DNA from: Dermatophagoides farinae
Lineage: Eukaryota; Arthropoda; Arachnida; Sarcoptiformes; Pyroglyphidae
Reading direction: 5' to 3'
DNA: 64,000 nucleotides
Assembly (NCBI RefSeq): GCF_024713945.1
Contig: NC_134681.1
Location: 5,247,501 to 5,311,500, forward strand
Position 1 is the first letter of the stretch; every line of letters starts with the position of its first letter. Both the position numbers and the translations under genes were made by a program. Positions 1 through 64,000 of this stretch are shown here, piece by piece. The notes under the pieces were generated by a model, which did no database searches, was not told the DNA's origin, and saw only the letters and a list, made by a program, of their open reading frames with translations.

Positions 1-139
1 AGTGGACAACTGAATAATAACTGTAAAACAAAAGTGGGTGAGTCCAGAATTGTGAACGAGGCGCGGGTGGATTTTCTACGACAATCGAATGGCCATAACC
101 CAGCAAGCTCATTTACTATCAAAAATCAACCACACAACG

Positions 140-1059
140 ATGGATGCTCTATTCATGCCATTTATTGGATATTTTCATATCCAAATACTAAGCATTGTAA
201 TGTTTTTGATAATATCTAGTGAATGGTTACTGTGCCATAGTGTCCAGTTGATTGGAATCGAATCCAGAATGGCCACTGAACCTTCAGAAATAACGGCTGT
301 TGTCATCACCTATTGTCCACTGATTGAAATTGATTACAATTATGAAGCCAACGTAAATCTAACACGTTCCCGCAATTATTATGAATGTCCAGGCAGTCAA
401 GGACCAATGTACACTCAATGTTGTGAATATAACCGTTGTTGTTTGCCATCTATCTACACTCGACTTGACCAGAAGTGAGCATATCCACTTTCTATTTATG
501 TATAAATTAACAAGCTAATCGTTTGATTGATTCAATCAACCCAGTGTTTACTACTATGCAGCGTTGATCAGTTTGCTCGGCTTTGCATTATTGATTATCA
601 TTATATGTTCTTGCTGTACATTACGAAGATGTTTGAAATGCCATAACAAACAGGACCTTCATCTACGAGGTAAGTTACTCTCGTTTTTTTTTATTCTAAT
701 CTTAATCGAATTCATTTATTATTGTTGCAGAAAACAAATTGTTCGAAATGTCTCACCAACAACAACCGAACCACGTTGGTCATCATACATCACAACAGAC
801 ATTTGGACCGGAAAGTAAATCAAACCATCATCGAATGGACGATGAATGGTTGCCAGTCATGGATCAGGTGGACGATTCGCCATTAGCACATTATTACAGC
901 AACCCGAATCCAAATGTCGCAAGAGATGATCATAACTATGTTGAGGGTGGGATAGATGGTGGTAGCTGTTTACCTATGCCATCCATACTAATTAATCCAT
1001 TGGCAGACCATCGACCACAAAATTGGCAGGCCCAATTCTTGTTTGAAGGTATGGTCTAA
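140..1059 (+). CDS. Small Cys-rich single-pass membrane protein, VOPP1/WBP1/Shisa-like
   Basis: Three exons, 140-474, 545-669 and 731-1059, join in phase to give 262 residues. A hydrophobic leader (about residues 1-34) is followed by a short ectodomain with Cys pairs at 94-95 and 100-101, placed about 12 residues before a transmembrane segment (about 115-137). A cluster of Cys and basic residues follows, then a Gln/His/Asn-rich tail of about 110 residues. The layout of paired cysteines beside a single membrane span and a polar tail is typical of the VOPP1/WBP1 and Shisa families, which act as endosomal or ER adaptors. The PPxY motifs usual in WBP1/VOPP1 tails are absent. I chose the ATG at 140 because it starts the hydrophobic leader; an upstream in-frame ATG at 89 would add 17 residues. 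The family assignment is tentative; the gene structure is firmer. Confidence 0.6.
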
Positions 1060-1175
1060 GCCTTTTCTGACCAACTTTCTCATATCATAAACATCATGGA
1101 AACGATCAACTCCGGAACAAAAAAATTTGTACAACTCTTCTATTACTTGATTTGATTTGTGTTTGAATATTATTT

Positions 1176-1181
1176 AATAAA
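1176..1181 (+). promoter_or_regulatory. Poly(A) signal AATAAA for the membrane protein gene
   Basis: AATAAA lies 117 bases after the stop codon at 1059 and is followed by T-rich sequence, as expected for a cleavage region. Confidence 0.6.
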
Positions 1182-1490
1182 TGTGTTCAATGTGAACACT
1201 GTTTTTTTTCATTTATTCCTTGGTTTAGGCAGAATAGAAGATTTTTAAAAATCATGTCACTGAAAAAGGAACAACAGTATGTTGGCGTAGCTTGTATGTA
1301 TTTTTGTGATAGAAACCCAGTTGTAGTTGGCCAAGGCAGTAGGTGGTATATTTCCTCGCAACAGGAAGCCAGTCTGACATTTTATTAATATGGTATGGGT
1401 GTGTGTATGTGCGATGTTCACTGATTACTAGGTATCGTTGGCTGACTCTAGATGCTGGATCGTTTTTATTTTTGAATGGAGTAAAAGCAT

Positions 1491-2695
1491 TTACATGTGT
1501 CGGGTGTTGCCAAAGTTGAGACCGCTAGCATTTGCGCCTTTGTTTGTACCGTATTGTAAATTGATAACACCTTCACCAGCACGTAATTGTTCTTCCGTGA
1601 AATTACGTTTGTTTTCATCGGCTGGTTTCGGTCCCAAGAACGGACCTGGCCATTCCGGATGCAAATAACACTATATATACAATAAGATGATAAAATAAGA
1701 ATGGGATAATCATGATGGCTAGAATATACTTACAGTTCGGCCCAAAGCCATAATGCATTGAGTCACTTGGGGTATGTTTCGTCGTTCATACAAATCGACT
1801 GTTTGAAAGCAATCGATATCTGGTACACCGTACTCCTTGATTGCCTTTTGGAACTTGTTAATGTTTTCCATCATTTTGAATTGTCCCCCCGAGGTGTTGA
1901 TTTTGGGGATGGCACCTGGTTTCAATTTGTTCATCAATCTGTTAATCAAATGATTAGTCAATTAGGAAACAGTCAGTCTTAATAATTGTTGCTTACCTGC
2001 ATAAAATGGTTCCATCTCGAAGAACTTCTTCAAATGGGCCCGATGGCAATCGTTCACCAAGGACAGCTTCGATCCATCCCAACACTTCAGCTTCAAGCTG
2101 AGGATCACGTTTACCAGCAATCTATGTGTATGGAAAAACAAGGAAACGGTAAGACCGTATGCTCTAGTAATGATTGGGCACTCCTCAATGCATTTATTCT
2201 AATGTGCAATCAACACTAAAGTTACTAAGTCGATTCAAGTTATTTTGGGATCGAGCCAACTGCCAAAATCGAGTCGTAGTCGATTCTGGTGAATTTAAAC
2301 CGCTCGAATCGAATCAAATCTAGACTTGGCATCGTATTCTTTTTTTCCTCACATTCAACAGAACCAACCAAGCCAAACCGACTATTGAAAGCTTCATGCA
2401 CAATGCCCAGCTAGGTCGAACTATTCTATAATAATAATAATGCTTTCAGTTTGACTAAACAAATCAATTAAAATCGGGACAAGATCGAAACTGCTTGTTC
2501 GATTTGAATTGATCGAATTCAAACTGACGTTTCTAGCTACGATTTACATACATCTATAGACCTAGGGACGATGGCAAAAAAACCACTTTCAATCATTCGG
2601 TAAGACTGGCACAGTTTATTGGATGAACAGGAAGTTGAACTTACTTTGTTAGCTACTTGGGCACTGAGGCCATATGATGGACCACGTGATGCCAT
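1491..2695 (-). CDS. Mp20: Transgelin / muscle protein 20 (calponin family)
   Basis: Four exons on the minus strand, 2645-2695, 1997-2121, 1734-1938 and 1491-1670, join in phase to give 186 residues, the usual length for Mp20/transgelin. A calponin-homology domain fills most of the protein: a GWIEAVLGE-type helix, an LRDGTILCRLMNKLKPG motif, and a DLYERRNIPQVTQCIMALGR motif. A single C-terminal calponin repeat contains LQYGTNKGANASG. The family binds and bundles actin in muscle and is abundant in arthropod muscle. The first exon encodes only 17 residues and is separated by a 523-bp intron, long for this window. The start ATG at 2695 is the only one in frame before the donor. Paralogues are common in arthropods, so the symbol is by similarity. 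Confidence 0.92.
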
Positions 2696-4848
2696 TATGA
2701 GTTGATTTGAATATTATAAGAATTTAGTTCACGAACGAATATAAATGATGGATGAATAGTGGAGTTTGGTTACGATGTTCGACGCGATTCGATTGCTGTA
2801 CGACTCGATGCTAACACGATACGATCGTTTGTGAATCTGGGCAAAAATTACGACGCCTGTTTTATAGTCGGCCAGAGCAAAGTCGAGGCCTGTACCGTTA
2901 TTGATGGCCGGGTGTGTGCGTTGTATTCATCAACCAAAAACAAGTGCCTCGCCTGATGTAATACAGTAAATAGCAACAGGCTTGCAATTGCATCCGATTG
3001 GCATCATCCACCCATCGGCCATGGTGGCAGTGTCGGCCAATGACGCCATCATGGAAGATTCTTTTTTACCAGAATGACTTAATTCTTAATTCTGCTGCCA
3101 ACTCCTATTCATCCATCTATGTAAGCAATGATGATTACCACACTCGACAATGGTGGAGACAATGAGTGTGCTTGGCAAGAGTGGTTCCAACTTGTCATCC
3201 TATCCAATCAAATCAGCATATAGAGAATAACCGAATATTCATATGCATGTACGCCCTCCAGTTACATTTTTAGAACGGGTGCAGTTTCCATTCTCGTTGT
3301 GTTACGGTGATAAATTGATTATTAGACAGCTAAACGAGCAAAATAACTCGATACTAGCAGTGAAAAACAAACGGACGGGACACACCGACTATGGTGGTAA
3401 ACAGCCAACAAATTCGACATTCCAAACTTCATGCCAGATTATTACTAGAAATGGATGAAATTGCCACCAACGCATCATAATATTAATGCAATATAGTCTG
3501 GCCAAAAACCAACAAGCCAGTTAATTACAACAAATTCCCAAACGCCAAATCATACATCACCACACACACACACACGCCTGACACTCCCCACCAAAGAATC
3601 CAACGAAGACATTTGATTGCAATATGGTTGATGATGGCCAAACATTTTTGCCAAATAATACCTAATGATGATGATAACTAAATTACATTACTATCAATAA
3701 ATTGCTAATAAAACCATTTAGACGGTCAGATGGCAAGATTTCGCAGTTATTATGCTCAAGTATATGAATCGTTTTATTTTCTTCAATAAGATATATTCAA
3801 CGCCAATCAATACCATGAAAAAAATTGATTATCCAATCGAAACGGCATCTCGATTCTGACATTCAAAAAGATTGGTTTATAGTCATCAGACATGCATAGT
3901 TTGATTCTTCATCCCACTAGGAAGTACTTCAAGGTCGAAGGCATTTGGACATTGGAATTCCTGTACTATGGTTTGACATTGTGGGTTTGTTTCTACTTGA
4001 TTGACAGGCTATCATACTATCATAGGAAAGAAATGAAACCATTGTTGATCGATCAAGTGCTGACAGCCGTCATGACAATGATGAATGCTGAATCGATGCC
4101 AGTCGAATTGGCATAGTTCGCCAAAAAAAAAACTTGTCCATTTTAAATGATATTATCATGAGCTTGTACTGAATATTCTCATGGGTTTTTTTTGGTTTGG
4201 TTGGGTTGTTGAATGTCGGTGTGTGTGTGTGTGATCGACAGTTCGGATAGTGATTATAATGATTTCTAAAAATAGTGTCGCCAATTCGTCGTTCATGGTG
4301 GAGACTATGTTTTCAAACAACGACAACATCACAATTTCGTGTGTGTGTGTGTGTGTGTTGCATAGATATCAGAAATTACGCTCGTTTCATGCAAATAGTT
4401 TACTTTTAAAGGAATTTGTTGGCTGGCACGAATGGAATGTTTCTTTAGCAAGTCATTTTCGATGACGGTAATCATCACTACAGATAGTGTAATAACCATT
4501 AGTTCTCATCAGTCATGATTGCATTAGTAGCTGACATTTACACGTTTAATCAAAAGTACAATCATGTCAATCTGGGATTTTTTTATAGTCCATTCCATGT
4601 TTAAAAGGTTTGATCTGTACAAAAATCAAAACCAGGAACAGAGAAAAAACCAAATGGAACCTAATGTAAATTTATGGTGAAAGAATCGAATTTTTACATA
4701 TTTCGAAATTGAAAACATGACAAATGCATTGATAGCATAGATCACAATGAATTCCAAGAATTAAATAACAACAATATCCACAAAGAATAATCTAGTAATC
4801 AAATGATGATGACAAATTCAGGTATTTTTTTTACAAAGCCATTTAATC
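2696..4848. other. Intergenic DNA, no supported gene
   Basis: About 2.2 kb between transgelin and TMA7. Short open frames here have no recognisable domain and no consistent splice partners. Visible features are a CA run near 3562-3575, a GT run near 4217-4231 and a longer GT run near 4339-4357. Confidence 0.6.
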
Positions 4849-4854
4849 TTTATT
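4849..4854 (-). promoter_or_regulatory. Poly(A) signal AATAAA for TMA7 (minus strand)
   Basis: TTTATT on the plus strand, that is AATAAA on the minus strand, about 50 bases after the TMA7 stop codon. Confidence 0.55.
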
Positions 4855-4905
4855 TAAACGATCATTGAAAATGGAAATAATTTACTGTGTCAAAATGAAT
4901 GAAAA

Positions 4906-5164
<259 letters not shown>

Positions 5165-5634
5165 GTTTATTGATTGAATGAATATGAATTCTGGTAAAGT
5201 TAAAATAATATTCTTTAATAGACTTGTAGGCTAAACTACTGAAAGGATCAAACATTAATAATAAATAAAACAATATAATTCGCTCACCACGTTGGTTCTA
5301 TGTTGAAAGTGTGCTGTTGAAAGAGAGAAAACGAAAAAACTATAGTGAGTGATGATAGCCAAAATCTATTCATAAAGAACGTTGCTGGGGGAGTAATGAG
5401 GCAACTGGTTCACTGCTTTGTTGGTTGTTATAAATGCCGAATGGCCACATCGGCGTCACAAACAATTTAACTTTTAGTTTTGAGTTTATTGCCCGTCAAC
5501 AAAACTATTGATTTGCATAATAGTCAACAGATATGATAATGGCGATATTCTGATGTTTAGCATTGTATTCCTTAATTCACACATCCACACTCACATATCG
5601 ATGCTCAAATCGATCGGTTGAATATCGAGCCAGG
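5165..5634. promoter_or_regulatory. Divergent promoter region between TMA7 and Unc-76
   Basis: The 470 bases between the two divergent start codons contain no coding exon. They must hold both 5' ends, so this is a likely shared promoter region (inference). Confidence 0.45.
5429..5435 (+). promoter_or_regulatory. Possible TATA box for Unc-76
   Basis: TATAAAT lies 200 bases before the Unc-76 start codon in the divergent intergenic region. Its spacing fits a 5' leader of about 170 bases. No transcript evidence is available. Confidence 0.3.
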
Positions 5635-7370
5635 ATGGAATTTCATCACTATCAAATCTCAAATGACGATGATGGTGATGGTGACTTTGGTGATTTCCAA
5701 ACTTGTGAAACTCCACAACAAACTACTACGAATTTTAAAGAACCAGCTCACATGATAGCCAATGTTTTCGAATTTCCATGGTTCGAATTTCAAGCTTTTC
5801 GTCAACAATTTGAGCAGCAATTGATCCAGATATTTGAAAGTAAGTCATGTACATCACCATCTCAAGACTTTGCAACGACAATCCAATCACAAGAGGATAT
5901 TATCAACCACTGTCCGTAAGTATTCATCTCTATTTTATTATCATGATCACTAATGGTCATTTTGTTGTCACTAATAGCATCTGGCTACATCTAACAACCA
6001 ATTTCCGTAATCGAGCAGCGTTGAATTTCGGTCAAAGTTACACATTCAAACGATACCTGCAATCACTCAAGTTGGAACAAACCGCTAATCGAGGAAGCCG
6101 CAATTTCAGTACGGATAATGAAGATCTTCCTGCTAATACTCGAAAACGGAATACTGCCAGTGATGAAGAGGACATCGCTAATGATCTTGACATGCATTCT
6201 TTAATCATCAGTTCGTTTGGTGGTGCCGATCAGCAGCCAGCATCGTCAGAAAATAGCAAACCATCGAAACAAGAATCATCAGCCACTTTAGTTATCGATG
6301 CCGATCAAGTAATTAAAGAGATCGAGTCCCTGTATGCATCCAATCAATCGACACCCAGCAAACGATATTCTAGTAATGGTGGTCAAACCAAACAACGACA
6401 ATTAAATAAGACCGATCCTTTACTGTCACTCGATGCAGCCACATTATTAGACGTAGCATTGCGAAACTGGGAATCCAACAACAATCGCTTGTCTGCCGAT
6501 GATTATGGCGTGAATCTTGAGACGTTCGAATATTGTCATGATGATCAGGAATTTCATTCTTTGCCAGCCAACCTGAACAGTGATATGCTTGACCAAATGG
6601 TAGTGTCAAGTCCGGTTTTAACGGCAACAGCTGACTATAGTCATGATAATTCATCCATGAAAAAAATAACCACATCCACTGGAGAAAATCAACCCGAACT
6701 TGTAGAAAAGCTAAATCAATTGACGATAATTCAGCTGAATGAGCTTTACATGGAGTTGGAACAAATCATCCAGATCCGTTCTGAAGTTCTCATCCAAGAG
6801 TTGGCCTTACGTGATGAACTCGAATACGAAAAAGAGCAAAAAAACCAGTTCATATCGCTGTTACTTAGCGTTCAGAACAAACGTCGTCATTACATGACCG
6901 CGATGGACAGGAAAACAACTGGTCATCACCATCATCATAATCATAGTAAAAGAATAACCGCTGCTCACAATGGCCGTTTGGTTCGCCAAAATTCCAACGA
7001 TTCTATACGGGCGACTACTAGTCGTTACAACCCAAAAACTGGATTGCCTAATGCAAATTCCAGCTGGCTGCCTGCTGTCGTAGATTTGTCATCGTTGGGT
7101 AACAGCATTAAGCAATCAATTTTACCATCAAATTCTTCGAAATCGAGTCCTGTTTACCTGACCACGGTCATACCATACACCAGTTCGATGATTCCGATCG
7201 ATTCGTCAACGTTAGATATTCTGATCAAACGTAAGTGACATTAACCATTTTATTACAAAATAAGTCCAACATTAATTATCATTATTTTAGTACTTAAGGC
7301 GCTGAACGAAGATAGTCCGACTGTGCCGGCATTATTGACTGATTACATACTCAAGAAAATCTGTCCATGA
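5635..7370 (+). CDS. Unc-76: FEZ family kinesin adaptor (Unc-76 / FEZ1/2)
   Basis: Three exons, 5635-5915, 5978-7230 and 7291-7370, give 537 residues. The acidic N-terminus, a SQEDIIN...W segment and the C-terminal block LRDELEYEKEQKNQFISLL match the FEZ family. The end, YLTTVIPY followed by LLTDYILK, matches it too. FEZ/Unc-76 proteins link kinesin-1 to vesicular cargo and are needed for axonal transport and axon bundling. A coiled coil runs from about residue 355 to 410. A poly-His stretch follows it, and the middle of the protein is a long Ser/Asn-rich region without family similarity. The donor at 5916 is preferred over a closer GT at 5840 because it keeps the conserved SQEDI segment. AATAAA occurs at 7468-7473. 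Confidence 0.93.
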
Positions 7371-7467
7371 TTATCGCCACAACGAACAATGGCATATCAT
7401 TTCTCATTTGAATTATACAGAATTTTGTTTATAATCTATCTATATCTATCTATTTCATTATTATCTT

Positions 7468-7473
7468 AATAAA
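7468..7473 (+). promoter_or_regulatory. Poly(A) signal AATAAA for Unc-76
   Basis: AATAAA lies 98 bases after the Unc-76 stop and just 6 bases from the opposing poly(A) signal of the MLH3-like gene, so the two convergent transcripts must overlap. Confidence 0.6.
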
Positions 7474-7478
7474 TTACA

Positions 7479-7484
7479 TTTATT
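7479..7484 (-). promoter_or_regulatory. Poly(A) signal overlapping the MLH3-like stop codon
   Basis: On the minus strand the stop codon and signal read TGAATAAA: the last base of TGA is the first base of AATAAA. Confidence 0.6.
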
Positions 7485-8293
7485 CATTTGATAAATTGTT
7501 TTTTTATTTGATCGTTTTTTGTTTCGATTATTGTGTCGATTTTCGGCTGAAAATGTCGTTTCCATGCCTCATTCATAAGATGGTTGTGTTGGTCATTATT
7601 GATATGATTAATGTACAGTAATGGTTTGACCAGTACTCGACCATGTGCGCAACGAAAACTGGATCGACATGTTGTCAACGCTCGGATCATTTCATCACAT
7701 TCATAGCGACTCAATGGTTCATTGAATCGAATGGCACCACGGCATGCTTGAGTTCGAATTTGTTCCACCAAGAATGGCGTCATGTGACCAGTAGAACTTT
7801 GAGAATTGCTCTGCTGTTGACTGTCAAAATATCGAAGTGCGTCGATTAGAAAATCCTGAAACAAACCTGGATAATGAAAGTTGCGTCCAAAACAGACAGG
7901 AACATTGGTTATGATGACGGTCGAATCGGTTGGTCTGACAGTCATTTGTGTGTTTAGTTGTCGTTGGAATTTGTTCAATATCTCATCGGTGAGTTGTTGG
8001 CTGAGTTGTTCTGGTATGCTGATTTCATATGGCGGTTTTACCGGTTGACCACTCAAATAACCTTGGTCAAACGATGCTGTCAGTATTCGTTCGTATCGGA
8101 TTCTTTCATGTACGGCATGTTGATCGAATGTGAGCAATAATCGCTGTTGCGTGAGTAAGCACATGATGACCTGATTGTTGGCCTGTCCGATGATGCGAAC
8201 GTTATCAGGTCGAAAAATTCTTTTGTCCAAACAAGTGGATCTTTTGATCCGAAATTGATCGTTAAGTCGGTATTTGGAACTTTGTTTGTCCAT
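7484..8293 (-). CDS. MLH3: MLH3-like MutL C-terminal endonuclease domain protein
   Basis: A single exon encodes 269 residues that match only the C-terminal dimerisation/endonuclease domain of MLH3. The metal-binding motif DQHA-x2-E-x4-E is complete at residues 57-68, the ACR motif is at 183-185 and the CxHGR motif at 215-219 (CAHGR). MLH3 pairs with MLH1 and nicks DNA in meiotic crossover and mismatch repair. The N-terminal GHKL ATPase and transducer domains (about 330 residues in MutL proteins) are missing. Upstream there are only about 370 bases before the next gene, and I see no ATPase motifs in them. A TAG acceptor-like site lies immediately before the start, so a short leader exon is possible. 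The gene is either a domain-only derivative or the 3' part of a split gene. The poly(A) signal overlaps the stop. Confidence 0.85.
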   Translation of the reverse strand: MDKQSSKYRLNDQFRIKRSTCLDKRIFRPDNVRIIGQANNQVIMCLLTQQRLLLTFDQHAVHERIRYERILTASFDQGYLSGQPVKPPYEISIPEQLSQQLTDEILNKFQRQLNTQMTVRPTDSTVIITNVPVCFGRNFHYPGLFQDFLIDALRYFDSQQQSNSQSSTGHMTPFLVEQIRTQACRGAIRFNEPLSRYECDEMIRALTTCRSSFRCAHGRVLVKPLLYINHINNDQHNHLMNEAWKRHFQPKIDTIIETKNDQIKKQFIK

Positions 8294-8665
8294 TCCTAAA
8301 TGATTGAAGCGTTCTATTCTATAGCCACTTTAGTGGTCGTTTTGTATTGAAACAGACACACACACATACACACACACAGGAAGACAATGCACACTTGGAA
8401 TGAATTTAATATCAGCGTTTGGACACAAACAGCCAACTATAACAAGAAAAAAATTGCCAACCATTGTAATCACCGTGTGGGCATGGATGTATCTGAGAAG
8501 TGTATGTGTTTTACAACGACCTAAACTTCAAGCGTGTATGAGAGAGTGATAGATTCAGTGGTTGTGTTTTTTTTTTTGGTGAATGTGTCATCCACGATGA
8601 TAACCAGAGTGAATGTGTTTAGTATGAATAATTCTGAATAGTATTTAGTATATGCTGGCCCTTAC
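8294..8665. other. Gap between MLH3-like gene and 4-TM gene
   Basis: The region contains CA-rich sequence (8353-8380) and T-runs. A minus-strand open stretch of 40 codons (about 8326-8440) preceded by a plausible acceptor could be the last exon of the neighbouring membrane protein, but it is dominated by a GT repeat and I do not call it. Confidence 0.4.
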
Positions 8666-9387
8666 CCTAGCCACATATTCATCCTGGATTGCTTCCTCAC
8701 GAGCATCGCCACAAAGAACCATAGTAGAGATTAAAAACATTAAACAGGCAAGGGCATCGATACCGGCCACGGCCAAGATATGCAAATCATTCTCAACGTA
8801 AGCGTTTATTGGTGCATTTTTTCCGGCGTTTGTCTTGCTGCTTTGTAGATATACTTGTTTGTCTTCAGTACGTACGATACCAGGCGGTGGTTCCAGATGG
8901 CAAGGCTTGTAGAAAACAACGTACGAGCTGTAGCAGGCCAATATGGTCAGGCCACTTAATGTTATGATGAGCTAAAAAAAATCATTCAATTATTGGATTC
9001 GTTTATTAACGATTCTGAAGAAATTCTCACCAACAAATGGAAGCCAAAACGAAGATCTTCTTGTGATGGGGCAATGTTGATGAATGCGACCAAAAATATG
9101 ATGACGTCAATCGATACTAATGAAATGTGATAGATCTGGACATCGTCATAGTGCTCTTCTATGTAGTCTACCTGCAGACTTTGATTTGATACCATCGATG
9201 ACCAGAGCTCGTCGGCAATGGGCACAAAGTTGCATTCTTTCTGTTTGTTTAACAGCAACATAAACGATCCTGCAACAAGAAACTGTCTCCATAAAATTCA
9301 TTAGCTCTTTGAATAATGATTTATCAGTCATTTTAAACAAAAACTTACGGCAGACAAAAACGTAATGAAACGGTGCAAACAATGGTG
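8666..9387 (-). CDS. Uncharacterised multi-pass membrane protein (partial model)
   Basis: Three exons are visible: about 9349-9387 (5' boundary uncertain), 9031-9269 and 8666-8971. They join in phase and encode about 190 residues. At least three hydrophobic segments can be seen: one in HISLVSIDVIIFLVAF, one in LLLIITLSGLTILACY across the second junction, and one near ILAVAGIDALACLMFLIS. A first segment probably lies in the 9349-9387 exon. A hydrophilic loop with Cys, Pro and Lys sits between the last two. I do not recognise the family; the topology suggests a tetraspan protein. The beginning is unresolved because the frame that fits the junction hits a stop just upstream of 9387 with no ATG. 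The ATG at 9408 is in another frame. A donor at 8665 implies one further exon. Treat both ends as incomplete. Confidence 0.5.
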
Positions 9388-9408
9388 CTTAGGGAAACTG
9401 GAGGGCAT

Positions 9409-10144
9409 GGTGATGATCTCTTTTGGGCACCCAATAACACACTAATAACAATTTGAGCAATCAATAACTTTATCGATCGATTTGATTCGTTGTTTGAAAG
9501 ACAGATGTCCAATGAATGGATCGATCGATCGATCTAATTGTCTAATCGCTAATGACTTGATTAAACTAAGCTCTCACTGGTTCCGATTCTTTGTAAAGAT
9601 GAAATCGCTCTCTGAGCTCAGGTTCATGCTGGCTTTCAACAATAATGACAACGGAAATTAGCGATTTAGATCACACAGATCGAATTATATTAGGATTTGG
9701 TAAAATTTTAATCTATTCTGATCGTTTTTATTGCTATTGCAGTGTTTGTGTGGAGGACAATTCTGATGCTCGATATCGCTCAGGAAAAAGAAAGAGTCTG
9801 CCCATAACGGCAATGCTGCTTTCAAGTGCCAATTGAAAATTCAGAATCAGTTTCATCTTTGGGAGGATGCTCAGTATGAATTACATCCATTAAAGGCATC
9901 GGTATTCTGTCGACAACAACAACAACAATAAAAATATAGTGTTCAAGGGCGCTATATAGGCCGGATGCTAAATCCATGGCTGTTAGCTTAATGTTGACTA
10001 TCCACATAGCACAGACAGACAGGTCGAAATAACTATTTAGTATTTATTTAGATTAAAACCAATCAATCATCAATCAATGAGACAATGTGGACAACTATAC
10101 TATAGTGGACAACTAATCTAAATTCATTCGATTTATAGTGAGGA
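9409..10144. other. Intergenic DNA, no supported gene
   Basis: The region holds GATCGATC runs near 9468-9536 and short frames without recognisable similarity. It probably includes the 5' end of the 4-TM gene and the 3' UTR of the ABCG gene. Confidence 0.5.
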
Positions 10145-12452
10145 TCACAGGATCTTTTGGAATTTTTCTTCGTCCCATTCAGCCATTTGATTTGTATCAT
10201 CTTCGCTCTGATCAATGAGATCTGTTTGCTGATAATTGTGGCTAGCTTTGAAGGAACAGCTGACCGAATTTGTAACAATCAACCAAAACAGGAAAAGGAA
10301 AAGCGTATATTGAATCGATATAATCAACAGATTACGTTCATAACCGTCAAATTCTTCTTCCATTAGATTCATTTGTTCTAACACAAACGAACGCGTTTGA
10401 TTGGCCATTGTACAACGGCCCAAACCATACCAAGTGACCAGGGTGAGCTGATAGCTCTGTTTCACGAACGATATTTCAGCCAGTGATCGTAGCCAAGTAT
10501 TTCCATAACTTTGCACAGGAATTAGGTAGCCAGCGAACGTTATCAACACAATTGCAGCTATGAATGTGATGACATTGGCCAACCGTTCATTAGACACAGA
10601 AATGGCTGATATCACAAGACCTAGATTCTGGGCACAAGCAACACCAGCAAATTGTGAGAGAAAATAGAGCCAAAAACGCCAATGATCTTGATGAAATGGT
10701 AAAACATAGTCGACATTCGGATATTGCAGGTAATATGCTAACGCCGAACATGTGATCGTATTGATAGAAGGCATGACCATGTAAGCCACCGTTTCAGCCA
10801 CGATAAACGAATTGATGTTGATGAGACCTGAAATTACAAATAAAAATTACTTGAATCATGGTAATCATAATGACGCACTTACCATTACGATGTTCATTAC
10901 AAGCAACAATTATTTCTTCGTTCAGTGCAAATACAGAGACTAGAAAGTGGGACAAGGTCATTAACACCGTGGTCAAAAAAAGAAACTTTAAATTCTGTTC
11001 GATCAGATGTTGGCCATGAATGGTGATCACATTCTTATCCCGCAAATACTCGTCTAAAGTACTATTCGTGCTCAATGATCCATCCAAAAGAACAAGTCGC
11101 CCATAAAGAATCGATTCAGGCTTTTTGGTATAACTTATTCGATCATTGCTGACATTTTTGGTAAGCATTCTGTCGGGATTGGTGGATAAACGACCATTGT
11201 CGATAGGTTGGTAGCAAGAATCAGGCTCACCTATGCCCTTATCAAACAAAAAGACAAGCAATACGATTGCTGAAACCAGTGCCCAATATTCGAACAAAAT
11301 AGATTTCCAATAGTAACGGTATTTGTGTACTAGACTTCGTTGAAACAGATGCCATATGTTGATTAAACTAATGGGCGATACAGGAGGTTGAATTCTTACA
11401 CCCAACAAAACGCCATATTTTTCAGCCAAATGGAGTATGTCATTACGAGTAGAGAAAACTCGGCTAGCTACTCGAACTGTCAGTTCAGTGGGTTTGGATG
11501 CAATCTTAATTAATCGTTCGATTGGAGTCTGTATGCCAGATTGGATTATAACACCAGATTCACGTAAAAAGAGTGACATGTGTTCCACACTTCCCTCGTA
11601 AATACAAAGGCCACCACGACTAAGTACGTACAACTTGTCGAATATGGAAAGTACGTCTGAATCGATCATTTGCCCGATGGACAGGTTTACCGACATGCTA
11701 TAAACTCGACTCATCTGTTTCATGAGATTGACAAACTAAAAGGATGACATAATCATTTGATTATAAGATCGTTTAGCTCAAGCCATTATCGTTATGCTTA
11801 CGTTCTCAACGCTCACATTATCCAGATGAGACAAAGGTTCTTCCATGAATAGCATGTTTGGTTTGTCCAAAGATGAAAGACCCATCGCTACTTGCGTTTT
11901 GACGCGTTCTTCGACTGTGCAGTCGGTCATCCGCATGTTAGCCAATTCTTGCAGCTGCAAATTGATCAACAATTCTTTCACGATAGATTGCCGCTGCTCT
12001 CGACTGGCGAAAGGATGACGGAAAAGGAAGGCATAATCTAGTACTTCTTGTACGGTCATGCTCACCAAGATGTTGTTGTAAATAGTGTTCTCCAGAAAAA
12101 ATACATGGATCGAAATATCCGGATTGACGAACAGCATAGTACCAGCATCTAGTCCACGGTTGTTACGACCAGAGAGGCACTTAAGTAATGCCGTCTTTCC
12201 ACAGTTTTGTGGTCCAAATATTCCATTTAGAGTGCCATAATTCAACTGGCCATTAATCTTACGAAGAACAGTTCGTGGTGGATGCATGAATTTCTTTTCG
12301 ACAAACTTAAGATCAATGAAGGCGATGCCAAAGTGTGAGATGAATTTCCGGTGCCGAATTACCTCTTGGTTTTGATATGGGTTGATAATCGATTCATAGG
12401 ACTCGACACTGTCTGTATTCTCCATCATGATGATAACTGTTTGAATCAACAT
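10145..12452 (-). CDS. ABCG-family half transporter with degenerate nucleotide-binding domain
   Basis: Three exons, 11802-12452, 10883-11735 and 10145-10827, give 728 residues. The order is the ABCG one: an N-terminal nucleotide-binding domain (about 40-300), then a membrane domain with TM1 near 375 and a long extracellular loop with several N-x-S/T sites. The remaining helices run to about 690, with an acidic tail. Walker A is intact (GPQNCGKT, 80-87). The Q-loop glutamine is not evident, the SGG of the signature is replaced (VEERVKTQ, 180-187), the Walker B catalytic acid region reads MEEP, and the H-loop histidine is Gly238 in SIGQ. ABCG proteins dimerise and export lipids, sterols or pigments at membranes. 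With these losses this subunit probably cannot complete hydrolysis alone and may pair with an active partner. There are three possible start methionines in the first ten residues. Confidence 0.88.
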
Positions 12453-13158
12453 TCACAACTGGTCTGAAAACTCAATTGTAAGACTAACACACAACCAATC
12501 ATTCAGCCATTTGGCCACTTGATTTCGTGATTGGTGGCCATTCACCAGCTTTCCAAATGTTTTGAATCATTACGATCCTTATGATCGATTAATGAATCGA
12601 TCGATTTTGATTATTGACGCACAATTGCCACCTAATCTTCCATAGTGATAATCGATTGAGCCGAATCTTTAGGGCTTTCTATTGATTCTGATTATACGCT
12701 TCAGTAATCTATAGTGTTTTGGTTTTGGAACTTGCTGTTTGTTTGTTTGTTGACTTAACATAATTTGCATTATAAAATTCATATTGGGGTACTTATTAGT
12801 CTTGTTATTTCAGGTGGTAATATTCAATAAATAAATAAATCAATACTCAATCATCATGAATATCACAATAAATTATCACATTTTTCCACAACATCATGAA
12901 ATCAAATCAAATCAAATCATTTCGATCAAAAAATCACCATGGTGATTGTTTTTATTTTATTTTTTTTTTGCAAAACAAATAAACAACAGACACCAAAACA
13001 AATGACTCACTATAGCCACTATAGATGGTGTTGTGATCGTTAAAACAATCAACAAATCTTTTGTGGTAAAACACATTTCTTATTACAGTAATAATAATAA
13101 AAGTGTTTCGAAATATAATAGTTTGCTGTTGTTTTGAATTCGAAATTGAAATGTTGAA
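12453..13158. other. Divergent intergenic region (ABCG / FIG4)
   Basis: The 706 bases between two divergent start codons hold AT-rich sequence with GATCGAT-type runs and T-tracts. No coding exon is supported; the region presumably contains both promoters. Confidence 0.45.
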
Positions 13159-16031
13159 ATGGCATCCAAAGGCAGAAACGTCTGCATCGAAAAGATATTC
13201 TGTTATGAAACCAAAAACGTAAGTTTTTTCCATTCATTTATTTTTGTTTCCATTCACTTGTTCTTGTTTGTTTTGTTCATTATTTTCATTATATATTATA
13301 TGTGGGAGTAGTTTCTCTATGTGATTGGATCGACAAGTTGCAAGAGCAAACACCGAATTCTCAAGATCGATCGAAGGAATAAACAGCAATTGGAGATAGA
13401 ATGTCTAGACTCTGTTATGAACACAGGTGAAATGTTGAGTTATCTACGTGAACAAGGTTTCGATACAAACAAGAGAATCGAACCAACTGTCGCTTTCGGC
13501 ATAGCGGGTTTTGTTCGCTTTCTTGAAGGTTACTACATGATTCTGATCGTGAAACGACGTTGCATTGCTATGATCGGAATGCACTGTATCTATAAGATTG
13601 AGGATACCCTCATGGTTTACGTGCCTAATGAAGAAAAAACAGCCGCCGATGAACAACGCTACCTTCGTATATTTAACAACGTAGATCTCAAAAGTAATTT
13701 CTACTTTAGCTACAGCTACGACCTTTCCAATACGCTTCAGGTTTGTATTCTTTGATTCTTTCCTTTGATTAAACACATCATCAAAGAATTGTTTTTATTT
13801 GTAGTACAATTTATGTCCACAAAGTGCAAATACCATCAACAATGTTCGCTGGGGTTTCGGCACCGGACAAACTGTTTGGGACGTTAGTGACAAGTCGACG
13901 ATAATTAATGGTCAGCAAAGGGAAAATGGATCTATCTACATCAAACCCAACATGAAGTTTGTATGGAACGAATACTTGTTAGCACCTATGCAAACGGTAC
14001 ACAATGACTTTTACCTTTATGTGTGTCATGGATTCGTCGGTCAAGCCATGCTGCCCATTCATGGTCGCAATCTGATTATCACAATAATTGCACGTCGCTC
14101 GAAAAAATACGCCGGTACACGGTTTCTGAAAAGGGGCACAAACTGCGATGGTTTCACTGCCAACGAGGTTGAAACCGAACAGATCGTTCACGATGGTAAC
14201 ATTTCATCTTTCCAATACGGTTTATTCTCGTCATTTGTACAAATGCGTGGTTCAGTTCCAGTCTATTGGTCACAGAACAGTGCCAAAATGACACCCAAGC
14301 CAGCCATTAATATTGATATCAATGATCCGTTCTTTGAGGCGGCGGGTAAACATTTTAACAATCTGCTTTACAATTACGGTTCACCCGTCATCGTGCTCAA
14401 CTTGGTCAAGAGGAAAGAGAAACGGGCTCAGGAGTGCATTCTGTTTAACCAGTTCGAGAATTCAATCGAATACCTAAACCAATTCTTGCCCAAACTGCAT
14501 CAGATCATGCTAATCGGCTATGACATGGCCAAGTCAAAGAAGCAAGACGATAACGTTATCAGCTGTCTGACCAACATAGCCCAATACACATTACGCAAAA
14601 CCGGCTTTTTCATGAATCGGCTGGTAGCCAGCAATCGGCCTGTCCAGTCAGTAGTGCAAACTGGAATCGTTCGAGTGAATTGTGTCGACTGTCTGGATAG
14701 AACCAACACTGCTCAATGCGTCATCGGCATGGTTGCGTTCGGTTATCAGCTCTACTCAATGGGTGTTCTCTACAAACCGGAAATCGATCCAGATACTGAC
14801 ATGGTTAGACTATTGGAAGAGCTTTACGAGGACCATGGTGATACACTGGCTTTGCAATACGGTGGTTCACAGCTCGTTCATCGGATAAAAACTTATCGGA
14901 AGGGCGCGCCAATCACTTCTCAGTCAAAAGACATCATGCAGTCGCTTTCCCGTTACTACAGCAATGCGTTCGGAGATTGGGACAAGCAAATTGCCATCAA
15001 TCTTTTCTTGGGCGTTTATGACACTAATCGACACGATCTTCCTCTCATCTGGAATCTGAACAGCGATTACGAATTGCACCATAACTTTTTAGGTTCTGAT
15101 TTCGATGATCGCAAAGCAATCAACAGATCCATGATAGTGTCATTGACTTCGACTTCAATGTCGCAGCAGCGTATTCGTTTCACCAAGTGGTGGTCCGATC
15201 AAGTGCGTTTTTAGTATTTTTTTTTTTTTATTAAAAATTTTACTTTATTTCGGTTAGGTGGCTTTAAGCTTGCCTCGGGCAGCAAAAGAGCTTTTCAAAT
15301 ACACCAAGGAAGGAATGTCCCAACGAGATTTGCAGTTTGTCAAACAGATCGACTTCTATGACTGGTTTTTTGATGTACATCGGCTCCAAGAGAACACCGT
15401 TTTCGTTGAGATGTTTTTGTTCAACATGAAAAAGTCTAAATACTACGGCCATTACAAACGTAAACTTACTTCATATCGTAGCCAGAATCGACACTCGCTG
15501 GTTGACATTCCGATTATCATGCGATCAACAGCCGACGAATCTGAATCTGATGAAGAATCCGATGACGAACACGACAAAATTATTATCCGTTTCGAGAACG
15601 ATCTTCACTCGATTCCGTTGGACCAGGTAGAGGAAGCAAATTATAGCAGCCGTGTCAATTCATGTACTGGTGGCCATTCTGCTGCCATTCAGCTCGAAAC
15701 AAACGCCAGTTATCTGAGCAAGCCACTACAGAATAATCGAGCTCTATATGAACGTATCTTGTATCGGGTGAGACATCCGGCAACTTGTCACAACAATCCT
15801 TCCGCTACTCACGCCAATATCACCTGCTATATGGATTATCTACAATGCACACCCAAGTTTCAACAACTTATGCAACAGAGCCATCGTCGTATGTTCGATA
15901 GACGACACGATTTGAATGGCCATCCAACGGCAGAATTTTGGTGGCGTTCTCATGGTAACGATGGCTGCTATGGCATCCTTGATGGCTCATTAAGACAGCA
16001 ATACAGTCACTTTTGCCGGTTTCAATGTTAA
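13159..16031 (+). CDS. FIG4: FIG4 phosphoinositide 5-phosphatase (SAC domain)
   Basis: Four exons, 13159-13218, 13312-13740, 13805-15202 and 15258-16031, give 886 residues, close to human FIG4 (907). The N-terminus (CIEKIFCYETKN followed by YVIGSTS and RILKIDR) and the SAC catalytic motif CVDCLDRTN (Cys456 to Arg462) are family hallmarks. The C-terminal block with DFYDWFFDVHRL is present as well. FIG4 sits with PIKfyve and VAC14 on endosomes, removes the 5-phosphate of PI(3,5)P2 and also supports its synthesis. An acidic Glu/Ser/Asp stretch lies near residue 725. All introns are under 100 bp. AATAAA at 16061 is 30 bases after the stop. The ATG at 13159 is chosen; an ATG at 13151 is out of frame. 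Confidence 0.96.
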
Positions 16032-16060
16032 ACCTACTCAGTTATGTGTTTATATATGAT

Positions 16061-16066
16061 AATAAA
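16061..16066 (+). promoter_or_regulatory. Poly(A) signal AATAAA for FIG4
   Basis: AATAAA is 30 bases after the FIG4 stop and 146 bases before the tetraspanin start, showing how tightly the two genes are packed. Confidence 0.6.
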
Positions 16067-16211
16067 ATGATATATTGTTTTTATCGATAACAAATCCATG
16101 CTAACTGATTGGTTAGGTGGTAGTTAAGCCAACCTTACGTTGAGTGAGAATTATTACTCACTAATATATATATCCGTAGTAAAACGCAATAATTCAATTG
16201 CTACTTCTCGT

Positions 16212-17411
16212 ATGGTTTTCAAAGTCTACACTATGGATAACGAATCAAACAACAATGACCAACAACAACCTGAACCGGACACTTCCCCACAACTTCGTGG
16301 TCAGTCTAACGTGGCAGAAAATGCACCCGATTTGGAATTACCAGCAGCCACCGGTCTGAAAACTTTTGGTAATATTTCCACGGATAAACATCAGATAGGA
16401 CTCAGTCGCTTTGTGGTGCTCGTATTTCTCTTCTTCTATGTGGTATGTTCAATGTGAATGTCACCAAAACACCATTTTGTTTATTCCTTTGATTCCTTTC
16501 TAGTTTTTTGCCGTGCTGCTCATGGTGAACAATGCCCGACTGACCCACAAGGACCGTCTACTCAGCGAGATTATTGGTCTTAGCGTCAAGGAACGAACGA
16601 TGCAGCTGATGTTTGACATACAAATTTTATTCATGTTGTCGGCCGCCGCCATAGGCCCTTATTCATTACTACACAAAAGTTATCGCCTTTTTCTTATGGT
16701 AAGTTATGGAGATTCAACACATTGTTTTGATTATCGATTTCCACATGTTTTATAAATCTTTTAGTTTTCGTTGCTGACGTTCATTACGATTACCGTGACT
16801 ATTGCGACACTAGTTTTGTCGATAAAATCCTACGATCAAATGGTGAGTATGTTGAATATTGTTTGGAATATAATCATGATTATATTTGTTTACTGTTATT
16901 TCGAACAGGGCACCAGTATCGACAACCGTGGCAATATGATCAATTTGATAAGCAAAAATATTCAATCTTACAATTGGTTTGACATGACTAACAGCTCGTC
17001 AGATTTCATCAACAAACTACAATTTGAATACCGATGTTGTGGCGGACAGCAAGGCTACCGTGACTGGGAAGTGCTTAAACCAGATAATGTTCCGTATGGC
17101 GCGTTTCCAGTAAGCTGTTGTTTACCTCGATTAGGTCCAGAATTTCAGCTTGAATGGTGTCCTTACGAGTTGGTTGAAATAATGGTAAGTGCTTCTCAAT
17201 CGATGATTATTATCATCTCATTGTTCTGATTTTTCAATTGTTATTGTCCTACAAATAGCCTGACTGTCCATCGGCATTCACACGTCATTTGATCGACGTA
17301 CAAAACATTTTCCACACGATGAACCTGCTTGTATTAGAATCATTGCTATTGCAACTATTGTCTGTTTCGACATTCTTGTTTCTCATATTCTATAGCAAAA
17401 ATCTTTATTAA
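16212..17411 (+). CDS. Tetraspanin
   Basis: Five exons, 16212-16442, 16504-16698, 16765-16842, 16909-17184 and 17259-17411, give 310 residues. An N-terminal cytoplasmic extension of about 60 residues, rich in Asn, Gln and Pro, precedes four membrane spans. The large extracellular loop holds the CCG motif (YRCCGGQQGYRDW) and a second PVSCC motif, plus further Cys in WCP and PDCP, which define the tetraspanin fold. Tetraspanins organise membrane microdomains. The extension is longer than in most members. The start could instead be the ATG at 16233, seven codons downstream. The stop codon overlaps the poly(A) signal (TAATAAAG). The subfamily is not clear from the sequence alone. Confidence 0.9.
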
Positions 17412-17415
17412 TAAA
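17410..17415 (+). promoter_or_regulatory. Poly(A) signal overlapping the tetraspanin stop codon
   Basis: AATAAA begins at the second base of the TAA stop codon (17409-17411), leaving a 3' UTR of perhaps 15-30 bases. Confidence 0.55.
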
Positions 17416-18511
17416 GTTCGCATTGAATTGATCATTCACACTTTACAAACACATTGGTCACATATGCTGACCTAATGATTGATCGATCGAGTCATTGTAG
17501 CCATCGGTGTCATTATAACCACTGCTATTATTGATTGCCATTGCTCATCTCATCCATTGACCAATCTAATTATCCGATCGACAATCAAACGAACCGAATG
17601 CAATTACCGGCCAAAAGATCTTTGGTGGTCACAATGGTTGGTCTGGCCAAGTTAACTGATTGCAATCTTGCCATCGGTGACAAGTTGTTGGCTATCATTA
17701 TCTGTCAGTACCTCAATTTCCGGCTCATAGTCAATTTCATTAATCAAGCAGATTATATCAATTGTTTGAATCATCATTCATCGCTCATAATTCACTAGGT
17801 TATTATCTGTCCTGACAATTGTCCGTCCATGGGTCAAATGGACATCCTGCAAGCAAGTTTCATTCACTCAAACGGACAATGTATGAATGTTTGTGTATTG
17901 TGTACATTGGGTGGCCAATGATTAGACATCTAATTTGAATATCCGAGACTCGGATTTTTAAGTTAGATAGTTATGATGGCACGCACATACTGCTTGGTGA
18001 TGCTAAATTGGGACAGTCATACCATACACGCTGGTGGTGGTCAATGGGCAGCCCTGACCAACGTCGTTATAATGGACAACCATATCTGACATGTGACTAT
18101 TGTTGATCATCTCTTTATTTTCTCTACGATCCGTACATTGCACACATATACTCAACCATTTCTCTCACCCGTTCAATCGGAAAGTTATTCCTTCATTCAG
18201 TGAATGAATGAGTAATTGGCTTGTTAATTTCCCTATTGGTTTGTGAGTGGGCCAGATGAGAGAAAGAAATGAATTGGCGCCGATATCAAGTGGATGGTTT
18301 ATTATATAAAATACAATATTTCAACATTACCATTTGAACGCTGGTCAACGCCGATCCGTATATATATATTTCGATCAGTCATAGCTCAATGAATAGTGAT
18401 TGCCCTACCTAATGATGATGATGGAACGTATTGATTGTGCTTGCCAAGAATCGATCAAATAGAAAATAAATCTTTATCAGTGATTTCTAATTGACTAACT
18501 GTCATCAATGA
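17412..18511. other. Intergenic DNA, no supported gene
   Basis: The 1.1 kb contains one uninformative open frame (17535-17798) and AT-rich stretches at 18298-18315 and 18357-18371 that could be core promoter for the following gene. I see nothing else. Confidence 0.5.
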
Positions 18512-21199
18512 ATGCAACTTGTGTCAGCATCTAATTCCGTGCATTTTTTTTTTGTTCTAGATTCTTCAACCCTCATTTCCCTTTTATTCGTTATGGCAAT
18601 TGCTCGTTCTGTCTTACCAGTTATTCCACTACTCATGCTGATGCGACGTCATGATTATGGTCAGCTGCCTACGACATCAAATATTATACAGAATGCAGCT
18701 TCATCTTCACCTCTAATCATGAATCAACGAGACCATTGGGACCATGAGTATGATTATATTATTGTAGGAGCCGGTTCAGCAGGCTCTGTCTTAGCCAATC
18801 GGCTATCCGAAGATGCCTATATCAAAGTGTTGCTTCTCGAAGCTGGTGGCAGTGAGAACATAATTTCTGACATTCCATTGGCATACCAAAGTTTGCAGCA
18901 AACACCTATGGACTGGAAGTACGTAACCGAACCGCAACAAGCAGCATGCTTCGGAATGAAATCCAGAGTATGTACCAAACAAAATTCATTCGAAAGACAG
19001 ATATGTAAATTGTTATTTGTTTGTAATGAGATTATCTAAATCGGACCATTTGTCATGATTTTCGTTGACCACTTCCTGTATGGGTCACTATGTGAATGGC
19101 AGTCTTCATGTCCACATTTACCAATGTCAACCATGACTGACGAGGATAATCCTCTTAGGCTCTAACGGATTATTTTCCAGTTTGTCAGTTATTGTTCAAA
19201 CAATTCACAAGCATAACGATATATACTGACAGTGAGAGAAAATTGGCCATTCAAGTTGTTGATTAATCATGGCTACGGTTGAGAAGCAAGCCAAGCTAGT
19301 CGATAGCGAAATCGAGAGTGGAAGTTGGCCATTGAACCAACTGGCAAGCCATAATGCACACATACATAATACACATAAACACAAGCATATTCGTATAGAT
19401 TGCTCTAAATATAGTCTGGCAATATTCATGTCGTGAGATAGACAATCATTCAAAGTATTAACCACGACCATTAAACTATTGCCATTGAACGGCGCCTGTA
19501 TCGATGAAAGACATTGTGCATTCAAGTCACTTGTTCAATTAGAGTGGATTCTATTTATAGCCAAATCTCTTTATCCATGGTCATTGATTAATTGGATTTG
19601 ATTGTTTATTTCAGAGAAGCCTTTGGCCTCGTGGCAAAGTTCTTGGTGGTTGCAGCGTTCTCAATGTTAACCTATATGTTCGTGGAAATCAGAATGACTA
19701 CGATGAATGGGCCAATAATGGTGCTACCGGTTGGTCATGGCGGGATGTGTTTCCGTATTTCCTCAAGTCCGAAGACAATCAGAATAATGAATACATGCTA
19801 AATGGTTACCATACACGTGGTGGATATCTCACCGTATCACAACTCAAATACCTGACACCAATTGGACAGGCTTTCATACGAGCCGCTCAATACATTGGCT
19901 ATCCTGTGGTCGATGTGAATGGCCCGTACCAAAGTGGTTTCACTGTGCCTCAAGGTACGATTCGCAATGGTGCAAGATGTTCGGCAGCCAAGGCTTTTCT
20001 TAAACCCGTTCAACATCGTTCCAATTTGCATATATTGACATTTGCATTTGTCACGAGAATCTTGTTCAACGAAGAAAAACGTGCTGTCGCTGTACAATTT
20101 GACCGATTCAAGCTCAGCCATCTGGTTTATGCTCGCAAAGAGATAATCGTGAGTGCCGGTTCCATCAACTCACCACAACTTCTATTATTGTCAGGAGTGG
20201 GACCCGCCGTTCATCTCGAAAAACTGGGTGTAAGTTGTAATCCACCACGCATATCACATTTATATTACTAATTTTTTCTTCATATAGATTTCGATCATCT
20301 CAGACCTTCCAGTCGGCAATAATCTTCAAGACCATATATATCCTGGGGGCATCCATTTTGCTGTCACCTATCCAGTTACTTTTAGTCAAGAACGGACATT
20401 TAAGCCAACCAATGTAGCAAAGTACTTCACTTCCGGTACAGGTCCGCTCACCTCTCTTGGTGCAGTAGAGGGACTAGCATTTGTGAGTACCAAATTTGTC
20501 AACGTCAGCCAGGATTGGCCTGACTTTGAGATCCATCTTTCTTCGGCTACGATCACCACCGATAATGGCAAATATATGCGCAAGTATATGGGCGTCACTG
20601 ACAAAGTAAGTTTGATCAGATATCATTGTCGTTGCTTTGTTTAACTGTGGATATGTCAGGTTTGGCAACAAGTATACTCGCCGTATGTTCAGTACGATTC
20701 ATTCACATTGGATCCTGTGTTGCTGAGGCCTAAAAGTCGTGGCTATATTCGACTTCGATCAAATAATCCATACGAACATCCAATCATCGATCCTCGTTAC
20801 CTGAGTGCACCAGAGGATATTTTTGCCATGGTTGAGGGCATGAAGTTGGCAATAGCCATCGGTCAAACACCACCTTTGAAGCGTTATGGTGCTCATCTAT
20901 TTCAGACAGTGTTTCCAGGTTGTGAAGGATATTCTTTCATGGGCGACGAATATCTTGCCTGTGTTGCTAGAACTTATACGGCCACCATCTATCACCCAGT
21001 TGGAACTTGTAAGATGGGTTCTATTGATGATGTTACATCAGTGGTCGATCCACGACTACGTGTGTATGGTGTTTCTAATCTCAGAGTGGTTGATGCATCA
21101 ATCATGCCCAACATTGTATCCGGCAACACGAACGCTCCAGTCATCATGATCGCGGAGAAAGCGTCAGACATGATCAAACAGGATTGGATAGGATATTGA
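18512..21199 (+). CDS. GMC oxidoreductase (glucose dehydrogenase-like)
   Basis: Four exons, 18512-18967, 19615-20229, 20288-20605 and 20660-21199, give 642 residues. A hydrophobic N-terminus suggests secretion. The FAD-binding GAGSAG motif is at 86-91, followed by a conserved Glu (LLLEAGG). Family motifs [28 protein letters not shown] and [10 protein letters not shown] are present. The active-site HPVGTCKMG starts near His575, and SGNTNAP places the partner Asn near 619. GMC enzymes oxidise alcohols or sugars; in arthropods relatives act in cuticle, ecdysteroid and defence chemistry, and the substrate here cannot be read off. The first intron, 647 bp, is the longest in the gene. The start is uncertain: Met at 18593 is an alternative that still leaves a hydrophobic leader. 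AATAAA is at 21295. Confidence 0.93.
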
Positions 21200-21294
21200 A
21201 TCAACGAGAGAACCAAACCATTGCCATTGTAAATATCACCAGGTTTACCATACTGTACATTAACCATTTGATTACGGTCAGACATTTGTTGTGG

Positions 21295-21300
21295 AATAAA
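21295..21300 (+). promoter_or_regulatory. Poly(A) signal AATAAA for the GMC oxidoreductase
   Basis: AATAAA occurs 96 bases after the stop codon at 21199. Confidence 0.6.
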
Positions 21301-21486
21301 AGCTAATTTCTATGTGAGACTGACAAGCATAATGTTGTTGATTCATTAGTAGCCACTATTATAATAAATTCAAATTGGCTCTAGAGATGTTTTATTTCTC
21401 AAGATGGCATTACAGTCTAGAGTCTAGACTTTAGAGAAAATAATTTCTTTTTTGGTCAAACTTTCATTACCAATATCTAGAGTCTA

Positions 21487-21670
21487 AAATGAGTTCCAGA
21501 TACTAAGCCCAAATTCATTTAGAAAAAAAAACCTTTTCTCTATTTAATCGTGGAAAATGTTTTTGTTTTGTTTTCTATGAAAAATCTGGTTAACGAAGCT
21601 TCGAAAAAACCCTTTCTCTCATAGAACGTAATGTATTTTACCAATGAAAACTTTTTTAATCATTCAATGT
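21487..21670 (+). repeat. Dispersed repeat, copy A (related to 45796-45966)
   Basis: This stretch shares two blocks with 45796-45966 in the same orientation and order. One block begins AAAATGAGTTCCAGATA. About 130 bases on, another runs from GAAGC through CGTAATGTATTTT to a CTT.TTTAAT end. The linking sequence is T/A-rich and diverged. I see no terminal repeats, so the family is unknown. Confidence 0.55.
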
Positions 21671-22178
21671 TTTTGTTAGCCTATAAGAACTACATATGCA
21701 AACATTAGATTGTAGTCGTCCTTGAATGCAGGATCAACAGTCCAATTGAATGCTAGCCACTTTGGCTCACTTTCATTGAAGCGATCTACTCTTTTGATCG
21801 ATGTTAATGAGGAAATGGCCAACGGCATAAAACAACATTAAACGAATATACTATGAAAACAACTTTGAAGCTAGCAATACGTGTTAACGCCGCTCCTTTT
21901 TATCATGTGTGTACATTGGCCAAGTTTATTAACAACGACAACAACCACAACAACAACAACAACAACAACAAACATATCACGATGACAAGTTACGGGCTGT
22001 ATGGTGCGATTGGCCATGGTTGTCTTTTATTGCTAGTTATTCATAATTCAATTCGATAATCGTCGATAGACGCAGTTCAGAAAAGAGATCGTCTACTATA
22101 GTTGCTTTATTGGTATTAAATAGTTGAGTATTGTTGCGACAACAATATACAAACACTTCAACCAATCTTATCGATAAA

Positions 22179-22769
22179 ATGGCGTCCAAAAGAATCCAAT
22201 TTAGACCATTGATTTGTTTGTTGATGAATAGTGGCCAAATAGGGCGCCAATTACATAACCGAACTAGTCCAAAACAGACCGCAACGGCAACAGAATCAAC
22301 TCAAGCCACAACAAGTGGACCTTATCCTGGCAGATGGCAATCAATAAATGGTGGCCTGACTGAATTAGATGATCAATTGCAACAGGTCAAAGTGTTTGCC
22401 GAAGAGCAAATCATCCAAGTAATTATAAACTTTTCCCTTTATCCACATTCTATCGCCTGGCTAACCAATCCATTACTATTGTAGTTTACGTTCAAATCTG
22501 GCAAATCGGTCAACTACACAATGTTTTGGTTACGGCACCTATGCTCCTGTCCGGATTGCATGAGCGGCAAATTCAATCAGGCAATGACAATCAATACCAA
22601 CACTAATACGGCAGTTGACGAGAATTTAGCGTCGTTAAATGTGGCACAGATCCGATGTTATGCCGATTCGAGTGAATTCGAAATCGAATGGCTGGACGAT
22701 GATTATCGAAGACACACTAGCATCTACAACATCAAACACCTCAATCTCCACTACAGAATGATTAAATGA
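22179..22769 (+). CDS. Stand-alone GBBH-type N-terminal domain protein, probably mitochondrial
   Basis: Two exons, 22179-22418 and 22485-22769, give 174 residues. The first 50 residues are basic and Ser/Thr-rich with no acidic residue in the first 25, which suggests a mitochondrial targeting peptide. The second exon has the small domain found at the N-terminus of gamma-butyrobetaine hydroxylase and trimethyllysine dioxygenase. It shows YTMFWLRHLCSCPDCM with the Cys-x-Cys-x2-Cys pattern and a later W.DDYRRHTS segment. Those enzymes make carnitine and continue with an iron dioxygenase domain, but here the frame stops right after the small domain. The next gene is convergent and starts its 3' end 80 bases away, so no room for the catalytic part exists. 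Function is unknown. Confidence 0.7.
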
Positions 22770-22838
22770 TTAAAATTAAATACAAAAAATCTTTTATTCG
22801 CTCGTAAAATGATAGACCCAATTTAAAGTGATTGTAAT

Positions 22839-22844
22839 TTTATT
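22839..22844 (-). promoter_or_regulatory. Poly(A) signal 5 bases after the Der f 18 stop
   Basis: On the minus strand AATAAA starts only five bases after the TGA stop codon (22850-22852), another very short 3' UTR. Confidence 0.55.
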
Positions 22845-22849
22845 TGTAT

Positions 22850-24352
22850 TCAACAACCGGGTATTTTGGTATGATCAATACATGTCCGACTTACTTCGTC
22901 AAATGCCTGTAAGTGATTGGCACAATGATGCACGGTTTTCTCCAGTCCAAAATCGCCTTTTTTGCATTCGTAGTATGTGGCACAATAGGTCTTATCGCGG
23001 AAGAATCCTTCTTCATGGCAATGAAACACGCCTGGTATATCGGTCACATGTTCTGTTGTATGTGTGACTGGAGGAAGTGTAACGACGGTCGGTTCGGTTA
23101 CCACGCCATGATAATAGTTCGATTGGATAGCATGCAACAAAGGGTTTTTATCACCACAAACGCCGTGCACATCTTCGTTGGACAATGTGTAGACTGACAT
23201 TCCAGCATATCCTTGTTGGGTTATGTTTTTTGCTTTTTCACCAAGTGTATGTCGGTCTTCGAAAGAGATCCATTCTGCATGGTTGCTATGCACATAGACA
23301 GCGTAAATTGCGGTATTATCATGATCACGAGTAATGGTGAATGCATTCGTTTCGGCCTGAATCTGAACGCACAATTCGTTGTAGCTAAGGAAACCATCAG
23401 TCTGTGTAAACTGACCTCGTGGGCCTGGTCCACTAGCTTTATCGCCAATGTCCTGTTTGTTCATTTTCTCGAGAATCCAGGTACGTGCATAAAATGGTAC
23501 AGCCATGACCATCTTATGACGTGGAGCGCCTCGTTTGTGGTAAGCTTCTAGCGTTTTGAGTTGTTCAGGAAACGGAGAAGCATGACCGACCGTATGGGCC
23601 CATGATCCAGTGTAATCCAGACTAAGCACGTTCATAAAATCGACATAGTTGGAGATGGCAGGAATGTTATAGTTATCGTATGATGCGATCGTTGCCGGCA
23701 AGGTAACACCCATCACAAACGAGGTGTGAGCAAACTTTTCGTCGAATTTGTCCAACAATTTAATGAAATTATCACTATCTTTGGCTTGCATGCCAGACCA
23801 ATCAATCATGACACCATCGAAACCATAACGAGTCATAAGATCAACTGTGCTAACAACAAACGTTTCCCGATAATGTTCTACCGCTGCAGTCTTGGAAAAT
23901 TGATCGGACATAGTCGAACCACCGACGGCGATCATGGCTTTGGCGTTGCCCTTATGCTGCGTGAAATGTTCCATGTCATCTGGTGTGTGGATATGAATAT
24001 TACAAAAAAAATCAGCAAAATGACATAAAGACTTACGTAAATCTTTCATAAGATATTCATCCAATAGTTTAATCTCATGAGTGGCAGCATCAATGCCGAA
24101 ATAAGAGTAGACAATGTGAGTACACAACGATGTATCTAGGGAAGCGAGCCATCAGTCAGTATGAATCGATTGTATACAAACAAAAAACAAACCTATGTCT
24201 TCGGGATCCATTTTGCCTTCACCTTGGCGCCAATGTACCCAAGATTCATAGTAACATACAGTTTTAGGTTCCAAAGTTGCCACATTCGGACGAATATTTG
24301 AACCGAAACAAGCGGCAAGTACGGCCAATACAGTCAAAGAGAATCGAGTCAT
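22850..24352 (-). CDS. Der f 18: Chitinase-like allergen Der f 18 (GH18, catalytically dead)
   Basis: Three exons, 24193-24352, 24037-24135 and 22850-23979, give 462 residues. I recognise this as mite group 18 allergen Der f 18. A signal peptide (about 1-25) precedes a GH18 barrel, followed by a Thr/Val/Pro-rich linker and a C-terminal CBM14 chitin-binding domain with six Cys (about 405-462). The GH18 motif DxxDxDxE reads D141-GVMIDW-S148: the proton donor Glu is Ser and the second Asp is Met144. The protein should therefore bind chitin without cleaving it. It is found in the mite gut and is presumed to interact with the peritrophic matrix or food chitin (established for the family, not seen here). 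A TATA box lies about 60 bases upstream. Confidence 0.97.
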
Positions 24353-24410
24353 TTTTATTTGGGATAGATAAACAAACTACGCACACATGAATTGTCAACG
24401 AAAACAATCT

Positions 24411-24418
24411 TATTTATA
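24411..24418 (-). promoter_or_regulatory. TATA box of the Der f 18 gene
   Basis: On the minus strand the sequence reads TATAAATA, 59 bases before the start codon. This allows a start site near 24385 and a leader of about 30 bases. A strong TATA box fits a highly expressed gut gene (inference). Confidence 0.55.
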
Positions 24419-24559
24419 GCAATCAATTTTGAATGACCATTTTTATTATCAGATTCAATCAGGATACAGCCTGGATCGATTGCATCGATTTTGATTGCAA
24501 AGCACATAACAACAAAGTCATTTTAAGTCAAGTACAATCATTCACAAGTGCTTGATCAC

Positions 24560-25330
24560 TTAGGCAACTATCAAATTAGCCACGTCTTTACACAACAATT
24601 GCTCCTGTAAATCCTTTTCCGCAAGCTGTAATATTTGGATGAACGAACTCAGTTCCAGTTTGTTCATTTCGATGGAGAGGGTTCGACGCTGTTGATCAGC
24701 TCCAACAATGACTAGAGTTAACTTGACCAGTAAACTTTGCATGCTGGCCATTTGATCGTTGCAGACCACTTGCACCAGCGACCAATCATAATTATCCAGA
24801 TAGCCGTGACGTGAGCTGGCCGCTCTGAAAGCGATAGCTTTGAAAAGCTGTAGTCTACGAATTCTCAAACACTCAGTGGCAATCCGTGTCACATTCTCGT
24901 CCAATTCCTGGATAATCAAGACATAAAATAAACATAATTCATTAATTCTGTTAATTAATTTATATAAAACTCACTTCTTTCTTGGTGAAATCATTCAAAC
25001 TATCCTGAGAAACATTTGTCAGAAAAAATTGTATCATATGTTCACTGAGGATGATTAATGTATCCTTGTCAATGGGAAATTGGTTGTAGAATTGATCATC
25101 GAGGTAATACTGCTTAGATTGTTGAAGATCAATTACATACATGTCGCAGCAGACATCGAGAATTCGGTTGAAAAACTGCAAACAAACAAAAAAAAAGAAA
25201 ATTAAGATTGACGAATTTTATCAATTGTCATGTCAATAATAACATAACATTTAATTAATGTCAAGGAATGTCTTACCTCATTTAGCAGATCATTTGTCCA
25301 TTCATTCAACTGTTGAAAATTAACGGCCAT
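24560..25330 (-). CDS. COMMD8: COMM domain protein, COMMD8-like
   Basis: Three exons, 25277-25330, 24975-25175 and 24560-24907, give 200 residues. The C-terminal third is a COMM domain: YDWSLVQVV, a segment with LLVKLTLVI, then SIEMNKLELSSFIQILQLAEKDLQ. The SIEM..EL..FIQ.L pattern is closest to COMMD8. The helical N-terminus is typical of the family. COMMD proteins form a ten-member ring with CCDC22 and CCDC93 in the Commander complex, which recycles membrane cargo from endosomes. The start ATG at 25330 opens an 18-codon exon and is the only candidate. Assignment to member 8 rather than another COMMD is by motif similarity. Confidence 0.82.
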
Positions 25331-25460
25331 GATCAATGAAATTGATATGATTGACCAAATTCTTATAAAATAGTCGAGCTCAAATATGCTGACTATTTTG
25401 ACTGTGAATGGTCAAATTCTGTTTATGTTATTGATTTTATTAGCTTAATTAACAAATGAA

Positions 25461-26481
25461 ATGGTTTTGGGACAATCGCTTATCGTCATATTGACAGCTT
25501 TGACAGTGTCCATTTGCTCAGGTAGATCATCACTGTTGATGTGTATAACAATTGTGATAAATCAAACTCATAATAGATCCAGATGTAGATCCACAGATAC
25601 TATACACAACTGAAGCCTTCTATACGCCCTTATTGCTTAATCGAACTGGATGGTCATTTGGTGGTGTACCAGTCACCCAATTAGAGGTGATGCCTTCGTT
25701 GAGTGGTCATGCCGATCTGCTTAATTGGATGTTCTACTTTCGCCGGCCAAACTCACCGATTGGTTTCATATATGGCACCCCACCACTCAATGACGATGGT
25801 GACATAGACATTGATCTTGTCATACTGAACCGTGTCACCTTTAACACGACCAGCTACCGATTAAAATATCGAATACTCAATCGAGATGGTGAGTCAAGTT
25901 CGTATTATATGGCCAATTCACTCACTCATTTACTGTTATCTTTGATCGTCAGAGATCTACAAGTTTCAAGTGGAGGTAAATGAAATGACTTTTGAAATAT
26001 TGTCACAGTGAAATATACATTCTTACTTATAGATGAAATTCTTTGATATGGACATTGAAGACTTTTTCAATGGTGGCATGCTGACCACAGTTCAAGATAT
26101 TTTTGCAAATCGTTTATGGCAGAGTGGTGATCACAACGCTAACTCAGTATACGTAACTCAAGTTGCCCGGCCGATTCATGTAGGCGGGAGATTTCCGCTC
26201 GATCCAAGCGAGAAAGAATGGTATTTTACAGATGTAAATACGACTTACTATAGTACTAATGATCTTTTTTCCATTTCAACAGTGTGGTCATTCGAGTGGG
26301 CTGTAACCATAATTTCACTCAGCAATTGTATCGACTGGAAAGCGAAGTTCGTCAGATCAAAAACCGTGATCCATGTCCCAAACACTACAAGGCTACCACC
26401 GTTGAGTATGTGTTCCGAGAACGAAAATTACACGTAGATTGGTGTAGTTTCAAATTAATTAGCCCGTCGACAATTGAATGA
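25461..26481 (+). CDS. Scgalpha: Alpha/epsilon-type sarcoglycan ectodomain without membrane anchor
   Basis: Five exons, 25461-25521, 25577-25888, 25953-25975, 26033-26220 and 26283-26481, join in phase to give 260 residues. Exon 1 is a signal peptide. The rest matches the extracellular part of alpha/epsilon-sarcoglycan: a cadherin-like segment (PIGFIYGTPP, DIDLVILNRVT), then MKFFDMDIEDFF, the RPIHVGGRFPL segment and a conserved Cys region ending HVDWCSFKLI. Sarcoglycans are part of the dystrophin complex of muscle and nerve. Vertebrate and fly members continue with a transmembrane helix and cytoplasmic tail (human epsilon is 437 residues). Here the frame stops 10 residues after the WC motif, and I see no hydrophobic exon in the next 240 bases. 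The product would be secreted unless a distant exon is missed. Confidence 0.85.
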
Positions 26482-26724
26482 ATCCCGTTTCAGATCTCAT
26501 ATACAATCTACTCAAGAAAGTTGATCAAATGTAGAATATTATAACACATTATAATTTAGAATTCGACATGAATTATTTTATGTCTAAATATAGCAAAAAC
26601 ATAATTTACTTGGATGAAGGTAGATGGCATTGTGACACTTTGTTTGTAAACTTACATCCTATGAACGGGACACTAATACAGTCACATGTTCATATGAAAT
26701 AGCGTGAAGTTATATTTTATTATT

Positions 26725-27791
26725 ATGGCTACATCAGATAATAATAAAGGCGATTATGAAGATATTTCTGACCAACTTTACCCTGACCGTAAGCGAAAAT
26801 CGGCTTCACCAAGTGAAAAGCAATCTTCTTTTTGGTACGATCTTCTTACCGGTAATAAGAACACAGCCGAGAATTTTGTTCGAATTCGATGTCGATACAA
26901 AGTGGAAAAAGCGTTGAACGAAAGTAAGTGTTCATTTATGAATGTTATCTAACTAAATGAGTTTTCGTTTCTACAAACAGGTCCTCTGGTAAAGTTGTTA
27001 GTATCTGCATTGCGATCCAAAGGATGGTATGTATCGATGATTGTATGAAATGTATTTAGTTGAATATTTGAAAAAACTTTATGGATTTGCATAGAAAATC
27101 GGTTTTCTCTTCATCTATGGTTAGATTAGTTTGCATTCATGTTAGATTTGGCTTGTATTTTCGAAAAGTATACACTTATATAATAGTTTGGTATAATAGC
27201 TAATTTTCGCATTTTTCCTTTCAGTGAAATCGACATGAATCGACACATTTGCTGTGAGAATTGTGGAGAGCAGGTGACCGGTGGCTACGATACGACACGT
27301 AATCAGATTGTCGTATGTCACAATCGCGTCTATACTAAAGAGATGACTGCCGCAGTCATTGGACATGAATTGATTCATATGTTTGACTATTGTCGCGCTA
27401 AACTCGATTTCAATAATTTGGACCACATCGCCTGCTCTGAGGTAAATTCATTTTTGACGTCACCCACTTGATTTACCAATCGTTTTGTACGCAGATTCGT
27501 GCTGCTAATTTAGTTCACTGCTCGATGACAAGTTCATTCTTCTCTGGGACCACTGGATTCAACAAAATAGGTGCATCGCATCGGGAATGTGTAAAGGCCA
27601 AGGCCCTTTCATCTATTCTGGCCGTACGGAAAGGAATGCCTATCGAACAAGCTGCACAAGTGGTAGATCGTGTGTTTGATCGATGCTACAATGATTTGGA
27701 GCCAATCGGCCGCAGAATACGGCTTAATTCACGTCACATTAAATGGGCATATCGTGAACGGTTTCTCTATGATTACGACTCTTTCACTTAG
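26725..27791 (+). CDS. ATP23: ATP23 mitochondrial inner membrane metalloprotease
   Basis: Four exons, 26725-26923, 26981-27026, 27225-27441 and 27495-27791, give 252 residues. The zinc protease motif GHELIHMFDYCRA has HExxH at His129-His133. The flanking CCENCGEQVTGGYD, LDHIACSEIRAANL, SILAVR and DRCYNDLEPIGRR blocks match the ATP23 family. In yeast the enzyme matures mitochondrial Atp6 and helps assemble the ATP synthase membrane sector from the intermembrane space. Several conserved Cys fit oxidative import through MIA40 (known for the family). The N-terminal 60 residues are poorly conserved and Lys/Asp/Ser-rich. The start at 26725 is the first ATG after an upstream stop. Confidence 0.94.
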
Positions 27792-27935
27792 CATCAATGT
27801 TTGTCTTGATGATAGTTTTGTGTGTGTAGTTAATGTTTTTTAAAATTACGATTAAATTGTGAAATTCTCAAACTTGTTTGATTAATACTTTGCTTCTAGC
27901 TGGACGATGTCCAGCCTTCCTAATTTATTAAGATG

Positions 27936-27943
27936 TGCTAGAG
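27936..27943. repeat. Left 8-bp target-site duplication TGCTAGAG
   Basis: TGCTAGAG directly precedes the left end of the hAT-type element and is repeated exactly at 29936-29943. The sequence fits the nnnTAnnn pattern reported for Buster-clade hAT insertions. Confidence 0.85.
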
Positions 27944-28247
27944 CAGTCATTCTCAACCACTGTGCCGCGGCACTTTTGTGTGCCGCGAAATTCTAAGATT
28001 GTGCCGCCAAATTTTAGATTTAATAAAATGAAAATATTTTTTGTTTTGATACATTTGAATATTATGGTAATCCTGAATCAAAAACATGTACTTCGATTAG
28101 TCAAATATCTATTAATAGTTGTGCGAATTGTTTGTAGTGGAACCAACATAGGAAAAATAAATATAATTAAACAAACAAATAAAAGCAATTCTTCTTTAAA
28201 CAATTTTTTATTAATCAATGTTTTACAAAAAGTGCTAGATTCTAGAA

Positions 28248-28715
28248 ATGGCAAGTCCAAACTAACACGACCAGTTCAGAATTCAAAATCGAGAAAATAA
28301 CAAATCCAAACTAACACGATCAGTTCAGAATTCAAAATTCACAATCGAGAAAAAGGCAAATCCGATCTAATACGATCAGTACAAAATCAAGAAAATAACA
28401 AATCCAACCTAACACGACCAGTTCAGAATCGAGAAAATAACAAATCCAAACTAACACGATCAGTTCAGAATTCAAAATTCACAATCGAGAAAAAGGCAAA
28501 TCCAAACTAACACAACCAGTTCCGAATTCAAAATTCAAAATGGAAAAAATGGTAAGTCCAAACTAACACGACCAGTTCAGAATTCAAAATTCACAATCGA
28601 GAAAAAGGCAAATCCGACCTAACACGATCAGTACAAAATCAAGAAAATAAATCCAACCTAACACGACCAGTTCAGAATCAAAAAAATAACAAGTCCAAAC
28701 TAAAACGACCAGTTC
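28248..28715 (+). repeat. Minisatellite array, left arm (about 10 units of 39-56 bp)
   Basis: Each unit carries the core CTAACACGACCAGTTCAGAA, then ATTCAAAATTC (optional), then TCGAGAAAAT and CAAATCC. Unit lengths differ mainly by presence or absence of the AATTCAAAATTCAC block. Open frames through it are repeat artefacts. Confidence 0.9.
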
Positions 28716-28885
28716 ATCTTCAATGGCAGAACATCCGATACATATCGAATTAATTAAATGTAACAAACATTATTTAACTCTGAATCTTGGAAAACACAAT
28801 TCATCATTGAAAATAATTTTTAATGAATCTAAAAAACGGTATAGAAACCAACCAATTCTGGTAACTAATTCCAATAACTAACCAT

Positions 28886-29748
28886 CTGAACTGCTCGTGT
28901 TAGGTTGGATTTGTTATTTTCTCGATTCTGAACTGATCGTGTTAGGTTGGATTTGTTATTTTCTCGATTCTGAACTGCTCGTGTTAGGTTGGATTTGTTA
29001 TTTTCTCGATTCTGTATTTTGAATTCTGAACTGCTTGTGTTAGGTTGGATTTGTTATTTTTTTGATTTTGAATTCTGAACTGGTCGTGTTAAGTTTGACT
29101 TGTTATTTTTTTTATTTTGAATTTTGAATTCTGAACTGGTCGTCTTAGGTTGGATTTGTTATTTTCTCGATTCTGAACTAGTCGTGTTAGTTTGGATTTG
29201 CCATTTTTTTGATTTTGAATTCTGAACTGGTCGTGTTAAGTTTGACTTGTTATTTTTTTTATTTTGAATTTTGAATTCTGAACTGGTCGTCTTAGGTTGG
29301 ATTTGTTATTTTCTCGATTCTGAACTGATCGTGTTAGGTTGGATTTGTTATTTTCTCGATTCTGTATTTTGAATTCTGAACTGGTCGTTTTAAGTTTGAC
29401 TTGTCATTTTCTCGATTGTGAACTGGTCGTGTTAGGTCGGATTTGCCTTTTTCTCGATTGTGAATTTTGAATTCTGAACTGGTCGTGTTAGGTCGGATTT
29501 GCCTTTTTCTCGATTGTGAATTTTGAATTCTGAACTGGTCGTGTTAGTTTGGACTTACCATTTTTTCCATTTTGAATTTTGAATTCTGAACTGGTTGTGT
29601 TAGTTTGGATTTGCCATTTTCTCGATTGTGAATTTTGAATTCTGAACTGGTCGTGTTAGTTTGGACTTGTCATTTTCTCGATTGTGAATTTTGAATTCTG
29701 AACTGATCGTGTTAGGTTGGATTTGTCATTTTCTCGATTCTGAACTGG
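28886..29748 (-). repeat. Minisatellite array, right arm, inverted (about 19 units)
   Basis: This is the same unit as 28248-28715 in reverse complement (TCTGAACTGGTCGTGTTAGG). It is nearly twice as long as the left arm. Neighbouring units are often near identical (for example around 29420-29560), which points to recent local duplication. Confidence 0.9.
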
Positions 29749-29935
29749 AATAAACGAATTAACAACAAATACACTACATACTGTTATTTTTGTAGTACAT
29801 ATTATATATTATTTTATTTAGCACATTTAAAATCATTATCATAATCTATTTTACGCAGTGCTTTTTCTTTGTGTGCCGCCAAATTTTGAAATCGTAAAAT
29901 GTGTGCCGCAACAAAAAAAAGGTTGAGAATCACTG

Positions 29936-29943
29936 TGCTAGAG
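29936..29943. repeat. Right 8-bp target-site duplication TGCTAGAG
   Basis: Exact copy of 27936-27943, immediately after the CTG end of the element. Confidence 0.85.
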
Positions 29944-30413
29944 TGAAAGAATCATTAGTAGTTTATAGAGAGAGAGAGAGAGAGATGAATGCACAGTAAA
30001 TGTTGTGATGTATGGCTGATCAAATTGAATCGTGATATTTTTGTTATTACCCGCCTTATTGAGGCTGATGTGTGACGTATTGAATTGGCCAGTATCCAGG
30101 CATTTATTTCAGGGATCACGGATCATATATAACTCGTGTTTCACGTGTACTGACTGCGTGTGCGTTCATTGTGCTGGCTGGTGATCCGAACTGAAAATTC
30201 TGTATGCACGTTCATGACGACGAGCCTGGTCGTTGTGATGTTTCTCATATTGATGAGCAGTAGCCAAGTTTGACACAAGAACAGGGAGTGTATGCTGTAA
30301 GAATTGCCTGCTGCAATTGTTTGCTTCAATCCGAAACACCAGAATCACTGAGCCAACCATAAAATTCTTTGTGTAGTGCCAATCTAAATATTGATCAAAA
30401 TCAAATTTAACCC
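29944..30413. other. Intergenic DNA, no supported gene
   Basis: The region holds a GA microsatellite at about 29969-29985. Short frames at 30141-30360 have no recognisable similarity. It includes the likely 5' region of TBC1D1/4. Confidence 0.5.
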
Positions 30414-33400
30414 ATGAAAGCGAAACGCTTGTCAGGGGATTTTAGTAGCCAGATGGCTAGAGCCAATGTGTCCAGCCTATTGACACAGCTAGGCCTCACT
30501 TCTCCATCCACTGGTTCATCGACCACATCGCCCTCGTTGTCACCGTCCTCGTCATCTGGGTCAATGGCTGCAACTGTAACGGCATCAAAGGTACCAATCG
30601 GTCCATGTTCGTCTTCACCCGCATCCTCTGGTCATATTAGCGATAAAGTTCAAGTTATCGAAATGGCAGATATGGCCGAATACCGGCGTTCTGTGATCAG
30701 CTCATACAATGTCCGATTCATTGGGTCAATCGCATTACGGAAACGACAAACCTATCCTATGTTGAATTGGATCTTGACCGATCTACTATATCAGTCAAAA
30801 TGTGTTGGCATGGACTTATCTGCCTGCATCACCAATTGTCTGATGAAAGAAAACGACAACGAAAGAACCGAAGGTTTTCGACATCTCAAGCAGCAGTTAA
30901 CACAGGATGGCGACCAGACCAAAAATGGATTGCTTATCAACATGGACATGGTGCTGGCCACTACATCGGAAGGCAACTCGTATATGTTTCAGATGTGCAA
31001 TCCAGTTGATGGACAATGTCTTTTGAAGCACAAATTTAGCCGAATTTTTCTGTTTGGAAAATACTGTCGCCAACCATCGTTGTTTTACTATATACACAAG
31101 TCAGATGAGGACGTCGTAAACGCTGTGCCTAGTATCTATCTGTTTCAGGCGGAAAACCAAGTCCAGGTAAGATTCTAATTGCCAAATTTATGCACTTGAC
31201 TCAAACTGTTTTCTCACATAGCAATCGGAAATTTGTATGAAGTTTAATGAATTTCGATGCAAACTGCAGTCATTAGAATCGACCAAAGGTACTAGATCAA
31301 CAGATGACTCGAGCGATACGAACAGCACGTACAATCCGTTGTTTGAGCTGAACAACCAACAAATCAACATAAATAACAATTGCTTCGAAGTACGTCATAT
31401 TGGCTCTGTGCTTATCACACAGAAACGATCCACACCATCCATGATTGACCGGGCAGCCGACAAGCTCCACCGAGAAATTCTATGTGACTATCCTCCCGAT
31501 TCTGAATCTACGCTTGCATCCGATCGATCAGCTGAATCAACCGCTGTCACCACCACTGCTTCAACCAGTAATAAACCAACGGTCATCACCACCACAGGTT
31601 GCTCCCGTCGTCAATACCGCAAGAACCGTTTTCTCGTACAAGTCATTGAAGAGTCTAACGAATCAAATGAGCCAAGCAGCTCGTTGCCGCACCCATCTTC
31701 GATAGAAAGAACCATCGAAGAAGAATCCAAATGCTGGCCGCCAGATTCAAATGGAGGCAAGCAAGAGCCAAACAAAACAATGTTATTCATTATTGGCACT
31801 ATGGACATCTGTCTTATTTCAACCGAAAACCACCGACAAGTCTATTCCAAAGTATTTGCCAACATTTCTCACTGCTCCCAGGGTTCAAAACACGCTGATC
31901 ACTTTGGAGTAATTGTACGTGAACCGTACGTTCCACCACAACCTTCCGGTTTGGACTTTACATCCATGTCGCATCAGTCGACCACAGCTACCGCCTTTCA
32001 AAAAGTATCGTCGTCCACAAACGCCAAAACATCTACCACATCCGCTGTCGAGAATTACGTATTGCACATATTCCAGTGCCAATCTGAGTCGATCGCCAAT
32101 GACCTTTTATGCTCATTGCGACAGTCTTTCAACAACGCCTTTCGTCACCAACAAGCCGCTACTGCCACAAAGACAGCAGCGGCTTCCGGAAGCAAGGACA
32201 ATTCGCCTTCATCAGCTTCAGGTTCGCAGGAAAACATTTCAGCAGCTTCAGCACAACCTCTAAAAGGTTCGACAACTTTTAACAACACTCAGTATTGCGG
32301 CAATTGCCCGATGAACTGGTTCCATCAGCTTTGCCTTGATATCTACGGCCTCGACGATGTTAAAATTTTTGCCATGTTGCTTCACAGAATACGGCACGGT
32401 TCTTCAGAGCGTCGTTGGCGCGAGTATCACAACGTATTCGAGTATTTACAGTTAGATAAACTTGAACAACGTGTCGACTTATTGGTCATTATGCTTAAGG
32501 CAAGAGTGGAACGAATGCAACGCTATCATGAAATACGTGATGGCAAATGTCGCATGGATCTGATCAGTCTATATGAACAAATCGAACAACATGACCCGGT
32601 TTTACGTCAATACCAGCAGCAGAAATCTACTCTCAGTTTGAATCGGCTTGAAGGCCTTCGAATGATGGCTCGTAGTTCCATTAGCAATACGTTCGATGCA
32701 TTTCGAAAAGTGAGTAATTTTAATTTTTTTCATGTAATTTGACTAATAGTGATGCTTCTCTCATAGCGTAATCGACAATCCCAGTCCAACGAGAATCTAC
32801 AGAACAACTCTGCAGCCAGCTCACCTTTTTCCTCGTTAATGAACCTCAACTCGCCGACATTGTTCAGCGGTGGTTCATTATTTGAATCGTTGTTGGTTTC
32901 CGAACAACCAACAAATGATCATCAGGCTTCAATTGCGACTGTAAGTCAGGCTAGCAATCGCGACAACAATCAGTCATTTCAACGCCGTAACACGGTGGCC
33001 AACTGTGGCCGAGACGACGAACTCGAATCTGTAGTAGATAAACAACAGAATCCACTTTGTAAAAGTAACTCGATTGACGAAGAAGACGAGGGAAATCTTG
33101 CATCAAACAACCAAATTAGCCAAAAGCAATCGACACCTACAACCACAGGTTCCAGATCTGGGACACCATACCGCAACCAACCATTAATGGACATCTACAT
33201 AAAGACCTCCAGTGGTAATGCTATGTCATCAGCTCAATTTTCCAGTATGGAAGAATTGCGACAGAATCTCAACCAATTGCTTGATCCGATGTTGCTTGCC
33301 ACTGAGACCGTAAACGAAGTGAACAAAATTCCAGACGAAGACCACGATGATTCAGTTTTTGAAGATACGAAGCGCATAAATTTGCACCATGACCAGAATA

Positions 33401-35133
33401 ACATCGAGCCAAGTGATGAAAATCCACAATCCGGTTCTGAAGCCTCGTCAGCCATCCAGATGCGTCATCAGTTATTTCGTCGTATTCGAAAATCGCTAAA
33501 CGCATACAAATCCAATGCCGACATTGAAAGCCTTATCAATCACAGCAATGCAGGATCCTGTTCGCTTATAGACCGCGTAAGTCAATTATATGTGGATATT
33601 CCGACCATCGAGAATCAATCACAACTGGAAATGACAATACTTCAATGGAACAAATTGATAGAAATGTTTGAGGCTTATTGTCACAATAATCCTTGCCAAC
33701 CCCAACAACTGCAACCTAACGTCGTCAATGAAGACGAAGGTGCGATCCAAACACAAGCTCAAACTATGCACTGGTGGAGCCACTACGAACGATCCATTGT
33801 GGAAGCACTTCGAATGGGTGTACCAAAAGAGATTAGATCAACTGTGTGGAAGTTCCTGGCTAAATATCGTCGCTACCACCAACATGGACAGTATGATAAC
33901 TCATTGCTTCGCGATCGTCCTAGCTACCGCAGCTTGCTTAAACAATTGGCCATCCACCAACACGCCATATTTGTTGATCTTGGTCGTACGTTCCCAACAG
34001 TACCTTATTTTGCAGAGCCAATGGGTGCCGGTCAATTGGCACTTTACAATCTGCTAAAGGCCTATTCGTTGCTCGACAAAGAAGTTGAATACTGCCAAGG
34101 TCTTAGTTTCGTTGCTGGAATACTGCTATTGCACGTAAGTGTCTATATCTTGCAAATCATTCAGATTATCAGTTATCTTTCTCGTAGATGAACGAAGATG
34201 ACGCCTTTGATCAACTTTGCTATGTTTTATACGAATGTGGACTTCGGGAGCAATACAAACCATCGATGGATGCATTGCAGGTAAGTCTAATTAGCATTAC
34301 CATACAATGAAAGCCTAATTAATCTTTTATTCGAACAAAGATGCAAATGTACCAACTGAACCGCCTGCTCTATGACTTGAAACGGCCACTTTATGACCAT
34401 TTGGATAAAATGGACATTTCACCCACGCTGTACGCTGCTCCTTCATTCCTTACCGTATTTGCCTCCCAATTACCTATTGGATTCGTGGCCCGAATGTTTG
34501 GTTTGTATCATATCGCTCAACATTAACAAATTCTTTAATTAATTGTTATGCTTATCTTTAGATTTGCTCATGTTCTATGGCATGGAAGCTATTTTCCGTG
34601 TGTTCTATCTTCTTATCGACCGAATTCGAGAAGAGATTCTCAGTACGCAAGTTGGAGATTTGGAGCGTATCATGCACCTTCTACGAGTTGTCATGCTTGA
34701 TTTGAGCAACGATGATATGGCCCGATTGTTTGATCAATGTCTTCCGGTGATTACCAGCAACAGCAAGCACTCAATTCATTCGATGAAATCGCGGCTAGAA
34801 CAATACCGACTTGAGTACCAGATTCTGCAGGAAGAATTTGTCCATCTTAATCAGATCAACAAGCTGGCCGTCGAGCAAAAATTACAGCTCAAACAGAAAC
34901 AGCAACTCAAACCTGTCCATCCAAAAGCCGAACATCAGCTAACGTCAGTTGAAACAATTGCTGCAGCTGCCAATCTGGATACATCAGCTTCGGGTTCTGC
35001 CAAACTGATTGAGTGCCTTCGAGAGGAGAATCGTCGATTACGTGAACAAATGGAGCGACTTCATAAACAGAATTTGCAGCTCAGCCGACAGATCGATGAG
35101 CTTCAATCTCTAGGCCGACGCCAGAGCCATTGA
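30414..35133 (+). CDS. TBC1D1/4: TBC1D1/TBC1D4-type Rab GTPase-activating protein
   Basis: Six exons, 30414-31166, 31222-32709, 32767-34134, 34188-34280, 34341-34500 and 34562-35133, give 1477 residues. The order is that of the AS160 family: Ser-rich N-terminus, PTB domain (about 80-265), a second PTB region split by low-complexity inserts, and the [21 protein letters not shown] block before the GAP. The TBC domain (about 1095-1330) ends before a C-terminal coiled coil. The catalytic residues are present: Arg1154 in VDLGRTF and Gln1191 in YCQG. This family switches off exocytic Rabs such as Rab8/10 and controls insulin-responsive membrane traffic. An Arg-Arg-Asn-Thr site at 820-823 lies where vertebrate members carry the Akt/14-3-3 threonine (inference). 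The fly orthologue is pollux. Confidence 0.93.
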
Positions 35134-36601
35134 TACTCTTTAAAACACGCACACACACACAAATACACACCTGAAATTAATATAGTGCCTTCAAGCTATT
35201 TAAACTACTTTTTTAATAGATTTTTGCATACGGACACGCGCACCCTACCGGAAATGGTGTGACAATGGCCACCATTAATAATATGTAATCGTATAGCGTA
35301 TGGTGGATACACACTTGACACACACATACAGAGTATATTGTTATGGCATCATTTACCATCCTGCACATACCAAGACACGAACCAAGTTGTTTGCTGTGAA
35401 AACAATAAAGCCAAACCATTTGAACGGAAACCAGAGCCCATCATTCACATCAGGCCAAACAAAGCAACCGCTCATTTGCAATCTATTCAATTCTGGAAGC
35501 CAGCACATACACACATACACATATTGAAAGTTGTAGAGAATGGAACAGGAGCAAGTTTAATTTAAAATTTTAATTTATTCTTTCTCTCATACACATACTA
35601 AACACAGCGGGCATCCTGTGTCCTCTATGTGTGTGTGTGTGTGTGTGTATGTATTTGGCCATTCATCATAATTGCTGTTGTGTTGGCTCTTGTTCCAATT
35701 GACAATGGGTTCTATTTATCAGTATTTGTGAGTGTTTGTCCAACACCTTCAATATGAATGAAAAAATCGACCAGAAAAGAGATTGTCATTCTGGTCACGC
35801 AAACAGGCAATAAATCTGTTATATTCTAATATAAATCGAATATACAACATTGAATGACCTAGGAGTCATGAATCGATGGCCAATCGCTACGGCTAAAATT
35901 TTCATCCATCATCAATCAGGTCCGCTTGATCGAGCCGTCAATTCAACTATCGAATCGATTTATCGGCGTTGGCTAGTGAAAAGCCTTTATGAACGATTCA
36001 CCTGAAACGTGAAGAGGGTACTTGAAACTTAGCAATCAGAGTGGCTCTTTGCTGCCTTGTATATGGATACATCAGTGAGAAGGCCGCTGCCATCAAATCA
36101 GATGTAATGAAACTCATTATGTTCCAGCAGTCTTGTTAATTGCCATGAACATTAGGCCATTAATGCATGTCTATATTGTAGACGTATTGCTTCCTAGTTG
36201 TCGTTGGTTTTAGATGTTGTCATTATCAATATGATGATTAGGGTCATTAAGACGGCCATACTTACTCTTTCATCATTATAAAATGATCATAAGGCCTAGA
36301 TGATAAGGCCGGCACGTCGACATTAAAATTTCCGAACCCGATAAAGACACACACACACACGAACAACCTGGATATGATACACATAGAACCGAGAACATAT
36401 AGTGAATTTCAAGCAAAACTCATTTTATCTTTTTGGTTTGTTGTCGGTTGGTAGTAATGTTGATAATTTAATAATGGTTAATCTCATTACACAATCAGAA
36501 TCATTTCCAGCCATTCTAATGCGATTACAATGTTATTCTGTTATCATGTAATGTTCCATTATTTTTCTACTTGATTCGTTGTTGTTGTACAAAAACTATC
36601 G
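35134..36601. other. Intergenic DNA, no supported gene
   Basis: About 1.5 kb with CA/GT runs (35146-35160, 35625-35648) and no supported exon. Frames at 35213-35565 have simple-sequence composition and no similarity I recognise. Confidence 0.55.
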
Positions 36602-37644
36602 TCAGGTTGACTTTGTCCATTGTGATGCCCAACATTCGACGGCTGCTAATCGCTGACATCGTTGTTCTAGTTGATTCATATGACCAATCCAACTGTGCTG
36701 TGAATAGTGATGTTGTTGGTCGGCTGGAGCCATGAACAAACGACCGTTATTTTCGCACAAACATAGTTGCCCTACGGTCAGATAAGTACGACCTAATTTG
36801 GTTGGCACAATGGTTCTTATGGCTTGAGAATTCAGCTGAATTCTTGTAGTGTTGATCATAATACGACCATGGCCACTGTGAATAGCAATTGCCACTTGCC
36901 GACTGTTCATTCTCACAGAATGGTTTTGAGAATTGATTGTCAGATGTCTGGTTCCACGTAGACGAATATGATTTGTATAAGAAGTGAGCATCAGACTTGA
37001 CGAAGTTGAATTATGAACCGATTGTAGCTGCATCACTTGGGCAGATCCATTTTTCATTGAAAGGGCCCGATTCTGCAGGGCAGGCGTCGATCTCATTACA
37101 ACTTGATCGACAAACAGTTTAGATGAGGCAGGGGTTTGATGGTCGATGAGCATTAATAAACGATCATTATGACTTGATCGAACAGTGATCATTTCACCCA
37201 CTTTGGCCAGCATTGAATCGGAAGTTAAAGCTAATGCAGCCATCGATGATGACCATTGATGAGGACGCATTTCTAAATCGGCAGATTGAACACGTAATTC
37301 AGATGAATCCTGTAGTAGATAGAAATAGAAAAAAAATCATAGGGATGGTGGATTTTGGTACGACAGGAAATACAAACTATTGGAGATGCCAAACGTTGTA
37401 CGGATAGTTGGCCATCTACGCGGACACTACCGATCAAAGGCAAGTAACTGTCGTTGTCGAGTTCGAAATTTAATTGGCTCAGCAACCAAACCAACAAAGA
37501 CAAATTTAGGGTGACCATCAAAGTCAAAGCAAACAGAATAGTTGAATATTGCTGCATAGTTGACCATTGAACAAATAGAAAAGAGTATACAGATCTTTGG
37601 CTCTGTGGCCTTTGATTAGCGGTAAGAATAGTTGGTTGATTCAT
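36602..37644 (-). CDS. Beta/delta-type sarcoglycan
   Basis: Two exons, 37378-37644 and 36602-37309, give 324 residues. A short cytoplasmic N-terminus (about 35 residues) leads to one membrane span (about 36-57), then a Ser/Arg/His-rich extracellular domain of beta-roll type. It ends with the family's terminal Cys cluster: QLCLCENNGRLFM followed by two further Cys (QRC, VEC). Type II topology and the C.C..GRLF motif define the beta/gamma/delta sarcoglycan family. These join alpha/epsilon members in the sarcolemma complex. Spacing before the Cys cluster does not let me separate beta from delta. Several N-x-S/T sites are visible. The intron is 68 bp. The partner-type gene (25461-26481) is 11 kb away on the opposite strand. 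Confidence 0.85.
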
Positions 37645-40060
37645 TGCAACGTCGTTAACTATGACAAAGACGGAATGTGATCAGGTTAGAATGAAAAGTG
37701 TTAAATCATCTGTCACACGGGAATGAGGATTATGAAACTAGACCTATTATTGATGAACGTGATGGCTTCATTAGGCTAGTTTGTCGGTTCACATGGATTA
37801 AGAAATGTTCGTAGTCGCATGATGACAGGCGGCCAACTTTTCATTATGATTCTATGAACTAGTTTTTCATACACTAGACAGGTTGTCACCCAATCAGTCG
37901 TGATCGCGATCATATCGAATTCAAGAAAGCGCGAAAGCAAAACTTTAGCATTAACTCCGGCCCTCCTGCCCGTTTGCTTTCCTTACAACAAACACACATT
38001 TCTACACATATAGACCGAGTTTATTCTACGCTATGAGAAAAATTCAATTTGCTACTGTTAGCTGATTGGTTCACTGGAATCAATAATAATCGAATTAAAT
38101 TAAAAAAAATAAAATGCCCTAATGAAACTGATGTGCAGCTCTAGCCGATCAGATCAGATCGAATCTCGTCTTGGCATCTGCATTGATAACCCAACTGCAA
38201 GTAATTGAGATTGTCATCAACCAACCATAGCACATAAAGATACACATGCAAAGGCAGGGATTAGTTGGAATTTGGTGATGACGAGCAATGAATCGATCGG
38301 TTGGCCATCGATTCTGCTAATGAATGCTGGTTATTATTGTAGACCAAATGTCCGCCGTGATCGATCCATAGGGCTGGTCATGAATGGATCATCCAAGCTT
38401 TCCTTTGTTTCTAAAGAATAACTATTTCTCGTCAATGAACGCCTTGCATTCATGTCACGTTCTTCAAGCTCTGATTACGGCTTTTTGATATGACGGCCAA
38501 ACGAACACAAATCTAATTTGGAAGCCATCGATGCTGATTATACGTCCAGTGTCCAATCATTGATTGGCTAGCCATAGCCAATGATTGGAGAATCAGGTGA
38601 GGAGAAAGCAGCAGCAGCTTGACATTTCATTGGCAGCGGTAATTACTAGTTGTGTAAACGGCGCTATTGGTAATCACTGTCCCAGAGGAACACAAAGGCC
38701 ATAATTTAAATCCGATTCCATTTGATTGGATTCTATGCTGCTCATCATCGAAATCGGGCGTTATAGCAGTCAGGTAGACCAGTGGTGACAACTGGGCCCA
38801 TTTCAATCGGCAGCAGATGTTCCAAAGATAACAATGGCCCAAATCCAAGTAGTTACATGTAAATCATTGCCGCATGCATGGATGCAGCCAGCATATGGCT
38901 GCCATTATGTAAATTGTCAAGATGTGACCAAGATTCTCATACACACATTAGTTATAAAAGCAGACATCTGCCACACACGACATAATAGATTGACAGGCAA
39001 AAATGGCGACGGGATAACAAGCCAATTACACGAAACAAGCAATTATGTCATTGCAGCCATTAACTGTGATGGGATCAGATTGCCGGATAGTGCTTGGTCA
39101 ATATATAAGAATAACTCACCGATCAATGGTAGCCTGTCAACAAATGTCACACTGGCCAATGGAATTAAATCGGGTCTGTTGCTGTTACAGTATCTGGTTT
39201 GTACAAGCCGATCAACCGATCGCGACTGACTGACTGACTGAATGAATTCTTCACGACCGACTACGATGGGATTCAATAGCAGTTATTGGATGGTGCGCAT
39301 CATCATCATCCAACAGACGAACATAACGGGCTCAATCCATTCTCCAGCCAGCCATCAAGCCTGAATAATGCAACTCTCAATGGCAGCCTATTTCAAGCCC
39401 TAGATGCATGATTATTTGATTATTTGACTATAATATATTATATTATATATGCATTAATTTGGCTGCTGGGCATCGAGCAACCTGCATTCCATTTCTTGAA
39501 ATTTATTGCTCATTAATTCCTAATTAACAATTACATAGACAGCCGAAGGCACGTTCATACCTTTATTTGCATCGATTCTACCAATTCTACAATAGTTTAC
39601 TGTAACTAGGATAATGGCAGAATTTTTCAGAGCGCCATCTGTGGATAAAAAATACAACGAGAGTGAATGGATAAACATTTTCTGATCCAATCGTGAAGCT
39701 TGAATCAGAAAGAATCTATGGCCTTTATTTAATTTGGCAAATAGAATAAAGTTCAAAAACAAGGGCCGTTCGACACTTTTTCATTATACAACTTTGATTC
39801 TTCCCTATTGGAAAAATTTTGTTTTTTAATTACACATGAAGGAAATAATATTTTTCTGTCTATAAACCAAATTTTTTTTACGCACACACATATATTTATA
39901 GCGCGTTGTATTTGAGTTTTCAATCGCTCTTCAAAACAAACAAATGATAATCATGTAAATTTTATTCTCGGGTATTTAATAAATATTTTGCTCTCTGGCT
40001 CAACAATGATTAGACGTAGAGGAGGCAACAGAACAGAACATGGAAGAAAGTAGAAGAGGC
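37645..40060. other. Long intergenic region, no supported gene
   Basis: About 2.4 kb. Candidate frames at 38834-39276 exist on both strands without domains or splice partners. The sequence is not obviously repetitive. It may contain the 5' regulatory DNA of the sarcoglycan gene and the 3' UTR of CLIC. Confidence 0.5.
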
Positions 40061-41095
40061 TCACAACTGGTCGCCAAACGCATCCAATACCGATTGAGGT
40101 ATCGATCGGGAATAAGTTGGTGCTTCAAGCTCCTCATGCTTAGTAAGCTGCTTAGTGGCCCCTTGCTTCTGTTTATAATGGTTGATAATGTCCTGATCTG
40201 CCGGACAGCTTTGTTTGAACGCGTCCAGATTGTACATATGATACATGTATCGCCAAAGGTAAATAAATGATTCTGATATTTCGAACCCGGTAAAGTATTT
40301 GCCTGCAACAAACAGAATTAATGACTAGATGGTGAGTTGAAAGAAAACTTACCAGCAACCCGAATATGCTGTAGACGGGTCATAAGTTCGCAATCAAAAC
40401 AACAAAGCGTGTCGCCAGTTAGATAACGTGTTTTGCGTTTGGCCAGGTGTTGATCAATTTTTTTCAATTGGTTTTCGAAAGCCTGCTTTGAATGATCATC
40501 ATTCTTTGTGAGCATAACCTTGAATTTCTGAAAAGTTAACAGTTAGATTAGGTTATATATCGTAAAGCGCCAGTAATCCACTCACAGTGTAAATGTTTTC
40601 AATGACGCTAAGAGTCTCCTTGTCCGAAACGAATAGGTTGTGTCCACCCGGAATGTTTTTCATGATATATCGCTCAATCTTTTCGTTCTCAAGAACCGGC
40701 TCGCCCCGGTCGATTAAGATAGGAGGTGGCGTCGAGTCGAATTTAGAGCGAAAGTCCGGCGGCGGCTTGAGCATGTCGACCGTGGTCACCTTAAGCGAAA
40801 TTGTTTTCAGCTCGGCTAACAGGTACAGGTCCATAAAATATTCTTGACCGAATAAACATGCTCCTTTTCGGCGACCGTCAATCGTTGATGCCTGATTGTT
40901 AAAAGCAAAAAGTGAAATATGTTTAGACGGATGGCAGCAACTCACCTTAATGATCAGTTCGATTTCTGGAATGTCATCTTGGTTGTTGTTGTCGTCCTGT
41001 GGCGGTGCTGCTTGTTGGAATTCTGGTAAAGTTGTTCCGTTGTTGCCTGTAGGCTCTATTTCCATGTCCGGAACTGATGCTGGTTCAGAATCCAT
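40061..41095 (-). CDS. Clic: Chloride intracellular channel protein (CLIC / EXC-4)
   Basis: Four coding exons, 40946-41095, 40586-40891, 40353-40527 and 40061-40302, give 290 residues. After a 45-residue acidic, Pro/Gln-rich leader comes the glutathione-transferase fold: IELIIKASTIDGRRKGACLF, then PPPILIDRGEPVLENEKIERYIMKNIPGG. The helical half carries LTGDTLCCFDCELM...QHIRVAGKYF and SCPADQDIINHY. CLIC proteins are soluble and membrane-inserting; worm EXC-4 is needed for tube formation. The redox motif reads CLFGQ, keeping the first Cys but with Gly where the fly protein, as I recall it, has a second Cys. An acceptor at 41166 implies an upstream non-coding exon; ATG 41095 is the first in frame. 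Confidence 0.94.
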
Positions 41096-42073
41096 TTGGC
41101 TGGTCGTTGTAACTGATATGGCTGGTGTTGAGGGCGATGAGCAGTCGAATATACGATCACTCAATCTGCAAAGTAGTAATATGAATGAATGAGTCAGTAA
41201 ATGATAAGTTGTGAGATAATTGACACATAATCCCGATGGCCAACATCGATATGATAGTCGTCATGGTGTTACTAAATAAATCACCGGGACAACGCATCAA
41301 GAACAATGCAGCCATTACATTGATAAGACGCCAAATTTGTCGATGAATGCAATCAGGGCGGAATCACTTACCTTCACACCGATGATTTTTTTTTGGGTAC
41401 AAACGGCTAAAACGAAAGACCCTAGAAAAATTTTTTGAATTAGGTGAGGAAATTAAAAACTATAACCAATTTCAAGTATTAGATCAATCTGGTATTCGAG
41501 ACCAAAACAAATGAAACGAAACGTCAATTCACAAAACATCAACAATTTACTTACTCGTCAATAGCTCAATCGCACACTCAGCAACGAAATCGGCAAGTTT
41601 TAGTATGCTTAACGCCACTTCATTGACATGATAGCCGTTGAAGATAATGGCGACGCCTGTTGCATAAGTTCACACATGCGCGTAATACGGCCATCAATTT
41701 CATTTGGGCCTTGGAATGATATATCAAAAGCAAGTTTAAAAGAACAATGGCCGCCATCTGTGAGTTGCGATAAGAATGATTCATGTGAATCCAATGATGA
41801 TCGATTCTAATATAATCAGAATCCAGAGAAAGAGAGAGAGAGCTAAATAGAACCAGAGACAAGTAATGATAATTAAAAACCAATCCAATTCTTGATTATA
41901 TTTTAATGATAATTTGAATTTTTTTACTTTCAAAAATTAATTATAATTATATTATTTTTATTTATTATTATTATTTATGATAAAATTTTTTAAAAATACT
42001 TACAAAAAAATCAATTGAATTACTATTTAGAAAAAATAATTTTATTGTTTTAAAATATTCGACGACAAAGTGT
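41096..42073. other. CLIC 5' leader region and intergenic DNA
   Basis: The first part contains the CLIC leader after an acceptor at 41166. Beyond that there are AT-rich sequences, a GA run near 41829-41843 and no supported coding exon. Confidence 0.45.
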
Positions 42074-43835
42074 TCAAATACGAAACGATTCGTGTTTGCC
42101 GTCTATATGCCTCAGCCGAAGGTAAACATCGGTTCCAATACCTTGCATCGATTCGATGGTCAGTTTGCCATTAAGATATTCGGCGTAAGCACGCGAAGTT
42201 GGCAATCCAAAGCCAAATCCATGCATAGGTGAGGCCTGCATAGAAGAATCTTTCATGATATTTTCAAGGATTCCACGATCAAAGCGAGAATCAGTCCGAT
42301 TGGCTGTCGTGAAGTGGTATTGAGTGACCAGATCGACAAGATCGTGTGCTATGCCGCCGCCACGGTCGCTGATTCTGATAATAAAATCGATGTTGTTCGA
42401 GGCGATTGTGACCATTATAGGCGTTAGGTTAGAATCGGGAACCGATGCTTGTGCTTCTAGAGTAGCTCTTACGGCATTCTTTAGCAGCTCAGGTAAGATA
42501 TAGTCGAGCGGCGTCCGAATATAGGGAAAACAAGCGTTAACGTGGCCGTTGATCTTAACAGGGGGTGCACGGCCATAATGCCGCTCAGAGAGCTTTGATA
42601 CGTAATCAACCCAGTAGTCAATCACATCTTTGGGCTTCATGCGTACGTTAATGATTCCCACGTAGTCTGGCCGTTCATTGTTATCGTGTAAGGCCAAGTG
42701 GTGCTCTGCAAGCATCCTAATTCCTAATCGCGAAGTAAGTGTTCGGTCCAAGAATTGGCGAATCATGTCTTCGTTTTGAATGTGTTTGCGACATTCACGG
42801 AATCCTTCAGCCAGCATGGTAACAATATTTTTGTGGGCATCGAGCAACTCTCGCAGCATGCTGGTAAAGCTAAGCTCTTTCTCTTGGTCTGTGATCTGAT
42901 GATAAATGAACACTAGGTCAGCACTAGGTTATAGGTTTCATAGAATTTACTCACTAGAGGATGTTCAGAAAGCAGGTAAAAAGCTTTGATATACATCTCG
43001 TGGACGGCTAAGATGGTCGGATGGCAGCCGATCAAAAATGGCAGCGAGCGGAAGCCGGCGATCCGGTGGGCAATTCTCACAGGAAGCTCTTTCTGCAAAT
43101 ACATAGCACTACGCTATAAAATACAGAGAACGGTTAAGCAAGCATAGTCCAAATAAACTTTATAATAATGGATGCACTTACCAAGGTGTGGCTGCCATCG
43201 GCGCTCTTGCCAGAATACAGTATGGTCGCAGGCGTCAATCGCACTGAAGGCTAGAATCGATACCAATAACATTAGCTTACAATGATAACATTATGGATAC
43301 TTACTTTAGTAGCTGCAATGTCGATAGCTGACTGGTTGTAAAACCAGTTAATACTCTTTGACAGTGTCGAGGTCCAAAGGGTAGACTTACGATTTGTGCT
43401 ATTCGTGCTGCCGGTTTTGGGACCAGCGTTTGATCGACTGCTTCCATTGAGGCTAGTGGATGGATCGCTGGTCACGTGCGATTGCTGAAAAGTGGAAGTT
43501 GAACTAGGTTTGGATAACTCATTCGTATGTTGGTGACTGTAGTAGTTTTTGGCAAATGTATTGTCGTTGTCGCTGTTTGTTTTGTGAATACAGGGCCATT
43601 CGCCGTTTGTGGAATTGGATTGAGATTCTATGATGGGCGATTCGTTGTTCATGGCCATTCGAATGTGACGGAAGAAGCTGTTGGGTGGATGGCTGTATCG
43701 CTGTCGTGGTCTATGTAAACCGGGTTCATCGTTGCTGGTGCTGCTTGTAAGTTGATGGAAGTTGATCTTATTGGCCAATCGGTGAAAAAGCAATGCTTCA
43801 CGACCATAAAGCCATGTATACCGTTTGCATAACAT
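42074..43835 (-). CDS. BCKDK: Branched-chain ketoacid dehydrogenase kinase (BCKDK)
   Basis: Four exons, 43305-43835, 43182-43250, 42955-43113 and 42074-42895, give 526 residues. From residue 163 the match to BCKDK is close: [42 protein letters not shown], the [17 protein letters not shown] block. The GHKL ATP site has N-box ELLKNA, G1 SDRGGGI and G2 [16 protein letters not shown]. The C-terminus ends [12 protein letters not shown]. The enzyme sits in the mitochondrial matrix and phosphorylates the E1-alpha subunit, turning off breakdown of leucine, isoleucine and valine. The N-terminal region is about 110 residues longer than in mammals and Ser/Thr/Asn-rich. The basic start ([20 protein letters not shown]) looks like a targeting peptide. 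Confidence 0.94.
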
Positions 43836-46037
43836 TGCAAAAGGAAGTGTGGTCAGCTGTCAGTCCGTGGCAAGGAGCCAGAGAAAATATGACGATCCAA
43901 TTCGAATGATGAATAGATGCGCTGATGGACAAAGAAATTCAGCTCTCATGGACGATCTGGCATCGAGACAACTAGTCAGCACAGGATTAGCATCATTGGA
44001 TGTGCAAGCAAACATGCAGAGGCGCCAATCATTGTGCCATTGATAAAGCAAGACAAAGTCCAATTTCTGAATCGCTGACTGGATCTATACTATACTTGTT
44101 CCCAGTTATTCGTTCGATCTAATCTAATCCTGTCAAATTTCGCTTGCTGAGTGGTAACAAACGTACAAATATCGCGACTGGTTATGTAGCAATTGATTTT
44201 GATGGACATACCAAGCATAGTCGTCACAAAGAGTTTGGATAAGCAGGAAGTACAAGGTTACTAACCTCAATGTTGATAATGATCCATCGCTCGATTGCTT
44301 GCCCGTTATAATATATAGAGCAAAAATTGTAGAAGATTCTGGTCCGATCCGATCTGGATGTTTAGCAATATTCAACTGACTGCTTGATGATTTGTCATCT
44401 GTCTGCTTTGCTCATCATTTCTCGTCGATTTACGATGAAGATAAACGAGCGCGATACGCCTGCGTCATAGTTACCAACGTCATTGCCGTTCATCAAGGAT
44501 GCGGTTGCTGACCACTAGTCGAACGATCGATTCCATCAATCATACAGTCAAACTTTTCGATAGCAAGCTTGGTTACTGAATTTAATCTTTATCATAATGA
44601 TGATGATGATGATGATACAAAGAAATGGTTTCCTGTGAATACTGCAGGCGCCACCTTGTGTAGTACACATGTCTGATATGGCAATGCTTGCAGATGATAA
44701 TGGCTATAACTGGATCTTTGGTCACAGTTTAACTGTTCATACAATTCATCAACGAGAACTGGGCGTCACATTCCATGATAACTTGTTACACATGTTGAGT
44801 CGTGTATCTTGCTGGCCATGAATGGTTGTCAATCCAGTTTGTGTCGTCACTGTTGAAAAGTATTTTTTTTTCTGGGACATATATATTTTTTTTTTTTTTG
44901 AAATTCTTTTGTCAACAGCATTTCATTTTTAAAAGTATTCTTATTTGAAATGAAAAAAAAAATTCATTTTTGTTTTTGGTCCATCCCCTTCGCTGATGAT
45001 ATAATTAAATTTTTATTGTTACCAAAAATTTTTTTTTTTGAATGAAAATTTTCACCAAAATAACAGTTACAATTACGAACTTTCTTTCAGAGATTACTTG
45101 TTCGTAAATCGGGTAAAAATCACTTGAATTTCATACAATATGATGATAATAATAATAATAATAAACAGATAAAATCCAAGATGCCTTGAAGAAAACATTA
45201 TAACAATACACTGTAAATATATATTATTCTCTTTTATTTTTTAAACAAAGCAAATCTTTCGCATAGAAAAGCATTTTTTTTTTTTTGGATGTAGATATGT
45301 TGAAAAGCATCGCGCCATGCATTTTGTACGCAGAAAAAAAGTGCGCAATCGCCTACAAACATGCATGCATATTGAGAATTTTTAAAATGATGATGATGAC
45401 GACGATACCCATAATATATTGAAATGAATGCAATATAACAAAGTGAATAGAAATTTTCAATAAACGATATGAAATGATAAACAACAACAATATCTGTACA
45501 TTTTCGAAAAAAAATAGAAATGGAATTTTTTTTTCATGCGATAAGATAACAAAAAACTATCTGTGCAAAATTGAACATGTGAAATTATGTGAAAATTTCT
45601 TCAAAACCAAAATCTTGATTCTGACTGTCTGTGTGTGTGTGTGTGTTACTGGTTTGATTTGACTTTTTTTTTCTATAAATTCTGATTGCATGCTTTGAAG
45701 ATTTTTTTTTTAATCCTCATGATGACATTATCAAGATGAATTTTCTCTTGGATAATTTGAAACTTTGATCTTAAAAAAACTTGACCAATTTTAAAAAATG
45801 AGTTCCAGATATTGGGCAAAAACTCGTTTTAAAAAAAACAACTATCTTTGAGAATATTTTTTCAATTCTATTAAAAAAAAAAATGTTTTGAGAAGCATCA
45901 AAAAATTCTTTTCTTCATGAGATCGTAATGTATTTTGCAAAGTGTAAACTTCTTTAATGATTGAGAATAAAGTGAATCATAACTAATGAGAATAAAACAT
46001 GTTGAATGAATAATGTGCTAATCCAATGACATTTCAT
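43836..46037. other. Intergenic DNA with simple repeats and a dispersed repeat copy
   Basis: About 2.2 kb. It contains GAT triplet runs (44598-44617), AAT-type triplets (45142-45165), a GT run (45629-45643), many T-tracts and the second copy of the dispersed repeat (45796-45966). No coding exon is supported. Confidence 0.5.
45796..45966 (+). repeat. Dispersed repeat, copy B (related to 21487-21670)
   Basis: It has the same two conserved blocks as copy A in the same order and spacing: AAATGAGTTCCAGATA at the start and CGTAATGTATTTT near the end, with diverged A/T-rich sequence between. No terminal inverted repeat or target duplication could be seen by eye. Confidence 0.55.
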
Positions 46038-47324
46038 TTAGTCGACGTTATACAAACAGGTGAAGCGGAAACACTGGAATTTTCTGTGGCTTTTGTCGTC
46101 GAGTCGCTTACTCTTGTTGTTGTTGTTGGTTGAACATTGGTCGACCACTTTGTTTCCGCCTGTCACATGTCCTAGCCGGCGGCGGATTTTTCCGTGTTGG
46201 CCAAACCACTGACACCACCACTCTACAATGAGCGGCCACAAGGCTTGATCAACTGCTGTCGTTGTCTTACGGTTTCGTTTTTCATCTTGGTAGAAGAAAG
46301 CGACTTTGCCACCATTCTCTGCTGAATAGTGAACTAAGCGATCGTTAGCTGAATGTTCGTGTCCAACGTTCTGTTCGCTATTTTGGTTATCAGGAACCAT
46401 GGCAGCCATAGCACGTTGATATTGTTCGTACTGAGATGTCCGGTCCTGTTGGACATGAAGCTCACGTAATAGATATTTGTCGAAACAAAGACATGCGACA
46501 CGCTTGAACAGATCAGTTACGTTTTCGCCAGTGTTGCTGGACACCATCCAGAATTCTGCTCCGATCTTATTGGCAAGTTTGGAGCCTTCACTACGGTAAA
46601 AAGCTGCCGTTTCATCAGTAATCAAATCTTTTTTTGTGCCGACTAGAAACAAAAAGGGCCTACTGCTGCTGTGCTGTGAGTTGCTACCACGTTGAGATTT
46701 CCGACGCGTCAACGTCAGTGATCCAGCAGTATGCTCAGGTGATTGGGTTGCCTCCATTATTTCATCGTGCCATAGGCCGACGTTCTGGAAAGATTTGATT
46801 GTAGTCAGGTCAAAAACAATAAGGGCGGCATGTGCACCACGGTAATAAGCCCGGGTTATTGAACGAAACCGCTCATCACCAGCTGTGTCCCAAATCTACA
46901 AATGACAATGATAAATTAATCAGATGGCGGCAGAACAATGTTGCAATAATGTTACCTGTAAGGTGAAGGGTCGATTCAATATGGAGAATTTTTGCACATC
47001 AAAGTCAACACCGATAGTCGCTTTTGATTTGGAATCGAACACGTCGTAGCCGAAACGATTCACAAGACAAGTTTTACCAACTGATGTATCGCCTACGACG
47101 TTACACTTGGCTATACGAAGACGATTTTTAAGAGGCTCCAGTGGTGGTAGTTTGTTAGTTTGTGATTGTTGATTGTTAACCGATTCGTTTGTCGAGCTGA
47201 GCATGTATTGGACTTCCTCTTGACATAGGACACGTACTTTATTGTTAAAGTCGGTATCGTTGTAGGGTGTGCAAGAAGAATCCATCGGATAAACCCAGGA
47301 GTCGATAGTACGTTCGGTTGCCAT
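46038..47324 (-). CDS. Rab34/Rab36-like small GTPase with altered switch II
   Basis: Two exons, 46956-47324 and 46038-46895, give 408 residues. A 68-residue leader resembles the N-terminal extension of Rab34/36. The G domain has P-loop GDTSVGKT (78-85), switch I SKATIGVDF, and NKxD-equivalent GTKKDL, with SSNTGENV near the end. The DTAGQE motif is changed to DTAGDE, with Asp130 at the position of the catalytic Gln. A Ser/Thr/Arg-rich insert of about 30 residues precedes the FLFLVGTKKD strand. The C-terminal 130 residues are unrelated to Rabs and the frame ends without a prenylation Cys pair. Rab34/36 act at Golgi, lysosomes and cilia. The variant may be GTP-locked and held at membranes some other way. 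Start: first in-frame ATG. Confidence 0.85.
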
Positions 47325-48903
47325 GGCTAGCGACAAGCTGAACAATGGACACTGTTGAATGTCACTGTGTGGCGATAAAAAAAATAATTTAGTTTGGTGA
47401 CAAATAAACAGATAAAAAAGGAATGGTCAGTTAATGACCTGATCGACTACCCTAACACAGACAAAGAGCATTGGGCGACAAATTTAGAGATAGACAATTT
47501 GATGACGATGTTGACCACCATCAACATGACGGCCGTTCCACAAATGCAACCAATCAGCTAGCTTGCATCACACTAACTCACAGTCAGTCTGCTGAAAAGG
47601 AGATGCGTTTCGTTTTGGTGATGGCCATTGAGCGATGCAATACTAATGCTGTCATTCTGGATCTTTTATCCTGACAGGTAGCTATTCAGCTATATTGGCT
47701 ACACTTGTTGCAATCTTTGTCAACACCAGTATAGTAGCACCACTAAATGGCCACGCTCGATTGCATTCTACCTGTGTGTGTCGTACCGATAAATAACAAG
47801 CTTGACAGCTGGCCTTCATATGCAGTTCATCACCATACAGGACATGCAGAGCAATGCATCATTTGATTTTGTGGCAAAACAACAAATACGTCCAAATGGG
47901 TCGTCTCCAGCGAGATTGGCTCAATTAATTAAGCCAAATTACGAACTGATCTACGAAACGAGTGGTTAAATTATGCATGACAAGTTTCGCCCACTTTCAA
48001 ATTTACAATGCCAAGCAGTCGAAACATCACTCACACTCGCGTGCAGCAACGGCGATACATCAATACAACTAACGGAGCAAAATTCAATGCTTTATCATCG
48101 ATTGATTAATGATGATAGGCATTGATTAGCTTGTATTGGCCCACAATAATGGGTTTTCACGTCAGCCTGTTTGGGTCAGCCATCAAAACCATCGTCCAAG
48201 GATCACGTTAAATCGATTTACGGTTGTCTTTGATAAGAAATTCTGTTCTAATCAGGGCTCATACTGTGGTTTGTCTATTTCCGGCTTATTCCCATGAAGG
48301 CCATTGGAAAATTAGGTCACTTGATGAACAGAAAAACTCACCTTATTAATGTTTTAGTGACTACAGCAACGTTGCCAGAATCAATGATGATCCAGAATTA
48401 GAAACGAGAATACAATGCTGGGATCAGCCAAACAAACAAACAAGCAAACAAACAATCGAACAGAAGAAACAACCAATTAACTGAATGCACGAATGAGCTG
48501 AAAGCAGGCAAAGGGAATATTGAGAATGAAGACTATTTGGCATTGTTAACAACGCCAACAGCAAGCACTAACACACCAAAGAGAGTGCGGTGATGGCACA
48601 GTTATGACGTTAGACGCCTTGATAACTGGAGCCAGGAATCGGTTAATCAGACTTGGTGGTAGTGGTGGAACCAATAATACGAGTTAACTGGTAGGGGACA
48701 AGCCGCCATTGCCATAGGATATGGGCGGTTTTCCTGAACGTGCTTAATTGCCTACGAGCAACTAGTGCTTCGCAATGTAGCTGCATTCGATAGAACGACT
48801 TACACAAATGACATTGGCAGCTGATGAGCTACTCGTAATTCGTGGTCACGAATTTGCACAATTAATGCAAACAGGAAAGACGAGTTTATTGGTCACGGTA
48901 TTA
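47325..48903. other. Intergenic DNA, no supported gene
   Basis: About 1.6 kb between the Rab gene start and the ANKFY1 stop. No domain-bearing frame is seen; a CAAA run lies near 48432-48452. Confidence 0.55.
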
Positions 48904-51900
48904 TTAGTTGAAAGCACCCAAGGTGAGAACATCGTAACACAGTTCACATACACGACTTTGCACGGAACGTTTTTCCGATTGGAATTTCATGATCAGGATT
49001 TCCTTGGATGAACACCGGGAGCAAAGTTCGCGGCCACAGTGCCGACAATGGTGGCGCCTATTTGTTATGTTGAATTTTTGGCCACACTCCAAGCATTCTG
49101 GTCCGTCGCGCCACTGAGGCATCCGGGATAGCGAATCCAGTAACGAGGTAAGCAATTGCCGAGTAGGCATCACGTGGTTGAATATGGATACACCCTGGTG
49201 GTTTCGAATGCCCAACGCTGCACCTTCCTTCACAATCAATCGACACAATTTGCTGTTACCGTTCATGTAGGCTGTGGGTAGAAAATCATCATCCATCCAT
49301 CTATATTCTTTCTGTTCTACTACTACGAAACTTACCAAGCAGAAGGGGAGTGTTGCCATCGTTGTCTCGGACATCTAGGTCTAATTCTGTACAATTGGCA
49401 ATCAATTCTTCGAAGATTGTACTCGCAGCCACCTTGTTGGCTGACGTGGCCAAGCAATGGAATACGTTGTGACCACGGTTGTTGCTGGTACGGAAGTCGA
49501 ATGGCTGGCCGCCAACACGTGTTGTACGTTCCATTAGTACACGGCAAGTGTTTTGATGAGCTCTTGTGGCGGCTAGATGCATGGCAGTATTACCGTTTGA
49601 ATCTTGGACGCAAGCATCGATGCCAAGGTCTAGCAGAATTTCCACCATTTGGTATTTATCCAGGTCGGCAGCCAAGTGCAATGCTGCAAGCGCACAAGAA
49701 TTAGTCAAAACGACATTCAATAAAGAACTAAAATGGTCTACCTGTTTGATTCTGTTGAGTGACCACATTCAATTCTGTTCCGGCAAGAACAAGTGTTCGT
49801 AGTATTATTTCCGAACCGGTTTCGGCTGCAAGGTGTAATGGCGCCTTCCGTTGAGAATCTGATACACGGCAATTCACATCTACGCCATTATCAAGCAAGA
49901 AAAGGACAGCGTCGTAGTCATTTCGCTGCAAAGCCAAGTGCAGGTATGTTCGACCTTTTCCATCCCGTTGTTCGGCCACGGCACAGTCTCGCCGACAAAG
50001 GGCCTGAGCGGTAGTTCTAGATTTAAGCTTGATTGCTAATGCAAAAGGAGTAAGACCATAGTTGTCTGCTTTGTGTACATCACAGGCTGGATAATTGAGC
50101 AACAGATCGACGATAGGGTGATTCTGGTTCAAAATGGCTATATGCAGGGCGGTCTTTCCCTCCTGATCGATTTGGTTTGCATCTACTTGCCGTTCAATCA
50201 GCGTTTCTACCACCAAGTCCATGCCCCAGCAACATGACATGTGTAGCTGCAGAATAAAACATGTTACAAAATAGATCATACAAAAAAGTTCGTTTTACTT
50301 ACAGGAGTTTGACTGTCACAGTATTCTTTGCCTTGACTATCAGGTCCAGGCCGTCGGATTGCATGTATATCACAGCCACTTTGTATGAGAAATATGGCAG
50401 CACGTTGGTTGTTTTCATCCAGGGCCCGATGCAGCAATGTCTGGATGAAGCCACCTTCGGTTGATTGATGCCAGCCATCTGGATCACAGCCATATCGAAC
50501 AAGGATTTTGGCCATCTTGTTCGAAGCATCATCTTGCTTGATTGCTTCCCACAAAAGCTTGTCACCGTTGGATCCAAGTCGACAAAGCGATTCCACGATT
50601 TCAGTCCTGCTGTAACGTATGGCACATTCGAGGTAGCTTTCGTAATTGGTTGTACATCGATCGTCTATGTCGACACCATGTTCGAGCAAGAATTGGGCAC
50701 CATTGTCATTACCATGCTGGATCATTCGCTGCAACAAAGAGAATCCATCACCATCTCTAACGTTTACGTCGGCTCCTGCTCGAATAAGCATTTCGGCTAC
50801 GCTGATTCGACCAGTTTCGACTGCTAGACTAAGTGGCGTTTGGTGAAGTGAATTCTTCACATCCACTTCCGGTGTTAGAAGAGCTGAATCTAGGCAGCCT
50901 TTGCGCGACCAGCCATCATGAAAGGAAAGAATACGTTCAACTATTGCGTCGTGGCCGCCAAGGATGGCTAAGTGAAGTGCAGTCTGATTATACACGAATT
51001 CTTGATCGTCTGAATTGTGGTCATTGTGAAGTGGAGGTAGCGTGACCAAATTACAATTGACGTTCTTTTCGAGCAACAGCCACACAAGATCCTTTAATCC
51101 ATACATAGAAGCTAAATTAAACAGAAGAGAAAGCCAAATCAAACCTTCAAAATAATTCAAACAAAATCGAGAATATTCTAGTACCTATGTGCAGTATTGA
51201 TTCGCCTCGACTATTTACCAGATTCACGTTGGCTCCGTTCTCCACTAAAAACAAGGCCGCTTTTTGCAAACTTTGACGGCCACAATGAATGAGAAGTGAG
51301 TCACCCGGTTCAATACCTCTAAAGGTGTCCAGTGATACGTTTAATTTCAACAGGCTTCGTGCGTAGTAGTCATCATCGTAGCGATCTATCAATTTGACAG
51401 CCATTGCTAGTGGCGTATCATGCTGATGGTTAACCAATTCCAGATCCAGACTCAATTTGTGGGCTTCATGTTGTTCGAGCAACAGATCAAACAATGTTCG
51501 GTTGCGACGTTCTATGCATCGATGAAGCAAGCCATTTCCTTCGCGATTTGTCTGGTTCACGTCGGGATCGCGTTCAAACAGAATGCGGGCAATATCCAAC
51601 ATGTTTTCGTTGTCTGGTGGTAGACAATCTGCGCACAAATGTAGAAGTGAATCGCTGTAATCAGGGGTGGTTGAATGAATGGAAGCTCCTTGTTGAAGTA
51701 AGAAACGACATGCTTGCCATTTGCGTTCGCTAAGGTACCGGTGAGTCAAAGGCCAACCACCAGAATCCAAAGCATTCACGTTGGCTTGATGCTCAAGAAG
51801 TGTCATTGCTACAGATAATTGACCATTTCGAAGGGCCATATCTAGAGGAAGTTGAGCTAGGTTGTCCAATTCGTTCACTTTGTGAATGGTTTCATGTGGT

Positions 51901-52820
51901 TCATTGTCCATGAGCAGTAGAAAAATGAGATCTTCGTTTCCGATACTGATGGCTTTGTGCAGTGGATAACGGGATTTTTCCACGAACAACCGGTGAAGAA
52001 ATGGAGTCGATACGTTAGCAAAATCACTTTCACCCAGCGAATCCCAATGGATAGCGACCAGTTTGGCTACATAATCGCACAACCGAGACAAAGCCAGCTG
52101 CTCGGAAATTTGATAAAAGTAGATACAATTGTCCACTTGTACGTATGCTAATAACCATTGTTCACATTGATCGACCAAAGGTGTTAATTCAAAGCGAGCA
52201 GCGTGCTTGACCAACTCTATGTATGATTAAATAATTACATCATTAATCACACCGTATTCTTATTGCGTATAGACTTACTTACCAACCACAAATTCCTGAT
52301 CAAACAAGCGTCTGTCTATGTAGCCTGTGTACACCCAACGGAACAGAGGTTCAGCAATTTTGGCAGTCATTTCTGGAAAACAGAGCCGTTCGATTGCATC
52401 CAAGTCCGAAACGGACCACTTTTGAGAACGAAATTTGAGCACAAACTTATGTGCCAATAAATGACATTGACCGTTGTCATAATCGATTTGCAAGTCTGAA
52501 TAGAGCAGATTATTGTAAAGGGAGCCAACGAAATTAACGATGTTTGTCACAAAATTGTGGCCACCGACGGAAGGACCACGATCACCATCAACAATGTTGG
52601 ACTCGTCGTCGATATCAGAAAACTTTCCCGTCACCATTAAATGATCATAGCGGTTCTGCAAAGCGGAATACTTTCTCTGAAGTTTGATATATTCATCACG
52701 TAATAATAATAGGCGTTTATTTAGTTTATCGTTCTTGTCTCGAAGCCTAAGCGAGTCATCGCTACCGTCCATAGAGGCATTACATTCCGATTCTGTTGCA
52801 TCTTCCTTGACTTCCATCAT
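48904..52820 (-). CDS. ANKFY1: Ankyrin repeat and FYVE domain protein 1 (Rabankyrin-5)
   Basis: Six exons, 52283-52820, 51185-52216, 50303-51111, 49742-50246, 49336-49683 and 48904-49271, give 1199 residues; human ANKFY1 has 1169. The order is diagnostic: coiled coil (about 25-62), BTB domain (about 90-200) with a BACK-like region, then about 20 ankyrin repeats (about 245-1110). A FYVE zinc finger follows, with the PI3P-binding RRHHCRHCG core near 1150, ending close to the C-terminus. The protein is a Rab5 effector on early endosomes and macropinosomes. All introns are 52-73 bp. The start is one of two adjacent ATGs (52820, 52817). Confidence 0.95.
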
Positions 52821-53283
52821 GGTCACTATATTCCAAAGGAATCAACACCCAATCATATAAATACAATAACTAATTTTTGTTAAAACAGATGTAAACAATG
52901 ACAAATGAATTGGATACAGCCGAGAGAGATTGTATGATCGGATTGATTATCGTTTGATGAATGAAAAAAAAACATTGAGGCATGAGTTGTCGTTATTATT
53001 AAAAGGTGCCTGTTGATTGTCGTGCTAATCATGGTCAACAACCACGACGACTATACATCATTCACATCGGTCAACATCTGACAAACGCCCATCATTAAAC
53101 GCCTATCACGGCTCACATAAAAACATTCATACAAACATATGCCACTACCACTGTGTAATGAATGGTTCATTGGCGGCAGCACTATGCCTCTGCTCGATGA
53201 TTGCTTTGTTTTGACAAGTTCGATTCAACAGGCCGGCCATTGGAAGCAATTATTAGTATATATATATCCGACGCCCTATTGAC
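52821..53283. other. Divergent intergenic region (ANKFY1 / SAM gene)
   Basis: The 463 bases contain a TATATATA stretch at about 53259-53267, too close to the SAM gene ATG for an obvious core promoter. Otherwise no feature is seen. Confidence 0.4.
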
Positions 53284-53679
53284 ATGGCGACGGTAACATC
53301 CAATGAACAATCCACGACAGCCACTGGTGAATTGATGAGCCGAAGGCCTAGACCTGTATTTTTTTGGTCAAACGGTGAAGTTATGAAATGGTTGAAACGA
53401 TGTTGTGAACAATACTACGAGCTGTATGGCGATAAATTCCTCGATAATGAAATCACTGGCCGTTCATTAATACGAATTCAAGAAGATACACTGAAACGAA
53501 TGGGTGTAGAGAATCCAGTGCATCGAGATGAAATGGCGCGTATCATACTCAAACTTAAACTTAAATCGGATATGATCGAAATCAAGGACCTGGAACGCAA
53601 GATGCATCACCAACAGCAGTCACAAGAACATGGATCTAGTACCAATATTAATCACCAGTATGTTACCACCGATCGATAG
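53284..53679 (+). CDS. ave: SAM domain protein, SAMD12/Aveugle (HYP)-like
   Basis: A single exon encodes 131 residues. A SAM domain occupies about 24-96: FFWSNGEVMKWLKRCCEQY, then EITGRSLIRIQEDTLKRMGV, then RIILKLKLKSDMIEIKDLER. The FW.ngeV.kWL opening and the IMEIrDLER-type end match Drosophila Aveugle/HYP and vertebrate SAMD10/12. In flies the protein bridges CNK and KSR to activate Raf in RTK-MAPK signalling. The rest is a short Thr-rich leader and a Gln/His/Asn tail. AATAAA lies at about 53777-53782. Start chosen at the first ATG of the frame. Confidence 0.85.
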   Translation: MATVTSNEQSTTATGELMSRRPRPVFFWSNGEVMKWLKRCCEQYYELYGDKFLDNEITGRSLIRIQEDTLKRMGVENPVHRDEMARIILKLKLKSDMIEIKDLERKMHHQQQSQEHGSSTNINHQYVTTDR

Positions 53680-55498
53680 ATATTCAATGTTTCATATTGA
53701 TTTATTGGATTCTACTCTCTCACCATCAGTATTCTTTTTTTTTTTTATTTCTCTTTTTGTCTGATAATTAATTGAAAATAAAACTTTGCCTTTTGGAATC
53801 GAATTCGATTCACTTGAAACACTAATGGTTTAAATCAATCATCATAATTCTTAATCTCTTTCTTACTCAATTCTAATCATACAATGTTTTACTTACATTT
53901 TAAGACAGTCGGAGACAGTACGATGTTTAATATATATCTTCATTCATATTTTCAAATGTTTTTTCACCAATATCGTCAATTTGATAAGTTTCCTTTTGAA
54001 AATTCTTTTATATTATTAAATAGTATTACGTTATCTTCTCATCGTTGATTATTATGATCCACTATCGAAATTATCTTCTTTGATTGATGATTTGAATTGT
54101 TTGTCGTTGAAACAAAAACAATAATAGAATTTGTCAAAATGAGTACTATATATATAGTATTGAAGAGAAAAAAAAACTAAAACGTTTTTGTTTGAAGAAA
54201 TCTAATGAGAAAACATTTTCATGTTCAACAACAACAACAACAACAACAAAAAATTTACTAATTATCAATCATAGTCATCACAAAGATGTGCAGGTTTTGT
54301 GTTTTTAGGTCCAAATCATAGTTTGAAATATTTCATGGTCAGTTTGGCAACTGTTTTCATTAATTACTATATGTGGCACCATCTTTTCGAAGATAATGGC
54401 AACAAAATGAAATATATCATATGTTCTTAGGTGCTACTTGTACCGCAAAAAAAAACAAATATTTTCATCCATTTTCAATTGGATTTTTATTTCTATATGT
54501 GATATTGATATTATCAATTATCAAGTGTATTTTGTATAAGATCCACACACACACACACACACACACACAAAGCACCAATAAAACGAGTTCAATCATCGAA
54601 AATTAAAAGGAAAAAACTTTTAACAAAAAACCCAACAGTCTATTTTTTTTTTCTACATGAAAAGAGGTACTCATGTTGCACGAATAATTTTGTCGTTTTC
54701 GTAATCGAACGTCATTATTCATCTTCCGTTGATTTATTTTGTTTTTTAACATTGTTGAATCATCATCATTATAATTAAATCATCATATATATTTACAGTT
54801 CAATTATTGAAACGAAATAATTCAGGTAAGAATTTGTTTATGGTTCATCGATAAATCGTAAATGACGATGATCGTTGAGAAGAAAAACAGGTTTTTTTTG
54901 CCCATTAAACCAGTAAAACCTATGCAAAGCATATGAAACAAAAAAAAACCAGAATGTTTGCTATTTGCGAGATTACCATTTCACTAATAATACAATATAT
55001 ACCTCGAACTAATCAAAGTTTTGCCATTCGTCATCAATTTGAATTGGAAAAATAACATTTGATCATCAATTATTTTATTATTGTTTAATTTTGTTTTTTT
55101 TTTAAATTCAGTATATCAATTTTTTCCTTTTATAATTGGAAAATTTCATTCATAATTTGTGTTTTTTTTTTCGGTAAAACATTTGATCATAAATCATCAT
55201 TCGTAAGTATAATTTTCTAAAGTATATTCGTCATATATATCAAATGTTATTGTCAGAATCTTTTTTTTTCTTTTGGTTTCATCGTGTTGACATTTTTTTT
55301 TCTTCGACATTCTAATCAATAATTTTTGATTATGATATCAATTGATATGTAATTTTTTTTTGTTATCAATTTTTAAATAATTTTTTTTCTTTTCACTTTT
55401 CCCCCTTTTACCATCATTATCATGCAAATAAATAAACAAAAAAAAATGTACCAAATCGAATGGACTAAAAAAACAAAAAATTGGAATAAAAACAGTTA
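53680..55498. other. AT-rich intergenic region
   Basis: About 1.8 kb, very T/A-rich, with a CAA run (54228-54250) and a CA run (54545-54569). No supported coding exon. Much of the 3' end is probably 5' leader or upstream sequence of ILVBL. Confidence 0.5.
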
Positions 55499-57658
55499 AT
55501 GTTTCTCATAACAATTGTCGCCATTTTCATTATATCATCATTGGCAACATATTTGCTATTGAAATTATCATTTGAAGGTAGACGGCTATTTTGTCAACAA
55601 TTTCATGATCTGTATAAGTTATTGACCGATCGAGACAAAATGATCCGTTGGTTTAATAGTAATGTTAATATTTTCTATCATTATTTCTGCAAGGTATGTT
55701 TGTCAAGATATTGGTTTTTTTTATTTCTTACACTAGATTTTTTTGGCTATTTTGGCCAAATAGAAAATTGATCCTAATAGTACCCGACATGGTGGTGAAT
55801 TAGTTGCCTCTGTATTACATTCACACGGTGTTCAACGTGTATTTACATTATCCGGTGGTCATATATCACCTATTTTGACTGCATCAGAAAAACGTGGTAT
55901 ACAAGTGATCGATGTTCGTCATGAAGTGAATGCAGTTTTTGCTGCCGATGCTACGGCTCGTTTATCCGGTGTTCCAGGCGTTGCTGTTGTCACGGCTGGT
56001 CCAGGTGTAACTAATACTGTAACAGCTATTAAAAATGCACAAATGGCTGAATCTCCTGTCATTTTACTTGGTGGTGCTGCAGCTTCATTGCTTAAAGGTC
56101 GAGGCGCATTACAAGATATTGATCAATTGTAAGTAATAATTTTACATTGATTATCTTGATCTAATGATTTTTATTTTCATCTATTATAGATCATTATTCA
56201 AACCAATAACCAAGAAAGCTTATAGTATAACCAAAGTTCGGGATATTGTTCCCTGTATGAGAGAAGCATTTCAAATTGCCCAAAGTGGAACACCTGGTCC
56301 AGTTTTTGTAGAATTGCCTATCGATGTACTATATCCATATAGTGTTGTTAGTAAAGAATTTGTTGCCGCTTCTAGTTCACGATCGATGGCTGGCAAAATT
56401 GTCAATTGGTATCTGAATAATTATATGAAAAATTTATACGCTGGAGCATTCGATAGAGAACATAATGTAGAGCCATTGCCATTGGATATACCTTATGCAA
56501 GTGAATCGGATGTTTCAAAAGCTGTTGAAATGATTACAAAGGCTAAAAAACCATTGATGATTCTTGGATCTCAATCTGTATTGCCTCCGATTGGTGCTGA
56601 AAAATTGCGTAAAGCTATTGAAGATATTGGAATTCCAGTTTATTTGGGTGGAATGGCACGTGGTTTATTGGGACGTAAATCCACAATCAATATGCGTCAA
56701 GCACGTCGAGATGCTCTCAAAGAATGCGATCTTCTTATTCTAGGTGGTAGTGTTGCCGATTTTCGTCTTTCTTATGGGCGAGCGTTTTCACGAAAATCTA
56801 AAATCGTTTCAATCAATCGAGACAAAGAACAATTGTATAAAAATACAAAAATTTTCTGGAATCTTGATCTACCAATTCAAGCTGATGCCGCTAAATTTTT
56901 GGTTGATGTTGCAAATAAATTAAAAGGATCATTTCAAGTTGATACCACATGGCTGGAAACTCTTCAAGAACGTGATCGTCAAAAAGAAGCTAAAGCGTTG
57001 CAAATGGCATCCGATGTACCTGACAACCATCTCAATCCTTTGGATGTTTGTATTTCGCATATCCATATGTATTATATATTATTTAATTCTAATCTTTTTT
57101 TCTGTTTAGATTTTGCATAAACTTGAAAATACATTGGGCGATAAAACAATCTTAGTTGCCGACGGTGGTGATTTTGTTGGAACTGCTTCGTACATATTAC
57201 GTCCACGTGGTCCATTATGTTGGCTAGATCCTGGAGCATTCGGTACACTTGGTTGTGGTGGTGGTTTTGCTTTAGGCGCTAAACTTTGCCGACCAGATCA
57301 TGATGTTGTCATTATTTATGGTGATGGTTCCCTTGGATATACATTGATCGAATTCGATTCGTTCATGCGACATAAAACACCTGTGATGGCCTTAGTCGGT
57401 AATGATGCCTGTTGGACACAGATTGCACGTGAACAAGTACCAATGCTTGGCTCAGATGTTGCCTGTAATTTGGCTTATTCATCATATGAAAAATGTGTTG
57501 AAGGTTTTGGTGCAACTGGCATACTTTTGGACACTGATGAACGTACTAAAGTTGCTGAAATTTTAGAAGAAGCTAAAAAACTAAGCCGTACACAACCGGT
57601 TTTGATTAATGCAAAAATTTCAAAAAGTAAATTCCGTGAAGGAAGTATCTCTGTCTAA
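55499..57658 (+). CDS. ILVBL: Acetolactate synthase-like protein ILVBL (HACL2), ThDP enzyme
   Basis: Four exons, 55499-55693, 55764-56128, 56190-57045 and 57110-57658, give 654 residues (human 632). An N-terminal membrane anchor (about 1-22) precedes three ThDP-enzyme domains. In the PYR domain the catalytic Glu119 is in [14 protein letters not shown], with [15 protein letters not shown] following. The central domain has [15 protein letters not shown], and the PP domain has the metal/ThDP motif GDGS (543-546) through ND. Human ILVBL is an ER enzyme that cleaves 2-hydroxyacyl-CoA in fatty acid alpha-oxidation. Codon use is more A/T-rich than in most neighbours. Its 3' end faces the Dlish-like gene, only 108 bases away. 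Confidence 0.94.
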
Positions 57659-57743
57659 TCATTTATGCAATATTTTTTTTATAAGTGATTCCAAATCCAA
57701 AACTTTATGTTTTTGTTTCATTTGCAAAATCTTTTTGATATAC

Positions 57744-57749
57744 AATAAA
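57744..57749 (+). promoter_or_regulatory. Poly(A) signal AATAAA for ILVBL
   Basis: AATAAA is 86 bases after the ILVBL stop and 17 bases before the stop codon of the opposing gene, so the mature transcripts probably overlap tail to tail. Confidence 0.5.
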
Positions 57750-57765
57750 TATTCACATTTTTTAA

Positions 57766-59342
57766 TTAATCATGAACGATATGTGTACGGTATGTTTGGC
57801 ATATTTGTTGTGTTTGACCGTGTATATGACCATTGGCTAACGTCATCGTCTGAACATGATGAGCATCTGTAATTATATAAAATAATATTACCGAAAACAT
57901 TTCACAATTGTAGCAAACTAATAATGAAAAAAAAACTTACTTAATAATAAATCGATTGGATATGTAAATGAAACCGGTACAAATCCTTCCTGTGAATCGG
58001 AACGCATCACCCAAAACCAATCTTGATCATCTTTATTCAGTACAGTAATGATTTCACCACGTTCAACACTGATATCATTTTCATCTCTTGCAACAAATGT
58101 ATAAAGCATTACATAACGGCCAGATTGATCTTTAAAAAATGGTTGAATTTCAACATTATTTATTGAATGTTCATTGGATAAATTCGATGATGCTAGGTAC
58201 AGGGCTTTCGAATATTGATCATGATTTGCTTGATGATGATTGTTTGATTTGGCATTTGTAAGTGAATCAAAATCTTCAGATGTTATATAAGATCGTTTTT
58301 GTAAATGTTCATTATGATTGCTACTAACATTTGAATTGGATTTGATACCATTTTTTTGTGAATTATTTGATCCGGCTGATGTCATTGATATGGCTATTGG
58401 TCCTGTTTGATTTGTACTGGGTGTATTTGTATTTGTCGTGGTTGCCATTACAAGATCTAAATTCATAATACTGTTGTTTTGTTGTTGAGAAACAGATTCT
58501 ATTCCCGGGAATGAATGATGTGATTGTGTAGGCGAATAACGATTGTGGTGATTACCGTTATTATGATGATTCTGATAATTCAATGAACTTTGAAATGTCA
58601 TAAAATGTTGATCATTTTCTTGATAATTTTGCTGTTGCTTAATGGCATTGTTAATATCTATAATATCTATTACTGATCTATTCGAATGAACAGTTTGTGT
58701 TTGAACAATTTGATTGCAATAATTTCCTGTACCAAGAAAATCAATCTGATGATGATGTTGGTCATCATTGTTATTATTATTCAACATATTAGAATTTGTT
58801 TCATTTGCATTGATTTCATTGAAATTACAATCAACCAAAGAATTCGGTCCACTTCTTGGCATTTTTTTCTTAAAATTCATCAATAAATTATCGATATTTG
58901 TTTCAAGTAATGGAGCACAATAAGATGCCGGTATGAATCCTTCGGTTGGTTGGCCATTTCGATCACGTTGATCGGCTGATATAACATATACCCAATCATT
59001 TTCCTGATATAAAACATTGATAATTTGGCCACGTTTAACTTCTAGTTCATCATCAACACATGGTGTAAAATCATGTAATACAATCATTTTCGAGTTTGGT
59101 GATAGACCATTTTCTTTTTCTATACCAACACGAACTAATGTTTCAATCGAAACACTACCAGTAATTCTTCCCATCGGTGGTAACGATTGATGATGTCGTG
59201 TACCAGATAATAAATCAGATTCAAGATGCACTATATATAAATAAATGAAACAATATCATAAATGGTGAATCATGAGAATATTCTAAAATTTACCATGTTT
59301 TTTTTTATTTCTTCGTATTCGAACCGGACAGAAAAAAGCCAT
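57766..59342 (-). CDS. SH3-domain protein, Dlish/Vamana-like
   Basis: Three exons, 59294-59342, 57941-59230 and 57766-57866, give 479 residues. The first exon encodes MAFFCPVRIRRNKKKH, a basic leader with a single Cys. Two SH3 domains are clear: about 65-125 (MIVLHDFTPCVDDELEVKRG ... EGFIPASYC) and about 375-435 (MLYTFVARDENDISVERGEI ... EGFVPVSFTYP). Between them lie about 240 residues rich in Asn, His, Gln and Ser. The leader resembles what I recall of Drosophila Dlish, an SH3 adaptor that carries Dachs to the cortex in Fat/Hippo signalling; Dlish has three SH3 domains, while I see two here. The identification is a similarity judgement. The last exon adds 33 residues with no domain. Confidence 0.68.
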
Positions 59343-59837
59343 GTTTATAAATATAAGATCACAAAAACCAAAAGGGTCAAATATTTTTTTTTTTTACAAA
59401 AAAGCTTATAAAAATGTTTTTACTTTATTGATAAATGAAAAAAAAGCCGAGCAGTGGAATAGCCACGAACATTCCAAAAATTATTACAATCAATATCGAA
59501 ATCGTCGTAGTGGTGATAGTGGTTGTGATCATGATCGTGGTCGTGGTGGTGGTGGTGGTGTAGCCATGCCGTGCCAATTGACCACTTGTTGTTCATGTAT
59601 ACTACCGCAATATCCAATCCAATATGATAACTTTCAACTAGTTCGACAGGTTCTTCATCAAGATTAACCTTGAAGCAAACCAACAAATTTTTTTTTGTTG
59701 TCAAATTTGATTTTAATGAATAAAGAAAAAAAAATCTAGAGCAATGTTACCTTGATGATGATTATCATATACACATGAATAAATGACGAAATAGAAAGAA
59801 TTTCAATAGAATCAATCCATTCACAGAAAAGAAAGTG
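59343..59837. other. Intergenic DNA, no supported gene
   Basis: The region contains a GTG/GAT-rich simple stretch (59512-59562) that on the minus strand reads as a His/Asp-rich frame. No splice-supported gene is seen. Confidence 0.4.
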
Positions 59838-60108
59838 CGCGAGTACTCGCGATTTTGGCGAGTATTTCGGCTATTTTTTGGTGACTATTTGAGTGTATAT
59901 AGCCGAACAATCGAAATTTTGCGAGTACTCGCATTTTTCGCGAGTACTCCGACTATATCCACACAAAAAGTCGCTAAAAAATAGCCGAATACTCGCAAAA
60001 ATCGCGAGTACTCACAAAGTTTCGATTGTTTGGCTACATACACTCAATTAGTCCAGCAAAATAAAGTGTAAATAGCCTGTTTACACGCAAAAATCGCGAG
60101 TACTCGCG
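59838..60108. repeat. Cluster of GAGTACTC palindromes in an A-B-A'-B' arrangement
   Basis: The 14-bp perfect palindrome CGCGAGTACTCGCG occurs at 59838-59851 and 60095-60108. Shorter forms occur at 59921-59932, 59939-59949 and 60003-60013. Longer segments are also repeated: 59841-59885 matches the reverse complement of about 59969-60012, and about 59886-59932 matches the reverse complement of about 60004-60050. The order is A, B, A-inverted, B-inverted, so alternative hairpins are possible. CpG-rich palindromes stand out in this A/T-rich DNA. The class of element is unknown. Confidence 0.8.
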
Positions 60109-60219
60109 GTAATCGTGTGTAAACAAAAGTTTTCGATTGTTTAATTTGATTTCGATGTTTAACATTTTAATTTTTGTTTGGATACGGAATTATTTCGAAT
60201 CATAAACTAATGGATTAGA

Positions 60220-60611
60220 ATTATGTCGATAAAAATGGTAATTTGGTACAAAACGATCCAACTATTCCAATTCAAAAAGGTCTTCAATGTGATGGAAAAA
60301 AGATTTCACATTTCATTTTTCTGTAAGTTGAATATGATATTTTCGTGCAGACATTTATGTTAATAATAATGTTGAATTTTATTTTATTTTAGTATTACGA
60401 AGGAAATCTTATAAATTCAAATGGCACATTTGTGCCGGATAATTATGAATTCCCGGTATTTGATGATGACTTAAACGTATTTTTGCTGAATCCGAATTCG
60501 ATTGCCAGCTTTAAGATATTGAATTCAATTATTCTTTCGATTATCAGATCAATCGTTAAACATATTTGCGGAACAAGTAACGACTGCTTGTATGATGACA
60601 AGCATTCCTAA
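60220..60611 (+). pseudogene. Two-exon gene-like fragment of unknown family
   Basis: An open stretch (about 60223-60320, DKNGNLVQNDPTIPIQKG) ends at a good donor (60321). After a TTTTAG acceptor a second open stretch (60394-60611, starting YYEGNLINSNGTFVP) ends in TAA. The two have coding-like composition, but their phases do not join: the spliced frame meets a stop quickly. I do not recognise the family. It may be a decayed gene fragment or a chance pair. Confidence 0.3.
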
Positions 60612-61066
60612 AAATACGATGCTCATCATTTTAAATAAAATAGACGCCAATTACCCAAGTTTTTACCCAAAAAATATAATGAACTACGCTTGTGATGCAA
60701 AAAAATGGAATTTGTATTTCATGTATTTTTTCAGAAATTTGTATGGTACACTTATAAAAATATCAAACGGTCTAATGACCAAAAAAAGAAAGACAAATGA
60801 AAAAGAATCCTTTATAAATTAAATTGTATTTTTATCAAGTCAATTATAAATAAAATGGTTACATTGTTTGAGCTTAATCGTTCATGACTATCATGATTAA
60901 GATAGAACAAGAAAAAGCGATGAGTGTCATACGATATTTTGTCCGAGGTCGACTATAAATTTATTTAATTCTAAGGAAGAACAAAGTGATAACTCTTGGT
61001 CATCTGTTGAATCAATTCTGTTGTTTTTGCTTTTTGTTTTTAAAACACTCATGAATTCAAAATAAA

Positions 61067-61613
61067 GAAAATGACAAATTTCCAAACTAACACGACCTGT
61101 TCAGAATCGAGAAAATGACAAATTTCCAAACTAACACGACACAGTTCAGAATCGAGAAAATGGCGAATCCAATCTAACACGACCAGTTCAGAATTCAAAA
61201 TTCAAAATCGAGAATTTTAGCAAGTCCAACCTAACACGACCAGTTCAGAATCGAGAAAATGACAAGTCCAACCTAACACGACCAGTTCAGAATTGGTTGG
61301 CGATGCTTTATTGATTACTTTCCCAATGATTGTAGTGGTTTCGATTTGCTCATCGCTGTCCACAGTGATATTATGGTCCCACACCACGGCATTTTCTTTT
61401 GTCACTTCATCTTGTTCGTTTATTACTGCTGCTGGTGATTTGTCATTCTTCACAATTCATAAACTGGTCGTGTTAGTTTGGACATTTGCCATTTTCTCGA
61501 TTTTGAATTTTGAATTCTGAACTGGTCGTGTTAGTTTGGGAATTTGTCATTTTCTTGATTTTGAATTCTGAACTGTTCGTGTTAGGTTGGATTTGTCATT
61601 TTCTCGATTGTCA
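61067..61613. repeat. Second opposed minisatellite locus (same unit as the hAT element) around a unique spacer
   Basis: Five direct units lie at 61067-61293 (CTAACACGACCAGTTCAGAA core) and three inverted units at 61462-61613, around a 168-bp spacer (61294-61461). The unit is the same as in 28248-29748, with extra variation (ACACAGTTC, TTTCCAAAC). I find no CAG...TTCTCAACC ends and no target duplication near it. The spacer has higher GC and is open on the minus strand (KSPAAVINEQDEVTKENAV region), so it may be captured unique sequence. Confidence 0.82.
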
Positions 61614-61964
61614 CTGGATAGATTTCAACATCACACATATAATTCAACTTTGATTCAATTTTGTTGGTCATTATTTCGGTCTCATAAAAACCAAACATTT
61701 TTCAGAATCGATATATTTGTTTTCACTGGGTACAATCTCATTCTCATTCATTTCATTATATCTTTTGAAAAATATCATGATCATGATTTATAATATAAAA
61801 TGGATAATGAGTGAAGATGGCAAAGTTACTAAAAAATTTTTCCATCTGTATATGGTCGTAAAATAAAAAAAATTGATCTACATTTTGTGTTCACTCAATT
61901 TTTATCGGGACATGTAAAATTCAATGTTTACCTGCATTGGCTAAATTGGCTATCGTTATAAGAC

Positions 61965-62097
61965 GTCTTGTTTTTGTGGTAATACTGCTCAAAGTTCTAT
62001 TCATCTGATTTGTTTATTTGTGCGGAACGAACTTTAATTGAAAATCAATGTGATGTAAATCTACAAGATCGACATGAAGAGAATTTATGTATTTGGC
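61965..62097 (+). pseudogene. Decayed ankyrin-repeat fragment
   Basis: One frame reads CGNTAQSSIHLICLFVRNEL and then a stop. In the next frame LIENQCDVNLQDRHEE follows directly. Together these resemble the end of one ankyrin repeat and the start of the next (usual G.TALHLAC...LLENGADVNLQD pattern). The shift of frame and the nearby stops mean it is not translated as an ankyrin protein. The source gene is unknown; ANKFY1 in this window does not look like a close match. Confidence 0.45.
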
Positions 62098-62499
62098 TAT
62101 AATTCTTTAAATATGATTTTAAAAATTTATAATTTATTTTCTTCCCCCCATTTTTGAGGTATAGGGGTTTTTATTGAATAAATAAATAAATAGCTCGACT
62201 TTGAATGAAATAACTGTCCATCAATCAATTAATCCTGACAAATTGACACCAATTTATCAAACAGTGGCGAAAATTCTTTTGCTCAAATCACTAATCATCA
62301 ACATGTGATAAAGAACAATTTTTACGTTCCATTGAAATTACATAATTTTTTTCATCAATTATGCATCTGATATGATAATATCTATCATATCATGAGTGGA
62401 TTTTTTTATTCATTTTTCATGCTAAGTCTACAGCAAAAATAATGCATTCATTTTGCCGCCAAAAATTTCAACTCAAAGTACAACTAATGGGCAACTGCG

Positions 62500-64000
62500 C
62501 ATAGTCAAATAGTGGTAGTGCAGCTAACTATTTTCAATGCAAATGTCGCGCGCTTCTTTTCCCCTTCTATTCTCCATACAAATTTGAATTTGATCGTTGG
62601 AAAATCGAACATTCGAACTCAACGGTCGTCGAAGACGGTTGTCCTCACTTCGAGCTATTTTTCGTGATCATGTCGTGATATTTTTTCATTTTTTTCTATT
62701 TTAATCGTGGATTTTTGCAGTAAATTTTGGAACAAAGAAATTAATCGATTCAAGATTATCGTTGTTAAAACATATTGCGGTCTAAGATCAAAAATTGGCC
62801 CCGAAATCGATGAAGATCGTTTGGTTCGGTCATCATGTAATTATGATTCAAGTTGGCGAACAAATCCCATTTTCGGTGACTTTCAAATGTATTTATGACA
62901 TTTTGTTTTTCATCAAATTGTATTCAATCACATCCTTTTCAAGTTTTCTTTTTTCAGAGTCCATTATTATAATTGATGTATGATAATTGGAATTCGGATT
63001 AATATATGAAAACATGGTCAATGAGGTAATTTACATTTTGCCTTTGATTGAAAATGCTAACAATTTTCCTTGTCTTTTGAAGCATAAAATTTTCATTGAT
63101 GATCAATGATCATTAGACATATAATTGGTGCCGTCTTTAGAAAAACGATCATGGTAATGATGCCGAGCATTACAAATTTATTGGTGGATATCTGGTCACT
63201 AACATGGTACGATGTCCAACGAAACATTATGTTCGTCATCAGGTAACTTTGGAATTTCGTTATCAATCAATAATTCTAACACTTACATTTCTCAAAAGTC
63301 TATTCAGAACATGCCTGCATTGAATTGTCGGAACAACTTATTCGGTAAGTCGACATATTCTTCATATCTAAAGATTGATAAAGATTGGTCTATCTTTTTT
63401 TATTAGGTTCGTTCCTGAAATTTTACAATCATCAAATTGAAATTCGATTGATGATTATGTTCGAGATCAATTCGGCGGTTCCATTGTTCATCAGCATTCA
63501 ATTCAAGAATAGTTTGGCCATGTTCAACACATGATAACAGGTTAGGCTAGGGTTAGATTAGGCTTAGGAACATGATCTGAGCTATTTCCTATTGAATTTG
63601 ATGCTGATTGAATCTTTGGAATCAATGAAGCGATCGAAAACATGATTATAAGTCGAAGATTCATGGAATGGAACACATACTTGAAAATGATCATGGTAAG
63701 CAAATGAATAGATTAATTGAACAAACAATTAATATTTATTTTTACTTAGGATCGCCGGCGAACAATTGGGAAATTGAATCTCGAACCACGGATAGAATTT
63801 GGACATTGTCTTGGAACATGGACCGCGATTATGGATTTATTTATGTCAAACGGGACAATTAACGTTTTATGGCGCAATTTGGATGTGAAATATGCATGTA
63901 TTTTATTATTTAAAATTTTTAATAAATTAATATTTCAATAAAATCAATTAAATTTCAATATATATCGATTAAATTAATATGAGGGGTAAAGGGAATGAAA
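62500..64000. other. Region with exon-like pieces but no resolved gene
   Basis: Three exon-like stretches are visible on the plus strand: 62710-62898, 63143-63231 (TTTAG acceptor, open through KNDHGNDAEHYKFIGGYL, ending at a GTAACT donor) and 63671-63862 (an ATG exon with a GTAAGC donor, then a TTAG acceptor). The last two join to a 46-residue frame or to a longer alternative frame. No family is recognisable. The window ends at 64000, so a gene could continue beyond it. Confidence 0.3.

Follow-up and report, generated by a model that had tools for sequence, protein, structure and literature searches.

The window analysed here is a 64-kb stretch of a Dermatophagoides farinae contig. Positions 55764-57658 on its plus strand carry, in several frames, a thiamine-pyrophosphate enzyme that we take to be acetolactate-synthase-like; the Pfam family TPP_enzyme_M was matched on the scanned part (56140-57120). 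A GH18 chitinase-like protein is encoded on the minus strand at 22850-24151. It reads FDGVMIDWS at the signature FDxxDxDxE, with both the D of position 5 and the catalytic E replaced, and that E has been reported missing from group 18 mite allergens (PMC4993390). No RNA family reached its gathering score in the window and no tRNA was found in it with a bacterial model. The GC content of the window is 38.2%, against 30.4-30.6% for the D. farinae assemblies tabulated in PMC11074847.

At 27944-29935 lies a segment of 1992 bp with an exact 8-bp repeat, TGCTAGAG, on both sides. This 8-mer occurs twice in the window, each time adjoining the segment, and its complement does not occur. The segment begins and ends with 15-bp terminal inverted repeats, CAGTCATTCTCAACC and CAGTGATTCTCAACC, which match at 14 positions and share the pattern CAGT[CG]ATTCTCAACC. 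The significance of these ends was assessed with 1000 pairs of dinucleotide-shuffled 500-bp flanks. None of them reached both the exact duplication and 14 of 15 inverted bases, and the best value was 11. The real window was also scanned for exact 8-bp repeats at most 6 kb apart, and seven pairs with at least 11 of 15 inverted bases on their inner side were found. Besides the pair at the element, one pair in the window (59841-60013) reached 14/15, which is a counterpoint to the reading of the ends, though its 8-mer, GAGTACTC, is self-complementary and it lies inside a nest of palindromes. The left end, taken as 21 bases with up to three mismatches, matched once in the window.

The sub-terminal regions are marked by the motif GTGCCGC. 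There are five copies on the plus strand of the window and one complement, and all six are located inside the ends of the element (Table 1). A longer form, GTGTGCCGC, was found three times, compared with 0.13 expected. The five plus-strand copies point one way at both ends, without mirroring, and the mirroring of the ends themselves extends over 15 bp only: in the blocks that follow, 5, 1 and 2 of 15 positions match, and a gapped alignment beyond the terminal repeats scored 19, within the shuffle range. The preliminary description of this DNA had proposed the exact duplication, the 14/15 ends and the sub-terminal GTGCCGC motifs, and all three were borne out.

Table 1. Features of the element and of the second locus (positions in the window).
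Feature	Position	Strand	Remarks
Left copy of target-site duplication, TGCTAGAG	27936..27943	.	sequence and shuffle control
Left terminal inverted repeat, CAGTCATTCTCAACC	27944..27958	+	14/15 against right end
Left sub-terminal region	27959..28236	.	GTGCCGC on + at 27962, 27980, 28001; complement at 27967
Left arm, 10 minisatellite units	28237..28716	-	core AACTGGTCGTGTTAG reads on - strand
Longest perfect arm-arm complement, 104 bp	28524..28627	.	pairs with 29483-29586
Spacer between opposed arrays, 168 bp	28717..28884	.	
Right arm, 17 units and a stub	28885..29747	+	core on + strand; internal 147-bp higher-order repeat
Right sub-terminal region	29748..29920	.	GTGCCGC on + at 29873, 29903
Right terminal inverted repeat, CAGTGATTCTCAACC	29921..29935	-	14/15 against left end
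Right copy of target-site duplication, TGCTAGAG	29936..29943	.	
Weak candidate element around second locus	60756..61775	.	AAAAATAT duplicated at 60756, 61768; 12/15 inner inverted repeats
Second locus, first array, 5 units	61053..61294	-	
Second locus, spacer, 159 bp, 41.5% GC	61295..61453	.	open for 53 codons on - strand
Second locus, second array, 3 units, opposite direction	61454..61611	+	

The segment is best read as a single insertion, about 2.0 kb long, of a non-autonomous hAT-type element, because of its ends and duplication and because the scanned frames held no transposase. Members of the hAT superfamily have terminal inverted repeats of 5-27 bp and a total length under 4 kb (PMC3517528); the element falls within both limits, and its 8-bp target-site duplication agrees with the superfamily as well. 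Stop-to-stop frames of at least 35 aa were listed for the element, 29 in total, and the 11 of them given to Pfam produced no transposase-like match. The rows returned for the element translations were weak (E 0.0034 to 2.5, all below the curated cut-offs) and were discarded, and four scanned frames of the left sub-terminal region held no domain. The Buster group, to which Mar and TcBuster belong, has the duplication consensus nnnTAnnn (PMC3517528, PMC3499496). The duplication TGCTAGAG fits this consensus in what is one insertion only, and about 1/16 of random 8-mers would show the TA. The element possibly belongs to the Buster group; of the earlier assignment, the non-autonomous hAT-type part stands, and the Buster label is weak with one TA in one duplication.

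The interior of the element is made of two opposed arrays of one minisatellite unit. Apart from the outermost unit of either arm, which continues into the flank, the units measure 42, 49 or 56 bp, and one measures 39 bp. The lengths of 42, 49 and 56 bp are multiples of seven that come from a small internal repeat, GAATTTTGAATTCT, present whole, in half or not at all. The higher-order repeat of the right arm contains a 124-bp exact copy. The earlier figures of about ten units in one arm and of a unit length of 39-56 bp agree with ours, and the roughly 19 units given for the other arm come down to 17 and a stub; the spacer, put at 170 bp, is present and 168 bp long. The predicted minimum free energy of the element as RNA was -826.8 kcal/mol, compared with -424.9 (sd 8.8) for 16 shuffles, and the predicted fold contains 440 arm-to-arm pairs. 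Together with the 104-bp perfect complement, this prediction supports the proposal of a giant imperfect hairpin.

We compared the two arms unit by unit. Their identity is about 73-89% in the aligned pieces, and they differ in unit number. A triplet of units is mirrored between them (28633, 28577 and 28521 against 29477, 29533 and 29589), and none of 1000 shuffles was as good; mirrored runs of other lengths were equalled in 15 (two units), 3 (four units) and 1 (five units) of 1000 shuffles. The unit order of the whole arrays is mirrored no better than chance (1269/3000 shuffles at least as good), and the reversed whole-array order scored above the mirrored one (737/3000 shuffles). Nor did the units of the element, 26 of the 27 being used, cluster by arm (1746/5000 permutations). 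Copying or conversion probably transferred part of one arm to the other, with reshuffling of the remainder, because a mirrored triplet exists while the whole order is unmirrored and the units show no clustering by arm. The view of the arms as one simple inverted duplication is partly right only: the triplet goes beyond the shuffles and the whole-array order does not. A tandem amplification of the unit from the terminal repeat was also considered and ruled out, since the similarity of the two is no better than that of shuffles (1604, 1999 and 1849 of 2000 as good).

A second opposed pair of arrays of the same unit, overlooked in the preliminary description, is located at 61053-61611, about 31 kb away. 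The opposed arrays are thus not special to the transposon, for the unit and its arrangement recur here without the ends: a window-wide pattern scan, allowing three mismatches for the end, detected neither a hAT-type end nor a GTGCCGC motif at the second locus. Its predicted fold is likewise far below that of shuffles (-241.3 compared with -123.3, sd 5.9, for 60 shuffles). The spacers and flanks of the two loci showed no similarity above background, the best match outside the arrays having an E value of 0.26, similar to that of many chance matches in this comparison. A 13-mer, CCAACCAATTCTG, is common to the spacer of the element and the inner edge of the second locus, and about half of it is array sequence.

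The spacer of the second locus is richer in GC than each 500-base flank of the locus (28.2%). Its open stretch was examined against other DNA of the window, with the possibility in mind that the locus consists of two arrays around an exon. An open stretch of 53 codons was found at 553 of 12326 intergenic positions. The codon score of the spacer was 0.07, where the intergenic median is -0.11 and the coding median 0.18, and lies inside both ranges. One of the five other frames scores higher (0.10), and the frames flanking the spacer score like intergenic DNA (-0.09 and -0.10). The result for an exon is therefore mixed. The three frames of the second locus given to Pfam returned no match.

Candidate ends were also found around the second locus, at 60756-61775 (Table 1). 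Such ends were reached in 1 of 1000 shuffles. Among real AT-rich pairs from the window, 18 of 3860 matched them, and a sliding scan of the window reached 12/15 once more, at 3664-4809. The duplication involved, AAAAATAT, is of low complexity. We regard these ends as a weak lead only.

The units of the two loci were then compared with each other. All eight units of the second locus and 26 of the 27 units of the element were used; the outermost left unit of the element was left out, since it continues into flanking sequence. The mean distance between units was 0.146 within loci and 0.146 between loci, and 2375 of 5000 permutations gave a difference at least as large. Judged by these distances, the units of both loci are from one pool. 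Each locus has variants common to its own two arms, and a private variant of the second locus, a 2-base insertion, is present in four of its eight units, in both arms, and absent from all 27 units of the element (Fisher p 0.0013). Outside the arrays, stray unit cores, 15-base matches with no more than three mismatches, were found at 25841 and 50802 and were taken as chance.

With somewhat better than even confidence, we propose that a hAT-type element with a foldback-like interior most likely took up an opposed-array module that existed outside it. The second locus has an opposed pair without hAT ends, and for this reason we regard the array pair as a module that the hAT element took up. The opposed pair would be older than the hAT insertion, or independent of it. 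A small hAT element would have captured it, probably when a gap was repaired by copying or with a switch of template, as reported for animal elements with terminal inverted repeats (PMC8277862), and the composite would then have been brought to 27944 by a hAT transposase whose gene lies elsewhere. Unequal exchange inside the element may have altered the arms, as in the 147-bp higher-order repeat, and exchange or conversion between the arms may have led to the 104-bp perfect stretch and the mirrored unit triplet. Such animal elements are known to take up other DNA: 208 of the 370 reported Pack-TIRs are hAT elements, with a bias for nearby sources (PMC8277862). A DNA or RNA strand of the element could fold into a long imperfect hairpin, and we think that this hairpin is a passive by-product rather than a selected device; it would make the site unstable and might, on transcription, serve as a substrate for Dicer. 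Several points weigh against capture. The hAT ends are known from one copy in the 64-kb window, and the unmirrored order of the whole arrays means that the arms were reshuffled or never were one simple inverted duplication. The second locus might be a descendant of a hAT copy whose ends were lost. If the weak candidate ends at 60756-61775 are real, the second locus would be the interior of another element and not a free array. The earlier notion of a cargo, and of a carrier that spreads satellite units, fits the second locus, which equally allows the array pair to have spread in other ways.

The main rival runs in the opposite direction: the arrays were born inside the hAT family, like the tandem repeats in the arms of Tetris, a foldback element of Drosophila virilis, and opposed arrays elsewhere, the second locus with its lost ends among them, were seeded by that family or by what its decay left behind. 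The element has intact ends and more units than the second locus, and the TIR-220 repeats of Tetris gave rise to arrays outside that element (PMC4079207). The 13-mer common to the two loci points the same way, with the reservation given above on its array content. The absence of a hAT end and of GTGCCGC from the second locus argues against this direction, as do the background-level similarity of spacers and flanks and the failure of the unit to resemble the terminal repeat beyond shuffles. On balance we consider birth inside the hAT family unlikely, if worth keeping in view.

A less probable alternative makes the opposed pair a foldback cassette in its own right, one that disperses by jumping from carrier to carrier, with the second locus lying inside another element at 60756-61775. 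The occurrence of two opposed pairs with different spacers in 64 kb would suit such a cassette, as would the locus-private variants common to both arms of their locus and the candidate ends that 1 of 1000 shuffles attained. Against it, equally good ends are present in real AT-rich DNA and at one other place, the duplication is low-complexity, and only two loci are known. A wider form of this proposal concerns the host. In D. farinae, transposons are reported to be silenced by siRNAs made by Dicer, and Piwi to be lost (PMC5805368); annotated DNA transposons make up 0.09% of the genome (PMC11074847). Opposed one-unit minisatellite pairs might be a class of foldback cassette dispersed through the genome; exchange between the two arms of each pair would keep it mirrored, unrelated elements, hAT elements among them, would carry it, and a Piwi-less animal would thereby have many related hairpins for Dicer. 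We put this forward as speculation with the odds clearly against it. In a Piwi-less house dust mite, hairpins like those predicted here would lend themselves to tests of how siRNA production starts.

The predicted hairpins would be plausible Dicer substrates in such a mite, and a putative hairpin locus that the host uses to make siRNAs was weighed for this reason. The predicted fold lies far below shuffles, a siRNA pathway with master loci has been reported for dust mites (PMC5805368), and the reading frame of an M76 peptidase ends just upstream on the same strand. The words "hairpin" and "hAT" are absent from the main text of that report, and we hold a host-used locus to be improbable.

That the segment is a genuine Foldback or Mutator-type element, with an 8-10 bp duplication and long repeat-rich inverted arms, appears very unlikely. 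The duplications of Tetris are of this size, and most foldbacks seem to be Mutator elements according to the same authors (PMC4079207). The element does have long inverted arms with tandem repeats, but these arms do not reach its ends, where the mirroring is over at 15 bp and the gapped score is within the shuffle range; it was kept out of the Foldback class because its inverted arms stop short of the ends. Its ends also begin with CAG, like those of the hAT MITE Mar (PMC3517528).

Long-read assembly is known to fail at inverted repeats, and an artefact such as a chimeric read folded on itself would be a trivial source of the pattern. We give it hardly any credence, since the mirroring is confined to the arrays and leaves the flanks unmirrored, the arms differ in unit number and sequence, and the pattern occurs at two loci.

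By analysis of its structure, the element would work like a foldback transposon, with opposed repeat-built arms able to pair and exchange. Tetris and Galileo are the closest designs. Tetris is also non-autonomous, with opposed arms that are partly tandem repeats and duplications of 8-10 bp, and its repeat also occurs in arrays outside Tetris (PMC4079207). It differs in its repeat of about 220 bp, located in long terminal inverted repeats, and in its suggested Mutator affiliation (PMC4079207), whereas the mite element has a unit of 39-56 bp and inverted ends of 15 bp only. Galileo resembles the element in its long arms, whose internal tandem repeats expand independently on each side and for which arm exchange and conversion have been proposed (PMC3573991). 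Unlike the element, Galileo belongs to the P superfamily, its arms are the terminal repeats, and its internal repeat is about 210 bp (PMC3573991). Mar, a hAT/Buster MITE, shares with the element the 8-bp nnnTAnnn duplication, the short CAG ends, the lack of coding capacity and the AT-richness, but is 610 bp long, and the accessible text on it makes no mention of opposed arrays (PMC3517528). The Pack-TIRs, which are mostly hAT, likewise have inverted ends around sequence found elsewhere, with the nearby-source bias; their filler is non-TE and partly genic (PMC8277862), whereas that of the mite element is an opposed repeat pair. An outside source for the interior, as in a Pack-TIR, agrees with the recurrence of the unit and its arrangement at the second locus, though either direction is possible.

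The statement in the preliminary description that no element of this kind had been described needs qualification. Foldbacks with repeat arms have been described (Foldback, Galileo and Tetris), while a version with hAT ends was not found: a hAT element with opposed minisatellite arrays was absent from the literature matches listed, which were mostly open-access and whose text was partly available to us. The accessible parts of a placozoan repeat paper (PMC2871265) and of a review (PMC9659126) offered no relevant parallel, the latter beyond a table of known cases. Foldback structure may arise independently in different lineages (PMC4079207), and a foldback-like hAT case would add a lineage to it. 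The element would link foldback transposons with sequence-capturing hAT elements, both of them known themes, and within one 64-kb stretch an opposed repeat pair is present inside a transposon and another lies outside it. Whether dispersed minisatellites are transported as cargo could be tested cheaply on such a case.

Collections of microbial sequence were searched as well. In viral contigs, no match was obtained for any of three terminal patterns or for a 26-base unit pattern; a looser 19-base unit pattern matched nine contigs once each, which we judged to be chance by our own estimate. The unit pattern was absent from bacterial and archaeal genome contigs, and the terminal pattern had one match in them, in an Arthrobacter contig, again judged chance by our own estimate. 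Part of the right array (29415-29744) had no match among plasmids. The left end (27936-28240) matched an AT-rich stretch of one phage record over 62 bases at 82% identity (E 3e-8), and we tentatively put this down to base composition.

Two further repeats were noted in the window. A dispersed pair of about 180 bp, 68% identical, is located at 21486-21664 and 45795-45962. The palindrome nest mentioned above is a compact set of inverted repeats built on GAGTACTCGCGA at 59838-60108, about 1 kb from the second locus; its arms (59883-59949 and 59987-60053) are 87% complementary, and it looks like a separate small palindromic element.
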